The position numbers and the translations under genes were made by a program. Source: Fructobacillus americanaquae (GTDB lineage Bacteria > Bacillota > Bacilli > Lactobacillales > Lactobacillaceae). Taken from it: a stretch of DNA of 64,000 nt. Below, piece by piece: positions 1-64,000 of this stretch (within the stretch, counting starts at the first letter, position 1; the number at the start of each line of letters is the position of its first letter). The notes under the pieces were generated by a model. The model was not told the DNA's origin. It ran no database searches and was given only the letters and a program-made list of their open reading frames with translations. The stretch lies in contig NZ_CP097122.1 in the NCBI RefSeq assembly GCF_024029775.1, positions 800,001-864,000 on the forward strand, read 5' to 3'.

Positions 1-962
<962 letters not shown>

Positions 963-1158
963 AAAAGTTTGAAGATTGCTCTTCGATTAAACTGACTAGT
1001 TGCTATCTCTCGATAACGCCTATCCGTTTATTGTTTGTTACGAATTGACTTCGCAAATTTGTTTGTGACTACTTACCAAGTAGCCACCGTTACAGATTTG
1101 TTTGTTCAAAGTTTTGTTCAGTTTTCAATGTGCGATGCCTTGTTGGGCAACTCATTTA

Positions 1159-1384
1159 TCTTACCTCAGCTGTGACCTAAAGTCAACAACTAATTTAGAA
1201 AGTTATTTGAGTTGCTTTGTTAGGGCAACTTGATTAGTTTATCAGGAATGTTGAAGCTTGTCAACAACTTTCTGATGAACTTTTATCAACTGCCGGTCAT
1301 CTCTGACAACCAGCGCCTCGATCGAAGCAGCTTTGCTTCGTAACGAACAATAACTAGTATAGCGCCTACCTGACTACTCGTCAA
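1159..1384 (-). promoter_or_regulatory. three tandem sigma-A promoters of the rRNA operon
   Basis: Three promoter-like pairs, each with a 17-bp spacer, precede the 16S gene on the minus strand. P1 has TTGACG (1379-1384) and TATACT (1356-1361). P2 has TTGACA (1259-1264) and TAAACT (1236-1241). P3 has TTGACT (1182-1187) and TAAGAT (1159-1164). A hairpin (AGTTGC/GCAACT) lies between P2 and P3. The leader from about 1150 to 963 contains the motif ATTGAAAACTGAACAAAA, which resembles Bacillus pre-16S leaders. No gene is visible between 963 and 1673. Confidence 0.75.
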
Positions 1385-1456
1385 CACTTTTTTAATAATT
1401 TTTTGAAAGTTTTGATTACGTTAAAAGGTGTTATTGTACATTTTTCGATGATGACT

Positions 1457-1549
1457 ACTTTTTGTTAATTTATTGTAAAAAAATACTGTACTTTACACTC
1501 CTTTAAATTTAACATTTATCTAATTATGATTAAAAATGCGACTTTTTGT
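1457..1549 (+). repeat. two direct repeats upstream of the LytTR regulator gene
   Basis: ACTTTTTGT followed by an AT-rich TTGT-containing tail occurs at 1457 and again at 1541. The copies are 84 bp apart, close to eight helical turns. The second copy sits just upstream of a TATAAT at 1581-1586. LytTR proteins often bind paired direct repeats near their own or target promoters, so autoregulation is possible. The region is very AT-rich and the repeats could be coincidental. Confidence 0.35.
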
Positions 1550-1673
1550 AAATATTTGTGGTGAAAAATTATGGTTTTCGTATAATTAATATAGAATTTA
1601 TTCTTTATCTAATAGTACTAATCAATTTCATTCATTGATTTAGAAAGGTGTCTAAACGGGAAAGGAGGCGAAT

Positions 1674-2429
1674 ATGGCTTGCCATATTCTAACAACAAAG
1701 AAGCGTGACCAGCGCTTGTTCCGTAAAATCTTAATCGATCCATATATTTTTGAAACTCCACGAGAACTTTTACTCGCGATTCGCTCAAATAAACGAGGTC
1801 CAATTTTGATTATTGATTTGGAGATCCGTGGTCACGAAAAGATTGGCTTTCAAACTGCCGAATTAGTTAAGAAGAACAATCCCAACGCCCAAATCATTCT
1901 CTTAGCGGAAGATAGTCGTTTGGCTAATTATTGTTTCGAATACCAAGTTGGGGTTTTAGACTTCATTATTAAGAATGACCGTGATTTGACTTTTCAAAAG
2001 CGTCTTTTACGTGCCATTGAAAAGGCCCAATACAATCTTCACAAAATTTTTTACACAAAACCAAATTTTGTACGTTTTCCAAACGGAACACGGTCAATTT
2101 TGGTTGATTTAACACATGTCATTTATATCTCTTGTGAAAAGGGGACTCACCACCTCATTTTGCATGAACACGACCGTATCACGAAAATCAGGGCAACACT
2201 TAAAACCATTGTCCCACTCCATAAAGATATTTGTCAGATTCACTCAAGCTTTGCCATTAATTTAAACTATTTAAAGGACTACCAACCCAAGAAAAAAATT
2301 ATTACGCTCTCAACTGGCAACGCTTTACCGGTTTCTCGTCGCTATACAAGCGAAGTCCGAATGCACACAACTTGGTTTACTGAACCACCGAGCAAAGATG
2401 AAAATCCAAACTTCAAACGCAACGATTAA
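1674..2429 (+). CDS. orphan response regulator, AgrA/ComE type with LytTR DNA-binding domain
   Basis: This 251-residue protein has an N-terminal receiver-like half (residues 1-120) and a LytTR DNA-binding half (about 135-235). The receiver contains LIIDLEIRGH, where the Asp of IIDLE is the likely phosphoacceptor, and CFEYQVGVLDFI, a pattern typical of AgrA. The LytTR part shows VIYISCEKGTHHLILH, the HSSFAINL segment and a PVSRRY segment. The start follows AAAGGAGG at 1661-1668. No histidine kinase or pheromone gene is adjacent, so the signal is unknown. A possible promoter is TATAAT at 1581 with a weak -35. The gene is transcribed against the direction of replication, unlike its neighbours. 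Confidence 0.85.
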   Translation: MACHILTTKKRDQRLFRKILIDPYIFETPRELLLAIRSNKRGPILIIDLEIRGHEKIGFQTAELVKKNNPNAQIILLAEDSRLANYCFEYQVGVLDFIIKNDRDLTFQKRLLRAIEKAQYNLHKIFYTKPNFVRFPNGTRSILVDLTHVIYISCEKGTHHLILHEHDRITKIRATLKTIVPLHKDICQIHSSFAINLNYLKDYQPKKKIITLSTGNALPVSRRYTSEVRMHTTWFTEPPSKDENPNFKRND

Positions 2430-2433
2430 AAGA

Positions 2434-2475
2434 AAAAACATCACGACCACAGATAGTGTGGTTGTGATGTTTTTA
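2434..2475 (+). terminator. terminator after the LytTR regulator gene
   Basis: A long stem (ACATCACGACCACA paired with TGTGGTTGTGATGT) with a small GATA-containing loop is flanked by A and T runs, so it can work in both directions. Confidence 0.85.
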
Positions 2476-2739
2476 AAACTGATTGAAACGATTTGATAAA
2501 CAAAAAAAGAAAATCACTGATTCAAAATCACTTATTACTCCCAATATCATTCGCCTTAACGTCATCAACAAAGGATGGCGGCCACTTACTGAAAATAACA
2601 GCAAACAGCAACTCCCAAAAATTAAAGTTGCTTTCTATCACATCCCGATCCATTCCGAAAATCATCTAATATTATTGCTAGCTATTATCATATCTTGATG
2701 GGCTTAAGATGCCAACCTCTTCATTTTATTTTTCTAAAA
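2476..2739. other. intergenic stretch without a supported gene
   Basis: This stretch lies between two convergent terminators. Short open frames exist on both strands, but none has a Shine-Dalgarno site or a recognisable product. I see no RNA structure of note. Confidence 0.6.
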
Positions 2740-2799
2740 TAAAAACACCACGGTTTAATCACAGACAATTTGTCCCTGACTATTGTGGTGTTTTATTTT
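2740..2799 (-). terminator. gyrA terminator, bidirectional
   Basis: The outer stem AAACACCAC/GTGGTGTTT encloses the inner palindrome GACAATTTGTC at 2764-2774. T-runs lie on both sides. Confidence 0.8.
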
Positions 2800-2801
2800 G
2801 A

Positions 2802-5378
2802 TTATTGCTCAGAATCTGTATCGTTTTGGTCAGCCTCTGCTCGAGCAACTAAGTCACTAACTTGGTCGCTAACAGGGGACTGGCTATTATCTGCTGCTTC
2901 TTGGCTTTGAACCAAAGCAGCTTCTGGACTATCTTCGTCCATCTCAACTGGTTCCAATTTCGTCAAGGTTGCTACCTTGCTGTCGTCTTCCAAACGAATC
3001 AAACGAACGCCTTGCGTTGCTCGACTGGTTTGACTAACTGTATCAACGCTGAAGCGAATCATAACGCCCTGGTCAGTAGTGACCATAATGTCTTCATCGC
3101 CATCAACAGTGACCATGGCAGCCAGTGGTCCGTTCTTTTCGGTGATTGTTGCCGTCTTGATCCCTTTACCGCCACGACCCTTAACAGGGTATTCAGCAGC
3201 TGCTGTTTGCTTCCCATAGCCCTTTTGACTAATCACAAAGACCTTCGAGTCCGGAGTTAAGATATCGGCACCGATCACTTCATCTCCGTCACGCAAGTTG
3301 ATTCCTCGTACACCAGCAGCACCACGCCCCATTAGTCGGACCGCTTCTTCCGCGAAGGTCACGGAGTAACCATTCATCGTGGCAATCACAATATTTTGCA
3401 AACCATCTGTTTGCAAGACCTTCAAAATTTCATCATCATCACGTAGGGTCAATGCTTTCAAGCCAGATGTTCGAATGTGGGCAAAGTCTTGTACCTGTGT
3501 CCGCTTAACGACACCCTTGCGAGTAACAAAGAAGAGATTATCTTGGCTTTCAGCTGGATTACCACTAACAGATAGAAGGGATTGAATCTTTTCATCTTCT
3601 TCAAAGTTCAAAAGATTAATCACAGGGATTCCCTTAGCCTGACGACCATATTCAGGAATCTCATAGCCCTTCATCCGATAGACCTTTCCCTTGTTGGTAA
3701 AGAAGAAGAGGGAGTCATGGGTTGAAAGGTTAACCAACTGGTCCACGAAGTCTTCATCATTCAGATTCATCCCTTGAACACCACGACCACCACGGTTTTG
3801 TGCCTTAAACTCGCTCGCTGGCACCCGCTTGATGTAGCCGTTATTAGTCAAAGTAACAATGACATCTTCTTCTTCAATCAAATCTTCGTCTTCGATGCTG
3901 GTAACATCACCAACTTGCAATTCTGTCCGACGAGGATCACCAAAACGGTTTTGGATTTCAAGCAATTCATCATAGATCAACTGATCGATGCGTTCTTGGT
4001 GGGCCAAGATATCCTTCAGATCAGCAATCAAAGCAACCAACTTTTGGTATTCGTCTTCTAGCTTATCGCGTTCCAAACCGGTCAACCGGACTAAACGCAT
4101 GTCTAAGATGGCCTGTGACTGCTTGTCCGAGAGGTCATAGCCCTCAATCAAACGTGTCTTGGCTTCATCAGAAGTCTTGGATGAACGAATAATATTGATA
4201 ATTGCATCAATGTGGTCAAGGGCAATGCGCAAACCTTCTAAAATATGTGCCCGTGCTTCAGCCTTCTTTAAGTCAAAGCTTGTCCGACGACGAATGACAG
4301 AACGCTGGTGGTCCAGATAGGCCACCAGGATTTCCTTCAAACTCAGCGTCTTCGGAGCACCATGGTCGATGGCCAACATGTTGAAAGAGAACCCAGTCTG
4401 CAAAAGGGTTTGCTTGTACAAATTATTTAAAATAACCGATGCGGAAGAATCTCGTCGGACATCGATTGAAATCCGCAAACCTTCACGGTCGGTTTCATCA
4501 CGAATACCGGTAATGCCTTCAATCTTCTTATCGCGAGCTAATTCCGAAATCCGTTCAATCAAACGCGCCTTGTTAACGGCGTAGGGGAGTTCTGTCACGA
4601 TAATCTGTTCTCGACCTGATTTTGTCGTTTCAATATCGACCTTAGCCCGAATCGTTATTGTGCCCCGACCGGTTTCATAAGCCTTGCGGATACCAGCCTT
4701 ACCCATGACGATTCCACCAGTTGGGAAATCAGGACCGGGTAGTGCTTCCATCAAATCAGCCGTCGTCGCCTCCGGTTTGTTCATCAAGATATGCAAGGCC
4801 GAAATGACCTCGCCCAAATTATGCGTTGGAATATTGGTTGTCATTCCAACGGCGATTCCGGTTGCACCGTTGACCAAGAGGTTCGGGATTCGAGCAGGTA
4901 GAACCTCCGGTTCGCGTTCCTCACCATCGTAGTTTGGCACGAAATCAACCGTATCCTTATTCAGGTCACGGACCATTTCCATTGCCACTTTCGACAAACG
5001 AGCTTCCGTATATCGCATGGCAGCGGCACTATCACCATCAACAGAACCAAAGTTTCCATGGCCATCTACCAACAAGTAGCGGTATGAAAAGTCCTGCGCC
5101 ATTCGGACCATTGATTCATAGATTGCTGAATCACCGTGAGGGTGGTACTTACCCATAACATCCCCGACAATACGGGCTGATTTTTTATGGGGTTTATCTG
5201 GCGTATTGCCTTGCTCAATCATCGAATAAAGGATTCGACGATGAACAGGCTTCATCCCATCACGGACGTCAGGCAAAGCCCGAGCCACAATTACTGACAT
5301 GGCATAGGACAAGAATGACGTCTTCATTTGCTCGGACAAATGCGTATTTTGAATCCGAGTATCCATTTCTTCTGGCAT
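2802..5378 (-). CDS. gyrA: DNA gyrase subunit A
   Basis: The 858-residue breakage-and-reunion subunit of DNA gyrase introduces negative supercoils together with GyrB. The quinolone region [10 protein letters not shown] is present, with wild-type-like Ser84 and Glu88. The catalytic tyrosine is Tyr123 in [11 protein letters not shown] GyrA-box variant, QNRGGRG, is found near residue 565, which separates it from ParC, and six beta-propeller repeats fill the C-terminal third. The tail is acidic, rich in Asp, Glu and Gln. The start follows GAGGAG, and an out-of-frame ATG lies just upstream. gyrB ends 32 bp before it, so the two are co-transcribed. Confidence 0.98.
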
Positions 5379-5410
5379 TTCATTTACTCCTCGTCAAACA
5401 CGACCGACAA

Positions 5411-7414
<2,004 letters not shown>

Positions 7415-7428
7415 TTACGCCATCATGG

Positions 7429-8547
7429 CTACTCTTCCACTTGCACATGACCAGCTTTGACGATAAAAATTTTTGGTTCCTTGATCAACTGACGGGCCAC
7501 TTCCGTTAGGGAAGGGGCCGTGATAAAGGTTTGAACCTTGTCTTGAATAGCCATTAAAAGGTGCGTTTGCCGGTTGGCATCCAACTCACTTAAAACATCA
7601 TCCAAGAGCAAGACGGGATACTCACCCGTTTCTTGATGCATCAATTCGATTTCACCAAGCTTTAAGGCTAAGGCCGCCGTCCTCTGTTGTCCTTGCGAGC
7701 CAAAAACCGCCACATTGGCTTGGTTGACATCAATAATAAAATCATCTCGATGTGGACCTGCCAAAGTAGTGCCTTGACGCTTTTCACGCTCGGCATTCTT
7801 CTCAAAGACCAACAAAAGAGCCTCTTGCACTTGATCTTTTTGCATCTCCACTTCAACTGGAATCGCCGTTTGGTAATGCAAGGTTAAAATCTCTTTTTGA
7901 CTGGCTATTTCCTGATGAATTTGATTTGCCTGGGCTTCTAATTTGATTAAAAATTGCTGTCGAGCCAAAATAATTTGACTAGCGACGTCGATTAGCTGCT
8001 CAGTTAAGACATCTAAAAAAATCTGGTCGCGCTGGCCACCCTGGGCCCAGGCCTTTAGATAGGCATTGCGTTCTTTGAGAATTTTTTTGTATTGGCTACT
8101 TTGCTGTAGATAGAGTTTGTTCATTTGTCCAAACTCGATGTCGATAAAACGGCGCCTAATCGTCGGTGCTCCCTTAACCAAATCCAGGTCTTCCGGAGCA
8201 AATAAAATGACGTTTAGCTGACCAATGTAAGTTGACAGCCGGGATTGATCAAGATGATTAACCCGAGCCTGCTTGCCTTTAGCAGACCAAGAAAGGGAAA
8301 GGGGCGTTTGACCAAACCGATTTTTGATTCGACCAGCAATTTTTGCCTCTTTTTGTCCCCACTGAATCAAATCCTTATCAGTTTTTGTCCGGTGGGAGCG
8401 AGCTAATGCCAGTGCATAAATACTTTCCAAGAGGTTTGTCTTTCCTTGGGCATTCTCACCCAAAAAGACGTTAATCCCACTTTGGAAATGCAAATCAGTT
8501 TGATCATAATTACGGAAATGGTTGAGAGATAAATCGCTTAGTTCCAA
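7429..8547 (-). CDS. recF: DNA replication and repair protein RecF
   Basis: RecF is an SMC-like ATPase that binds single-strand gaps and helps load RecA. The 372-residue length is normal for the family. The Walker A motif GENAQGKTN lies near residue 32, the signature segment [11 protein letters not shown] near residue 285, and the Walker B/D-loop [11 protein letters not shown] near 315. Its first bases overlap the end of yaaA by 10 bp, which suggests translational coupling. Confidence 0.97.
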
Positions 8548-8939
8548 GATCCTGGTCCACTTGGCTTTTGCTTCGATGACCGCTGAACCGCTTTGTTACT
8601 TGCTCGTTGTTGACGAGCAAGCGCTGTTTGGCGTTTCTTTTCCTTGTGTGCTGCTTGCTTTTGACTAGCAGCAAATCGAGCTAAGATTGCCTGTTTTTCA
8701 GCTTCTTCGGCCTCTTCCTCTGCGCTTTGGTTATCAATCAAATAGCGCGTTTCTTGGAAGTCAACCTGGTCACCTGGGTACAATTTCTTACCCCGGCGAT
8801 TTTCTTCTTCGCCATTTAACAACACTGATTGCTCAGCGAGAAAAGCTTTTGCCTGGCCACCAGAAGCAATAATGTTTTCCATTTTAAGCAACTGAGCCAG
8901 GGTGATATAAGCGGTTTTAATTGCTACGCGTTCAGCCAT
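8538..8939 (-). CDS. yaaA: S4-domain RNA-binding protein YaaA (RlbA-like)
   Basis: This small protein has an N-terminal S4 fold. [20 protein letters not shown] and [20 protein letters not shown] are the typical S4 segments of the protein always found between dnaN and recF in Firmicutes. The C-terminal 60 residues are a charged, Ala/Glu/Lys/Gln-rich tail, longer than in the roughly 70-residue Bacillus homologue and probably disordered. It starts after GGGGAAAACG. Its exact role is not settled; in the family it is linked to ribosome assembly. Confidence 0.88.
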
Positions 8940-8976
8940 CGTTTTCCCCGATTTCTTGGTAAATACTTACTCCGTT

Positions 8977-8990
8977 ATTATACCATACTT
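8977..8990 (-). promoter_or_regulatory. extended -10 promoter for yaaA-recF-gyrB-gyrA
   Basis: On the minus strand the sequence TATGGTATAAT gives a TGn-extended TATAAT (-10 at 8977-8982). No good -35 is seen. It lies about 40 bp upstream of yaaA and downstream of the dnaN terminator. Confidence 0.65.
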
Positions 8991-9097
8991 ACGCTAATTT
9001 GCCCCTGAGAGCCGTTTTTAGCTTAATTTCTTTGTTTTGGACATTCATGCCAAACAGATAAAAAAGTAGCAGCAGGCTTCCTTGTGCAAATTGGCAC

Positions 9098-9132
9098 AAA
9101 AAAAGAACATCAACCAAAGAAGATGTTCTTTT
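9098..9132 (-). terminator. dnaN terminator
   Basis: AGAACATC pairs with GATGTTCT, followed on the minus strand by TTTTTTT. It separates dnaA-dnaN from the yaaA-gyrA transcript. Confidence 0.85.
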
Positions 9133-9144
9133 CTAAAGAATTAA

Positions 9145-10278
9145 TTAAAATGTGCGTACTGGTGTTACCAATTGGAGTTGTTTATTATCGGTTTCACCTT
9201 CAGGGATGATGATGAAAGGCCGTAAGTTAGTTGTAAACTTCAATTCAACCGTTCTTCCCTGCAAAACGCGCAAGGCATCACGAACATAATCTGGATTAAA
9301 AGAAATTTCCAAATCTTCACCAACAACCTTTTTTGCTGTCAGCTCTTCCTTTACTTGACCAACTTCTTGTGAATTTCCAGAAAGTTGTGCTTGGCCATCT
9401 TTAATGGTCAGCAAAATCACGTTATTGCGTGATTCGTGTGACAGCAACGAAGCACGATCGATGGCACCTGACAAAACGGCCGCATCAATTTGCAGTTCGG
9501 TAGTTGCTTCATTTGGAATCAAGCGATCTGTTTCTGGATAATTTCCTTCCAACAAGCGTGAATAGAAAGTCGTCTTACCAAAGATAAAAGCAGCCTGGTT
9601 GGTTGAAAGCTTAATTTCAACACGATTTTGTCCATCTAACAATGATTGCAATTCATTAAAGGCCTTTGCTGGAATAATAACCGATATTTTATCAGTATTT
9701 TCTGTTCCAGTTAACGTTACGATTCGTTGCGACAAGCGGTGTGAATCAGTTGTAACAGCTTTAATTTGGTTGCCATCCAACGTTAAATGAATTCCCATTA
9801 AAATTGGACGACTTTCTTGCGTTGAAGCTGAAATTTTTGTTTGGGCAATAATTTCAACTAATTGAGCAGCGGAAACCTTTAATGATTTGCTTTCCGTTAG
9901 TTCCGGTAATTTTGGATAAGCTGAACTTGGTTGGCCATTAATTTTAAATGATGCTGAACCAGAAGTAATCAAAGCTTGCAAACCATCAATTTCAAGTGTC
10001 ATTTTGTCAGCAGGTAAATGCTTGACAATATTAATAAAGAAAGTTGCGGGGAGGGTAATACCACCTGTATTTTCAATTACTAATTCATTAGTGGTATCAC
10101 TTGCTTCCAATGCGATTTTAATTGAGATATCAGCATTTGATCCCGTTAAGACCAGGTCTTCTTCGGACAACTCTAATTTAATGTTAGTCAAAATCGGAAT
10201 GGTTGTTCGAGATGAAATTGCGCGAGCAACATCATTTAAAGCTTTGATAAAGGCTTGACGGTTAATCGAAAATTTCAT
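9145..10278 (-). CDS. dnaN: DNA polymerase III beta subunit (sliding clamp)
   Basis: The 377-residue beta clamp has three successive clamp folds of about 120 residues each and forms a ring that tethers the polymerase to DNA. The N-terminus MKFSINRQAFIKALNDV and the C-terminal LVTPVRTF with its conserved TPVR are typical. The start is set by AAAGGAGG at about ten bases. dnaA ends 177 bp upstream, and the gap holds the origin unwinding element. A TATAAT at 10313-10318 (minus) may give dnaN its own promoter. Confidence 0.98.
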   Translation of the reverse strand: MKFSINRQAFIKALNDVARAISSRTTIPILTNIKLELSEEDLVLTGSNADISIKIALEASDTTNELVIENTGGITLPATFFINIVKHLPADKMTLEIDGLQALITSGSASFKINGQPSSAYPKLPELTESKSLKVSAAQLVEIIAQTKISASTQESRPILMGIHLTLDGNQIKAVTTDSHRLSQRIVTLTGTENTDKISVIIPAKAFNELQSLLDGQNRVEIKLSTNQAAFIFGKTTFYSRLLEGNYPETDRLIPNEATTELQIDAAVLSGAIDRASLLSHESRNNVILLTIKDGQAQLSGNSQEVGQVKEELTAKKVVGEDLEISFNPDYVRDALRVLQGRTVELKFTTNLRPFIIIPEGETDNKQLQLVTPVRTF

Positions 10279-10333
10279 GGCGTACGGCCTCCTTTATGGT
10301 CGGTACATCTATATTATATTAGTATTATTTAAC

Positions 10334-10451
10334 TAGTAGTAATAATAAGGGCTGTGGAAACGGGGGATTGAAGAATCAGGCCTAATTTACTCGCTTTTTA
10401 CCTGTTGATAACTTTGGGACTAACTTGCTAGAAAAGGGAGTGTTGTCCACA
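10334..10451 (-). other. origin unwinding region (DnaA-trio element with DnaA boxes) between dnaA and dnaN
   Basis: On the plus strand TAG-TAG-TAA-TAA-TAA (10334-10348) is followed by GGGC and a DnaA-box-like TGTGGAAAC (10353-10361). Read 3' to 5' these are five consecutive [G/A]AT trios next to a GC patch and a box, which matches the basal unwinding system described for Bacillus subtilis. Further boxes are TGTTGATAA (10403-10411) and TTGTCCACA (10443-10451). AT-rich DNA continues to about 10310. This is the likely strand-opening site, but it is an inference from motif architecture. Confidence 0.75.
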
Positions 10452-10455
10452 AGGC

Positions 10456-11835
10456 CTATTTCCCGTTTTTTATCTCATTGGCCAGGTCTTCAATCAGTTC
10501 CTTTGTTTTTGGTTCCGTTTCGACCTGTTCAGCTACCTTGTTGTAGGCATGTGAAATCGATGAGTGGTCGCGACCACCAAATGATCGACCAATATCTGGT
10601 AAGGATTTATTTGTCATGGTTCGGGTGAGGTAAATGGCGATGTGTCTTGCCGTTACTAAATCAGCTTGCCGTCTAGATCCCTGCATATCGGCAATTGTTT
10701 GCATAAAGTAGTTAGCAACGGTTTCTTGAATCCGCTCTACCGTAATCTTTTTGCCTTGGTCAATGTTTAGCTCGGTCAAAATTGATTGGGCCGTTTCAAT
10801 GGTTGCCGGCTTGTTCATGAAGCGAATCTTGGCTTCAAACTTATGAAAAGCGCCTTCCAAAGAACGGACGTTGGTATCAATCTTTTCGCCAATTAGTTCC
10901 AGTACCTCGTTTGGAATATCTAGATCATTGCGTTCTTGCAAGTTGCGCAAAATTGCGACCCGGGTTGGTAAATCGGGCTTTTGAATGTCCTGGGTAATTC
11001 CCGCTTCAAAGCGGGAGGTCAACCTAGTCAGTAAGTCTGGAATATCAGTTGGATAGCGGTCGGAAGTCATCACAATCTGCTTACCAGCCTTGGTTAAGGC
11101 GTTAAAAGTATTGAAGAACTCTTCTTGCACCTTTTCTTTACCAGACCAGAACTGAATATCATCAATTAAAAGCATATCCAGCGATCGATATGTTTTTTTA
11201 AATTTAGCCGTCGCGTTGGAATCGGCTTTGTTTCCTTCACGAAGTGAATCCGTAAAGTCATTTAAAAAGTCTTCTGCAGTTGCATATTTGATGCTGGCAT
11301 TTGGGTGGGTAGTTGCATATTCATTACCGATTGACTGCATCAAATGTGTCTTACCCAGACCAACCCCTCCATAAATAAGGAAGGGGTTATAGACCTTGCC
11401 GGGTGCTTCAGCAACTGCTAAGGCAACTGCTAAGGCGTTTTCGTTTCCGGCCCCTTTGACGAATTTATCAAAGGTAAAATCAGAATTTAAATCGTTTTCT
11501 TGGGAGAAAGGAATTTGGGTCGGTTCATTGTAGCCATTGAAGTTACCGCTTGTTTCAGTTTCGCTGTCTTCTTCGACTTTTAGTTCTGGTCGAATGAAGT
11601 CGCCGGTAATTTCGTTGGCATGCTGGACGAAATCCATCGCATACTGTTGTGTATTCCATGCTTGAATGATATCAGCGGCATGGTCGGTCGGAACAGATAA
11701 AACAAGTTTGCCATCTTTAAAGCCAAGCGGCGTAAGTGGGGCAATCATTGCTTCAAAACTGACAGGACCAGTTGTTTTGTAAAGTCTGAGACTGACCTCT
11801 TTCCAAAGGACGTCGGGATCAAGTTGTTTTGCCAT
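10456..11835 (-). CDS. dnaA: chromosomal replication initiator DnaA
   Basis: DnaA is the ATP-dependent origin-binding protein. Domain I covers residues 1-80, a variable acidic linker 85-115, and the AAA+ core starts near 120 with Walker A GGVGLGKTH (about 156-164) and Walker B LLIDDIQF. The C-terminal DNA-binding helix-turn-helix carries the signature GRSFGGRDHSSISHAY. A longer open frame begins 12 bases upstream at a TTG, but that TTG overlaps the Shine-Dalgarno site TTGGAG, so the ATG at 11835 is the true start (459 residues). A perfect DnaA box lies just upstream of the promoter, consistent with autoregulation. Confidence 0.98.
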   Translation of the reverse strand: MAKQLDPDVLWKEVSLRLYKTTGPVSFEAMIAPLTPLGFKDGKLVLSVPTDHAADIIQAWNTQQYAMDFVQHANEITGDFIRPELKVEEDSETETSGNFNGYNEPTQIPFSQENDLNSDFTFDKFVKGAGNENALAVALAVAEAPGKVYNPFLIYGGVGLGKTHLMQSIGNEYATTHPNASIKYATAEDFLNDFTDSLREGNKADSNATAKFKKTYRSLDMLLIDDIQFWSGKEKVQEEFFNTFNALTKAGKQIVMTSDRYPTDIPDLLTRLTSRFEAGITQDIQKPDLPTRVAILRNLQERNDLDIPNEVLELIGEKIDTNVRSLEGAFHKFEAKIRFMNKPATIETAQSILTELNIDQGKKITVERIQETVANYFMQTIADMQGSRRQADLVTARHIAIYLTRTMTNKSLPDIGRSFGGRDHSSISHAYNKVAEQVETEPKTKELIEDLANEIKNGK

Positions 11836-11880
11836 GTAAATCTCCAAGAAAAGTAGATAAAGGATGAAGCTATGCTGAAT

Positions 11881-11919
11881 ATTATAGCAAAAAAAAGGGG
11901 TAAAGACTAGTTATCCACA
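11881..11919 (-). promoter_or_regulatory. dnaA promoter with overlapping DnaA box
   Basis: On the minus strand GCTATAAT gives a -10 at 11881-11886. The -35 is poor. A perfect DnaA box TTATCCACA (11911-11919) lies just beyond the -35 position, placed for autorepression. Confidence 0.6.
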
Positions 11920-12189
11920 GGAAAGAGGATAAAAAGAAAGTTATCCCGCTTGGGGACTAATAACTGTCTGTCATGTGGAGAAGAAAGGGAACAAATTTTC
12001 GGGTTATCCACATATCAACAAAGTTATCAACGTCAAAAAGTGGACTAATTTCGTTTTGTCTGACTTTTTCAACGTTATCCCCAGAAAGCAGTCCCCAGCC
12101 TGTGGATATGTGGATAAGTCGTGCATAAGGCGTGAAAAGACAGTTATTGTCCCCTTATGTCCACAACCTTGTGGTTTTCTTTTGGATAA
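11911..12189. other. oriC, DnaA-box cluster upstream of dnaA
   Basis: Perfect TTATCCACA boxes are at 11911-11919 and 12004-12012 on the plus strand, and TGTGGATAA is at 12109-12117 (minus orientation). Near matches are TTATCAACG (12024-12032), TTATCCCCA (12075-12083), TGTGGATAT (12101-12109, sharing one base with the next box) and TTTGGATAA (12181-12189). No gene is credible in 11836-12342. Together with the element at 10334-10451 this makes a bipartite origin with dnaA between the halves. Confidence 0.92.
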
Positions 12190-12259
12190 AGGCGTGGAAA
12201 GCTGATTTGAGCCAATTTTAAAATTTTTAGTGTTTTTGCTGGCGACTTTGGTGCAAAAC

Positions 12260-12288
12260 TTGCCTCAACGGCGTATCCATGGTATGAT
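12260..12288 (+). promoter_or_regulatory. rpmH promoter
   Basis: TTGCCT (12260-12265), a 17-bp spacer, and TATGAT (12283-12288) preceded by a TG dinucleotide. Confidence 0.65.
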
Positions 12289-12342
12289 TAGTCTCGAATT
12301 GCAAGAAATTTTGCAGACAAATTATTAATGGAGGAAATATAG

Positions 12343-12477
12343 ATGAAGCGTACATTCCAACCAAAGAAGCGTCATCGCGAACGCGTACACGGTTTCCGTA
12401 AGCGTATGAGCACTAGCAATGGCCGTAAGGTATTGGCTCGCCGTCGTGCTAAGGGCCGTAAGGTATTATCTGCCTAA
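12343..12477 (+). CDS. rpmH: 50S ribosomal protein L34
   Basis: This 44-residue, very basic protein begins [20 protein letters not shown] and ends in [12 protein letters not shown], the standard L34 pattern. It starts eight bases after GGAGGAAA. It is the first gene on the right-hand side of the origin, divergent from dnaA and followed by rnpA as in nearly all bacteria. Confidence 0.97.
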
Positions 12478-12480
12478 TCA

Positions 12481-12514
12481 GGTCGCTGCATGCAGTGGCC
12501 TTTTTATTTTTATT
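12481..12514 (+). terminator. terminator or attenuator between rpmH and rnpA
   Basis: GGTCGCTGCA pairs with TGCAGTGGCC, including two G-U pairs, and TTTTTATTTTTATT follows. It would end most rpmH transcripts and so give much more L34 than RnpA. Confidence 0.65.
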
Positions 12515-12574
12515 GGATTTTTAATGCAGGGTTTTCCTGTGTACATAAGTGAACGGTGATTTAGGTAAGAGACC

Positions 12575-12937
12575 ATGCGCAAGACATTTCGGATTAAAAA
12601 ACCAGCCGAATTTCAAAACGTCTTTGACCACCATCAATCGGTGGCAAATAAGTATTTTGTCTTATATCGGTTAAAAAAACAGAATCAAAAACATTTCCGT
12701 CTCGGGCTTTCAGTTGGTAAAAAAGTCGGTAAGGCCCATGACCGGGTTTTTGTTAAAAGACGAATTCGACAAGCTTTTTTGGAATTAAAACCAGTGTTGA
12801 ATTCAGATGTTGATATCTTAGTGATTGCAAGACCAGCTGCAGCACACCAGTCCCAAGCTTTTATTAAGAAACAACTTGAACATGTACTAAAGCTTGCGAA
12901 ACTTTTAAAGGAAGAAAATCATGACTCGAATCAATAA
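12575..12937 (+). CDS. rnpA: ribonuclease P protein component
   Basis: The 120-residue protein partner of RNase P helps the catalytic RNA bind and process pre-tRNA 5' ends. The N-terminus MRKTFRIKKPAEFQNVF and HFRLGLSVGKKVGKA are typical. The usual RNR signature (A-x2-R-[NH]-[KRQL]-[LIVM]-K-R) reads AHDRVFVKRRIRQ here, so the conserved Asn/His and the next basic residue are replaced by Val-Phe while the later K-R-R-x-R is kept. The Shine-Dalgarno is weak (TTAGGTAAGAG). The end overlaps yidC by 17 bp. Confidence 0.93.
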   Translation: MRKTFRIKKPAEFQNVFDHHQSVANKYFVLYRLKKQNQKHFRLGLSVGKKVGKAHDRVFVKRRIRQAFLELKPVLNSDVDILVIARPAAAHQSQAFIKKQLEHVLKLAKLLKEENHDSNQ

Positions 12938-13769
12938 ATGGGTAAAAACAATTGGCTTTTTGCCGCTGCTCTTAGCAGCATTGGCAATGGTGGGCATCAT
13001 TGCTGCTGACCATTCATATAGCGGCCAGGTGGCAGGTTCTGGCTTGTGGGGTGGTTTTGTTGCCATCTTTATTCGTTCTATTTTGGGCGTTTCTTCCTGG
13101 TTTTCGTCTTCTTTTGGACTTGGAATCATTGTCTTTACGGTTTTTGTTCGTTTTCTGATTTTGCCATTAATGGTTTATCAGGTTGATTCCATGAAGAAAA
13201 TGCAGGGCTTGCAAGATGAAATTAAGGCCTTGCAAGATACTTATCCTGGTCGTGATACTGAAAGTCGGCAGTTGCTAGCTGCTGCTCAGCAACAACTGTA
13301 CAAGGACCGTGGTATTTCACCTTTTGCCTCAATGCTGCCTTTGTTAGTTCAAATGCCGGTTTTGATTGCCTTGTATCAGGGAATTCACAATTCACCTGTG
13401 TTACGTTCAGGCTCATTTCTTTGGTTGAATTTGGGACACCAAGATCCTTATTTCGTCTTGCCAATTTTGGCTGCCTTGTTTACCTTTGGTTCGTCATGGT
13501 TGTCAACCCAGGCCAATCCGCAGCAAAATGCGATGACGAAAGCAATGCCATATGTCTTTCCTTTTCTAATTTTGTTCACAGCCTTAGCTGTTCCTTCTGC
13601 CGTTTCTCTTTATTGGGTGGTTGGAAACTTGTTCCAAATGGTGCAAACGTTCTTCTTGCAAAACCCATTCAAGATGCGCCGCGAGCGAGAAGAGGCCTTG
13701 GCTTTGGAAAAAGCGAAGGCACGTAAGGTTCGTAAGGCCCAACGCTCAAAGAAGCGTAAAAAGCGCTAA
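12921..13769 (+). CDS. yidC: membrane protein insertase YidC/OxaA family
   Basis: YidC inserts and folds inner-membrane proteins, partly with SecYEG. The 282-residue sequence has an N-terminal hydrophobic segment, five core transmembrane segments and a Lys/Arg-rich tail (last 40 residues) of the kind that contacts ribosomes. The conserved arginine of the hydrophilic groove is in VFVRFLILPLM near residue 75. The N-terminal segment LPLLLAALAMVGIIAAD lacks the lipobox cysteine common in Firmicute OxaA1 proteins. It overlaps the end of rnpA, so translation is probably coupled. Confidence 0.95.
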   Translation: MTRINKWVKTIGFLPLLLAALAMVGIIAADHSYSGQVAGSGLWGGFVAIFIRSILGVSSWFSSSFGLGIIVFTVFVRFLILPLMVYQVDSMKKMQGLQDEIKALQDTYPGRDTESRQLLAAAQQQLYKDRGISPFASMLPLLVQMPVLIALYQGIHNSPVLRSGSFLWLNLGHQDPYFVLPILAALFTFGSSWLSTQANPQQNAMTKAMPYVFPFLILFTALAVPSAVSLYWVVGNLFQMVQTFFLQNPFKMRREREEALALEKAKARKVRKAQRSKKRKKR

Positions 13770-13787
13770 TTGTATTGTTTAAATGAA

Positions 13788-13820
13788 GTCACAGCAAGTT
13801 CTTGCTGTGATTTTTTTTGA
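13788..13820 (+). terminator. terminator after yidC
   Basis: TCACAGCAAG and CTTGCTGTGA form a stem followed by eight T residues. Confidence 0.88.
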
Positions 13821-13949
13821 TTCCTTTTATAGTGAAGATGTCTGTTTGATGGTCTTGAAAGTTTAAGCAACGATGGTTTAATTAGACTGTTTTTTTTGCT
13901 ATGATACCTAGTGTTATTTTCTTTTAAAAATCAGTGAGGGAGGGTCATC

Positions 13950-14873
13950 ATGATTGAAATGTTAAAGCAGACACCAAAGTTTTCTTGGTACCATATTACC
14001 GATATGAGTTCTGCAGATGAGAAAACACTTTTGGACGACCATGGTTTAACAAAACAAATGATTGGCTATGCGGATGACCATAATGAAAGTGTTCGAATGG
14101 AATTTGATCCTGAGGCCGACGAAGCCTTGATTATTTTAGATGTTATCTCCGCTGAACCGGAACCGGTTTTAACTCGTCCTTTAGGAATTGTTTTGGTTCA
14201 TGGTGACTTATATACTTTTGCGCATCGTCCAACGAACTATATTAAGAAGAATTTTTTAAATGGCGATACAACCTTTCATCGAACAAATGATGAAGAAATG
14301 TCAGTTTTCGAATTTATGGTGACGGGTATTTATCCGTTAATGACAATGTTTGGTGATGAAATTACTGAAATTAATCGACAAAGACGGGCAATTCAAGCAC
14401 AATTTAGTAGTCGTAAGCAACTAACGAAACACACCAATGATTTATTGCACCTGCAAATTCAAATGATTTATCTCCAAAATTCGTTGGCGAATGATTTAAT
14501 TATGTTTGATCAGATTCGACGCTCATATGAGAACCATGTTTCGGAAGCCGACTTGGATCGATTAGATGCTGTTCGGGTTGAGGTTGAGCAGGCGCGCGAC
14601 ATGGCTGGTTTAGCAATGGAAGTGATTAATGCTGTTGCTGATGCGACAGGCTCACTTGGTAATCGTGATTTGAATTGGACGATGAAGGTCTTAACTGTCT
14701 ATTCAATTGTCTTTACAATTCCAACGATTGTTTCTGGTTTTTATGGTGAAAACGTTGATTATTTACCCTTTGCTCATGGTGCTTCTGGGTGGTGGGTGAC
14801 CATCATTATCATGTTCTTAATGATGATTGGTGCAATCTATTTGTTCCATCATTATGGTTTTTTGAAAAAGTAA
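13950..14873 (+). CDS. CorA-family divalent cation channel/transporter (atypical GEN motif)
   Basis: The 307-residue protein has a long soluble N-terminal domain with a coiled helix (about 140-240) and two C-terminal transmembrane helices, the CorA layout. The family signature YGMN at the end of TM1 reads FYGENVDYLPF here, placing Glu instead of Met in the selectivity motif. Members with GVN or GIN exist, but a charged residue is unusual, so the ion carried is uncertain (Mg, Zn or other). It starts after GGGAGGGTCATC and appears to be a single-gene unit with no ion-sensing leader. Confidence 0.85.
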   Translation: MIEMLKQTPKFSWYHITDMSSADEKTLLDDHGLTKQMIGYADDHNESVRMEFDPEADEALIILDVISAEPEPVLTRPLGIVLVHGDLYTFAHRPTNYIKKNFLNGDTTFHRTNDEEMSVFEFMVTGIYPLMTMFGDEITEINRQRRAIQAQFSSRKQLTKHTNDLLHLQIQMIYLQNSLANDLIMFDQIRRSYENHVSEADLDRLDAVRVEVEQARDMAGLAMEVINAVADATGSLGNRDLNWTMKVLTVYSIVFTIPTIVSGFYGENVDYLPFAHGASGWWVTIIIMFLMMIGAIYLFHHYGFLKK

Positions 14874-14951
14874 ATAATGAACCTGATTTTTATGCTACAT
14901 TGCCGTATAATAAATTTATAACAATTATATTTCGAATGTTGTGAGGATGTT

Positions 14952-15449
14952 ATGTCGAAAAAAAAACGGAAAAATGAATTTATCGAGCAACGAGATTTGC
15001 TGTTACAGAAATCTTCTGTTGGCTGGGTTTCTTTCCGCCGCTTTTTGTTTGCACCGAATCTGTTAACTTTTGTGATTTCGGTTGTTGTTGGAAATGCTTT
15101 TGGTGGAGCAATCAAAGATTTAGTGAGTTTATTAGCTAGTTTTATTTCCTTTGTCTGGCGTTGGCTCTTTACCAAAAACCATCCATTATATTTTGCAGCA
15201 ACGCAACAGGCTTGGTCTGAGTTTATCACCTCATTTTTAACAATGATTTCGATTGCGTTGGCGGTATATTATACAATTCAATTGATTAATAATAAGTTAA
15301 TTAATTCGGAAAGTGAAAAATGGGGTTATGATGAACCTCATGAAGATATGATGGCTTTGCAGAAACTGCAACGAGAAAACAACGATTTGATTAAAAAGAA
15401 TAATGAACTGCAGCAAAAAGTTTTGCAGACACTAGCAGAAAAGAAGTAA
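14952..15449 (+). CDS. MscL-like mechanosensitive channel protein with C-terminal coiled coil
   Basis: Residues 33-65 (FAPNLLTFVISVVVGNAFGG) resemble MscL TM1 with its Gly/Ala-rich face, and YYTIQLINNKLI near residue 108 resembles the end of MscL TM2. MscL opens under membrane tension to release solutes. At 165 residues it is longer than usual (120-150). It has a basic N-terminal extension (MSKKKRKNEF) and a heptad-like C-terminus from 135 on (LQKLQRENNDLIKKNNELQQ). The similarity is moderate, so channel function is an inference. A small membrane-protein gene follows 29 bp downstream. Confidence 0.7.
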   Translation: MSKKKRKNEFIEQRDLLLQKSSVGWVSFRRFLFAPNLLTFVISVVVGNAFGGAIKDLVSLLASFISFVWRWLFTKNHPLYFAATQQAWSEFITSFLTMISIALAVYYTIQLINNKLINSESEKWGYDEPHEDMMALQKLQRENNDLIKKNNELQQKVLQTLAEKK

Positions 15450-15478
15450 AAGAGTTACTCTAAGGAGAGAGGAAAAAT

Positions 15479-15652
15479 ATGAAGCAAACAACAGTTATTG
15501 TCACGATTGTCGCCTTGGTTTTGATGTTTATTTCGATTGCCAGTTGGATTTTCAAGCAGGAAGGTTTTTCTCTTGTTTGCGCCAACTTGGGAACAGTCAT
15601 TTTGCTGATTGCCTATTTGTGGGACAATCGTCGTAATGATATAAATGATTAA
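15479..15652 (+). CDS. small two-helix membrane protein, unknown function
   Basis: This 57-residue open frame starts MKQTTVIVTIVALVLMF after AAGGAGAGAGGAAAAAT, a good Shine-Dalgarno site. It contains two hydrophobic helices (about 5-23 and 31-47) linked by IFKQEGFSLVCANL and ends in a charged tail, DNRRNDIND. It is probably co-transcribed with the MscL-like gene and is followed by a terminator. No family is recognised. Confidence 0.75.
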   Translation: MKQTTVIVTIVALVLMFISIASWIFKQEGFSLVCANLGTVILLIAYLWDNRRNDIND

Positions 15653-15680
15653 GAAAAAGTAAAGAACAGTAATATTATTT

Positions 15681-15712
15681 AAAGCTAAGATTCTTTCTTA
15701 GCTTTTTCTTTA
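15681..15712 (+). terminator. terminator after the small membrane-protein gene
   Basis: AAAGCTAAGA and TCTTAGCTTT form the stem, followed by a T-rich run. Confidence 0.8.
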
Positions 15713-15724
15713 CTTTTTCGGTGG

Positions 15725-15740
15725 TGTTTCACGTGAAACA
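15725..15740. promoter_or_regulatory. parS centromere site 1
   Basis: TGTTTCACGTGAAACA is a perfect 16-bp palindrome identical to the Firmicute parS consensus bound by ParB/Spo0J. It lies about 3.6 kb from the DnaA-box cluster. Confidence 0.93.
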
Positions 15741-15750
15741 CTTGAACGGT

Positions 15751-15766
15751 TGTTTCACGTGAAACA
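15751..15766. promoter_or_regulatory. parS centromere site 2
   Basis: A second perfect TGTTTCACGTGAAACA lies ten bases after the first (26 bp centre to centre), immediately upstream of the Shine-Dalgarno site of the next gene. No parB gene is in the window. Confidence 0.93.
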
Positions 15767-15781
15767 CAGGAAGGACGGAAA

Positions 15782-16675
15782 ATGCTATTTAAAGATGCTC
15801 AGGTAACAATCGATCCTGTTGTAGTACCTGACTACGTTAGCCACGTTATCAAAAACCAAAAATATGGTCCAGAAGATTATCAGCTTTTTGATATTTACCT
15901 ACCAGCTGGTGACCAACGGCACCCAATCATTTTGGATCTTCAGGGGGGTGGACTGATTCGAGGGGTGAAGTCATCCTTTAAGTTAGGACCTTCATTGAAA
16001 TTTGTCAAAGAAGGCTATGCCGTCATTTCAATGAACTATGCACTGATTTCGACAAAATCATTTTCTTTTCCAAAACAAGTAGCAGAAATTCGTGCGGTTT
16101 TGGCAAAAGCTAAAAAAGATGCACAGAAATATCAGTTAGAAGCCAATAGTGTTGATTTAATTGGAGAATCTTCCGGAGCACAGCTGGCAATGCTGACTGC
16201 CGCATCTGTTACGGCTAAAGTGAAATTAGGACGAGTTTCAGCAGCCGACGACTTAACTGATTTGCCAGAAATTAAACATGTGATTGCCAATTATGGACCT
16301 TATGAATTTGACCAATTTGCCCGTCAGTTTCAAGAAGAGGGGATTCAACCTAAGTATGTAGAATCTGGCCAGGCAAATTCGTTTGAAGGACTCGCCTTAG
16401 CAGGACTAGCAGTTGGTGAAAATCCAATTGGTGTTAGTCAGGCAAATCCAGCCAATTACTTTACTCAAAAGACACCAGCTGTATTAGCCTATGCGGGTAG
16501 TGATGATCAAGTTGTGCCTTATCAACAAAGCCTTGATTTAATTACTCGTTATCAGAAAATGACAGCAAAAAAAGCTACCTGCCATCTTATTACAGGTGGT
16601 CGACATGGTATTTTTGATTATGATACACCAGAGATTTATCAAGAAAAACTTGCTTTTTTAAAAAATAATGACTGA
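15782..16675 (+). CDS. alpha/beta hydrolase, esterase-like
   Basis: The 297-residue protein has the alpha/beta-hydrolase order: an oxyanion-type motif LQGGGLIRG (53-61), the nucleophile elbow GESSG with Ser130, a likely acid in GSDDQVVP near 245, and His in GGRHGIFD near 278. It resembles carboxylesterase/BD-FAE-type hydrolases. It has no signal peptide, so it should be cytoplasmic and act on small esters. The start follows AGGAAGGACGG, right after the twin parS sites, so ParB bound there could affect its expression. Confidence 0.88.
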   Translation: MLFKDAQVTIDPVVVPDYVSHVIKNQKYGPEDYQLFDIYLPAGDQRHPIILDLQGGGLIRGVKSSFKLGPSLKFVKEGYAVISMNYALISTKSFSFPKQVAEIRAVLAKAKKDAQKYQLEANSVDLIGESSGAQLAMLTAASVTAKVKLGRVSAADDLTDLPEIKHVIANYGPYEFDQFARQFQEEGIQPKYVESGQANSFEGLALAGLAVGENPIGVSQANPANYFTQKTPAVLAYAGSDDQVVPYQQSLDLITRYQKMTAKKATCHLITGGRHGIFDYDTPEIYQEKLAFLKNND

Positions 16676-16702
16676 GCAACGGTAAAGATACTTTAGAACA
16701 AA

Positions 16703-16738
16703 AAAAGAAGGTAGGATTGGATTCCTACCTTCTTTTTA
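16703..16738. terminator. bidirectional terminator between convergent genes
   Basis: AAGAAGGTAGGA and TCCTACCTTCTT form the stem, with A and T runs on either side. It overlaps the stop codon of the minus-strand flavoprotein gene. Confidence 0.88.
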
Positions 16739-18589
16739 TTGGTTTAAAATTTGCTTCACAACTGTGGCAGCTTCAGTGAAGGCGATTGTTTGAACGTGTG
16801 GTCGGGGGATTACTGTTGTGAACCAACTTTGACCTTCTAAAGGAACACCAGTAACAAACAAGTTTGGAATTGATTGGTTTTCCTTGTTATAAACCGTAAA
16901 GTTTTTTAAGTCAACTTTGATGGTGTTGGCTAAAGGAGCAGTACCATCCTGGTTAATAATTCGGTTGTCACCAACAATTAAACCATTTTTGCGGAGAGAT
17001 TTTAGCAACGGACTCTTAGCCGTGCGAAAATCGGGTCGACCAAGACGCGCTTCGATGAGAGCAGTTCCTTGAAAATGTTCAGCAAAACGATCAGTTGCTG
17101 TAAAAAATTGTTGGTTATGGGCGACACTGAAATTTGGACCGGCGATAGTAACGAGCTTGGCTTTAATTAAAGCCAAAAGTTGCCGTGTTCGGATTAATGG
17201 CGGACCCACTGATAGTTGTGTATCAAAGAGTTTGAAGTCAGTTAAGAGTTTTTGATAATCATCTTCATCAAAAAGACGTTCATTATAAAGTGTTCGGACA
17301 GTACCACGAACATCACGCAAAATGTCATAGGCTCCTGTTAAGGGCGATTTATCATTACCGAGAAAGGCAGAATCAATATCTTCTTTCAAATGCTGAACGA
17401 AAAATTTCCGAAAAGCAGCAAGAGAGGTAACATCGCGGGAAGGGGTTGCTTCCTTTTCCCAAGAAATGTTCACATCTAATTTAAGATGAAACTTTTGATT
17501 AACATGCTGCCAATTTTTTGGATTTTCTAGAAAATCCAAAATTTCTTCTTTTTTTGTATCGGATAGTTTATCAAGCAGATTGACTTGGTTAATGAGATAT
17601 TTGTAAGTCAACTCTTGGTCTAAGACGTGGCGAAAAGTATTGTAGGGCAGGTGACCACCGTGATCTTTTGCGATTTGCTGCATACGTTCCAGCGTGAAAA
17701 AACGAGGTTGATACAACTCATTTGCCCCTTTTTGATTAAGGCCGTGTGATCGAGGAGGAAGCCCCGAACCAGAACCAATAATCAAATGTGGCTCATGACC
17801 AGATGGGTGGTAAACAAGTGAACCATCCTTTTTAGTCAAAAAGAAACCACCTTTACCAGCTGTCAAAGACAGGAGGTCATCAAAAAAGGAAAGACCAAGT
17901 CCTTGAACCAAAACAGTATCATTTTCATTCAGGCTAGAAAAATCATTTTCCGCTGGGTGAGAGGCGGGATAATAGTGAAAGCCCCTTTCTTTTGCAAATT
18001 TTTCCAAGTCTTTCTTCTTCTCACTTAACTCGGCATCAAGGTGACCCAAAGCCAAGACGACTTTATCAGCAAAAAAATGATTATAGTCGGTAGTGGTCAT
18101 GTTAAAACCGGGATTAGCTTCTAATAAGCTTTTGACGGCGACTTGGTGAAAACGTACTGAAAGGTTACTAGCACAATTTTTGAGAATTTCTTCAAAAAAC
18201 CAAGCAGCATAGACACCCATTAAACCACGGGAAGCATAGGCAGTCATTGATGTTAGTGACAAAACTTCCTCTCGGTAAGCCATTGGATATTCGTGATGTT
18301 GTTTTAAGAAGGGCAGTGCGTAAGATTGCGCCCAAGTAAGCAGGTTTGGTGTTAAATCTTCACCACGACGTTGACCGATATCGTAATCATTAAACAACGT
18401 TACCTGATTGGGATTCGTATTCATTAAATAAGTTTGATTATTTTCAAAAAAAGGATTCCAAACGCGGCCACCAACCGGGTAAGGGTCGAAAATATTAATT
18501 GTTAAGGCCTGGTTTGAATCAGCTTTTTGAATAAGGCGGTCGAGAATAGCTAGATTTCTCGGACCCGCTCCAATTAAAGCAATTTGCAT
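16736..18589 (-). CDS. FAD/NAD(P)-binding protein (PF13454-like), probable flavin oxidoreductase
   Basis: The N-terminus MQIALIGAGPRNLAILDRL is a Rossmann dinucleotide fold with GxGPxxL, and FDPYPVGGRVWNP follows near residue 40. VVLALGHLDAE and LFVTGVPLEGQSW are further FAD-binding-type segments. It resembles the large FAD-NAD(P) proteins of lactic acid bacteria, whose substrate is unknown. An open frame extends 30 codons upstream, but the ATG at 18589 has AGGAG six bases away and begins exactly at the Rossmann motif, giving 617 residues. The gene runs against replication and stands alone. Confidence 0.82.
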   Translation of the reverse strand: MQIALIGAGPRNLAILDRLIQKADSNQALTINIFDPYPVGGRVWNPFFENNQTYLMNTNPNQVTLFNDYDIGQRRGEDLTPNLLTWAQSYALPFLKQHHEYPMAYREEVLSLTSMTAYASRGLMGVYAAWFFEEILKNCASNLSVRFHQVAVKSLLEANPGFNMTTTDYNHFFADKVVLALGHLDAELSEKKKDLEKFAKERGFHYYPASHPAENDFSSLNENDTVLVQGLGLSFFDDLLSLTAGKGGFFLTKKDGSLVYHPSGHEPHLIIGSGSGLPPRSHGLNQKGANELYQPRFFTLERMQQIAKDHGGHLPYNTFRHVLDQELTYKYLINQVNLLDKLSDTKKEEILDFLENPKNWQHVNQKFHLKLDVNISWEKEATPSRDVTSLAAFRKFFVQHLKEDIDSAFLGNDKSPLTGAYDILRDVRGTVRTLYNERLFDEDDYQKLLTDFKLFDTQLSVGPPLIRTRQLLALIKAKLVTIAGPNFSVAHNQQFFTATDRFAEHFQGTALIEARLGRPDFRTAKSPLLKSLRKNGLIVGDNRIINQDGTAPLANTIKVDLKNFTVYNKENQSIPNLFVTGVPLEGQSWFTTVIPRPHVQTIAFTEAATVVKQILNQ

Positions 18590-18792
18590 GGGGACTCCTG
18601 TATCAAGTGAAAATAAAAAGCCAACGATAAAGTAAGCGCTAGCTATGAAAATGCATTTTTGAAAAAAGGTTAGAAACATTGCGATTAAATGTGTCTAAAA
18701 TTTATAATATTTCTTAAACTAATTCTACCCTAAATATGATTGAAAAAAAAGGTAACTAAACAAAGTATATCCCAAATAAAAAAAGAATTTGT

Positions 18793-19007
18793 TATAATAG
18801 ACGTATCATCTGTTGGCAAAAGTTTACTTCCATGGAAAAGACAGAAAGTTAGCGGTCGCTGTAAGCTATCCCATCTTAAGCTGAGTTACACAACAGGAAT
18901 CGATGACGTCGAGTCGCGTTAAGACTAAATGAGTGGCCTTCAAGAGGCAATTTAGGTGGTACCGCGGACAATTCGCCCTAATCAGTTATGATTAGGGCTT
19001 TTTTTTG
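18793..19007 (+). promoter_or_regulatory. tyrosine T-box leader of tyrS
   Basis: An extended -10 promoter (TGTTATAAT, -10 at 18793-18798) starts the leader. Stem I closes with TGTTG (18811-18815) and CAACA (18891-18895). A UAC codon at 18887-18889 is the likely tyrosine specifier. The T-box sequence TTTAGGTGGTACCGCG is at 18951-18966, and a terminator (GCCCTAATC/GATTAGGGC plus T8) is at 18974-19007. Uncharged tRNA-Tyr would stabilise the antiterminator and switch on tyrS. Confidence 0.95.
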
Positions 19008-19059
19008 TCCTGATTTCTAACTGAGACGAACGTGCCGGTAATCAATGGAGGAAAGTAAA

Positions 19060-20307
19060 ATGAATTTTATTGAAGATTTGAAGTGGCGTGGGGCCTTAAA
19101 CCAGGTGACTGATGAAGAGGGGTTGTTGCAGGCAATGGCGGCCGGCCAAATCGGCGCTTATGTCGGCACTGATCCAACAGCTGATTCGCTGCACTTGGGA
19201 CATTTGATTCCATTTATGGTCTTGAAGCGTTTCCAAAAAGCCGGTGGGAAAGCCGTGATTATTGTTGGTGGGGCAACCGGATCAATTGGGGACCCTCGGC
19301 CAACAACTGAGCGCCAGCTACTCTCAGAAGAGCAATTAAAGGTTAACGAACAAGGAATTGCCACCCAAGTAACCAAGCTCTTCGGAGCGGACGGAACGAC
19401 AATCGTCAACAATGCTGATTGGCTGAGCCCAATGACCTTGCCAGAATTTTTACGAGATTATGGAAAATTATTCTCTGTTAATGTCATGCTGAAGAAGGAT
19501 GTTGTTGCTTCTCGTTTGGAAACCGGAATTTCTTATACTGAATTCACTTACCAAATTTTGCAAGCCGTTGATTTCTTACACCTCTGGCGCGAAGAAAACG
19601 TTCGCTTGGAAATTGGTGGCTCTGATCAGTGGGGGAACATTACCGCCGGTGTTGATTTGATTCATACGGTTGAAGGTTCTGAAGCACCGGCTTTTGGATT
19701 GACAATTCCATTGATGACGGACTCTACGGGAAAGAAGTTTGGAAAATCAGAAGGAAATGCGATTTGGCTGAACGCTGAAAAGACATCACCATACACGTTC
19801 TACCAGTTCTGGTATAACCAACGTGATGAAGACGTTGTTAAGTACCTGAAGTATTTTACTTTCTTGAGCCCTGAAGAAATTGCTGATTTGGAAAAGGAAG
19901 TTGCTGAAAACCCTGGTGCCCGTCTGGGTCAAAAGCGCCTAGCGGAAGAAGTGACGGCCTTTGTTCATGGTCAAGCAGCTGTAAAAGAGGCGGAGGCACT
20001 TTCCAAGGCATTGTTCTCGGGTGATGTTGCAACCCTTTCTACTCAACAAATTCGCGATGTTTTCGCTGGTGTTCCAGGATTTGAAACAACTAGTGCTCAG
20101 CAAAATGTAGTGGACTTCTTGGTTGACGCTGGTATTGAAAAGTCTAAGCGTCAAGCACGAGAAGACGTGACGAACGGTGCAATTACCATTAACGGTCAAA
20201 AGGAAACCGACGTTGCAGCAGAAGTTGATCCAAGCACCAATTATGACGGTCAATATATCTTAGTACGCCGTGGTAAGAAAAAGTATTTCTTGGGAACGGT
20301 TAAGTAA
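19060..20307 (+). CDS. tyrS: tyrosyl-tRNA synthetase
   Basis: This class I synthetase charges tRNA-Tyr. The HIGH motif appears as HLGHL in PTADSLHLGHLIP, and the KMSKS loop is KFGKSEG. The anticodon-recognition domain is followed by a C-terminal S4-like domain (from about residue 350, with KRQAREDVTNGAITINGQ). The first in-frame ATG at 19045 is part of the Shine-Dalgarno sequence ATGGAGG, so the start is the ATG at 19060 (415 residues). Expression is controlled by the upstream T-box. Confidence 0.97.
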   Translation: MNFIEDLKWRGALNQVTDEEGLLQAMAAGQIGAYVGTDPTADSLHLGHLIPFMVLKRFQKAGGKAVIIVGGATGSIGDPRPTTERQLLSEEQLKVNEQGIATQVTKLFGADGTTIVNNADWLSPMTLPEFLRDYGKLFSVNVMLKKDVVASRLETGISYTEFTYQILQAVDFLHLWREENVRLEIGGSDQWGNITAGVDLIHTVEGSEAPAFGLTIPLMTDSTGKKFGKSEGNAIWLNAEKTSPYTFYQFWYNQRDEDVVKYLKYFTFLSPEEIADLEKEVAENPGARLGQKRLAEEVTAFVHGQAAVKEAEALSKALFSGDVATLSTQQIRDVFAGVPGFETTSAQQNVVDFLVDAGIEKSKRQAREDVTNGAITINGQKETDVAAEVDPSTNYDGQYILVRRGKKKYFLGTVK

Positions 20308-20411
20308 GAAAAGGGGACATGCGAGTCTCTAAGGCACTTTTTTCTTTAAAAAAATAAAGAAAAAGAAATCTTTTTCTTTAATTTTAGTTTAATCTCAATT
20401 CCCTATACTTA

Positions 20412-20566
20412 GAGTATCGATATAGCGATATATCGGACATCAAAAACTTCATCTCGGCACATCTATAAATACTTCTCTCTAAACCTAATTTATACCTTCT
20501 CTCCCGTGCCGAGATGGAGGTTCAGCAGATGGACGACCCCCTGATTTTTATCAGGGGGCCTTTTAC
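20412..20566 (+). ncRNA. candidate small RNA after tyrS, C/U-rich loops and strong terminator
   Basis: Three structures follow each other. A hairpin CGATATA-GCGA-TATATCG has a GNRA tetraloop. A long stem CTTCATCTCGGCAC/GTGCCGAGATGGAG contains an inner stem TATAAAT/ATTTATA and single-stranded C/U-rich stretches (ACTTCTCTCTAAACC, CCTTCTCTCCC). A terminator CCCCCTGA/TCAGGGGG plus T4 is at 20535-20564. A possible -10, TATACT, is at 20404. C-rich unpaired segments are typical of Firmicute sRNAs that pair with Shine-Dalgarno sites. A 14-codon frame after GGAGG (20523) overlaps the terminator and could instead mean a leader or peptide RNA. Confidence 0.55.
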
Positions 20567-20601
20567 TACCTGAAACTTCATCAGTGATGGACGCTGGGCT
20601 T

Positions 20602-20710
20602 TTGAATGCTTGCCGGTCTTTGTTATAATGACCAAAGAGACTGATTTTTGCGACGGTGTTGAACTTGTCAAAGAAAAAGACCGGTAGCGCAAAATTATCC
20701 TCAGATCAGT
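20602..20710 (+). promoter_or_regulatory. promoter and folded leader of the ABC exporter operon
   Basis: TTGAAT and TATAAT (20624-20629, extended by TGT) form the promoter. The leader has ACTGAT/ATCAGT (20640-20645, 20705-20710) and TTTTGCG/CGCAAAA (20646-20652, 20688-20694) long-range pairs. It matches no riboswitch I recognise. Confidence 0.4.
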
Positions 20711-20734
20711 ATCAAGACAAAGGAGACATAGGTA

Positions 20735-21646
20735 ATGTCATTACTAGAACTGCATCACGTGTCAAAGAACTTCGGTTCTTACCAGGCTTTGGATAACGTT
20801 TCGTTTTCCGCTGAACCTGGGCGAATTGTTGGGTTGATTGGTCCTAACGGGGCTGGGAAGTCGACAGCAATGCGCGCAATCACTGGATTAATGTCATATA
20901 GCGATGGAGAAATCATCTTTGATGATGAAACAATTCGCTTTGCTAAGAATAAGTCGCTGGCAAAAATGGGTAATTTGATTGAATATCCAGCGATTTATCC
21001 TAATTTCACTGCACGTGACCATATGACATACTATGCCATGGATGCCAAAGATCATGCAGACATTGATGAATTGATGAAGATTACTGGAATTGACGGCGAA
21101 AAGTTTGGTAAGCGTAAAGCAAAAAAATTCTCATTGGGAATGAAGCAACGCCTTGGGATTGCCATCGCTTTAATTCGTAATCCAAAGTTTGTTGTTTTGG
21201 ATGAACCAATGAACGGTTTGGACCCACAATCTGTTCATGACATTCGTGCCTTGATTCGTTCGCTAGCTGATAAGGGTGTCGCCTTCTTGATTTCTTCACA
21301 CCTGTTGGACGAATTGCAACGTTTGGCTGATGATGTTGTGATTATTAATAAGGGAAAAATCTTGCGTCGTGAAAAAATGGTCGACTTCTTGGCCGAAGGA
21401 AAGACCCAGGTTAAGGTTCAAACGAGTGATAATGACAAGATGTTGGCTGTCGCCAAGGCTGCGGGTTGGGATGCCTCGATGGGTGATGACCGTGTCTTGA
21501 TTTCTGTTCAGGGCGACGTGACAGCACAAAAGGTGCTGAAATTGGCCACCGATGAAGGGCTTGAAGTGACAGATATTCAAACGGGTCAAGGAAACTTAGA
21601 AGATCATTTGTTAACGGTATTGTCAACTGACGCCACTCGGGCCTAG
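20735..21646 (+). CDS. ABC transporter ATP-binding protein (ABC-2 exporter type)
   Basis: This is a 303-residue nucleotide-binding subunit. Walker A GPNGAGKST lies near residue 38, the signature FSLGMKQRLGIA near 130, and Walker B FVVLDEPMNGLDP near 152, followed by the switch His in SSHLLDEL. The C-terminal 80 residues form an extra domain seen in BcrA/NatA-type exporters. It is followed 17 bp later by its membrane partner. The cargo is unknown; relatives export peptide antibiotics, sodium or lipids. It starts after AAGGAGACATAGGTA. Confidence 0.93.
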   Translation: MSLLELHHVSKNFGSYQALDNVSFSAEPGRIVGLIGPNGAGKSTAMRAITGLMSYSDGEIIFDDETIRFAKNKSLAKMGNLIEYPAIYPNFTARDHMTYYAMDAKDHADIDELMKITGIDGEKFGKRKAKKFSLGMKQRLGIAIALIRNPKFVVLDEPMNGLDPQSVHDIRALIRSLADKGVAFLISSHLLDELQRLADDVVIINKGKILRREKMVDFLAEGKTQVKVQTSDNDKMLAVAKAAGWDASMGDDRVLISVQGDVTAQKVLKLATDEGLEVTDIQTGQGNLEDHLLTVLSTDATRA

Positions 21647-21663
21647 TCAACGAAGGAGAATTC

Positions 21664-22452
21664 ATGTTTACGTTATTAAAGCAAGAAGCAATGAAGGCCT
21701 GGAAGCAAAATCGGGTCTATATCTGGGCGATTATCGCCTTTGTTTTACCAATTATTACTTTGACTAGTTTTGTTCCAATGGCTAGTCAAGCATCGGCATA
21801 CGGTGCCTTGGGTGGTTCAAGTATCATCATTACGATTGGAATGTTGGTCTTAACAGCCCTTTCCTTTACGCAGGAATTTACTTTTGGGACAATTCGTCCC
21901 TTACTGTCACGTCAGTATTCACGGCTTCAAATCTTTTTGGCTAAGATCATTACGGTAATTGTTGAATACTTCCTCTTGATTGTTTTCTCACTGGCAGGGA
22001 CAGCGATTGGTCGTTTAATTTTCAGAGCAATGCACGATGGCGCAACTGAAAAGATTTACACCACATATTATACAAGCCTTGATTGGAAGTCATTCCTATT
22101 TGCATTGTTGATGAGCTTCGTTGGTTCATTATTCTTGATGGCCATTGTTCTTTTGGTTTCCAATATTGCTAAGTCGTCTGCTGCAGCAATCTCTCTTGGG
22201 ATTGTGATGTCAGTTGCGACTAGTATCTTGTCAGCAGTGACTTCTTCATTGATTCAACTTTGGGCTCCATTAAAGTGGAATCCATTGACTGTTCAGAACG
22301 TTGTTTCTTACTATAGTGGGACTTCAGACTTTAATAAGAGCATCCAGTCTTATTTCGGTGCTGGTGCTTGGGTACTTTTCGTCGTTTATGGTGCCTACGT
22401 CTTGGTTATGTACGCCCTGGCTTACTGGGTTTTCAACCGACGTTCTGTCTAA
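21664..22452 (+). CDS. ABC-2 type transporter permease
   Basis: The 262-residue integral membrane protein has about six hydrophobic helices and pairs with the ATPase encoded just upstream. The region FTQEFTFGTIRPLLSRQYSR between TM2 and TM3 is the conserved cytoplasmic segment of BcrB/ABC-2 permeases that touches the ATPase. It starts after AACGAAGGAGAATTC and ends before a strong terminator. No substrate can be assigned. Confidence 0.9.
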   Translation: MFTLLKQEAMKAWKQNRVYIWAIIAFVLPIITLTSFVPMASQASAYGALGGSSIIITIGMLVLTALSFTQEFTFGTIRPLLSRQYSRLQIFLAKIITVIVEYFLLIVFSLAGTAIGRLIFRAMHDGATEKIYTTYYTSLDWKSFLFALLMSFVGSLFLMAIVLLVSNIAKSSAAAISLGIVMSVATSILSAVTSSLIQLWAPLKWNPLTVQNVVSYYSGTSDFNKSIQSYFGAGAWVLFVVYGAYVLVMYALAYWVFNRRSV

Positions 22453-22460
22453 TTTAAAAT

Positions 22461-22491
22461 AAAAAAAGGACTGCTCAAGCAGTCTTTTTTA
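22461..22491 (+). terminator. terminator of the ABC exporter operon
   Basis: AAAGGACTGCT and AGCAGTCTTT form a stem with a two-base loop and a T6 tail. Confidence 0.88.
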
Positions 22492-22570
22492 TTACATACA
22501 TGCGAATAATTCTAAAAACAAGTCTTTTCTTTCTGTTGGGCTTTGATAAAATAGGGGTAGGAGAAATCTT

Positions 22571-22873
22571 ATGTCAAGAAAACCACCAGCATATAATGAC
22601 AAACAACGGATTTTACGTCTTTATTCCGTCCTGATTTCTAAACAATCGATGGGTGTAGACGAAATCGAAAACCTCTTCTTCGTTGGTCGCAAGACCGTGC
22701 AGCGTGATATTGCGGCGATCCGTGAGTTTCTGGCGGATCTACAGGTCGAAGATGAGGTTAAATCAGAGATTATCTTTGATCGCAAAAGTAAAAAGTATCG
22801 ATTAACCGAGCGAGAACACCTTTTTGAGGTTTTTGATCGAATCAATACTAATGGATCAGGAATGGAATTGTAA
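22571..22873 (+). CDS. small HTH protein resembling the N-terminus of WYL/DeoR regulators
   Basis: This 100-residue protein carries an HTH_11-like winged helix at residues 10-60 (RILRLYSVLISKQSMGVDEI, then GRKTVQRDIAAIREFL with the recognition helix) and a short wing, SEIIFDRKSKKYRL. WYL-family regulators are about 300 residues; here the ligand-sensing part is absent. It starts after GGGGTAGGAGAAATCTT. It may be a free-standing DNA-binding domain or the remnant of a longer regulator. Its target is unknown. Confidence 0.7.
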   Translation: MSRKPPAYNDKQRILRLYSVLISKQSMGVDEIENLFFVGRKTVQRDIAAIREFLADLQVEDEVKSEIIFDRKSKKYRLTEREHLFEVFDRINTNGSGMEL

Positions 22874-22883
22874 CAAGTAGAAA

Positions 22884-22972
22884 GTGATTCGCCCCCAAGA
22901 TAAGGGGACTTCAGCGAATACCCTTTAGGACTGATGGCCGATACTGAACCGGTCTTGGTCCTTTTCCTTTTG
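22884..22972 (+). terminator. two-hairpin 3' structure after the HTH gene, ending in a terminator
   Basis: The first hairpin is ATTCGC/GCGAAT (22887-22892, 22914-22919) with an inner CCCC/GGGG. The second, from AGGACTGATGGCCG to CCGGTCTTGGTCCT (22927-22962), is followed by T-rich DNA and looks like a terminator. The first hairpin is more elaborate than a terminator needs. Confidence 0.5.
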
Positions 22973-23000
22973 TTTTTAAGATAATAGGGGCTAGTAAATA

Positions 23001-23034
23001 AAAAAGCCCCGAATCGCAATCGGAGCTTTTTAGG
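23001..23034 (-). terminator. terminator of the trpXYZ operon, bidirectional
   Basis: AAAAGC(C)CCGA pairs with TCGG(A)GCTTTT around a seven-base loop, with A and T runs on both sides. Confidence 0.8.
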
Positions 23035-23112
23035 AAACGGATTATTTTTTAATTTTTGATGTGGTCAATATCAGTCAAAATGCTCATCATTGATCACTTG
23101 TTAACCCTCTTT

Positions 23113-23868
23113 TTAGTGAACAAAATATTCAAGCAGGTCCTCTTCACTGAGGTCCTTTTTTTCTTGGTCCTTGACGTCTAAGACAATCTTACCGGCGTTG
23201 AGGACAATTAAACGATTCCCATAAGTTAAGGCGTCTGCCAAATTATGGGTGATCATCAATGCCGTGAGATTATTATCAATAACCTGATGATTAGTGGCAT
23301 CCATTAGTTGTGCCGAAGTCTTAGGATCTAGGGCGGCCGTGTGCTCGTCTAATAGTAGGAGTTCTGGCTTAACCTGAATAGCCATTAGAAAGGATAGTGC
23401 TTGTCGTTGGCCCCCAGAAAGGGAACCAGCGGCTGTCTGCAAACGGTCTTCAAGATTGTTGCCCATCTTTTCGGTAATGTTATGGTAAAAGTCCAATTTT
23501 TGATTAGATAGATGGCGATTTTTCAGTGTCCGCCGTGAACCACGCTTTTCAGCTAAGAGGAGGTTTTCGGCAACAGTCATGCGGGGGGCAGTCCCCATCT
23601 TTGGATCTTGGAAAACTCGGGCTAAAAAAGCGGTTCGTTTAACAGCTGGAAGGTTGGTAATATCTTTGCCCTGGTGATAGACAGTGCCTGAACTTAGGGC
23701 GAGATCACCAGAAATAGCGTTGAACAAGGTTGACTTCCCAGCCCCGTTAGTCCCCAGGACAGTGATGAAATCACCGGGGTAAATTTCTAAGTTAAGCTGC
23801 TTTAAAATTTCAGTTTGATTGCCGACAGTAACGGTTGCATCTTTTAGGGTAATCACGGGTTTAGTCAT
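23113..23868 (-). CDS. trpZ: ABC transporter ATPase, probable tryptophan uptake (TrpZ-like)
   Basis: This 251-residue ATPase energises the transporter encoded by the two genes upstream. Walker A GTNGAGKST lies near residue 41, the signature SLSGGQRQALSF near 145, and Walker B LLLLDEHTAALDP near 168. The gene begins 8 bp inside the end of the permease gene, with AGGAGG before the ATG. The trio SBP(PF04392)-permease-ATPase is the organisation of the streptococcal trpXYZ transporter. The Trp assignment rests mainly on the Trp leader peptide. Confidence 0.75.
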   Translation of the reverse strand: MTKPVITLKDATVTVGNQTEILKQLNLEIYPGDFITVLGTNGAGKSTLFNAISGDLALSSGTVYHQGKDITNLPAVKRTAFLARVFQDPKMGTAPRMTVAENLLLAEKRGSRRTLKNRHLSNQKLDFYHNITEKMGNNLEDRLQTAAGSLSGGQRQALSFLMAIQVKPELLLLDEHTAALDPKTSAQLMDATNHQVIDNNLTALMITHNLADALTYGNRLIVLNAGKIVLDVKDQEKKDLSEEDLLEYFVH

Positions 23869-24760
23869 GGTGCTGTCCTCCTAACTGGAAAAGCTTGTCT
23901 AATTTCAAATAATGGCGAACTTGTGGCAAAACCATCGCGATCGCCAAAATAATGGATGAAATCAGGTTCAAATCATTGGTTGAGAAGCCAAGTTGCAAGA
24001 CAGCTAACAGAACTAAGCGATAAATAATGGAACCGATGATGACAGCAACCAAGCGCTGATTTAATGACAAATCACCAAAGGCAACTTCGCCAATAATAAT
24101 AGAAGCCAGGGCAATGACAATGATACCAATTCCCATGTTAATATCCGCAAAGCCGTTGTTTTGAGCAATCACAGCGCCACCAAAGGCAATCATGGCATTT
24201 GAGACCATTAGACCCATAATGATCATTTGGTCAGTCTTAATTCCAAAGGCTGCAGCCATTTTGGCGTTATCGCCGGTAGCGATGAACGCTTGTCCGAGCT
24301 CCGTTTGCAAGAACCAGATTAAGGCGAGGGTAATCAAAATAATGATGATCAGGCCCACAAAGACGCCGTCAAAGTATTTTGGCAGACCTTCTAAGAATGG
24401 TGACGAGAAGATTGTTTTTTGATTTAAAAGAGAAATGTTAGCAGATCCCATAATTCGGAGATTAATTGACAGGCAGGCTGTCATGACCAAAATTCCGGAA
24501 AGCAAAATCGGAATCTTGCCCTTTGTATACAAAAGGCCGGTTACTAGGCCGGCTAGGGCGCCAACGAAGATGGCAGCTAAAGTTGCCAGGTAGGGGTTGG
24601 CCCCATGGGCGATTAGGGCAACAGCGGTCGCACCTCCAAGAGGAAAGGAACCTTCAACCGTCATATCGGCAAAGTTTAAAATCCTAAAAGTTAAAAACAG
24701 GGCCAGGCCCAAAACGGCCCACAAGATTCCCTGAGAAATACTTGAAACAACAATTGACAT
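23861..24760 (-). CDS. trpY: ABC transporter permease, probable tryptophan uptake (TrpY-like)
   Basis: The 299-residue membrane subunit has eight or more hydrophobic helices and belongs to the branched-chain amino-acid/ribose permease fold (BPD_transp_2). NFADMTVEGSFPLGGATAVALI near residue 28 is characteristic of the PF04392-associated permeases. Its start codon overlaps the stop of the substrate-binding gene (TAATG), and GGGGAGG precedes it. It forms the channel of the predicted tryptophan importer. Confidence 0.78.
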   Translation of the reverse strand: MSIVVSSISQGILWAVLGLALFLTFRILNFADMTVEGSFPLGGATAVALIAHGANPYLATLAAIFVGALAGLVTGLLYTKGKIPILLSGILVMTACLSINLRIMGSANISLLNQKTIFSSPFLEGLPKYFDGVFVGLIIIILITLALIWFLQTELGQAFIATGDNAKMAAAFGIKTDQMIIMGLMVSNAMIAFGGAVIAQNNGFADINMGIGIIVIALASIIIGEVAFGDLSLNQRLVAVIIGSIIYRLVLLAVLQLGFSTNDLNLISSIILAIAMVLPQVRHYLKLDKLFQLGGQHHD

Positions 24761-25761
24761 TAGAAGACCTCCCCGGCTTTTTCAGCCTTGGCAACGATAT
24801 CGGCCGGCAAAGTAATGCCAAGCGTTTTCGCTGTTTGTTGGTTGATGACGTAATTTCCCTTCGTGACGTTGTAAACTGGCATCGTTGCAGTTTTCTTCTT
24901 GCCACTAAGGACTTGGGCAGCCATCCGACCAGCCTGATAACCAATTTCATACTGTGAATTAGAAAAAGTAACCAAACCACCGTCTTTAACCATTGAATCA
25001 GCAGCCGGAATCACAGCAACATGTGCTTGGTTAGCGACGGCCACTAAAGTCTTCATCGCCGTGGCAACACCGTTATCTTGCGGTGCGTAAACAGCGTCAA
25101 CCTGGCTGACCATCGTGGTTGCCACCTGTTGCATGTCATTAGTAGAAGCAATCGTATAGTTTTTGACTTGATAGCCGGCCTGTTTTAATGCACTGGTCAT
25201 TTTTTTTGCATTATAAGTCCCACCGGCATCAGAAGAAGTTGAAATGACTCCGATTGTCTTTGCTTTTGGTAAGACTTCCTTGAAGACAGCAATCTGCTTT
25301 TCATAAGGAGAATCGCCACCGACACCAGTAATATTAGCGCCAGGATGAGCATCTGATTTTACTAGTTTTGAACCGCTAGGGTTAGTAATGCCCGCTAAGA
25401 TAACGGGATTCTTCCCATCGGCAGCCTTTGCTAAGGAAAGAGCTGCTGGCGTAGCGATTCCAACAGTTAAGTTTTCGTTTTTATTGGCAAAATTTTGAGC
25501 CATGGTTTTTAAATTAGCTTGATCTGCTTGTGCATTTTGATAGTCAATCTTCACGTTTTTGCCGGCAGTGTAACCACCAGCAGCTAGACCAGCCACAACT
25601 CCTTGGTGAATTTGATCCAAGGCAGGATGAGTGACTAACTGCAAAATTCCCACAGTGGGGATGCCTTTTTTCGAACTAGTGTTCGTGTTACCAGTGGTGA
25701 AAAAGGCAACGACTAGGAAAAGGGCGATGAATGATGTCACGGTTAGTAGACGCTTATTCAT
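24760..25761 (-). CDS. trpX: ABC transporter substrate-binding protein, PF04392 family (TrpX-like)
   Basis: The 333-residue protein has an N-terminal hydrophobic helix (residues 4-23, LLTVTSFIALFLVVAFF) and then a two-lobed periplasmic-binding fold of the ABC_sub_bind type (VGILQLVTHPALDQIHQG, then ILAGITNPSGSKLV). No lipobox cysteine follows the helix, so it seems to be anchored by an uncleaved helix rather than by lipid. It starts after GAAGGAG. The tandem Trp codons in its leader suggest tryptophan as the substrate. Confidence 0.78.
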   Translation of the reverse strand: MNKRLLTVTSFIALFLVVAFFTTGNTNTSSKKGIPTVGILQLVTHPALDQIHQGVVAGLAAGGYTAGKNVKIDYQNAQADQANLKTMAQNFANKNENLTVGIATPAALSLAKAADGKNPVILAGITNPSGSKLVKSDAHPGANITGVGGDSPYEKQIAVFKEVLPKAKTIGVISTSSDAGGTYNAKKMTSALKQAGYQVKNYTIASTNDMQQVATTMVSQVDAVYAPQDNGVATAMKTLVAVANQAHVAVIPAADSMVKDGGLVTFSNSQYEIGYQAGRMAAQVLSGKKKTATMPVYNVTKGNYVINQQTAKTLGITLPADIVAKAEKAGEVF

Positions 25762-25808
25762 TTTTTACTCCTTCATACTTCTAATATACTGGCCCAGACA
25801 AGTTTTAG

Positions 25809-25936
25809 ACAAAAAGAAAAGCCTGCCTGGGTATTATGATTAAACCCAAACAGACTTTTAATGAATTGCAGTATTGCAAAAGAGCCGGTTGGGACAAAAC
25901 TGTTGTCACAGCTTGTCCAAACGACGAGCTGCTTTC
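25809..25936 (-). promoter_or_regulatory. transcription attenuator between the Trp leader peptide and trpX
   Basis: A 13-bp stem (25820-25832 with 25844-25856) followed on the minus strand by TTTTCTTTTT is a clear intrinsic terminator before trpX. Upstream, GGACAA/TTGTCC and CTGT/ACAG form a second hairpin. ACCGGC after it can pair with GCCGGT, which spans the last sense codons and stop codon of the leader peptide. CCCAA could also pair with TTGGG of the terminator arm. These mutually exclusive pairs fit ribosome-controlled attenuation. Confidence 0.7.
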
Positions 25937-25984
25937 CTACCGGCGCCACCATTGGCGGTTAGATTGTGAAGCAAACTGACGCAT
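25937..25984 (-). CDS. Trp leader peptide (15 residues, tandem Trp codons)
   Basis: The peptide MRQFASQSNRQWWRR starts after AAGGAGTCGCGT and ends 176 bases before the trpX start. Its two adjacent UGG codons (25946-25951) lie three codons before the stop. Such a pair is very unlikely to be chance beside an amino-acid transporter with its own terminator. Ribosomes short of charged tRNA-Trp would stall here and change the folding of the following RNA. This role is an inference from the layout. Confidence 0.78.
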   Translation of the reverse strand: MRQFASQSNRQWWRR

Positions 25985-26018
25985 ACGCGACTCCTTAAAA
26001 CATTTAAAAGTTAAGTTA

Positions 26019-26047
26019 AGCATACAAGACGGGACTAGGCCTGTCAA
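26019..26047 (-). promoter_or_regulatory. promoter of the trp leader-trpXYZ operon
   Basis: TTGACA (26042-26047), a 17-bp spacer and TATGCT (26019-26024) form a near-consensus promoter. It lies about 30 bp upstream of the leader peptide. Confidence 0.85.
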
Positions 26048-26097
26048 GAAAAATGAAAAAATTATCAGAAGAGGCGACAATCAACCTTAAGAGAAGA

Positions 26098-26703
26098 TTA
26101 GTCTTGGAAGAAACGGAAACGTACGTCTTCTGCTAAGTAGTCTTTCTCACTTGCAGGGGCAACGATTGATCCAAATGGCATTTGACCACGCAAGGTCCAG
26201 TTTTCAGGCAAGTTAAATTCCTTGGCGACGGCAGCATCAATCAATGGGTTATAGTGTTGCAATGAGGCACCAAGACCTTCTTCTGCTAAGCGCAACCAAA
26301 CAGCGTAAAGCGAGATACCAACTGCTTCTTCAGCCCAATCAGGGAAGTTGTTAGCGTAAAGTGGGAAGCCTTCTTGCAAGCCCTTGACGATGTTTGTGTC
26401 AGTATAGAACAAAACAGTACCAAAACCGGCCTTGAAAGCACCATCAACCTTGGCCTTCGTAGCAGCAAAGGCTTCTTCATCAGCAGAAACCTTCTTGAGT
26501 TCAGCTAACGTGATTTCCCACAAACGCTCGTGAGCGGCACCAGTCAAAACAACGGCTTGCGTTGATTGTGAATTAAAAGCTGATGGTGTGTTTGCAATGG
26601 CTTCTTTAATAATTGTGTTCAGTTCTTCAGGAGTTTTTGAAACGTCCTTACCAAGGGCATAAATTGAACGACGCTTTTTTTGCAAATCTAAAAATTCTGA
26701 CAT
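26098..26703 (-). CDS. nitroreductase-family NAD(P)H flavoprotein
   Basis: The 201-residue FMN-dependent oxidoreductase begins with KKRRSIYALG, the family's FMN-phosphate-binding RRS motif. FNSQSTQAVVL near residue 43 and EEGLGASLQHYNP near 145 match the HBN1/YdgI-like subgroup. Such enzymes reduce quinones or nitro compounds and help in oxidative stress. It is divergent from an Rrf2 regulator 84 bp away, which probably controls it. Confidence 0.92.
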   Translation of the reverse strand: MSEFLDLQKKRRSIYALGKDVSKTPEELNTIIKEAIANTPSAFNSQSTQAVVLTGAAHERLWEITLAELKKVSADEEAFAATKAKVDGAFKAGFGTVLFYTDTNIVKGLQEGFPLYANNFPDWAEEAVGISLYAVWLRLAEEGLGASLQHYNPLIDAAVAKEFNLPENWTLRGQMPFGSIVAPASEKDYLAEDVRFRFFQD

Positions 26704-26787
26704 AATCTGTCTCCTTATTTACTGTATTTTTTAAAAGTACAACTCTATGTTATAATAGACATTAGAAAAAGACAAGGACTAATTTTT

Positions 26788-27225
26788 ATGAAACCATCAT
26801 TACGATTAACAAATGCGCTCCACATCCTTGTTTATGTGGCAACTGCGCGACCAACAGATTCATTGAGCTCTGCTACGATTGCGAGTTCAATTAATACGAA
26901 CCCGTCACGTGTCCGGGCACTTTTAGCTGAATTACAGAATGCTAATATTCTGTGTCGGCAGGGTCCTTATCCTGGCCGTCCTGTACTTGCAAAAAATAGT
27001 AAGGACATTACCTTTGCAGAGGTTTTGCAGGCCGTTGAGGATTGTGCGGCAGTTTTTGCTTTAGATAAACATACCAACCCTGATTGTCCAGTCGGTTCTT
27101 CAATTGGTTCGGCCCTGTCAAAGTATTATGGCGAAATTGATCAAGCCGTGATGGCCGTGATGGGAGAAATGACCCTTTTTGATCTTATCGAAGACGTTAA
27201 AAAGAATCAAACGCTACCAATTTGA
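26788..27225 (+). CDS. Rrf2-family transcriptional regulator
   Basis: The 145-residue protein has an N-terminal winged helix (LRLTNALHILVYVA, SSATIASSINTNPSRVRALL) and the Rrf2 layout. Only scattered cysteines are present (ILC, DCAAV, PDCPVG), without the regular three-Cys iron-sulfur cluster spacing, so it is probably not an NsrR/IscR type. An extended TATAAT lies about 35 bp upstream. The divergent nitroreductase gene is the likely target. Confidence 0.88.
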   Translation: MKPSLRLTNALHILVYVATARPTDSLSSATIASSINTNPSRVRALLAELQNANILCRQGPYPGRPVLAKNSKDITFAEVLQAVEDCAAVFALDKHTNPDCPVGSSIGSALSKYYGEIDQAVMAVMGEMTLFDLIEDVKKNQTLPI

Positions 27226-27273
27226 GCATTGAAAGCGTGATAGAATCTTCTTATGTAGAAAGTAGGCGTGGTC

Positions 27274-27690
27274 ATGACGGTTGAAACAAATCGAAAAATT
27301 GAAGGATTGGTTGTTTTCTTTGGAGGTGCCCTTGGTGGGCTCCTGCGCTATGTATTAAGCTTTACGCCAGTAATCGGACAATGGCCATTGACGACGATGT
27401 TGATTAACTGGTTGGGGGCTTTTTTGTTGGCCTTCTTGGGCGCTTATTTGGTTGGCAAGATGGAACGGCCGGCATACTGGCAGTCGTTTTTAGGGACTGG
27501 TATTATGGGTGGGTTCACGACCTTTGGGACCATGATTTTGCAGACTTTCCATCTTGGCTTGCATCAACCAATCTTAGCTGTTTCTTATCTTTTCTTTTCT
27601 CTATTTGGTGGTCTGGCACTAGCACTTGCTGGACAATTGATCGCTCAAGAATGTTTGAAACAAAAACAAAAGGGGGCCAGCCATGCTTGA
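27274..27690 (+). CDS. crcB: fluoride channel subunit CrcB 1
   Basis: Fluc/CrcB channels export fluoride and work as dimers. This 138-residue protein has four transmembrane helices, with GGALGGLLRYVL at the start, the pore Asn in MLINWLGAFLLAF and GGFTTFGTM, the helix-break motif with conserved Thr/Phe residues. I start at the ATG at 27274 (TAGG about seven bases upstream), not at the GTG two codons earlier. It overlaps the second crcB gene by 8 bp. No fluoride riboswitch is visible upstream. Confidence 0.93.
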   Translation: MTVETNRKIEGLVVFFGGALGGLLRYVLSFTPVIGQWPLTTMLINWLGAFLLAFLGAYLVGKMERPAYWQSFLGTGIMGGFTTFGTMILQTFHLGLHQPILAVSYLFFSLFGGLALALAGQLIAQECLKQKQKGASHA

Positions 27691-28033
27691 AAACTACTTA
27701 CTGGTGATGATTGGCGCGGGGCTGGGCGCCCTTTTACGGTATCTGTTACTGATTTGGTGGCCGCAGCGCTTTGATTTTTTGACCGGAGTTTGGGCGGTTA
27801 ATATCCTTGGATCATTTTTACTTGGTGCTCTTTCAAGTATTGGCCAAGGTGCCCACGCCGTCCTTTTGACGCAAACCGGTTTTTTGGGTGGATTAACAAC
27901 ATTCTCAACAATGATGACCCAGGCCAAACAAAGAGAGGGCCTCTGTCAGCAACTTCTTTATTTATTTGTCCAGGTTCTAGCGGGTGCCATCGCCTTCTTC
28001 TTAGGTCAAGTGCTAGTGGGGGCCGTTCGTTAG
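27683..28033 (+). CDS. crcB: fluoride channel subunit CrcB 2
   Basis: The 116-residue partner also has four helices, with GAGLGALLRYLL, the pore Asn in AVNILGSFLLGAL and GGLTTFSTMMTQ. Paired, overlapping crcB genes in Gram-positive bacteria usually encode a heterodimeric channel. A good Shine-Dalgarno (AAGGGGG) lies inside the end of the first gene. Confidence 0.94.
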   Translation: MLENYLLVMIGAGLGALLRYLLLIWWPQRFDFLTGVWAVNILGSFLLGALSSIGQGAHAVLLTQTGFLGGLTTFSTMMTQAKQREGLCQQLLYLFVQVLAGAIAFFLGQVLVGAVR

Positions 28034-28073
28034 TTTAGTATGGTAAAATAGCCCTTAAGATTAGGAGCAACTT

Positions 28074-28967
28074 ATGACAAAGAAAACAGCAATAATTGTG
28101 GATTCATCGGCGGCGTTGCCGGCCGAAATCCGCCGTTCATATGGAATTGAGGAAGTTTCAATTCCGATTTTGTTTGGCCAAGAAACTTATATGGGTGGTC
28201 AGGATTTAACTTCTCTAGCTGATTTGGTCGAATTAATGACTAAAAAAGACGTTTTGCCAACGACATCGCAACCAAGTCCGGCTGAATGGGAGCAGGCCTT
28301 GAACCAAGCGGTTCAAGCAGGCTATACAGAAGCAATCATCATCACTTTGTCTTCCGGGATTTCAGGCGCTTTTCAAACGGCAAAATTGGTTGCTGCTGGT
28401 TTTACTGGCCTTGAAGAAATTCTTGTAGTCGATTCCAAATTGACTAACATGGGTCAGGCCAGTCAAGCGTTATTGGCAGCCAAATTAGCCGAAAAGGGGC
28501 GTACTTTGGCTGAAATCGATCAAGCCCTCTCGGACTTCCGTAAGAACCTTGGGGTTCGTTTGGTCGTCAACGATATTTCGCATCTGAAGCGAACAGGGCG
28601 CCTATCCCGTGGGCAAGCCCTAATTGGCGGTCTATTAAATATTAAGCCAATTTTGTCCTTTGATATCGTTTTAGACGGGAAGATTGGAGCCGTTGGCAAG
28701 GCTCGGAAAATGTCTGGGGCGAAGGAACAAATCCAAGAAGCCTTTGAGGACTACCTAAAAGTTGCTGATTTTCCTGTGCGAGCCTACATCATTGACGGTA
28801 ATAATGCTAAATTAGGGGATAAATGGCTGAAGGATTTTCAGTCAAAGTATCCGACAGTCGCCTTTGAACGGGCAAGTATGGATCCTGTGATTGGTGTGCA
28901 TACCGGTGATGGGGCAATGGCCGTCATTTGGTCACAAGACTGGCAGGTCATGGCAAAAGAAGATTGA
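28074..28967 (+). CDS. DegV-family fatty-acid-binding protein (FakB-like)
   Basis: The 297-residue protein starts with IIVDSSAALP and contains VLPTTSQPSPAEW near residue 60 and ITLSSGISGAFQTA near 95, all DegV hallmarks; the Ser/Thr of TTSQPS binds the fatty-acid carboxylate. FakB proteins present fatty acids to FakA kinase for phospholipid synthesis. No fakA is in the window. It starts after TTAGGAGCAACTT. Confidence 0.92.
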   Translation: MTKKTAIIVDSSAALPAEIRRSYGIEEVSIPILFGQETYMGGQDLTSLADLVELMTKKDVLPTTSQPSPAEWEQALNQAVQAGYTEAIIITLSSGISGAFQTAKLVAAGFTGLEEILVVDSKLTNMGQASQALLAAKLAEKGRTLAEIDQALSDFRKNLGVRLVVNDISHLKRTGRLSRGQALIGGLLNIKPILSFDIVLDGKIGAVGKARKMSGAKEQIQEAFEDYLKVADFPVRAYIIDGNNAKLGDKWLKDFQSKYPTVAFERASMDPVIGVHTGDGAMAVIWSQDWQVMAKED

Positions 28968-28986
28968 GATAGTTATTTAGAGTAAA

Positions 28987-29016
28987 TAAAAAGCCAGCCG
29001 AATGGCTGACTTTTTA
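28987..29016 (+). terminator. terminator after degV
   Basis: AAAAGCCAGCC and GGCTGACTTTTT form the stem with a GAAT loop and one mismatch. Confidence 0.82.
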
Positions 29017-29059
29017 GTAAGCAGAAAAATAGTAGTTAATGCCTAACAATTAGGATGTC

Positions 29060-29407
29060 TTAGGCAACTTTCTTGATACCCAAGGCAGGGTCAAGTTCGC
29101 CACGACGACCAGACAATGAGTAGCGTAAGTACTTTTCATTGACGTCGATGGTCATTTCTTCATCCATTTGGTCGGTTGAATAAGGCTTAGCATAAATTTC
29201 GCCAAGGTTTGAGTCAATTTTAGCACCAAATTCCGACAAATCCGCATCCTTATTAACGAATAAGAGGTTGAATGACAAAGCCAAGGTGCAGTTCGCTTCA
29301 TCTGAGAATGGTCCAACGCCATCATCGAAATCTAGGACCATCTTGACGTCGTCGCCCAAAAACTTCTGCAAACGCTCAGTTGCTGCTGGTGTAAAAGTCA
29401 ATTTCAT
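29060..29407 (-). CDS. HesB/IscA-like iron-sulfur biosynthesis family protein
   Basis: This 115-residue protein matches the FeS_biosyn (PF01521) group of lactic acid bacteria: MKLTFTPAATERLQKFL, a central acidic segment LDFDDGVGPFSD, and a C-terminal YSLSGRRGELDPALG. The paired C-terminal cysteines of true IscA are absent, so it may not carry clusters. An open frame begins 22 codons earlier, but GGAGG lies eight bases before the ATG at 29407, which I take as the start. Confidence 0.8.
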   Translation of the reverse strand: MKLTFTPAATERLQKFLGDDVKMVLDFDDGVGPFSDEANCTLALSFNLLFVNKDADLSEFGAKIDSNLGEIYAKPYSTDQMDEEMTIDVNEKYLRYSLSGRRGELDPALGIKKVA

Positions 29408-29559
29408 AAAATATTCCTCCAATTCATCTTTAAATAACAAGATTAGTATATAATGTTTAACAATGTTTGTCAATTGGTATAGTTGTCATTTGTTTTATTT
29501 TCGCGATGACAGTAGACAAAAATCATGTGACGGACAACTTTTAAGGGGTTTGACAAAAA

Positions 29560-30210
29560 ATGGAAATAAAAAAACACGGAAAAGCATATCAGATTGTCTA
29601 TGAGGTTTTAAATGCCGTGACTCATGGTCTTGGCTTTATTTTAGCCGTGATTGCCAGTATCTTTTTAGCGTTAAAAATAGTTCGTGATGGTCGGACGAGT
29701 GGCATTGAAATCGCCGCGGTCAGCATTTATTTGACCTCGGTATCACTATTTTTACTAGCATCGACACTTTTTCACTCACTCGTTTTTACTAGGGCAGCCA
29801 AGATTTTCCAATTTATGGATCATGCCGGTATTTATCTTGTGATATTAGGCTCCTATACGCCCTATACCTGGTTAGTTTTGAAGGGAGGGTGGGGTTTTGG
29901 CATTTGGTCAGCCATCCTATTGATGACCATTGCCGGTCTGATTTATGATTTGTTTTTGGTCGGCCGCTTTCCCTGGTTATCTGTACTGATCTACCTAGTG
30001 ATGGGCTGGCTTATTATTATTGCCATGCCGCTATTATGGACTGCCTTATCACCAGCTGCCTTTTGGCTACTTTTAGCCGGTGGCGTGGTATACTCTCTTG
30101 GAACCATTTTTTACCTAGTACCACGAATTCCCATGGGTCATGTTTATTGGCATGTTTTTGTTCTTGTTGGTGCCGGACTCATGTATTGCTCAATATATCT
30201 AACGCTTTAG
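29560..30210 (+). CDS. hemolysin III / PAQR-family membrane protein
   Basis: The 216-residue protein has seven transmembrane helices. NAVTHGLGFILA near residue 18, SLFLLASTLFHSL near 67 (the S-x3-H-type motif) and HVYWHVFVLVGAG near 195 supply the conserved metal-binding Ser/His/Asp set of the PAQR superfamily. Bacterial members (YqfA/TrhA) affect membrane-energy and fluidity homeostasis; the haemolysin label is historical. It probably forms a unit with the carbonic anhydrase gene 22 bp downstream. Confidence 0.92.
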   Translation: MEIKKHGKAYQIVYEVLNAVTHGLGFILAVIASIFLALKIVRDGRTSGIEIAAVSIYLTSVSLFLLASTLFHSLVFTRAAKIFQFMDHAGIYLVILGSYTPYTWLVLKGGWGFGIWSAILLMTIAGLIYDLFLVGRFPWLSVLIYLVMGWLIIIAMPLLWTALSPAAFWLLLAGGVVYSLGTIFYLVPRIPMGHVYWHVFVLVGAGLMYCSIYLTL

Positions 30211-30232
30211 ATTTTGAAAGAAGGTCCAAAAG

Positions 30233-30880
30233 ATGGAAAAGCTGGATTATCGTTTTCAAAGTGCCTGGACAGCCACGGCTTTAAGTAACCAAGAATCACC
30301 GATTGAGATTAACCAATCAGCCGTTTTTATGGGGGATGATTGGCAAGTTGACTGGACTAATTTTCAAAACACGCCGGTTAAGAAGAGTCAAGAGGTGATT
30401 GGCGATCAGTTTTATTGTCAGGGCCAGCTGATTTTAAATCAGCAGGCTTGGCATGTTGTGCGTTTTCACATTCATGATGGTGCTGAACATCTGATTGATG
30501 GCCAGCGCTATGCTGCCGAGATTCACATCGTTTGTCAAAATCAGCTTGGCCAAACGATGGTTGTTGGGGCCTTTGCTGAAGTCGACGAAAATCACCCGTT
30601 CATCTTTGCCCCACTATTTTCGGAAGAAAAAAAGATGGTCAATCTGCAGGATTTGCTGCCTGTGGAAAAGAGGGGTTGCTTCACCTATACGGGCTCGTTA
30701 ACCACACCACCGTTGAAAAAAGACATTAATTGGGTGTTGTTAGACGAACCGGTGGGGATAAGTCCCCAAGATTTGGCGACTTTTGCCGAGGCCTATCCGG
30801 ATAACTACCGGGAATGTCAGCCCTTATTCGGGCGGACGGTGGTTTATCACCACTTATCACCGATGCATCATTCAAAGTAA
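30233..30880 (+). CDS. alpha-class carbonic anhydrase, cytoplasmic form
   Basis: The enzyme interconverts CO2 and bicarbonate, which feeds carboxylation reactions. The zinc ligands are His79 and His81 in VRFHIHDGAEH and His98 in AAEIHIVC. YTGSLTTPPL is the substrate-pocket motif near residue 150. At 215 residues with no signal peptide it differs from exported alpha enzymes, a form also known from other lactic acid bacteria. It starts after AGAAGGTCCAAAAG and ends before a terminator. Confidence 0.93.
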   Translation: MEKLDYRFQSAWTATALSNQESPIEINQSAVFMGDDWQVDWTNFQNTPVKKSQEVIGDQFYCQGQLILNQQAWHVVRFHIHDGAEHLIDGQRYAAEIHIVCQNQLGQTMVVGAFAEVDENHPFIFAPLFSEEKKMVNLQDLLPVEKRGCFTYTGSLTTPPLKKDINWVLLDEPVGISPQDLATFAEAYPDNYRECQPLFGRTVVYHHLSPMHHSK

Positions 30881-30885
30881 GTGCC

Positions 30886-30907
30886 AAAAGCCCGCAGGGC
30901 TTTTTTC
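30886..30907 (+). terminator. terminator after carbonic anhydrase
   Basis: AGCCC-GCA-GGGCT stem followed by T6. Confidence 0.85.
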
Positions 30908-31021
30908 AATGCCATTGTTTTCTTTTTGATCTAAGAATAAAATTGAGCAATGGTAAGTTAGCTTCTCTAACAAATGAGAAGCCTCTTTCACGCCATTCGT
31001 CATTTAAAAGGGGATTTTTTC

Positions 31022-32410
31022 ATGACCAGTAATTCGAAAATGAATTTTTCGCAGATGAAACGGGCGGCCTTGGTCGTAGCTGCCGCCCTGTTTATGCAAA
31101 TGCTTGATTCGACCATTGTCACAACAGCACTACCACAGATTGCAACTGATTTGAAAGTAGCCCAGAGTACGGCCTCATTACTCGTATCAGTCTATATGCT
31201 GTTTGCTGCCATTTTTATTCCATTGTCTGGTTGGTTAGCTAAAAAGGTTCGCCGTAAGAACTTATTTTTGCTGGCCGTCGGTCTTTTCACGGTTTCATCT
31301 GTGTTGGCCGGCCTCTTTAATAACTTAACCTATCTGTTGGTCATGCGCGCTATTCAGGGGATGTCCGGGGCATTGATGGTCCCTGTTGGCCGGCTAATTA
31401 TTTTGGAAAATACAGAGCCAAAGAAAATGCTCCAAATCCTGTCTTACCTGGTATGGCCAGCACTCTTGGCACCGGCAATTGCTCCCTTACTTGGGGGTTA
31501 TGTGATTGCGAGCCTATCCTGGCATTGGATTTTCTTTTTAAATTTGCCAATTGGCCTGTTAATTATTTTAACGGGAGTGTTTTTTATTTTGGATGATAAC
31601 GAACGGGAGGACTTGCCCTTTGATTTATTTGGTTTCGTGCTTGTAGCGGTTGCCGGTGGGGGTCTCTTGATTGCTTCCGAAATGCTGTCACGCGGTCTCT
31701 CTCTTTTTTTCTGGGGCTTCTTGGTGCTTTTCGTGTCCCTCGTCTTTTTGGCCTTGGCCTGGCACCATCTTTCAGCGAGCGACCAACCGCTATTCTCCCT
31801 GGAGCCTCTAAAAGTAAAAACTTTTCGAGTCTATGAATCGGGCGGATCAATCTTTTGGATGACGATTGGTGCTTTGCCATACCTTTTGACCTTGCTTTTG
31901 CAAGTTGCCTTTCATTGGTCACCGATCATGGCTGGAACCTATGTTATTTTTATTTTTGTTGGCAATATTGCCATTAAGCCATTTACCACAGTAATTATTC
32001 GGCGGTTAGGCTACAAGTATGCTCTGGTAGTGGCCCTCAGTCTAGCAAGCTTAGCAACCTTGCTGATGGCAGCCTTTCATGCTGATAGTACAAAGGTCTG
32101 GATTGCCTTCGTTGCTTTTGTATCTGGTGTTGGCCGTTCATTAGCCTTGACTGCTTACAACTCGTTGTCCTTTTCAGAACTTTCAAAAGAGCAGAAGAAT
32201 TCAGCCAATACCTTGACGTCGGTCCTACAAATGCTGTCACAGGCACTCGGAGTCGGAATTGCTGCGACAATTTTGGCTTTGCTTGGACAAGTGGTGAAAG
32301 TGACAACTGCTTATCAGCTAACTTTCTTGATTGTGGGGTTAGTTTCCTTGTATCCACTTATGGAGGTTTTAACCTTACCTAAGGATGCAGGTGCAAAAAC
32401 TCTCAGTTAA
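31022..32410 (+). CDS. MFS drug/proton antiporter, DHA2 (EmrB/QacA) family
   Basis: This 462-residue exporter has about 14 hydrophobic helices. The DHA2 motif LDSTIVTTALPQIATDL lies in TM1 near residue 30, and GMSGALMVPVGRLII carries motif C-like residues. Such proteins pump out drugs or other amphiphiles using the proton gradient. An open frame extends 16 codons upstream, but GGGGA seven bases before the ATG at 31022 marks the start. A hairpin (GCTTCTC/GAGAAGC, about 30962-30987) lies in its leader. The substrate is unknown. Confidence 0.9.
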   Translation: MTSNSKMNFSQMKRAALVVAAALFMQMLDSTIVTTALPQIATDLKVAQSTASLLVSVYMLFAAIFIPLSGWLAKKVRRKNLFLLAVGLFTVSSVLAGLFNNLTYLLVMRAIQGMSGALMVPVGRLIILENTEPKKMLQILSYLVWPALLAPAIAPLLGGYVIASLSWHWIFFLNLPIGLLIILTGVFFILDDNEREDLPFDLFGFVLVAVAGGGLLIASEMLSRGLSLFFWGFLVLFVSLVFLALAWHHLSASDQPLFSLEPLKVKTFRVYESGGSIFWMTIGALPYLLTLLLQVAFHWSPIMAGTYVIFIFVGNIAIKPFTTVIIRRLGYKYALVVALSLASLATLLMAAFHADSTKVWIAFVAFVSGVGRSLALTAYNSLSFSELSKEQKNSANTLTSVLQMLSQALGVGIAATILALLGQVVKVTTAYQLTFLIVGLVSLYPLMEVLTLPKDAGAKTLS

Positions 32411-32521
32411 ATTTAATAAAAGAAGGCCAAACAGCTTTTTGTTTTGTTTTTTTGTGAAGAAAGTTGCTTTTTAGAAGTAGTCTAGTGGATAATAATGAAT
32501 AACAATTATTAGGAGGCGCAT

Positions 32522-34408
32522 ATGGTAGCAAAGTATCAAGATGATTTTTATCAAGCAGTCAATCAGGAGTGGTTAAATCAGGCTGAAATTCCAGCCGACA
32601 AACCCGTGACTGGTGGCTTTTATGACTTGGCCGATAAAATTGAAGACTTGGAACGAGCCACAGTCAAAGAAATCGAAGCCGGTCAAAAGCAAGTCGCCGC
32701 TTTGGACCAGTTTGTTGCTCTCCATCAGTTAACCAAGGACTGGGACCGTCGTGGCCAAAATGAAGCCGGTCAAGTCCAACAATTCTTGCAGCCGTTGCTG
32801 AAGATTAAAAACTGGGATGACTTCCAAGAAGCCGAAGGGCAATTGATTTTGGATTCTTATACGACACCGTTAGCATTGACGGTTAGTCCAGATTCAAAGA
32901 ATACGGCCCGCAATGAATTGTGGTTGGCCAATCCAGGGCTGATTTTACCTGATACAACGAGTTACCAGGACGAAGACAGCAAAAAGGAGCTGTTGGCTAC
33001 TTGGTCGACAATGGTTACTGGGCTGTTGCAACGGTTTGGTTTTGCAGAGCTAGAGGCGCAGAAATTAGTTGATGACACGCTCGCTTTTGACCAACTTTTG
33101 GCAGATAGTGAAAGTTCTCGTGAAACGTTGTCGGATTATTGGAAGAATTACCATCCCACGGCCTTGGCTGATTTGACAAAACAATTCACCGACTACCGGA
33201 TTGCTGAGGTGATTGAAAAGGTACTGGGGCAAAAGCCGGAAAAGGTGATCATCTTTGATGGGGCATTCTTCGCTCAGGCCAACGCTGTCTACCAAGAAAA
33301 GAACTTTGCCTTGATTAAGGCTTGGTCAATTGTTCAAAATATGCTCGATATTGCCAAATTATTGGGGAACCAAAGTCGCATCGATGCTGGTGTCTTTGGT
33401 CGAAAACTGTCTGGTGCTAAAGAGGCGGTTGATGCAGACAAGGCTGCTTTCCGTCAGGCTCGAGCCTTTTTTGCCCAAATCGTTGGTCGCTGGTACGGTC
33501 AAACCTATTTTGGCGAGGCCGCTAAAAAAGATGTCGAGAAGATGGTCCGTGACTTGATTGGCGTTTATGATGACCGCTTTGACCAACAACAGTGGTTGTC
33601 CGCTGCTACGCGCGAAAAGGCCAAGGTGAAGTTGGCTGCCTTGCAAGTCAAGGTCGGTTATCCTGATCAGATTCCCGCATACTTGGAGGATCGCAAAGTT
33701 GATGTTCACAAGACGCTCTTAGAAAACGTAGAAGCCTTTTCCAAGGCGGCCGTGGCCGATCACTTTAGCCGGTGGGGACAGGCACCGGATACGAGTCGTT
33801 GGGAAATGCCGGGTGATTTGGTAAATGCCTATTATTCACCAGAGTTTAATCAAATTGTCTTCCCGGCAGCTATTTTGCAAGCACCATTTTATGATTATCA
33901 TCAATCATCAAGCCAAAACTTTGGCGGAATTGGGACGGTGATTGCCCATGAAATTACTCACGCCTTTGACACTAACGGTGCGCGTTATGATGAACATGGA
34001 AACCTGAAAGAATGGTGGACCAAGGAAGACTTCGAACACTTTGAGCAGAAGACACAGGCGGTGGTTGCTGCTTTTGATGGACAGGATTCGGCTGGTGCCA
34101 AAATTAATGGGCACTTGACGGTTTCCGAAAACGTTGCTGACTTGGGTGGTGTCTCTGCCGCTTTGGCAGCCGCTAAGGAACAAAAGGACTTTGATGCGAA
34201 GGCCTTCTTTGAAAATTTTGCAACATTGTGGCGACAAAAGGCAGCACCGGCTTACCTGGCCATGCTAGCGAAGATTGATGTCCATGCACCGGCGAAGTTG
34301 CGGACGAATGTTATCTTGCCGAACTTTGATGACTTCCACCAAACTTATGGCATTCAGGCAGGAGATAGGATGTGGCTGGATCCAGACAAAAGAATCCAAA
34401 TTTGGTAA
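32522..34408 (+). CDS. pepO: M13-family endopeptidase PepO
   Basis: The 628-residue zinc metallopeptidase is of the neprilysin family. The zinc-binding HExxH is in VIAHEITHAFDTNG near residue 475, the third ligand in ENVADLGG about 60 residues later, and the C-terminus ends in RMWLDPDKRIQIW as usual in PepO. No signal peptide is seen, so it acts on peptides inside the cell, supporting amino-acid supply. The start follows AGGAGGCGCAT. It forms a single-gene unit. Confidence 0.96.
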   Translation: MVAKYQDDFYQAVNQEWLNQAEIPADKPVTGGFYDLADKIEDLERATVKEIEAGQKQVAALDQFVALHQLTKDWDRRGQNEAGQVQQFLQPLLKIKNWDDFQEAEGQLILDSYTTPLALTVSPDSKNTARNELWLANPGLILPDTTSYQDEDSKKELLATWSTMVTGLLQRFGFAELEAQKLVDDTLAFDQLLADSESSRETLSDYWKNYHPTALADLTKQFTDYRIAEVIEKVLGQKPEKVIIFDGAFFAQANAVYQEKNFALIKAWSIVQNMLDIAKLLGNQSRIDAGVFGRKLSGAKEAVDADKAAFRQARAFFAQIVGRWYGQTYFGEAAKKDVEKMVRDLIGVYDDRFDQQQWLSAATREKAKVKLAALQVKVGYPDQIPAYLEDRKVDVHKTLLENVEAFSKAAVADHFSRWGQAPDTSRWEMPGDLVNAYYSPEFNQIVFPAAILQAPFYDYHQSSSQNFGGIGTVIAHEITHAFDTNGARYDEHGNLKEWWTKEDFEHFEQKTQAVVAAFDGQDSAGAKINGHLTVSENVADLGGVSAALAAAKEQKDFDAKAFFENFATLWRQKAAPAYLAMLAKIDVHAPAKLRTNVILPNFDDFHQTYGIQAGDRMWLDPDKRIQIW

Positions 34409-34935
34409 TTTCAAGGTTGGCATGATGATGGATTGAATCCTTCTAGCGATAGTGTGCAAGTTTTAAAATAGCAAATGGCATAAAAAATCTCTTACCAAAG
34501 TTTTCATTCCAGTAAAAGATAGGTCAGTAGTTATTAGGACTAATGACGAGCCGTGGTTATTTCATATAACGAAATGATATAAGTGATCATTTCATAAAAG
34601 CAAGCAGGGAACCCGCAATTAATTTATGTCGGGTTCCTTTTTATTACTTAGACAGCCTTCAATTGCCTGTGGGAGGTTGTTTTAATCGTTAAGAATGGGA
34701 AGGAAAGGTGTGTAATATTGGTTGCTGCATGATTTTTTTCTTCGTGCTTCCTAGATCAGAAAATTTCAAAACCCTGACATTAGTCAGGATGTGCTTCACA
34801 TATAATCTTTAATCACGCTTATACAAAGCACTAGTCAATGTCAATTTGCTGATAATAAAAAACCTCAAAATGGAGATAAAATTCTGAGGTTTATATCGCT
34901 TTTTCAAGTCTAAGTATTTAAACAAACAATTGTAA
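34409..34935. other. AT-rich intergenic stretch with two terminators
   Basis: No credible gene is present. It holds a hairpin GAAATGAT/ATCATTTC (about 34571-34593), a terminator GGAACCCG/CGGGTTCC plus T5 (34606-34645) on the plus strand, and a terminator AAACCTCA/TGAGGTTT (34856-34893) facing the minus-strand gene. Base composition is lower in GC than the flanking genes by eye. Confidence 0.6.
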
Positions 34936-35567
34936 CTAGTCCTTGACGTAAAAAACAAATGATGAGTATAAGTACTTCAATAGTGGTTGATTAAATTTTT
35001 GATATCTTTTTTTCATGCGTCGAATCCATTTTGTAATGGTACTCTGGTGATAATATTGTTCAAATTCTTGCTTATTTATATTTAGAATAACCAACTGATC
35101 ACTCTCCGAGGTATTAAGCATCGTAAGCCGATAACATTCTTCTGTTTCAATTACCCCCCACAGTAGGTAAAATTTATGTTTTTTTGAAAATATATTGAAA
35201 AGAGCCATTTTCTTATTCGTTACATGGTCCATATACTTTTTTAACCATTCATTATTATTGGAAACAGTTTTTAAGTTAATAACACCATCCTGTTTACTAA
35301 ATGAATACTTGATTGCTTGTCGGATAAAGTAGACAATTTTAATCCAGCTAATAAGCATCAGGCAAGTGATGATTATAAGAAGGTACTGGAAAATGATTAC
35401 TTTCATTGTTGGTATAGTAATATTGTGGGCTGCATGCATCCGTGATAGATTATCCATAAATAAATAGATATCTATCCTAATCAGAATAACGTGATTAATA
35501 TTTGCCATTTTAAATTTCTTTTAGCTTTTCTTTCAAGTGATTTTTGAATGTACTTAAATTCGTTCAT
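34936..35567 (-). pseudogene. two-helix membrane protein split by a frameshift (or -1 frameshifted), unknown function
   Basis: A 28-codon frame (35567 down to 35481, MNEFKYIQKSLERKAKRNLK then WQILITLF) has the only good Shine-Dalgarno site, GAGGAG. It ends at a TGA inside a second frame (35508 down to 34936, 190 codons) that has no ribosome-binding site. Joined by a -1 shift they give one protein with a basic N-terminus, a hydrophobic stretch, a strong helix VIIFQYLLIIITCLMLISWI, and a basic cytoplasmic tail of about 130 residues. The heptamer A AAT TTA (35511-35517 on the complement) sits in the correct phase for a -1 slip. The DNA is AT-rich and unlike its neighbours. No family is recognised. 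Confidence 0.6.
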
Positions 35568-35601
35568 TAGTTATTTACTCCTCTAATTTAACAGGCAAAT
35601 A

Positions 35602-35757
35602 TTAAACTGCCTCTGGTGCAAAAAGTGTGATGACTGTGATGACAATGAGGGCTATCATACTGTCAATGCTATTTTGGGCTGTCATGACTGATGGCAATTG
35701 GTTGGTGGCATCCAAAATCGATGGAATAGCACTTTTAGTTGATTGCTGTTTTATTAT
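35602..35757 (-). pseudogene. remnant of a small membrane-protein gene
   Basis: A 51-codon open frame without a start codon near its beginning ends NSIDSMIALIVITVITLFAPEAV. A 19-codon frame (35791 down to 35735) starting with ATG overlaps it in another phase, as if a single gene had been frameshifted. It lies 34 bp upstream of the broken two-helix gene, and both look like decaying accessory DNA. No ribosome-binding site is seen. Confidence 0.35.
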
Positions 35758-36015
35758 TTAATCTTAAATCATTCTGAATTAAGGTTAACATCGTTTGAAA
35801 ATCTTTTTTATGGTGATATCAATTGGATTTGTCAAATTCTTGACCAGCTTTGGTGTGGATGTGCAAGCAAAATCAATTGCGATTAATTCAAATTAGTATA
35901 GGTCTTGCCAATTGACGAGATTTTTGGAATAATCACCTAAAATAATCAAAAAATCAGAAAAAAGACTTGCCACTCGTAATAATTCTTGTTATTATAGAAT
36001 AGTTGTTTAGCAAAC

Positions 36016-36098
36016 GGGAGTGTAGCGAAGTCTGGCTAAACGCGACGGACTGTAACTCCGTTCCTTCGGGTTCGTAGGTTCGAATCCTACCGCTCCCA
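36016..36098 (+). tRNA. tRNA-Tyr (GTA)
   Basis: The acceptor stem GGGAGTG pairs with CGCTCCC. The anticodon loop CTGTAAC gives anticodon GTA. A long variable arm makes it a type II tRNA, as expected for bacterial tRNA-Tyr. CCA is not encoded. Confidence 0.95.
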
Positions 36099-36127
36099 TT
36101 GCCGCGCTTCAGGCAAAATAGAAGCAT

Positions 36128-36199
36128 TGCCCCTTGGCCAAGTGGTAAGGCAGAGGTTTTTGGTACCTCCATGCGCTGGTTCGATCCCAGCAGGGGCAA
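36128..36199 (+). tRNA. tRNA-Gln (TTG)
   Basis: The acceptor stem TGCCCCT pairs with AGGGGCA. The anticodon loop TTTTGGT gives anticodon TTG. It follows tRNA-Tyr by about 30 bp, so both are probably one transcript. A terminator follows. Confidence 0.95.
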
Positions 36200-36206
36200 C
36201 TAAGAT

Positions 36207-36235
36207 GCCGGTTCAGTGATGAACCGGTTTTTTTG
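36207..36235 (+). terminator. terminator of the tRNA-Tyr/tRNA-Gln unit
   Basis: CCGGTTCA-GTGA-TGAACCGG stem followed by T7. Confidence 0.9.
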
Positions 36236-36393
36236 TCGTTTTTTGATTTAAAAAAGTGATTTTGATGTGGGGTTGATTTAGAATCGTTATCTTTTCAACC
36301 TTTTCACAAGAAAATTCTATGAGACCCCAAGACTTTTACAACTTTTTGCTTTATAATTGGTCTTGTTTAAACAAAGAATATTTGGAGGCAATT

Positions 36394-37611
36394 ATGGCAA
36401 AATTAGCAGTAACTGACTTGGCCGTGAGTGGCAAGAAGGTTTTGATGCGTGTGGACTTTAATGTCCCTATCAAAGATGGTGTGATTGGTAACGATAACCG
36501 AATCGTAGCCGCATTACCAACAATCAAGCACGTTATCGCCGAAAACGGTCGTGCAATCTTGTTCTCACACTTGGGTCGAATCAAGTCAGAAGAAGACAAG
36601 CCAGGTTTGTCACTTGAACCAGTAGCAAAGCGCTTGGGCGAATTGCTTGGACAAGAAGTTATTTTTGTTCCTGAAACACGTGGTGCTCAATTGGAACAAG
36701 CTATTGCTGATTTGAAGGACGGTCAAGTATTGATGGTCCAAAACACTCGTTATGAAGATGTTCATAACGGTGAACAAGTTAAGCTTGAATCAAAGAACGA
36801 CCCTGAATTGGGTAAGTACTGGGCTTCACTTGGTGATGACATGTTCATCAACGATGCCTTTGGAACTGCTCACCGTGCCCACGCTTCAAACGTTGGTATT
36901 GCTTCAAACGTTGACCAAGCTGCAGCCGGCTTCTTGATGGAAAAGGAAATCAAGTTCTTGGGTGACGCTGTTGATACACCAAAGCGTCCATTCGTTGCCA
37001 TCATTGGTGGTGCCAAGGTTTCTGACAAGATTGAAGTTGTTCAATCATTGTTGAAGAAGGCCGACAAAGTAATCATTGGTGGTGGAATGGCTTATACTTT
37101 CGATGCTGCCAAGGGCAACAAGATTGGAAAGTCATTGTTTGAAGCCGACAAGGTTGACTTGGCTAAGGAATTGATGGAAGAAGCAGGGGACAAGTTGGTT
37201 TTGCCAATCGATGCCGTTGCTGCTGACAACTTCGCCAATGATGCTAAGACAGTGACTGTTGATTCAGACGCTGGTATCCCTGACGGTTACATGGGCTTGG
37301 ACATTGGTCCTAAGTCAATTGACTTGTTCAAACAGGTTTTGTCAGATGCTAAGACGGTCGTTTGGAACGGCCCAATGGGTGTCTTTGAAATGGAAAACTT
37401 TGCCAAGGGGACTTTGGCCATTGGCAACGCCTTGGTTGATGTAACCAAGAATGGGGGCACAACCATTGTTGGTGGTGGTGATTCAACTGCCGCTGTTCAA
37501 GCTTTGGGTGTTGCTGACCAATTGTCACACATCTCAACTGGTGGTGGTGCATCTTTGGAATACTTGGAAGGTAAGACCTTGCCAGGTATCCAATCATTGA
37601 CTGATAAGTAA
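36394..37611 (+). CDS. pgk: phosphoglycerate kinase
   Basis: This glycolytic enzyme transfers phosphate from 1,3-bisphosphoglycerate to ADP, a main ATP source in fermentation. [14 protein letters not shown] is the N-terminal signature and [13 protein letters not shown] near residue 365 the nucleotide-binding C-lobe. The length of 405 residues is normal. A frame extends 25 codons upstream, but GGAGG six bases before the ATG at 36394 sets the start. Codon use is strongly biased, as in highly expressed genes. The gene stands alone between terminators. Confidence 0.98.
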
Positions 37612-37621
37612 AAAACGATTT

Positions 37622-37652
37622 AAAACCAAGCAAAAGATTGCTTGGTTTTTTA
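37622..37652 (+). terminator. pgk terminator
   Basis: AAAACCAAGCAA and TTGCTTGGTTTT form the stem with an AAGA loop and a T-run. Confidence 0.9.
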
Positions 37653-37813
37653 ATACATAAAAACCAAATCCTTCTTAAATAAGTCTGTTAAAATAGAAGC
37701 TAATCGTGGGAGAGAAAGCGAACAAAAAGTTTGAATTTGTTTGTTATTTATGCTCTTTATAAATAGAAGAAATTAGCGTATAATGACAACAACTTATTTT
37801 CGAGAGGTGCACC

Positions 37814-40189
37814 GTGTCAAAAGAGCAATTAGTCAATGAACAAGCCTATTTAGACCAAACCCTGGGAAAAATTACAGATTCCCTGGAAAGTACCCAGGAG
37901 GAGATTAAAAAATCCAAAGGGTCACTGGCAGACGTCGCCAGCGGCTGGGACGATGTCCGGGTTAAAACCAGTACCTATTCTGGCATTGTTGAAACGGCGA
38001 TGTCCGTGCGGCAACAGCAACAAGCCATTGCAGAGCGTGAAGCAGCCCAGTCACGGGCTGAAGTCCGCTATCAGACCTTGTCGAAGCAAATCGTTAAGCC
38101 ATATTTTGCTCGCATCGACTTTACCGATCCAAGTGAAGAAAATCAAAAACCCGAGTCAATTTATATCGGTTTAGCTTCTTATTCCGATGACGATGGTCAC
38201 TTCTACATTTATGACTGGCGGACCCCGGTTGCTTCCATTTATTATGATGGCGGTTTGGGCTCGGTCGAGTACTTAACACCAGTTGGGCCACAAAAGGCTG
38301 AAGTTTCCTTGAAGCGTCAGTTTGAAATTGAGGATGGCGTCATTGTGACCCTCTTTGACACTGAGGAGGCCATTGGGGATGCCATGCTTCTCAACGCCCT
38401 GTCTGGTGAGTCTTCTACTAAAATGAAGTCCATCGTCACGACAATTCAAAAGGAGCAAAACAAGATTATCCGGAATACGGATGCTGATTTGCTCTTTGTC
38501 CAGGGAGCAGCCGGGTCAGGAAAGACAGCCGCTATTATGCAACGAGTGGCCTACTTGCTTTACCGTTATCGTGGTAAATTAAATTCTGGTCAAGTCGTGA
38601 TGTTTTCACCCAACCAGCTGTTTAACGACTATGTTGACCAAGTCCTGCCCGAGTTAGGGGAACAGAACCTGGTTCAGCTGACCTTTTTCCAATACGCATC
38701 GCGGCGGTTGCCACGGTTCTCTGTTCAGACCTTGGCAGAACGGTTTGAAAAATCAGTGGAACATGAAAAGATTGAGCGGATGCTCGGATCTTTGCAGATG
38801 TTTGCCGCGACAAAGGCCTATGCCGAATCGCTCAATGAGCAAGGCTTGGCTGCTCGTAACTTGAATTTCCGTGGCGAGCCACTGATTTCGAAGGAAAAAA
38901 TCCTAGAAATTTACTATCAATATAATAGCAATTACAAGTTGTCACAGCGTTTGGAAGCCACTCAGGACTCTTTGCTACGGTCACTGCGGGCTCAAGTGAG
39001 CCACCAGATGAAGCAGGATTGGGTTGAATTAGCCATTGAAAACCTTTCAAAGGAAGAATATGACGAATTAGTTGGTGCTGGTGCCACTCGTTTGGGGGAT
39101 GACCAGGAGGGGGATGCAGCAGCCATGACCCGTCGTCATCAACTTGGTGCTGGTCCCCAGGAACGAGAATTTAAATCAGATAAGCAGGAAAGAAATTTCC
39201 TAGCAAAGAAGATTACGACACAGGCTTTGCGTCCGTTGGCAAAAAAAATTCGTCGTTCTGGCTTTATCAACATCAACACGCAGTTTGTTGACTTCTTGCG
39301 GGCTTTGCCAAACTTCTTGTCTTTAGCTGATTTTGGCGTAACTGAGGAGGAGTGGCAGTCATATCTGAACGAAGTTGTGGCGAACTTAAAGAAACACGAA
39401 TTAACGTTGGCAAACACAACAATTTACCTGTATTTGTATGACTTAATTACCGGTAAACATGGTCAACGCGATATTCGCTACCTCTTTATCGATGAAATTC
39501 AGGATTATACGCCATTCCAGTTGGCCTTCTTGAAATTCTCCTTCCCAAATGCTAAATTTACCGTTTTGGGTGACTTAAACCAGGCTATTTTCACACAAGA
39601 CTGGGCGAATAGCCTTGAGGAAGACTTTGCTTCACTCTTTGACCCAGAAAAGGTTGAATTAATCGACTTAACCCAGACTTACCGGTCAACGGAACAAATC
39701 ACCAATTTCTCCAAAGAATTGTTGGCCAATGGAAAAGCGATTGAGGCCTTTAATCGAGAGGGGGAATTGCCCGTCTTGAAGATGGCGAAAACGGCTAATC
39801 AGGCGGTTAATCTGGTCAAGGAACAATTGGCTGAAAATGCGGCTGATGGTGAAAAAACGGCCATCATCACTCAGACACTGGATGCAGCAAGAGAGCTAGC
39901 CCAGCAGCTATCTGACATGCCGGTAACGTTGATTCATTCCGAAAATCAGCGCTTAGCGTCAGGCGCCGTGATTATTCCGTCATACCTAGCCAAGGGATTG
40001 GAATTTGATGCGGTTATCATTTGGCAGGCGGATGCTACTCACTACAAAAAAGATGAACAGCAACGCTTGCTTTACACGGTTGCTTCTCGAGCAATGCACC
40101 GCTTGACAATGATTGGTCAGGGCCAGGTGTCGCCATTGATTGCTGCAGTACCAAAGGACCTTTACGCCACAGTGGAGGAACAAGCATGA
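37814..40189 (+). CDS. helD: UvrD/Rep-like helicase HelD, RNA polymerase recycling factor
   Basis: The 791-residue superfamily 1 ATPase has Walker A QGAAGSGKTAAIMQR near residue 233, motif II LFIDEIQDYTPFQ near 558, motif III/IV LGDLNQAIF and LTQTYRSTEQI, and a C-terminal SRAMHRLTMIG. An N-terminal coiled coil (residues 5-70) precedes the ATPase core, as in Bacillus HelD, which pries stalled RNA polymerase from DNA. The start is a GTG after GAGAGGTGCACC. The stop overlaps the coaA start (ATGA). Confidence 0.9.
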   Translation: MSKEQLVNEQAYLDQTLGKITDSLESTQEEIKKSKGSLADVASGWDDVRVKTSTYSGIVETAMSVRQQQQAIAEREAAQSRAEVRYQTLSKQIVKPYFARIDFTDPSEENQKPESIYIGLASYSDDDGHFYIYDWRTPVASIYYDGGLGSVEYLTPVGPQKAEVSLKRQFEIEDGVIVTLFDTEEAIGDAMLLNALSGESSTKMKSIVTTIQKEQNKIIRNTDADLLFVQGAAGSGKTAAIMQRVAYLLYRYRGKLNSGQVVMFSPNQLFNDYVDQVLPELGEQNLVQLTFFQYASRRLPRFSVQTLAERFEKSVEHEKIERMLGSLQMFAATKAYAESLNEQGLAARNLNFRGEPLISKEKILEIYYQYNSNYKLSQRLEATQDSLLRSLRAQVSHQMKQDWVELAIENLSKEEYDELVGAGATRLGDDQEGDAAAMTRRHQLGAGPQEREFKSDKQERNFLAKKITTQALRPLAKKIRRSGFININTQFVDFLRALPNFLSLADFGVTEEEWQSYLNEVVANLKKHELTLANTTIYLYLYDLITGKHGQRDIRYLFIDEIQDYTPFQLAFLKFSFPNAKFTVLGDLNQAIFTQDWANSLEEDFASLFDPEKVELIDLTQTYRSTEQITNFSKELLANGKAIEAFNREGELPVLKMAKTANQAVNLVKEQLAENAADGEKTAIITQTLDAARELAQQLSDMPVTLIHSENQRLASGAVIIPSYLAKGLEFDAVIIWQADATHYKKDEQQRLLYTVASRAMHRLTMIGQGQVSPLIAAVPKDLYATVEEQA

Positions 40190-40890
40190 CAAATTTAGTT
40201 GAAAAAATTTATGAGGCCCATCAAGGGTCTTTTTTAACGGTCGGCATGACCGGATCCGTTGCCGTCGGTAAATCGACTCTGGCAGCGGAATTGGCCCAAG
40301 GCCTGCAAAAAAAAGGACTTGTGGCCACCGTCGTTTCCACAGATGACTTTTTGAAGACCAACCAAGTCCTCAGGGATGAAGGAATTTTCGATCAAAAGGG
40401 CTTTCCACAAAGTTATTATCTGCAAGACATAGTCCAGTTGATTCAAAACTTTAAGGCCGGCATGAATAATCAGGTTATCAACCGTTATTCGCAAACCTGG
40501 GCTGATATTGTCCCTGGTGAAAAGCAAAAGATTAGTCGACCGGATGTCTTAATTATTGAGGGTGTCGTTGCTCTTCAATTACCGGCAGAAAACTTTGATC
40601 AAAAGGTTTTTGTTGAAGCAGATATGAACGATATTAAGGACTGGTACTTGGAACGTAACTTCTTGGCAACGGTGAAGGCAAGTCATCAACCGCAGTCTTG
40701 GCGTTACCAGTATCAGGACATGGCGATTAAGGACTTTTACGACCTTGCTTTATCCGTGTGGGAACAGACAAATCAGGTTAATTATGATTGCTATATTCAA
40801 AAAACACGGGCAGAGGCTGATTTGATTTTAAAGCTTGACCGTTACCATCATCCAGTTTCGTTAACGGAGGGCCCACGGTCAGAAAACTAG
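40186..40890 (+). CDS. coaA: type I pantothenate kinase, short form
   Basis: This P-loop kinase probably makes phosphopantothenate, the first step of coenzyme A synthesis. The P-loop is GSVAVGKST near residue 23. VVSTDDFLKTN and GFPQSYYLQDI match the CoaA segments TDGFLYPN and GFPESYD. RPDVLIIEGV contains the Walker B-like Glu. At 234 residues it is much shorter than the usual 300-320, and TDDF replaces TDGF, so a different small-molecule kinase role cannot be excluded. It is translationally coupled to helD. Confidence 0.78.
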   Translation: MTNLVEKIYEAHQGSFLTVGMTGSVAVGKSTLAAELAQGLQKKGLVATVVSTDDFLKTNQVLRDEGIFDQKGFPQSYYLQDIVQLIQNFKAGMNNQVINRYSQTWADIVPGEKQKISRPDVLIIEGVVALQLPAENFDQKVFVEADMNDIKDWYLERNFLATVKASHQPQSWRYQYQDMAIKDFYDLALSVWEQTNQVNYDCYIQKTRAEADLILKLDRYHHPVSLTEGPRSEN

Positions 40891-41035
40891 AAGGCCGAAT
40901 GTTCGGAAATTTGACAGAGACCATTTCCATTGGTAAGATTGTTGCTTGGGTTTAGAATATTAGAAAAATAACAAATTATGGGTTAGAGTACCCATAGCTA
41001 ACAAGTTTTATTTGTACAACAAATGGAGGAAAAAC

Positions 41036-42544
41036 ATGGCAGAAAATACTGACATGAATGGAAAACCGATTAATCGCACGGCCATGATGGCCCTGTTGAT
41101 GATTGGATCTTTTATTATCATTATCATGCAGACATCATTGGGAACGGCCTTGCCAACCCTGATGACTGCCTTTAATGTCGATACGGCGACGGTCCAGTGG
41201 CTGACAACGATCTTTTTGATGGTGAACGGAATCATGGTACCCGTTTCCGCCTTTTTGACAACAAGAATTCCAACGAAATACCTGTATCTATCCGCTTTGG
41301 TGGTGTATACGATTGGTACCGCAGTGGCTTACGTGACCCCAACTTCTGCCTTTTGGTTGTTGATGGTCGCCCGTGCTTTGCAGGCGGTTGCTGCTGGAAT
41401 TGTGATGCCACTGATGCAGGTTGTGGCTTTGACGCTTTTTGATGCCAAATCGCGCGGTAGAGCATTGGGGATGGTCGGTTTGGTTATCGGAATGGCCCCA
41501 GCTATCGGCCCCACGTTGACTGGGTGGATTTTGGATTCAAAGCATGACGTTTTGGGAATGACTGTTGGTGGTGATTGGCGGTCAATTTTCGGTATGGTCT
41601 TACCACTTGCTGTGATTGTCTTAGTTTTGTCAACTATTTACTTCCGTAATGTCTTGGAAACGCGGAAGGTTAGTTTGGATATCCGTTCGTTGATTGAATC
41701 AACGGTTGGTTTTGGTTTAGTTCTTTTTGGATCTGCCATGGTATCAAACTATTCATGGACAAACTTTACTTGGGTTTTGGCACCAATGATTGTTGGCGTC
41801 TTGGTGATTGCTGAGTTTGTGCGCCACCAACTTCACATGGAAAAGCCGTTTCTGGATGTTTCTGTCTTTAAGAATAAGCAGTTTGCTTTGACGTCAGCCT
41901 TAGTTGCCTTGACTTTTATCGCTATGATTGGAGTTGAGATGGTTTTGCCAATCTATATGCAACAGGTTCGTGGTTTGTCAGCCCTAAATTCAGGATTGAC
42001 ACTCTTACCTGGTGCTTTGATGATTGGAGTAATGTCACCAATTGCCGGTTATTTCTATGACCTTTATGGGGCCAAACGCTTGGCGGCCTTTGGTTTTGCC
42101 ATGATTTTGCTAGGGACAATTCCCTTCCAATTCTTGACTGAAACAACGCCAACGATTTATATTACGGCCTTGTACATGGTTCGGATGATGGGTGTCGGGA
42201 TTACGATGATGCCATTGACGTCATCTGCTATGGGTGCTTTGCACTTGAATCAAACAGCGCAGGGAACTGCCGTTAATAACACGGCCCGTCAAATTGCGGC
42301 CTCGTTGGGGACGGCGATTCTTGCTTCCGTGATGCAGTCACAAATTAACAATAACCTGCCAAGCGATTCCCTGAAGACGGCCGATCCGATTGCCTATGGC
42401 TCAAAGGCCTTACAGGCAAGCTTGGATGGGTTCCATGCATCCTTCCTCTTGGCCGCCTGCTTTGCTTTGCTAGCTTTTGCGCTATCATTTTTGATGCATA
42501 AGGGTAAGGTTGAGCCAAAGCCTGCAGCAGGAAAGGAGAACTAA
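41036..42544 (+). CDS. MFS multidrug exporter, DHA2 family (LmrB/MdtD-like)
   Basis: The 502-residue, 14-helix exporter has TSLGTALPTLMTAFNVDTATVQW in TM1, which matches the DHA2 motif, and ARALQAVAAGIVMPLMQVV with the antiporter motif C region. The ATG at 41036 is six bases after GGAGG; an earlier in-frame ATG is rejected. A DUF4811 gene follows after one base, a pairing common in Lactobacillales. The substrate is unknown, probably drugs or membrane-active compounds. Confidence 0.9.
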   Translation: MAENTDMNGKPINRTAMMALLMIGSFIIIIMQTSLGTALPTLMTAFNVDTATVQWLTTIFLMVNGIMVPVSAFLTTRIPTKYLYLSALVVYTIGTAVAYVTPTSAFWLLMVARALQAVAAGIVMPLMQVVALTLFDAKSRGRALGMVGLVIGMAPAIGPTLTGWILDSKHDVLGMTVGGDWRSIFGMVLPLAVIVLVLSTIYFRNVLETRKVSLDIRSLIESTVGFGLVLFGSAMVSNYSWTNFTWVLAPMIVGVLVIAEFVRHQLHMEKPFLDVSVFKNKQFALTSALVALTFIAMIGVEMVLPIYMQQVRGLSALNSGLTLLPGALMIGVMSPIAGYFYDLYGAKRLAAFGFAMILLGTIPFQFLTETTPTIYITALYMVRMMGVGITMMPLTSSAMGALHLNQTAQGTAVNNTARQIAASLGTAILASVMQSQINNNLPSDSLKTADPIAYGSKALQASLDGFHASFLLAACFALLAFALSFLMHKGKVEPKPAAGKEN

Positions 42545-42545
42545 G

Positions 42546-43217
42546 ATGATTGTCTTTATTCTATTTATTTTTGTTGTCTTAGCTTTTGTATCATTAATGA
42601 TGGTACAGGATATGAGAAAGCGGGTTATTGCTGTTGCTGTTTCTTTCCTAGTCGTGCTTGCTTCAGTTGTGTTAATCATTGCCAATATGCATGATCATTT
42701 TGGTATGAAGGTGCAAACAACAACGACTAAACAGCAAATTTATTCCGTTCAGGGGCAAAACATCTATGGTGTCTTGTCCTACCAACAAGTTGGCACATCC
42801 GGTAAGGAAAAGGTCTTTATTTACCGAGATACTTCGACGAGTACAACTTCAACAGTGGCCAAGCCTGATTTGAAGACCAAGACGGCCATTCAAAATGTTC
42901 AAGGAAATCAGGCCTTTAAGGTGACAACTTCTAAGAACTATGTTTACCGAAACGGTTTCTACAAGTTTATGTTTGCCATTTCGGGTAACAACCATGACTT
43001 AAAGTCGCGTCAGGTAACTTACCAAGTTCCACCAACATGGCTGGCTCTCTCATCACAAGATGGCGAACGCTTGAAGAGTATCGTTGCGGGAATGGCTAAC
43101 CAAGCTGACTTTATTCAATGGTTCCAGCAGGTTAAGTCACAATCACAAACCGATCCCGATGGGGCAGCGCAAACTGCCGTTTCCTATTATCAAAATCTTT
43201 TAGCGAATAATCATTAA
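42546..43217 (+). CDS. DUF4811-like membrane protein
   Basis: This 223-residue protein has two N-terminal transmembrane helices (residues 2-19 and 27-46) and an extracytoplasmic domain rich in Thr/Ser and Gln, with YRDTSTSTTSTVAKPD near residue 97 and TYQVPPTWLAL near 160. It matches the DUF4811 proteins that always accompany DHA2 exporters in lactic acid bacteria. AAGGAG seven bases before the ATG sets the start. It probably helps or regulates the exporter, but its function is unknown. Confidence 0.8.
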   Translation: MIVFILFIFVVLAFVSLMMVQDMRKRVIAVAVSFLVVLASVVLIIANMHDHFGMKVQTTTTKQQIYSVQGQNIYGVLSYQQVGTSGKEKVFIYRDTSTSTTSTVAKPDLKTKTAIQNVQGNQAFKVTTSKNYVYRNGFYKFMFAISGNNHDLKSRQVTYQVPPTWLALSSQDGERLKSIVAGMANQADFIQWFQQVKSQSQTDPDGAAQTAVSYYQNLLANNH

Positions 43218-43297
43218 AAAATAGTTAAAAGGAAGTTGTACTTTTTAATCAAACTAGTATGATTCCAGCTAACTTAAGTGAAAAATATTGCTTAGTC

Positions 43298-43327
43298 TTG
43301 ATTTCTATGTTACAGTAACAGTGTAAT
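43298..43327 (+). promoter_or_regulatory. csp promoter with palindromic operator in the spacer
   Basis: TTGATT (43298-43303) and TGTAAT (43322-43327) are 18 bp apart. The perfect palindrome TGTTACAGTAACA (43308-43320) fills the spacer, where a bound protein would block polymerase. A leader of about 90 bases follows, as usual for cold-shock genes. Confidence 0.45.
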
Positions 43328-43423
43328 TTAGGTTTTGATTTTGATTTGTTTTTTTCGGAAGGCGTCATACCAACAATTCTTAATTACAACTATAATTTTG
43401 GGATGACCCAAGGAGAAACAATC

Positions 43424-43624
43424 ATGGAAAAAGGCACTGTAAAGTGGTTTAACAGCGAAAAGGGCTACGGCTTTATCACACGCGAATCAGGTGAAGATGT
43501 GTTTGCACACTTCTCAGCAATCCAAGGTGACGGTTTCAAGACTTTGGAAGACGGCCAAGCCGTAACTTTCGATGTTGAAAACTCAGACCGCGGTTTGCAA
43601 GCTGTTAACATCGTAAAGGACTAA
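43424..43624 (+). CDS. cold-shock protein, CspA family
   Basis: The 66-residue single-domain RNA chaperone shows RNP1 (KGYGFITR) and RNP2 (VFAHFSAI) in the order of cold-shock domains, and [16 protein letters not shown] at its start. AAGGAG before the ATG at 43424 sets the start. The long leader and strong codon bias suggest high expression. Confidence 0.96.
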
Positions 43625-43642
43625 TTACTTAGTCTTTACCGA

Positions 43643-43673
43643 AAAAGCTCGGGAATTTTTCCCGGGTTTTTTC
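43643..43673 (+). terminator. csp terminator
   Basis: CTCGGGAA and TTCCCGGG form the stem, followed by T6. Confidence 0.88.
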
Positions 43674-43752
43674 TTTGGAATAAATTCAATTCAAAGACCA
43701 AATGTTGTATAATAGCAAGGAATCTTATTGTAATAATCAAAGGAGCATGGAA

Positions 43753-44466
43753 ATGGCAAAATTAGTTTTGATCCGTCACGGACAAAGTGAATGGAACGCA
43801 TTAAACCTTTTTAATGGTTGGATTGACACCAAGTTGTCTGACAAGGGAATTGACCAAGCTAAGCAAGCTGGGGTTCTCTTGAAGGAAGAGGGGTTGGTCT
43901 TTGACCAAGCCTATACTTCTGTTTTGACACGTGCTATCACTACTTTGCACTACGCATTGGAAGAAGCTGGTCAATTGTACGTCCCTGAAGAAAAGTCATG
44001 GCGGTTGAACGAACGTCACTATGGTGCTTTGCAAGGACAAAATAAGGCGGAAGCCGCTGAAAAGTGGGGCGACGATCAAGTGCACATCTGGCGTCGTTCT
44101 TATGATGTTTTGCCTCCATTGCTTGAAAACTATGAAGAAACAGTTGAAGTTCAGGGTAAGACTTATCCTGCCTTTGACGCCCGTTATGCTGATGTGCCTT
44201 TCGGAGAATTGCCATTAGGTGAGAATTTGAAGGTTACTTTGGAACGAGTACTGCCATTCTACGAAGCCAAGATCAAGAAGGATTTGGAAGAAGGTAAGAA
44301 CGTTGTGATCGCAGCTCACGGTAACTCATTGCGTGCCTTGGCTAAGCACTTGGAGAAGATTTCAGATGATGACATCTTGAACCTTGAAATTGCTAACGGT
44401 CAACCAATCGTTTATGATTTGGCAGATGATTTGTCAATCAAGTCAAAGAAGACGTTGGGCGCATAA
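43753..44466 (+). CDS. gpmA: 2,3-bisphosphoglycerate-dependent phosphoglycerate mutase
   Basis: This enzyme converts 3- to 2-phosphoglycerate in glycolysis. [10 protein letters not shown] near residue 5 holds the catalytic phospho-His, and [10 protein letters not shown] near 180 the second His. The length of 237 residues is typical. AAAGGAG lies 8 bases before the ATG at 43753; an ATG two codons earlier is too close to it. A TGT-extended TATAAT at 43708-43713 is the likely promoter. Confidence 0.97.
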
Positions 44467-44475
44467 AGTCAACAA

Positions 44476-44514
44476 AAAGCCTGTCTGGGAAGATGATTCT
44501 CCGGTGGGTTTTTT
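44476..44514 (+). terminator. terminator between gpmA and uraA
   Basis: An imperfect stem from AGCCTGTCTGGGAA to TTCTCCGGTGGGTT is followed by T6. No PyrR binding site is recognised. Confidence 0.65.
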
Positions 44515-44542
44515 ATTAGGATTTTTAGATAAAGGAAAAAAT

Positions 44543-45826
44543 ATGGAAGAAAAACAGCAAAGACAGCCGATTTATGACTTACATGAACGGCCTCCATTTT
44601 TTCAATTAATTGGGTTGTCATTACAACACTTGTTTTCAATGTTTGGGGCCACGATTTTAGTACCGCTTTTGGTGGGGTTAAATCCTGGTGTGGCCCTTTT
44701 TTCATCAGGTGTTGGAACATTAATTCACCTACTAACAACTAAAGGGAAGGTTCCTGCTTATATGGGTTCTTCTTTTGCCTTTATCATCCCGATGGCTTCG
44801 ATGATGAAGACCATTGGTTATCCTGCTGTCGGTCAGGGCGTTGTTTCGGTTGGAATTGTTTACTTGATTATTTCATTGATTGTTTGGCGAATCGGTTCTG
44901 CTTGGATTGACAAGATTTTCCCACCAGAAGTGGTCGGACCCGTTATTTTGGTGATTGGCCTTTCATTAGCTGCTACAGCAGCCCAATCGGCGACGGAACT
45001 AAACGGTCACTACGACATCAAGGTCTTTTTAGTTGCTGGTGCAACCTTATTAGTAACAATTTTTGCCAATATGTATCTTGGCGGTTTTTTGGGATTAATT
45101 CCAGTGCTAATTGGTATTATCTTTGGTTACTTGTTGGCCTTGGCACTCGGGTTAGTGGACTTGAGCTCCGTGGCCAGCGCCCATTGGTTTGCGTTACCAA
45201 AGTTTGATTTTCTTTTTTCTGGTCATAATGGTCTTTCCTGGCACTTTTATCCAATGGCCGTTTTGACCATGGCCCCCTTAGTTTTGGTTACCTTATCGGA
45301 GCATTTAGGCCACTTATTGGTTCTTTCGAAAATTACCGGTCAGGACTTCTTTGAAAATCCTGGTCTACATAAGACGTTAGCTGGTGATGGTGCTGCTTCG
45401 GTTTTTGCTGGTTTGGTTGGTGGGCCTGCCGTCACTTCTTACGGTGAAAACATTGGCGTGATGCAGCTTTCGCGAGTATATTCTGTCTGGGTGATTGGTG
45501 GAGCTGCTGTCTTAGCTGCTGGCTTTGCCTTTATTGGCAAGCTATCGGCTTTGATTGGTACAGTCCCTGGTGCTGTTACTGGCGGTGTTGGCTTTATGCT
45601 GTATGGTGTCATTGCTGCAGCTGGTTTGCAAGTAATTGTCGACAATAAAGTCGATTATGGGCAAAAGCGTAATTTAATGATTGCGGGCCCAGTGATGGTT
45701 GTTGGAATTGGAAACTTCCATTTGGCTCTTGGTTCACAAGTGGACTTCTCGGGTGTCGCATTAGCGACGGTTCTCGGAATCATTCTGAATTTAATTCTAC
45801 CTAAGGTGGCAAAATCAGATCGCTAA
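44543..45826 (+). CDS. uraA: uracil permease, NCS2 family
   Basis: The 427-residue membrane symporter has about 14 transmembrane segments. The N-terminal LSLQHLFSMFGATILVPLLVGL is the UraA/PyrP signature, and the TM10-type segment GLVGGPAVTSYGENIGV contains the substrate-contacting Glu. It imports uracil with protons. The ATG at 44543 follows AAAGGAAAAAAT. It is transcribed downstream of gpmA beyond a terminator, with no clear attenuator of the PyrR type. Confidence 0.93.
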   Translation: MEEKQQRQPIYDLHERPPFFQLIGLSLQHLFSMFGATILVPLLVGLNPGVALFSSGVGTLIHLLTTKGKVPAYMGSSFAFIIPMASMMKTIGYPAVGQGVVSVGIVYLIISLIVWRIGSAWIDKIFPPEVVGPVILVIGLSLAATAAQSATELNGHYDIKVFLVAGATLLVTIFANMYLGGFLGLIPVLIGIIFGYLLALALGLVDLSSVASAHWFALPKFDFLFSGHNGLSWHFYPMAVLTMAPLVLVTLSEHLGHLLVLSKITGQDFFENPGLHKTLAGDGAASVFAGLVGGPAVTSYGENIGVMQLSRVYSVWVIGGAAVLAAGFAFIGKLSALIGTVPGAVTGGVGFMLYGVIAAAGLQVIVDNKVDYGQKRNLMIAGPVMVVGIGNFHLALGSQVDFSGVALATVLGIILNLILPKVAKSDR

Positions 45827-46030
45827 AGTCCTGATTTAACGGAGTTTTATCAACACTTTTCTGATTTTGTTGTTTAATTAGGTTACGATTAAAACAAAAT
45901 AAAAAATGTTGTGATATTCCAACAAAGTTGCTTGTATTTGAGAACTTTGACGAGTATTATTGGGGATATATTTTGAGGAGTGCGCCCAACGCCTTGCATC
46001 AAAATAAGTTCTTTAGAAAGGAGAAAATCG

Positions 46031-46753
46031 ATGGATGAACCAACATCAACCTTTACCTTGTTGGGTCTAACCTTTAACTGGACGACGATTATTTCAACGC
46101 TTTTGGCAATGTCAATCGTGGTTTTGGTAGCGGTTTTGATGACTCGAAAAGTGGGTATTCGTCCAAGCCGAGGGCAGAATGCAATTGAGTATGTCTTAGA
46201 TTTTGTTCGTGGAATCTTAGGCGACCAGTTACCGGCCAATTTGGCCCGACAATTCGGTCTCTATTCCTTCACCCTTTTCTTGTTTTTGATTGTTGCAAAC
46301 GAGATGGGCTTGCTGTTGCAAGTTAAGATGGGTAATGGCGTTACTTATGTTAAGTCGCCAACAGCTGACCCATTATTTGCCTTTACATTGGCGATTATGT
46401 CGTTGATGCTTGCCCATGGAACAGGTGTGAAAACACTTGGTTTGGGTGGCTATCTGAAGAACATGTTCTTCAAACCCTACGTTGCGATGTTTCCTTTGAA
46501 TGTGGTTGAGCAGTTTACCAACTTCTTGACTCTTGCTTTGCGGCTCTTTGGAAATATCTTTGCCGGCGAATTGATGTTAAATTTGCTCGCAAGCATGGCT
46601 TGGGGAACTCACTTAAATGGGTTCTGGATTATCCTAGCTTTCCCATTGGAAATTGCATGGCAGGGATTCTCACTATTAATTGGTGGAATTCAAGCCTATG
46701 TCTTTGTCATGTTGACCGCCGTCTTTACGGCTCAGTTATCTGGCAATGAATAG
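46031..46753 (+). CDS. atpB: ATP synthase subunit a
   Basis: This 240-residue Fo proton-channel subunit has five or six transmembrane helices. The essential arginine is in LALRLFGNIFAGE, and HLNGFWIILAFPLEIAWQGF is the C-terminal half-channel. It starts after AAAGGAGAAAATCG; an open frame 17 codons longer is rejected. It is the first gene of the operon, with TTGACG at about 45949 as a possible -35. No atpI gene is seen upstream. Confidence 0.96.
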   Translation: MDEPTSTFTLLGLTFNWTTIISTLLAMSIVVLVAVLMTRKVGIRPSRGQNAIEYVLDFVRGILGDQLPANLARQFGLYSFTLFLFLIVANEMGLLLQVKMGNGVTYVKSPTADPLFAFTLAIMSLMLAHGTGVKTLGLGGYLKNMFFKPYVAMFPLNVVEQFTNFLTLALRLFGNIFAGELMLNLLASMAWGTHLNGFWIILAFPLEIAWQGFSLLIGGIQAYVFVMLTAVFTAQLSGNE

Positions 46754-46785
46754 GATTGACTTGGTCTGGCACAGCGTTAGGCCAC

Positions 46786-46833
46786 ACGCGGGAGCGTTAT
46801 CATCCAAACCGAAAGAAAAAAACGCGGAGCGTT
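46786..46833 (+). repeat. two tandem small hairpins between atpB and atpE
   Basis: ACGCGGGAGCGTT (46786-46798) and AACGCGGAGCGTT (46821-46833) are near-identical, each able to form a short hairpin with a 3-4 base loop. They precede the Shine-Dalgarno site of atpE and may raise its translation or mark a processing site. Confidence 0.4.
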
Positions 46834-46843
46834 TTAGCATTAA

Positions 46844-47083
<240 letters not shown>

Positions 47084-47104
47084 TAGTCCCAGAGGGAGGA
47101 AAAA

Positions 47105-47614
47105 ATGATGGTTCCAACACTATCAATGACAAAGGCCATGCCTTTAGGTGACATGGTCTTCATTATCGTCGCTTTCCTTACTCTGATGGTCATCTTGAAG
47201 CACGTTGCTTACGGTCCTTTAACAAAGGCATTGGATGCACGTGCAGATAAAATTAACACCGATTTGGATAGTGCCCAAAAGGCAAATGAAGATGCAGCCA
47301 AGTTGGCTGCACAACGCGAACAGGAATTGGCTGAAGGAAAAGACCAAGCCAGTCAAGTGATTAGCGCTGCTAAAAAATCAGCTAAGGACCAATCAGAAGC
47401 TCTCTTGAAGACTGCTAATGACCAGGCCTTAAGCTTACGTAAAGCAGCTGAAAATGATGCTGATCAGTTGAAGACTGAGGCGTTGGCTTCTGCCAAGAAG
47501 GATGTTGCAGACTTGTCTGTAACGATTGCATCTAAATTGATTCAAAAGAATTTATCTGCTGATGATCAGCGGTCTTTGATTGATGCCTATTTGGCAGACT
47601 TAGACCAGCGGTAA
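47105..47614 (+). CDS. atpF: ATP synthase subunit b
   Basis: This is the 169-residue peripheral stalk subunit: one N-terminal transmembrane helix (about 15-32, MVFIIVAFLTLMVILKHV) followed by a long charged Ala-rich helix to the end. Two adjacent ATGs follow GGAGGAAAAA; the first has acceptable spacing. It lies between atpE and atpH as usual. Confidence 0.96.
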   Translation: MMVPTLSMTKAMPLGDMVFIIVAFLTLMVILKHVAYGPLTKALDARADKINTDLDSAQKANEDAAKLAAQREQELAEGKDQASQVISAAKKSAKDQSEALLKTANDQALSLRKAAENDADQLKTEALASAKKDVADLSVTIASKLIQKNLSADDQRSLIDAYLADLDQR

Positions 47615-47623
47615 GGGGGGCGT

Positions 47624-48166
47624 ATGGCCAAGCAAAAAGAAAAAATTGTTAACCAATACGCCCAAGCAATCTTGGCTTATGCAGACGAACACAATGCTTT
47701 AGAAAGCATTAGTGCAGACTTGCTAGCCATTCGTTCAGTGGTTGTCGCTGAACCAAAATTAACTGCTTTGCTAACAGCACAGACAATTTCTGATGCTGAC
47801 CAAGGTGGGTTAGTTGATGCGCTGACGCAAGGCGCAGATAATGCAGTGGTGAACTTGGTTAAAATTCTTTTGGCCCACCACCATTTCGCATATTTGCCTG
47901 CAGTAGTTGATCGTTTTTTTGACCTTTACCAGCAAAGTCAGGGTATTCAAGCCGTGACAATTACCACAGCGGTAGAAGCTGATGAAGACCAAAAAGAACG
48001 GTTGTCAAATGCTTTTAAGAAGCAAAGTGGCGCAAAGAAAATCCAAGCAACCTATAAAGTCAATCAAGACATTATTGGGGGCGTGGTCATGCAATCGAAG
48101 TCGTTGTTAATTGACGGTTCGTTGCAGACAAAGATTGCCAAAATGAGGGCAGAGTTACTAGGTTAG
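47624..48166 (+). CDS. atpH: ATP synthase subunit delta
   Basis: This 180-residue subunit links the stalk to F1. The helical N-terminal half (IVNQYAQAILAYADEHNAL) and the C-terminal IIGGVVMQSKSLLIDGSLQT are conserved. It starts nine bases after the atpF stop, with GGGGGG as the ribosome-binding site. Confidence 0.95.
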   Translation: MAKQKEKIVNQYAQAILAYADEHNALESISADLLAIRSVVVAEPKLTALLTAQTISDADQGGLVDALTQGADNAVVNLVKILLAHHHFAYLPAVVDRFFDLYQQSQGIQAVTITTAVEADEDQKERLSNAFKKQSGAKKIQATYKVNQDIIGGVVMQSKSLLIDGSLQTKIAKMRAELLG

Positions 48167-48169
48167 TGA

Positions 48170-49693
<1,524 letters not shown>

Positions 49694-49704
49694 AAGGAGG
49701 CAAC

Positions 49705-50616
49705 ATGGCTTCTTTACAAGATATTAAACGGCGAATTGGCTCAACAAAAAAGACTCGGCAGATTACAGCTGCAATGCAGTTGGTTTCAACTGCAAAGCTT
49801 AGTAAGATTCAAAATTCGGCAACTGGTTACCATGAATATGCTAACCGTTTGAAGGCAGTGGTGGGCCACTTAATTGAGGCGCACGTGTTGGATAATGTCG
49901 ATTCTGCTCATTTGCCAATGGTTGCTAAGCGGCCGGTAAAGAAGACGGGAATCTTGCTTGTGACCTCAGACCGAGGTTTAGTTGGGTCTTATAACGCCAA
50001 CATCATCAAGAAGACAAACGCCTTGATGGAAAAGCACAACTTAACTAAAGAAAATACTGTGATCTTAGCAATTGGTGGTAACGGAGCTGATTTTTACAAG
50101 CAACGTGGCTTCTCCATTGCCTTAGAACACCGCGGTATTTCCGATGTCCCAACCTTCAATGAAATTCGCCAACTGTTAAAGACGGTCATTTCATTGTATG
50201 AAGCGGAAGCCTTTGATTCATTGCATTTGGTTTACAATCACTTTGTGAATCGTTTGGAATCAGAGCAACGAAACACGCAATTACTGCCATTGACAAAGGA
50301 TATTTTGGAAGACATGGATGATAGTCACGAAGACGTGGCAGCGGACTTTGAAGTTCAATCAGCCTATGATTCCGAACCGGATTCAACTACAGTTTTGAAC
50401 GTGGTTTTGCCACAATACATCCAATCGTTGGTTTTCGAAGCCGTGTTGGATGCCAAGACGGCGGAACATGCCGCATCATCAACGGCGATGTCATCGGCAA
50501 CCGATTCAGCCGACGATTTAATTGGTACGTTAGGTTTGCAATATAACCGCGCACGTCAAGCACAAATCACGACTGAAATCACCGAAATTACTGGTGGCTT
50601 GGTTGCTTTGGAATAA
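49705..50616 (+). CDS. atpG: ATP synthase subunit gamma
   Basis: This 303-residue central rotor subunit shows the conserved N-terminal helix [26 protein letters not shown] and the C-terminal [16 protein letters not shown] helix. AAAGGAGG precedes the ATG. Residues 195-225 contain an acidic insert ([15 protein letters not shown]) common in lactic acid bacteria. Confidence 0.97.
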
Positions 50617-50670
50617 GCTAATCGCAGCATCTTTGCGGGCTTAAAATAGCCAGCAAAGCTTTGAAATTGA

Positions 50671-52083
<1,413 letters not shown>

Positions 52084-52094
52084 GGGGGTAATCC

Positions 52095-52538
52095 ATGGCT
52101 GATGAAGAAACAAACTCACGGGGAATCGCAGTTAAGATTGTGACCCCTGAAGGCCAAGTCTACGACCAAGACCAAGTTGAAATTGCTGTGATTAACACAC
52201 AGGGTGGACAGCTGGGCATTATGGCCGGCCATGAACCAATTTTGGCCGCCATGGCCATTGACGAAATGTTGGTTAAAAAAGACCAACAAGAAAAGTCACT
52301 CGCCGTTAACGGTGGCGTGGCAGAGTTTTCTAATAATCTGTTGACGGTTATCGCCGACAGTGCAGAAACTGCTGATAATATCGATGTGAACCGTGCTGAA
52401 AGTGCTAAGGAACGTGCGCAATTACGTTTGGGTCATGCACAAGAAGTTAAAAACCAACACGAAATGGATATGGCCCGCGTCGCTTTGATGCGTGCTGTTA
52501 ACCGTATTCATGTTGCTTCAATTCGTTCGGGTCGTTAA
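52095..52538 (+). CDS. atpC: ATP synthase subunit epsilon
   Basis: This 147-residue subunit couples and inhibits F1. The beta-sandwich segment GQLGIMAGHEPILAAM is typical, and a two-helix C-terminus follows from about residue 95. It is the last gene of the operon, before a strong terminator. Confidence 0.96.
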   Translation: MADEETNSRGIAVKIVTPEGQVYDQDQVEIAVINTQGGQLGIMAGHEPILAAMAIDEMLVKKDQQEKSLAVNGGVAEFSNNLLTVIADSAETADNIDVNRAESAKERAQLRLGHAQEVKNQHEMDMARVALMRAVNRIHVASIRSGR

Positions 52539-52542
52539 AATC

Positions 52543-52578
52543 AAAAAGGGAGTTAGCTGTTGGCTAACTCCTTTTTTT
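52543..52578 (+). terminator. ATP synthase operon terminator
   Basis: AAAAGGGAGTTAGC and GGCTAACTCCTTTT form the stem with a TGTT loop and T7. Confidence 0.93.
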
Positions 52579-52756
52579 GTTGCTTAAAGTAAAAATCAGC
52601 GGGGTAGAGTTCTAGCTGATTTAGCAGTAAAAGTTGGACTTAATGAGTTCTTATGACAATTTTAAAAACATTGTTACATCAAAAAGGTTATCATGAGACA
52701 TAGTAGGCGCAGATAATCGATTTTTTCTCGCCTCAAGAAAAAGAAAGGAGCGTCAT

Positions 52757-53794
52757 ATGAACGTCAAAAAGCAATTATTAATCGCTGCTGGTTTAGCTGG
52801 TTCTGTTGCAGCCGGTCAACATGCAGTTAGTGCCGACCAGGTGCAAAAGCATACAGTTGCCAGTGGCGAAACGCTATCAGCATTAGCGTCTCGTTTTAAT
52901 ACGACGGTGGCACAGTTGGCATCGGATAATCAAATTCAAAATGTTGATAAAATTTATCAAGGACAAGAATTGATTATCGGTGTTGCCAATACAAAGACCA
53001 CATCACAAAATGCCACAACACAAATGACCGAAAATACTTACCGAGTTCAAGCGGGGGATAACCTCTGGACTTTAGCGCAGAAGTTTGGTTCAAGTGTTGA
53101 TCAATTGGCCCAAGAAAATAATATCAAGGATGCCAATCAAATTTTTGTTGGACAGATTTTGTCCATCAATAAGAGTGGCAGTCAGACGAGTTCGCAAAGC
53201 GCTCAAACGTCTGCATCCCAGTCAGCCAGTTCGCAGACAGCTGTTTCAGAGGCGCCTGCATCGCAGACGGCTAGTTCTCAGACAGCTGTTTCAGAGGCAC
53301 CTGCATCGCAGACGGCTAATTCTCAGGCAGTTGTTTCAGAGGCACCTGCATCCCAGTCAGCCAGTTTTCAGACAGTTGTTTCAGAGGCACCTGCATCGCA
53401 AACGGCTAGTTCACAGGTTGCTGTTTCAGAGGCACCTGCATCGCAAACGGCTAGTTCTCAGACAGTTGTTTCAGAGGCACCTGCATCGCAAGCGGCTCCG
53501 ACATCAGTTTCTAGCCAGCAAAGCCAGGTAGTCCAAGATAATGCCTTGGATGATAACCAAGCAGAACAGCAGGCGCTTCAAACAATCATCATGAAGGAAT
53601 CTGGTGGTAACGTCAATGCTACAAACGGCATTTACTTTGGAATTGGCCAATTATCTCCAACTCTGCGCGCTCGCTATGGTGGCAATTCAACTGATTATCA
53701 AGATCAGTTGCAAGCAATGAAAGCTTATATTGCTGCTCGTTATGGGACTGCACAGGCAGCATTGGCCCATCATTTGCAGTACGGTTGGTACTAA
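52757..53794 (+). CDS. secreted LysM protein with repeat linker and lysozyme-like (APF-type) C-terminus
   Basis: The signal peptide MNVKKQLLIAAGLAGSVAAG ends near AVSA-D. Two LysM domains (residues about 31-75 and 94-138, VASGETLSALASRFN and VQAGDNLWTLAQKFG) bind peptidoglycan. A Ser/Ala/Gln-rich linker holds about six 15-residue repeats built on VSEAPASQTASSQTA. The C-terminus (IIMKESGGNVNATNG to AALAHHLQYGWY) matches the lysozyme-like end of aggregation-promoting factors, with Glu in MKESGG as the likely catalytic residue. It probably remodels cell wall. AAAGGAG precedes the ATG. Confidence 0.9.
   Translation: MNVKKQLLIAAGLAGSVAAGQHAVSADQVQKHTVASGETLSALASRFNTTVAQLASDNQIQNVDKIYQGQELIIGVANTKTTSQNATTQMTENTYRVQAGDNLWTLAQKFGSSVDQLAQENNIKDANQIFVGQILSINKSGSQTSSQSAQTSASQSASSQTAVSEAPASQTASSQTAVSEAPASQTANSQAVVSEAPASQSASFQTVVSEAPASQTASSQVAVSEAPASQTASSQTVVSEAPASQAAPTSVSSQQSQVVQDNALDDNQAEQQALQTIIMKESGGNVNATNGIYFGIGQLSPTLRARYGGNSTDYQDQLQAMKAYIAARYGTAQAALAHHLQYGWY
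53233..53502 (+). repeat. six-copy 45-bp tandem repeat in the LysM protein gene
   Basis: Units of 45 bp encode VSEAPASQTASSQTA and variants, differing mainly at the Ala/Val and Ser/Asn/Phe positions. Several units share the core TTTCAGAGGCACCTGCATCG. Copy number should vary between strains by slippage or recombination. Confidence 0.85.
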
Positions 53795-53889
53795 AATGCA
53801 AAAAAATTGATTTAAGTGTTGACGAAAGCGTCTTACCTTGATATACTAATATAGTTGTTTGATAGAGATATCAAGCAACAACTGACCAT

Positions 53890-53961
53890 GGCTCGTTGGT
53901 CAAGTGGCTAAGACGCTGCCCTTTCACGGCGGAATCGAGAGTTCGATTCTCTCACGAGCTA
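53890..53961 (+). tRNA. tRNA-Glu (TTC)
   Basis: The anticodon loop CTTTCAC gives anticodon TTC. The acceptor stem GGCTCGT pairs with ACGAGCT, making the first pair G-U instead of the usual G-C. A terminator follows at 53967-53996. Confidence 0.93.
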
Positions 53962-53966
53962 CTATT

Positions 53967-53996
53967 AAAGTCGCAACTTCGGTTGCGGCTTTTTTG
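53967..53996 (+). terminator. tRNA-Glu terminator
   Basis: AAGTCGCAAC-TTCG-GTTGCGGCTT stem with a UUCG tetraloop and T6. Confidence 0.9.
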
Positions 53997-54014
53997 TTGT
54001 CTAAAAGGCAAAGA

Positions 54015-54097
54015 AAAAACGCTGATGTGGCAGGGCAAATGTAAGGAGTTTTTAAGCTCGCTTATCAATGCGCTAGCAGTCTTTATCAGCGATTTTT
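54015..54097 (-). terminator. large-loop inverted repeat after the panE-like gene
   Basis: AAAAACGCTGAT and ATCAGCGATTTTT enclose about 58 bases and are flanked by A and T runs, so it can act as a terminator for the minus-strand gene. The enclosed DNA is not obviously coding. It may be a remnant of an inserted element next to the tRNA. Confidence 0.5.
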
Positions 54098-54110
54098 GAC
54101 TATAATTTTT

Positions 54111-55091
54111 TTACTTTTCTGCTTGTACAAGCTTATTAACTGGTGGGTTAAATTCACGCATTGCTTCGGCAAGATGGACCAAGTTGGTAATCAAACGTTG
54201 GTTAGGAGCTGGTACGCCGTTCTTTTCGGCCAAATCAGCCAAGTAGCCGTTGATGTAGTCAACTTCCGTTGGACGTCCCTTCACAAAGTCTTGATACATA
54301 GAAGGGAAGTGGAGTGGGTTACCAACGCGGGAAACGTAATCGACCTGTTCCAACATCTCCTGTTCTGTTTCAATCAATTCGATGCCGGCTGCCTTAGCAC
54401 CAGCATAAACTTCTGCGACAAGTGGGGCAGCAATCTTTGAAACGAAGTCCTTGTATTCGATCAAATGACCCATCCGGGATTGGAACATGGTAGCGATTGA
54501 GTTTTCTACCGAGTTGAAAGTAACCTTTGTCAGCAATGTTCCCATGAAGTTTTCAGAATAAGAGGGGTTCAAGCCGGCTGCTTGAAAATCTTTTTGCACT
54601 TCATCCATGACCTTGGATGGCTTTTGGGTCAGGTTTGCATAAACAGAACTTGTTTCCCCAATAAAGTCGACGTCACCAAAGTTATTCAAAATAGTTGCAA
54701 TCATAGCTGTTCCACCGATGATATGCTCTTCGTCGAAGTATTCTTGAATTTTTTCAATGTGACCCATGCCATTCATGGCAGCCAAAGCGGTTTGCCCCTT
54801 TTGGAACTTAGGTTGCAAGCGCTTTAATGCATCTGCTAATTGCATTTGCTTCATAAAGAAAATCCAGACATCTGGGGTATTTTCGTATTCTTCTGGTGAA
54901 TAGATATTCACCTTAATTGGCGTCCGGTCTTCGTGGTTAACCGATCGGTAAACTACGTCGCCTTGAGCTTTAATAACGTCGACTGAACCTTGTGTTGGCT
55001 CGACAAAATCGACGTCGAGGCCTGCTTCTTCTTGCAATAAGAGACCGTAACGAAGACCCATCGCACCTGCACCCACAACAGCATATTTCAT
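54111..55091 (-). CDS. panE: ketopantoate reductase (ApbA/PanE) family protein
   Basis: The 326-residue NADPH-dependent reductase begins with the Rossmann motif MKYAVVGAGAMGLRYG. The catalytic Lys is in the ..LTKVTFNSVENSIATMF segment near residue 190, and the C-terminal NPLHFPSMYQDFVKGRPTE is the family signature, with the conserved Ser-Met-x-x-D. In lactic acid bacteria such enzymes may instead reduce branched 2-keto acids. GGGGGAATCAAT precedes the ATG. It stands alone, against replication. Confidence 0.87.
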   Translation of the reverse strand: MKYAVVGAGAMGLRYGLLLQEEAGLDVDFVEPTQGSVDVIKAQGDVVYRSVNHEDRTPIKVNIYSPEEYENTPDVWIFFMKQMQLADALKRLQPKFQKGQTALAAMNGMGHIEKIQEYFDEEHIIGGTAMIATILNNFGDVDFIGETSSVYANLTQKPSKVMDEVQKDFQAAGLNPSYSENFMGTLLTKVTFNSVENSIATMFQSRMGHLIEYKDFVSKIAAPLVAEVYAGAKAAGIELIETEQEMLEQVDYVSRVGNPLHFPSMYQDFVKGRPTEVDYINGYLADLAEKNGVPAPNQRLITNLVHLAEAMREFNPPVNKLVQAEK

Positions 55092-55221
55092 ATTGATTCC
55101 CCCTTAGTGTGAAAACATTCTAATCTTTTTCTCATAATATAACAATAAAACAAGAATCCTGCAAGTCGAGTTTGATTTCGTTATAATAGAGGAGTTAATA
55201 ACTAGAAAGAGAATAGAAGCC

Positions 55222-56238
55222 ATGGAAAAAGAAATTTACTTAACTGGTGATCGCCCAACCGGAAAACTACATATCGGTCACTATATTGGATCATTGAAGA
55301 ATCGAGTGGCTATGCAAAATTCTGGGGAATTTGACCCCTATATCATGATTGCCGACACCCAGGCCTTCACGGATAATGCGCGTAATCCTGAAAAAATCAG
55401 ACAATCATTGACGGAAGTTGCCTTGGACTATTTGGCTGTTGGCTTGGACCCAAAGAAGTCAACCATTTTTGTCCAGTCCCAAATTCCAGGCTTAGCTGAA
55501 TTAACGATGTACTTTATGAACTTGGTTTCATTAGGACGTTTAGAGCGTAATCCAACAGTCAAGACCGAAATTCAGCAAAAGGGCTTCGGAGAAGGGATTC
55601 CCGCTGGTTTCCTAACCTATCCAGTTTCCCAGGCTGCTGATATTACGATTTTTAAGGCCAAAAAGGTCCCGGTTGGTGATGATCAAAAACCGATGATTGA
55701 ACAAACGCGCGAATTAGTGCGGTCATTTAATAATGCTTATCAAAAAGATGTCTTTGTTGAGCCTGAAGGCGTTTTTCCACCAAAGGGTCAAGGACGCCTA
55801 CCAGGAATTGATGGAAATGCAAAGATGTCGAAGTCTTTGAATAATGGCATTTACCTTTCTGATGACCCAGACACCTTGGCTAAGAAGGTCAAGTCAATGT
55901 ATACTGATCCAACACATATTCGTGTTGAGGATCCGGGACATGTTGAAGGAAACGTTGTCTTTACCTATTTAGATATTTTTGACCACGATCAAAGTCGGGT
56001 ACAAGACCTAAAGGAACAGTACCAAGCGGGTGGTTTAGGTGATATGAAGCTCAAAAAGCACCTATTAGACGTGATGGAAGCTGAACTAGCACCGATTCGT
56101 GAACGTCGGTTAGAGTACGCACAAAATATGGATCAGGTATTAGCCATGTTGAAAGATGGTTCAGAAAAAGCCAACCAAAGGGCTGAAGAAACCATGAAAG
56201 AGGTTCGAACAGCCATGGGTATCAATTATTTTAATTAA
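55222..56238 (+). CDS. trpS: tryptophanyl-tRNA synthetase
   Basis: The 338-residue class I synthetase has the HIGH motif HIGHY in [15 protein letters not shown] and the KMSKS loop KMSKSLNN near residue 202. [14 protein letters not shown] is the TrpRS-specific segment. The leader from TATAAT at 55182-55187 is only about 30 bases, so unlike tyrS it has no T-box. Its expression seems unlinked to the Trp-sensing leader of trpXYZ. Confidence 0.97.
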
Positions 56239-56309
56239 AAATAATTCTTCATTGCGTTGGTTGCACTTTGCTTTTTTTTATTACATGACGTAAACTCTTT
56301 TAGGTAAGA

Positions 56310-56990
56310 ATGTTAGTTATCGAAGAGGACCGTTTTGTGTTAATATCGCCATTAAAAAAGAGACCATATTTGTCAAAGTGCTTTCTAGCACTTTTTATTA
56401 TTCTATCGATTATGCTGCGCTTCAATAGTGGTTTTTTGGAGTTAATGGATACTGTTTTGGCCATTGTTGCCCAAGAAATTGCTAGTCATTTCTTATTTTT
56501 AGCAGGACCTGCGAATTTGTTGGGAAGCTTGTGGTTCATTTGGTTAATCAATATTTTTTGGGCGTTTTTTATTCGATCTTTGGGCTTTAAAATTGGCTCT
56601 TGGTGGGTGCTGAACGTGACTACGATTTTCTTTATCACTATGATTATTTGGTCGGCGCTGGTCTTTTTGACCTGGAATCATGGGTTGACCTTAGATCAAA
56701 CGATGCCTGATTTATCATTGGCAATGTGGGCCTTGTTTTTCTTTGAATTTGATAATATCCTGGTTCGTCGATTTCATGTGGCTCACTGGGTCAAGACAGC
56801 CATTCAAACCGTCTTTGTGTTGACATGGATTGTGTTAGCTGGGAATAAAATGGTGGGCAGTGATTTGTCCTTCACCATTGTGCTGGGTGCTTTCTTATTG
56901 GCCTATACCTACTTCCGTTTAGCTGCTAGAGTTTACTTAAAGCACGTTAAAAGTTGGTTAGCTATTTTTGCAGTTGACGGTGATATTTAG
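56310..56990 (+). CDS. multi-pass membrane protein, unknown function
   Basis: This 226-residue frame has about six hydrophobic helices (near 22-38, 62-85, 92-115, 135-150, 165-180 and 190-205). The first cytoplasmic part is short and basic. AGGTAAGA is a weak ribosome-binding site, so the start is uncertain. No conserved catalytic motif is visible and I do not recognise the family. It ends just before the lysine riboswitch. Confidence 0.65.
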   Translation: MLVIEEDRFVLISPLKKRPYLSKCFLALFIILSIMLRFNSGFLELMDTVLAIVAQEIASHFLFLAGPANLLGSLWFIWLINIFWAFFIRSLGFKIGSWWVLNVTTIFFITMIIWSALVFLTWNHGLTLDQTMPDLSLAMWALFFFEFDNILVRRFHVAHWVKTAIQTVFVLTWIVLAGNKMVGSDLSFTIVLGAFLLAYTYFRLAARVYLKHVKSWLAIFAVDGDI

Positions 56991-57011
56991 GTTGTGTTAA
57001 GGTAAGAACAA

Positions 57012-57243
57012 CAAACAAAGAGGTCGCAACGAAAATCAGTAACCCTGGGGAGTCTGGCCAAGACGAAGAATGAGGGTGAAAGGTGCTGTTGCCGAAAGGA
57101 AATTTTTGGGCCAAAGATTCTCCTTGGGCCGGTGAAGAAGATTCATCGGACTGTCGTTTTTAACGGTGCGCTTTGCTAATCATTGCTATCATTATTGAAC
57201 GAATTTACCGCCTGTTTTGTTTTGTGACAAAACAGGTTTTTTA
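57012..57243 (+). promoter_or_regulatory. lysine riboswitch with terminator upstream of lysP
   Basis: The conserved lysine-aptamer blocks occur in order: AGAGGTCGCA (57019), CAGTAACCC (57037), GGTGAAAGGTGCTGTTGCCGAAAGG (starting near 57074), CTTGGGCCGGTG (57123) and ATCGGACTGTCG (57145). A terminator CCTGTTTTG/CAAAACAGG plus T6 (57211-57243) follows. Lysine binding should favour termination and reduce permease synthesis. Confidence 0.92.
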
Positions 57244-57275
57244 TTGTTTGAAATTAATATGAAGGAGTCATGCAA

Positions 57276-58727
57276 ATGGCTGAACAAGATCAAAATGCCA
57301 TCCAGCAGGAATTGAAGACACGTCATGTCTCCATGATTGCCTTGGGTGGATCAATTGGAACGGGGCTCTTTTTGGCCTCTGGAGCAACGGTATCGCAAGC
57401 AGGGCCAATGGGGGCAATCACTGCCTACCTGGTGATGGGTGTCATGGTTTACTTCCTGATGACTTCCCTTGGTGAAATGGCAACCTATATGCCAACTACT
57501 GGTTCGTTTTCGGAATATGGAAACCGTTTTATTGAACCAGCGATGGGTTTTGCCCTCGGGTGGAATTATTGGTTTAACTGGGCGATTACCATTGCGGCGG
57601 AAGTTTCAGCAGTTGGTTTGGTTGCACAGTTTTGGTTGCCCCACGTACCGGCTTGGGTTTTCTCAGCGATTGTGTTGGCGTTGATTTTCTTGATTAATCT
57701 CTTTTCTGTTTCGACTTTTGGTGAAACAGAATTCTGGTTATCAACAATTAAGGTTGTGACCATTGTCTTCTTCTTGGCTGTCGGTGTCTTGACCATTTTT
57801 GGGGTCATTCACTCCAATCAAAACGTGATGCATAACCTGTCTGTTGGGAACCATGGTTTTGTTGGTGGTTTCCAAGGGGTCTTATCAGTATTCTTAGTTG
57901 CTGGTTTTTCATTTCAGGGAACGGAAATGGTGGGAATTACTGCCGGTGAAGCAAAGGACCCGTCAAAATCAGTACCAAAGGCGATTAACTCAGTCTTTTG
58001 GCGAATCTTGTTGTTCTATATCGGAGCGATTTTTGTGATTTCTGCTTTGGTTTATTACAAGGATCCCAATTTGTTGTCAGCTGCTAATAACAATGACATC
58101 ACAGTTTCACCATTTACGATTGTCTTTAAGAATGCTGGCATTGCCTTTGCAGCTTCATTGATGAATGCGGTTATCTTGACATCGATTATTTCAGCTGCTA
58201 ATTCAGCTACTTATGCTGCCAACCGGACTTTATATGCCTTGGCCAAGAAGGGCCAGGCACCAAAGGTATTTTCTAAGTTGTCAAAGTTTGGTGTCCCTTG
58301 GGCATCCCTATTGTTGACTGTTTTTGTTGGTATGTTTGCTTTCTTGTCAGACATTAAGGGCGGTAGTGAAGCCTACACTTGGTTGGTTGCTGCCTCAGGT
58401 TTGTCAGGTTTTATAGCTTGGTTAGGCATTGCCTTAGCGCATTTGCGCTTCCGCCGTGCTTATGTTCGCCAGGGTAAGGATTTGAACAAGTTGGTTTACA
58501 AGGCTCGCTGGTTCCCATTTGGTCCGGTTTTAGCAATTGTTTTGTCAATCGTGGTGATTGTTTTGCAAGATCCATCTTCCTTTATTCACTTTGATTGGGA
58601 AAAGATTGGCATGACTTATTTGTCGGTGCCAATTGTCGTGATTCCATATATTGTCTATAAGATTGTTAAGAAGTCAAAGTTGATTCCGTTGGATGAGATT
58701 GATTTGGACTCAAAGGCGGAACATTAA
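57276..58727 (+). CDS. lysP: lysine-specific permease
   Basis: The 483-residue amino acid-polyamine-organocation transporter has 12 transmembrane helices. LKTRHVSMIALGGSIGTGLFLASG is the TM1 signature with the substrate-binding G-S-I-G-T-G, and FQGTEMVGITAGEAKDPSKSVP lies in TM6 and the following loop. The lysine riboswitch directly upstream supports lysine as substrate. Two ATGs lie after GAAGGAG; the second (57276) has better spacing. A strong terminator follows. Confidence 0.93.
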   Translation: MAEQDQNAIQQELKTRHVSMIALGGSIGTGLFLASGATVSQAGPMGAITAYLVMGVMVYFLMTSLGEMATYMPTTGSFSEYGNRFIEPAMGFALGWNYWFNWAITIAAEVSAVGLVAQFWLPHVPAWVFSAIVLALIFLINLFSVSTFGETEFWLSTIKVVTIVFFLAVGVLTIFGVIHSNQNVMHNLSVGNHGFVGGFQGVLSVFLVAGFSFQGTEMVGITAGEAKDPSKSVPKAINSVFWRILLFYIGAIFVISALVYYKDPNLLSAANNNDITVSPFTIVFKNAGIAFAASLMNAVILTSIISAANSATYAANRTLYALAKKGQAPKVFSKLSKFGVPWASLLLTVFVGMFAFLSDIKGGSEAYTWLVAASGLSGFIAWLGIALAHLRFRRAYVRQGKDLNKLVYKARWFPFGPVLAIVLSIVVIVLQDPSSFIHFDWEKIGMTYLSVPIVVIPYIVYKIVKKSKLIPLDEIDLDSKAEH

Positions 58728-58780
58728 TAATCGGTTATTCGGCCGGACTTCGCTTGGGTAAGTTGTGTTTGTTAATTAAT

Positions 58781-58816
58781 AAAAGAGCTTCCACTTTAAA
58801 GTGGAAGCTCTTTTTG
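58781..58816. terminator. bidirectional terminator between lysP and the TetR gene
   Basis: A perfect inverted repeat, AAAGAGCTTCCACTTT/AAAGTGGAAGCTCTTT, with A and T runs on both sides. Confidence 0.95.
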
Positions 58817-58830
58817 TGAAAGTTCACGGC

Positions 58831-59421
58831 TTAGTCGCTCATTTCGGCTAAATCAAGGATAGAATTTGAGAAAAGATAGATAAAACGTTTAGCAAAAATG
58901 TCGGGTTTAACGGGTTCTTCTTGAGTAAGCCAGATGCTGATGGCGGCCATGACTTGGTTAATCGTGAGCTCGGCAAGGGTTTTTGAGGTTAGCTCGTGCT
59001 GGTTACCATTGGCACCATCAAAGTAGGGGATGAGCATGTCGATGTACTGTTGGTTTAAGTAGGGGCGCCAGGCTGGGTCTGCGACTTTTGAATAAAAAAC
59101 ACCGAGAAATTCATGTTTTTCATAGAGTGATGGGATAACGTTTTGAGCGAAAACATTTAGTAATTCTTTGAAAGAACGGTTTTTGTCATGAAAGGCAAAA
59201 CACTTTAACTGTTGGTATGGTTTATTATCAACGTAATAATGCAGTGATTGCGTTAGTTCTTCAATATTTTGAAAATGATTTTTGTAGATAGCTTGTCTGG
59301 AGACACCTAATTCTTCAGCGATTTTGGCTAATGAAATATCTTTTGTACTCTCAGCGACTCGGGCGACCTTCAGGTATGCGTAAAAAATGCGTTCGGTTGT
59401 CACGGGTTGGGGATTTTCCAT
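58831..59421 (-). CDS. TetR-family transcriptional regulator
   Basis: The 196-residue protein has an N-terminal helix-turn-helix (ISLAKIAEELGVSRQAIYKNHF, residues 29-50) with the TetR tyrosine and a helical ligand-binding C-terminus. An extended -10 promoter (TGGTATAAT, 59468-59473 on the complement) lies about 50 bp upstream. No divergent gene is close, so the target is unclear. It may regulate itself or genes elsewhere. Confidence 0.88.
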   Translation of the reverse strand: MENPQPVTTERIFYAYLKVARVAESTKDISLAKIAEELGVSRQAIYKNHFQNIEELTQSLHYYVDNKPYQQLKCFAFHDKNRSFKELLNVFAQNVIPSLYEKHEFLGVFYSKVADPAWRPYLNQQYIDMLIPYFDGANGNQHELTSKTLAELTINQVMAAISIWLTQEEPVKPDIFAKRFIYLFSNSILDLAEMSD

Positions 59422-59550
59422 GGTGTCCTTTCGGGTAAGTGAAAATTAATATTGTGGATTATTGAACATTATACCATCTCAGTGACCACCAAAATGGTCT
59501 TTTTCAACATAGTTTGATGGGTGAGGTTAACACCTGACAACCAAAATCCC

Positions 59551-59880
59551 TTGAAAAAAGAGGACAAAACTCGGTAAAATGTAACTGTTGTGACACTGCT
59601 ATGTCTTTTGTTTTAGAGCAAAGAGGAGAGACTTTGCCAAGAGACAGAGCGGTCCGCGTGATGTCCGTGCGTCGTTTCACTTAATCTGCATTGGTGAGAG
59701 ATGAAAGGTCCGGTTGGGGCAACGATAAAACTCCCTGGTCCTTTTAAGGTGCATAACTTTGTTGATTAGCAAGTCAGTAATTGGTGAACTGCAAGTATAC
59801 ATAGGTTTGGAAGTCCACAACAAAATATTTTTCAAGAATAAGATTGGTCGAAGATGAGAGCGGCCAATCTTATTCTTTTT
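59551..59880 (+). ncRNA. candidate structured RNA (about 290 nt) upstream of rpoB
   Basis: A promoter TTGAAA-18-TAAAAT (59551-59580) leads to an RNA starting near 59587. Its ends pair: GTTGTG (59587) with CACAAC (59816) and CTATG (59599) with CATAG (59800). Inside are hairpin GTCTTTTG/CAAGAGAC with an inner GCAAAG/CTTTGC stem presenting the loop AGGAGAGA (59624-59631), a hairpin ATCT/AGAT, and AAAGG..CC/GG..CCTTT. A strong terminator AGAATAAGATTGG/CCAATCTTATTCT plus T5 ends it. It has no convincing open frame and does not match RNase P RNA, tmRNA, SRP RNA or 6S RNA by conserved motifs. Confidence 0.65.
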
Positions 59881-60270
59881 GTTGTCTTGGGGACAAGCTT
59901 ATCGAGCAATCAGTTTCAATATTTATCTTTTTTGATTTATTGAAAATACGGATTGAGGCTGATTTAACTTTTTTAATAACAATTCTGGCTGTTCCTTAAA
60001 GAAGGTGGTCTTGACGCTAATTGACAGAAACGGCCACTTTTCGTATAGCGGGTGTTTCGTAAAAACCTTAACAAGCTTGGTGAAGTAATGATAGTCCACC
60101 GGTTTCAAACAGAACGGGGTCTATCACTCGAACGCTGACAGTGGCTTTAGTTGATCATTGGATTATCCATGCAGAATATGCTGAAAGAGCTAATCGCGAC
60201 GCTCACTACCTTTAAAAGCAGAGGCGAACTCGATTTGAGGCAAGTTTGGGTCTTGCTTTTTTCTTTGATA
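59881..60270. other. intergenic stretch, possible gene remnant
   Basis: A 61-codon frame on the minus strand (60108 down to 59923) reads like protein (VDYHYFTKLVKVFTKHPLYE) but has no ribosome-binding site and only a TTG start. It may be the decayed end of a lost gene. Nothing else is recognised here. Confidence 0.3.
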
Positions 60271-60491
60271 GTGGGTACAATAGTAATCAGAAACACTGTA
60301 AATAAATATGGCAGTTGGTGATCTCTTGTCCACTCAACGCCCTTATATCAGGCAATGCCCGCTCTTGGCGACAAAAACGTGGCTTGCTTTTTTTGTGCCT
60401 TATTGGCCGAAATAAGGGCTTGATTTCGCAAATTGTAATCAAATTGTAATATTTTCCCTAGTAAACAGTGAATAACAGACGAGGTGATACT
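60266..60491 (+). promoter_or_regulatory. rpoB promoter and structured leader (possible Lacto-rpoB motif)
   Basis: TACAAT near 60284 with a weak TTGCTT -35 at 17 bp starts a leader of about 200 bases. GCCCTTAT (60339-60346) pairs perfectly with ATAAGGGC (60412-60419), enclosing smaller stems. A conserved Lacto-rpoB RNA motif is known from rpoB leaders of lactic acid bacteria; the position fits, but the match could not be tested. Confidence 0.5.
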
Positions 60492-63400
60492 GTGGCAGGA
60501 CATTTAGTAAATTATGGTAAATATCGTACCCGCCGGTCATATGCCAGCATTAAAGAAGTGCTGGATCTTCCAAATTTGATCGAGGTACAACTGGCATCCT
60601 ACCAATGGTTCTTAGATGAAGGAATCAAGGAGATGTTTAACGACATCATGCCAATCGAAGACTTCCAGGGTAACTTGTCTTTGGAGTACGTGGACTATCA
60701 ATTGATGGAACCAAAGTACAACATCGATGAAGCTCGTGAACACGATGCGAACTACTCAGCACCATTGCACGTGACGTTGCGTTTGACAAACCATGAAACC
60801 GGTGAAATCAAGTCACAAGACGTCTTCTTTGGTGACTTTCCATTGATGACTGAACAGGGAACGTTCATCATTAACGGTGCCGAACGAGTAATTGTTTCAC
60901 AATTGGTTCGCTCACCTGGAATTTATTACAACCAAGAAGCTGACAAGAATGGTCGCCCACACTTCGGGACAACAGTTATCCCCAACCGTGGTGCTTGGTT
61001 GGAATACGAAACAGACGCAAAGGGAATTGCCAACGTTCGTATCGACCGGACGCGTAAGTTGTTGATGACAGAATTGGTTCGTGCCCTTGGCTTTGGTTCA
61101 GATTCGGATATTATTGATATCTTCTCAGACGGTTACGACGCCTTGAACATGACTTTGGAAAAGGATGTTCACAAGAACATGTCTGATTCCCGTGTTGAAG
61201 AATCATTGAAGGACATTTACGAGCGTTTGCGTCCAGGTGAACCAAAGACGGCCGACTCATCACGTGCTTTGTTGGTTGCTCGTTTCTTTGATCCAAAACG
61301 TTATGATTTGGCACCAGTTGGTCGCTACAAGATCAACAAGAAGTTGTCATTGAAGACGCGCTTGCTTAACCAGACTTTGGCTGAAACATTGGCCGACCCT
61401 GATTCTGGTGAAATTATTGCTGAAAAGGGAACGCTTGTTGATAAGGCTGTGATGGCCAAGTTGGCACCATTCTTGGATCGGGAAGACTTTAAGACAGTTA
61501 CTTATACACCATCTGGTGATGCTGTCTTACAAGACGAAGTGGTTTTGCAAAAGATTAAGATTGAATCACCCGAAAATCCAGACAAGACTTTGCTTTTGAT
61601 TGGCAACGGTCACTTGCCTGAAGACGAGCATAATGTTCGCCCAGCTGACATCTTGGCAGGAATGAACTACTTCATGAACTTGCAAGAAGGGGTTGGTCAA
61701 GTTGATGACATCGATCACTTGGGAAACCGTCGCATTCGTTCTGTTGGGGAATTGTTGCAAAATCAGTTCCGTATTGGTTTGACGCGAATGGAACGAGTTG
61801 TTCGCGAACGGATGTCAATTCAAGATGCTGCGACTGTTACGCCACAGCAATTGATTAACATTCGTCCAGTTGTTGCAGCTGTGAAGGAATTCTTCGGTTC
61901 ATCACAGTTGTCACAGTTCATGGATCAGACGAACCCATTGGGTGAAATGAACCACAAGCGTCGTTTGTCAGCCCTTGGTCCTGGTGGATTGACTCGTGAT
62001 CGTGCCGGTGTCGAAGTTCGAGATGTTCACTATACACACTATGGTCGAATTGACCCAATTGAAACGCCCGAAGGTCCTAACATTGGTTTGATCAACTCTT
62101 TGGCCACTTATGGTCGAATCAACAAGTATGGCTTTATTGAAACGCCATACCGCCGTGTTGATTGGGGAACTCATAAGGTTACCGAAAAGATTGATTATTT
62201 GACGGCCGATGAAGAAGATAACTATATCGTTGCTCAAGCCAACACGGAATTGGAAGACGATGGCTCATTTGTTCATAAGACTGCCATGGCCCGTTACGGT
62301 GAAGAAAACATCGAAACGCCAATCGAAAAGATTGACTATGTCGATGTTTCGCCAAAGCAGGTTGTTTCAGTCGGAACGTCGGTTATTCCTTTCTTGGAAA
62401 ACGATGATTCCAACCGTGCTTTGATGGGTGCCAACATGCAGCGTCAGGCCGTGCCTTTGCTTGACCCACATGCGCCAATCGTTGGTACTGGTGTTGAATA
62501 TAAGGCTGCCCACGATTCTGGTGCTGCCATTATCTCAACTGCAGCAGGTGAAGTTGAATATGTTGATGCCAAGGAAATCCGTGTCCGTCGTGAAGATGGT
62601 CAATTGGATACCTACGAGTTGATGAAGTTCCGCCGTTCAAACGGTGGTAAGAACTATAACCAAAAGCCAATTGTTAAGGTCGGGGAACAAATCGATGATG
62701 ACCAGATTTTGGCAGATGGTCCATCAATGGAAAAGGGTGAACTGGCCCTTGGACAAAACCCAGTGATTGCCTTTATGACTTGGCATGGTTATAACTTCGA
62801 AGATGCCATTGTCTTGAACGAACGTTTGGTTCGTGAAGACGTTTATACATCAATTCACATCGAAGAATATGATTCAGAGGCTCGTGATACGAAGCTCGGC
62901 CCTGAAGAAATCACACGTGAAATTCCTAATACTGGTGAAGAACAGTTGAAGGACTTGGACGAAAACGGAATTATCCGTGTTGGTGCCGAGGTTAAGGATG
63001 GTGACATCCTGGTTGGTAAGGTAACACCAAAGGGTGTGACTGATTTGTCAGCCGAAGAACGTTTGCTACATGCTATCTTTGGAGAAAAGGCCCGCGAAGT
63101 TCGCGATACTTCTTTGAAGGTTCCCCACGGTGGTGGCGGAGTGGTTCAATCCGTTCGTATCTACACACCTGAAAATGGTGATGAATTGGCTCCAGGTGTT
63201 AACATGATGGTTCGTGTTTACATCGCTCAGAAGCGTAAGATTCAAGTCGGTGACAAGATGGCCGGTCGTCACGGAAACAAGGGTACTGTTTCAGTCGTTG
63301 TTCCTGAAGAAGACATGCCTTACTTGCCTGATGGAACGCCAATCGACATCTTGTTGTCACCCATGGGTGTGCCATCACGTATGAACATTGGGCAGGTTTT

Positions 63401-64000
63401 GGAACTGCACTTGGGATTTGCCGCTAAGAAGTTGGGCATCCACGTTGCTTCCCCTGTCTTCGATGGTGCTTCAGACGATGAAATCGAAGAAGCATTGGCT
63501 GAAGCTGGTTTGCCACAAGATGGTAAGTCTGTTGTTTATGACGGACAAACTGGTGAAGCCTTTGATAAGCGTGTTGCCGTTGGTGTTATGCACTATATGA
63601 AGTTGGCCCACATGGTCGACGACAAGATTCACGCCCGTTCAATCGGCCCTTACTCTCTTGTTACGCAACAGCCATTGGGTGGAAAAGCCCAATTCGGTGG
63701 ACAGCGTTTCGGAGAAATGGAAGTTTGGGCTTTGGAAGCCTATGGTGCTGCCTACACCTTGCAAGAAATCTTGACTTACAAGTCGGATGATGTTGCTGGT
63801 CGTGTAAAGGTTTATGAATCAATCATCAAGGGTGACGCAATCCCTAAGCCTGGTGTGCCAGAATCATTCCGTGTCCTGGTGAAGGAATTGCAAGCCTTAG
63901 GTCTGGATATGCGTGTCTTGGACCAAGAAGGTGAAGCCGTTCAATTGAAGCAGATGGATGAAGACGATTCAGTCTTACCAGTTGATGCTTTGGAAAAGTT
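60492..64000 (+). CDS. rpoB: RNA polymerase beta subunit (3' end beyond window)
   Basis: The frame starts at a GTG (GAGGTGATACT upstream) with [20 protein letters not shown] and continues for about 1169 codons to the window edge, so only a few dozen residues are missing. The rifampicin-binding cluster reads [20 protein letters not shown] then [13 protein letters not shown], with the His and Ser positions of the sensitive form. [20 protein letters not shown] near the end contacts beta-prime. It is the catalytic-core subunit of transcription. Codon bias is strong. Confidence 0.98.

Follow-up and report, generated by a model that had tools for sequence, protein, structure and literature searches.

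Organization of the trpXYZ leader

The window analysed here, a 64,000-nucleotide stretch of Fructobacillus americanaquae DNA, carries on its minus strand an operon of three genes, trpX, trpY and trpZ, which encode the substrate-binding protein, the permease and the ATPase of a tryptophan ABC importer and are preceded by a leader region (Table 1). TrpX scores 407 bits against the NCBIfam TrpX equivalog NF041285, the cut-off of which is 390, and is 96% identical to the TrpX of F. tropaeoli. The initial annotation had described a promoter, a Shine-Dalgarno (SD) sequence, a reading frame with Trp codons and a terminator in front of trpX, and all of these were recovered on the minus strand where it had placed them. 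The promoter, which it had called near-consensus, indeed scores 10/12 over its -35 and -10 hexamers, and the same pair is present in the Fructobacillus relatives. The span that it had drawn, 25809-26047, contains these elements and ends at the terminator; the conserved element runs further, to about 25768, and takes in segment 6 and the SD of trpX. An automated terminator scan made no call at the first terminator (T1) because its loop is 11 nt long. The fold of the leader was better than those of 200/200 shuffled sequences (z -3.7). The element occurs as a single copy in this genome, which also carries a tryptophan synthase alpha gene.

Table 1. Features of the trpXYZ leader and operon, and further regulatory elements of the window
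Feature	Position in window	Strand	Remarks
Promoter, -35 TTGACA, 17-nt spacer, -10 TATGCT	26047-26042 and 26024-26019	-	Scan, 10/12 consensus
Leader-ORF SD, AAGGAG	25991..25996	-	SD retained in relatives
Leader ORF, MRQFASQSNRQWWRR, 15 codons and stop	25937..25984	-	
Tandem regulatory Trp codons, TGG TGG	25946..25951	-	TGG unchanged throughout alignment A1
Segment 0, GCCGGU, over the last leader codons	25939..25944	-	Partner 3; covariation
Segment 1, GCAGCU	25927..25932	-	Partner 2; helix in nearly all groups examined
Segment 2, GGACAAGCUGU	25908..25918	-	Partners 1 or 3
Segment 3, UUUGUCCCAACCGGCU	25883..25898	-	Partners 0, 2 or 4
Segment 4, AAAGUCUGUUUGGGU	25844..25858	-	Partners 3 (antiterminator) or 5 (terminator)
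Segment 5, ACCCAGGCAGGCUUU, 3' arm of T1	25818..25832	-	Partners 4 or 6
T1 hairpin, arms	25858-25844 / 25832-25818	-	Followed by U-tract; upstream of trpX
T1 U-tract, CTTTTCTTTTTG	25810..25821	-	
Segment 6, CUUGUCUGGG	25793..25802	-	Complementary to 5; here without second terminator T2
trpX SD	25768..25774	-	Predicted pairing with T1 U-tract in the OFF fold
trpX, substrate-binding protein of Trp ABC importer	24760..25761 (ATG at 25761)	-	NF041285
trpY, permease (BPD_transp_2)	23861..24760	-	
trpZ, ABC ATPase	23113..23868	-	
T-box candidate	18804-18983	+	60.8 bits, under the Rfam cut-off; immediately before tyrosyl-tRNA synthetase ORF at 19045
Lysine riboswitch	57010-57181	+	102 bits

Conservation across Lactobacillales

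Genera are labelled g1 to g97 here; g1 is Fructobacillus, and g29 includes Oenococcus, with L037 from O. oeni. The leader was found in 13/13 Fructobacillus genomes, always with 15 codons and ending in NRQWWRR before the stop, and in 14/14 genomes examined of g16, again always with 15 codons and ending in WWRR. Given that all 13 Fructobacillus genomes share the 15-codon WWRR leader and that its pairing covaries, the leader is not a chance reading frame. We sampled 92 TrpX upstream regions across the family, and 88 of them have a TGG-bearing leader at the homologous place. Of the remaining four, L053 and L088 were represented by truncated upstream sequence, and the leader behind L088 is visible in L210; L072 and L089 have no leader. 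The peptides mostly read LNxxWQSR in the lactobacilli, LNxxWWRR in the Leuconostoc-like genera and WWW in Oenococcus. In Oenococcus and the rest of g29 (L037, L055, L063, L064, L067, L068) the WWW ORF begins about 10-15 nt past the -10 box with no SD seen, making it near-leaderless, and is followed by two short tandem terminators.

With the structure models R1 and R2 the RNA core was detected in 226/301 genomes and 30/40 genera of the family. R1 also matched 150/395 genomes in five other families of the order (f2, f3, f5, f7 and f9), and the examples that we read from these have a Trp leader before TrpX or, in L151, before trpB. The latter record (G347, family f7) has the same leader, ending in LNTAWKSWRSSLY before the stop, upstream of this gene for the tryptophan synthase beta chain. 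In L164 (G055) a reverse transcriptase ORF of group II intron-like type takes the place of trpX behind the element. Outside the order the sole R1 match was G762 (E 0.008), which has neither TrpX nor a leader and was rejected as chance. A TrpX-like operon on a plasmid of the fusobacterium Ilyobacter polytropus (L216) has a leader ORF with WWW and, in tandem, two terminators with complementary arms in common; no structure-model match was obtained in this record, and it is possibly the same system or a distant analogue.

The initial annotation had named lack of conservation in relatives as the outcome that would speak against its reading, and we found the Trp codons and the terminators to be kept. 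It had pointed to both Leuconostocaceae and Streptococcaceae for this comparison, and the expectation held within the family, where the leaders are conserved, but not for streptococcal trpX: R1 had no match among the genomes listed of f4, which is probably Streptococcaceae, and the trpXYZ operon of Streptococcus suis is under a T-box. A Tyr/Phe-coded relative of the element does precede a TrpX paralog in S. suis. The element is order-wide rather than peculiar to this genome, and it forms a longer relay that usually ends in a second terminator.

A chain of mutually exclusive helices

Seven segments of the leader RNA give rise to a series of mutually exclusive helices, 0:3, 1:2, 2:3, 3:4, 4:5 and 5:6. 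The pairing of GCCGGT with ACCGGC (25889-25884), to which the initial annotation had drawn attention, corresponds to helix 0:3 and covaries across genera. In a tally of the 0:3 and 2:3 core over 44 diverse sequences, 91.5% of cells were paired and 13/17 pairs had changed on both sides, with 110 double-change cells vs 30.1 +- 6.9 in shuffles; slid versions of the same structures were 29-44% paired. Within segment 0 the covariation takes the form of G-C to A-U replacements at W+10 and W+11, in 10 and 7 genera respectively. Helix 1:2 was 68.8% paired in the global alignment vs 61.6% in shuffled controls, a weaker support that is due to variable loop lengths, and examined sequence by sequence this helix was found nearly everywhere. 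An H-type pseudoknot of 1:2 with 2:3 was also considered, but the two helices share bases and were thus treated as exclusive.

For the downstream helices we compared, in 25 genera, the duplex formed by a genus's own segments with duplexes formed with partners from other genera. The own duplex was the stronger in 21/25 genera for 3:4 and in 24/25 for both 4:5 and 5:6, whereas unrelated segment pairs behaved as expected by chance (4:6 and 3:6 in 12/25 each, 3:5 in 8/25). In nearly all genera other than Fructobacillus, segment 6 lies within the 5' arm or the loop of the second terminator, T2, and therefore 5:6 and T2 compete. Many lactobacilli have a 4:5 hairpin without a U-run, and there T2 serves as the terminator; the T1-type and T2-type groups fit one switching logic. 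The lactobacillar loop CUGGCAAACAG was entertained as a T-box-like site for the end of tRNA-Trp and set aside, given that it differs in the g8 record L069, in Leuconostoc-like genera and in many others.

Ribosome position and the proposed mechanism

If the first base of the Trp codon is taken as reference, the start of segment 0 falls between +5 and +9 and that of segment 1 between +14 and +20 in nearly all sequences; stop codons are found from +9 to +24. By this geometry, a ribosome whose A site holds the Trp codon would cover segment 0 and not segment 1, and one at the stop codon would cover segment 1. We checked this by equilibrium folding of transcripts that ended before segment 5, the ranges of the results reflecting the footprints assumed for the ribosome. 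A stalled ribosome raised 3:4 pairing above the level without a ribosome in 65-73 of 81 sequences, and above that with the ribosome at the stop codon in 57-61 of 81, a partial separation. The folding check is supportive but partial, as a kinetic switch would predict.

The sequence features that mark an attenuator are found together here: a leader ORF with a start codon, an SD and codons for the sensed amino acid; exclusive hairpins kept by compensatory change; stall and stop sites that block different segments, with the folding check partly supportive; and an intrinsic terminator upstream of the structural gene. We therefore propose, with a probability of roughly 0.88, that the leader is a ribosome-mediated transcription attenuator that would read the charging of Trp-tRNA and control the importer genes trpXYZ. 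Attenuation by Trp codons is also what the initial annotation had put forward, and it is the best explanation, the Trp codons, pairings and terminators all being conserved in relatives. From this arrangement we infer the stalling, the order of folding and the response of readthrough. At low Trp the leader ribosome would stall with TGG in the A site, covering segment 0 and leaving segment 1 free; 1:2 would then form, releasing segment 3 to pair with 4, so that the T1 hairpin 4:5 is blocked and transcription continues. The freed segment 5 would pair with 6 and, in most relatives, disarm the second terminator. Since segment 6 is usually inside that terminator, a single stall could be sufficient to inactivate the two of them. 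When Trp is plentiful, the ribosome would reach the stop codon and cover segment 1, and segment 3 would be captured by 2:3, after release also by 0:3, allowing 4:5 to form and transcription to stop. If the leader is not translated, 0:3 should likewise give the OFF state.

In Fructobacillus T2 is absent and 5:6 is retained as a helix of 8-13 bp in 13/13 genomes. Here 5:6 may keep the trpX SD free: in the present genome the predicted unpaired fraction of the SD is 0.05 in the OFF fold, in which the T1 U-tract tends to be its pairing partner, vs 0.53 when 5:6 is formed. Across the 13 Fructobacillus genomes the ON value was at least the OFF value in 13/13, with means of 0.65 vs 0.36, an outcome that a fold model without pseudoknots favours, and the difference is small in L009, L010 and L013. 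On these folds, the second stage might conceivably have switched from termination to translation in this genus.

Natural codon swaps

In genus g8 extra copies of the element precede a fused SBP-permease belonging to the Arg/Gln/cystine transporter class, behind which G019 has an ATPase and a deacylase of the ArgE/DapE type; in L186 the copy lies upstream of a protein that we judged by eye to be OppA-like. In 6/6 of these non-trpX copies (L169 and L186-L190, before Arg-type ABC transporters or the OppA-like protein) CTG CGA stands in place of TGG CAA, and the resulting peptide, LNIRLRSR/Q, is rich in Arg codons and has no Trp, while the trpX copies of g8 retain WQS. We read the LRSR/Q copies as putative Arg sensors; Leu sensing by them is an alternative that the codons would also allow. 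Two further versions precede TrpX paralogs, one on an Enterococcus gallinarum plasmid (L215:830-1110; 334 bits vs the 390 cut-off; leader ending in LNIAYFSYFR) and one on an S. suis plasmid record (L217; 289 bits vs 390; leader ending in NHTYFYGYFR). Both carry Tyr/Phe codons at the Trp site, with 3:4 and 5:6 intact. In g24 a WQSW leader is found upstream of an OppA-like protein.

These natural swaps support the sensing of codons. It is likely, in our view, that the elements belong to a retargetable relay superfamily, in which a single scaffold of Lactobacillales, and perhaps of Fusobacteria, has had its Trp, Tyr/Phe and Arg codons swapped along with the transporter, and in which one stall would disarm two serial terminators through the chain of helices. 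Rfam would then already list pieces of this superfamily, one under an orphan riboswitch candidate and another under an sRNA.

Relationship to the trpB motif and alternative explanations

A cmscan search matched the window, over segments 2 to 5, to RF04312, the 'trpB motif', with 28.9 bits (E 0.032). The cut-off of this family is 59 bits, which L142 (66.5) and L134 (63.8) pass and L151 (58.9) just misses; at E<=0.001 the family had no match in the present genome. The window element is thus a diverged relative of RF04312 that falls below formal membership. The P1 of the published motif (SRC-39-1) is helix 2:3 and its P2 is the 4:5 hairpin, and the targets, amino acid ABC transporters and trpB, are the same; the leader ORF, helix 0, segment 6 and T2 are not part of it as published. 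According to its authors, what follows the motif is in most cases an uncharacterised amino acid ABC transporter and occasionally trpB; they placed it among the strong riboswitch candidates that lack a known ligand, without dismissing a classic attenuator (PMC11109978).

The match of the downstream half to this candidate is what speaks for a metabolite riboswitch, binding Trp or a related ligand, in which the ORF would be incidental. We consider this improbable. An SD-bearing ORF with an invariant TGG overlaps helix 0, just outside the part of the published motif modelled by Rfam, and a conserved Trp-coded ORF in that place favours the attenuator, which the motif's own authors had left open. 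Furthermore, the P1 loop varies freely in sequence as well as length, so that it offers no conserved core for binding, and the codon at the TGG site varies with the type of transporter. A comparably small chance attaches to an arrest peptide of the TnaC kind, in which the nascent chain rather than codon starvation would stall the ribosome and sense the free amino acid. This would account for the L-N pair four and three residues ahead of the Trp, conserved through different synonymous codons (N in 103/140 and L in 75/140 leaders) and likewise present in the Arg versions and in most of the Tyr/Phe ones. A number of leaders, that of the window among them, moreover end in RR. Plain codon stalling does not need the conservation of L-N, which is either an RNA constraint or a nascent-chain effect on stalling. 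However, the exchange of Trp for Arg or Tyr/Phe on a retained scaffold is what codon sensing predicts, the R/Q alternation at W+3 tracks RNA pairing, and an importer is expected to be up at low rather than high Trp. Two further points count against the attenuator: most lactobacilli have one Trp codon only, and a lone codon is a weak stall sensor; and the codon-position entropy signal of the leader ORF is weak (1.02, 0.82 and 1.08).

T-box and TRAP switches are the usual route by which Firmicutes control Trp genes. A switch of either type can practically be dismissed here, being refuted as far as the models reach: RF00230 had no match at the trpX leader while about 21 T-box candidates were detected elsewhere in the same genome, and a TrpBP gene was not found in this genome in a search with a positive Bacillus subtilis control. 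T-boxes do occur with such genes, as in a clostridial TrpX record (L219) that matches the T-box model and in S. suis trpXYZ (PMC9382623). The latter governs the same operon with the same output, up at low Trp, and differs from the attenuator proposed for the window in binding uncharged tRNA directly, without a leader peptide.

Comparison with known attenuators and Rfam families

The attenuator of the Escherichia coli trp operon (trpL; RF00513) likewise has a short peptide with tandem Trp codons, exclusive hairpins and an intrinsic terminator, and is ON at Trp starvation, as we infer for the window's leader. The window's element comes from a different phylum and controls an importer; it has a longer relay with the extra 5:6 step and usually, among relatives, a second terminator, and its helix 0:3 should hold the OFF state when the leader is untranslated. 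RF00513 had no match at E<=5 in the window's leader, and there is no detectable sequence relation between the two. Ribosome-mediated attenuation at trpX is borne out as far as the sequence evidence reaches; it is ordinary in kind, unusual in its lineage, architecture and retargeting, and informative for an orphan Rfam family. T-boxes are the textbook route for Trp genes in lactic acid bacteria; leader-peptide attenuation of Trp genes is apparently old and widespread in them. A search confined to open-access papers turned up no Trp leader peptide described for these bacteria. Leader-peptide attenuation in Firmicutes has been described for the leucine-rich attenuator peptide of Staphylococcus aureus ilv-leu (PMC5794164) and predicted for his genes in the Bacillus cereus group and others (PMC9413887). 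Those systems concern other amino acids and biosynthetic operons, with no relay architecture described.

The orphan riboswitch candidate RF04312 is probably resolved by an order-wide, retargetable relay attenuator. For this family, with its >900 representatives, this offers a testable answer, in that the sensor would be the leader peptide just upstream and a ligand would be unnecessary. The natural Trp, Tyr/Phe and Arg swaps on one scaffold should also be useful for understanding and engineering attenuators. A second Rfam family is touched by the Tyr/Phe version: RF02863, 'Enterococcus sRNA 2410' (sRNA_2410), matches the leader RNA of L215 from E. gallinarum with 89.5 bits. It is catalogued as an sRNA, and what it matches here is the Tyr/Phe-coded leader RNA ahead of a TrpX paralog. 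The family therefore probably represents a leader RNA and not an sRNA acting in trans, and the two transcripts reported for sRNA_2410 in Enterococcus faecium (PMC5593968) would then be leader RNAs ended at the tandem terminators.
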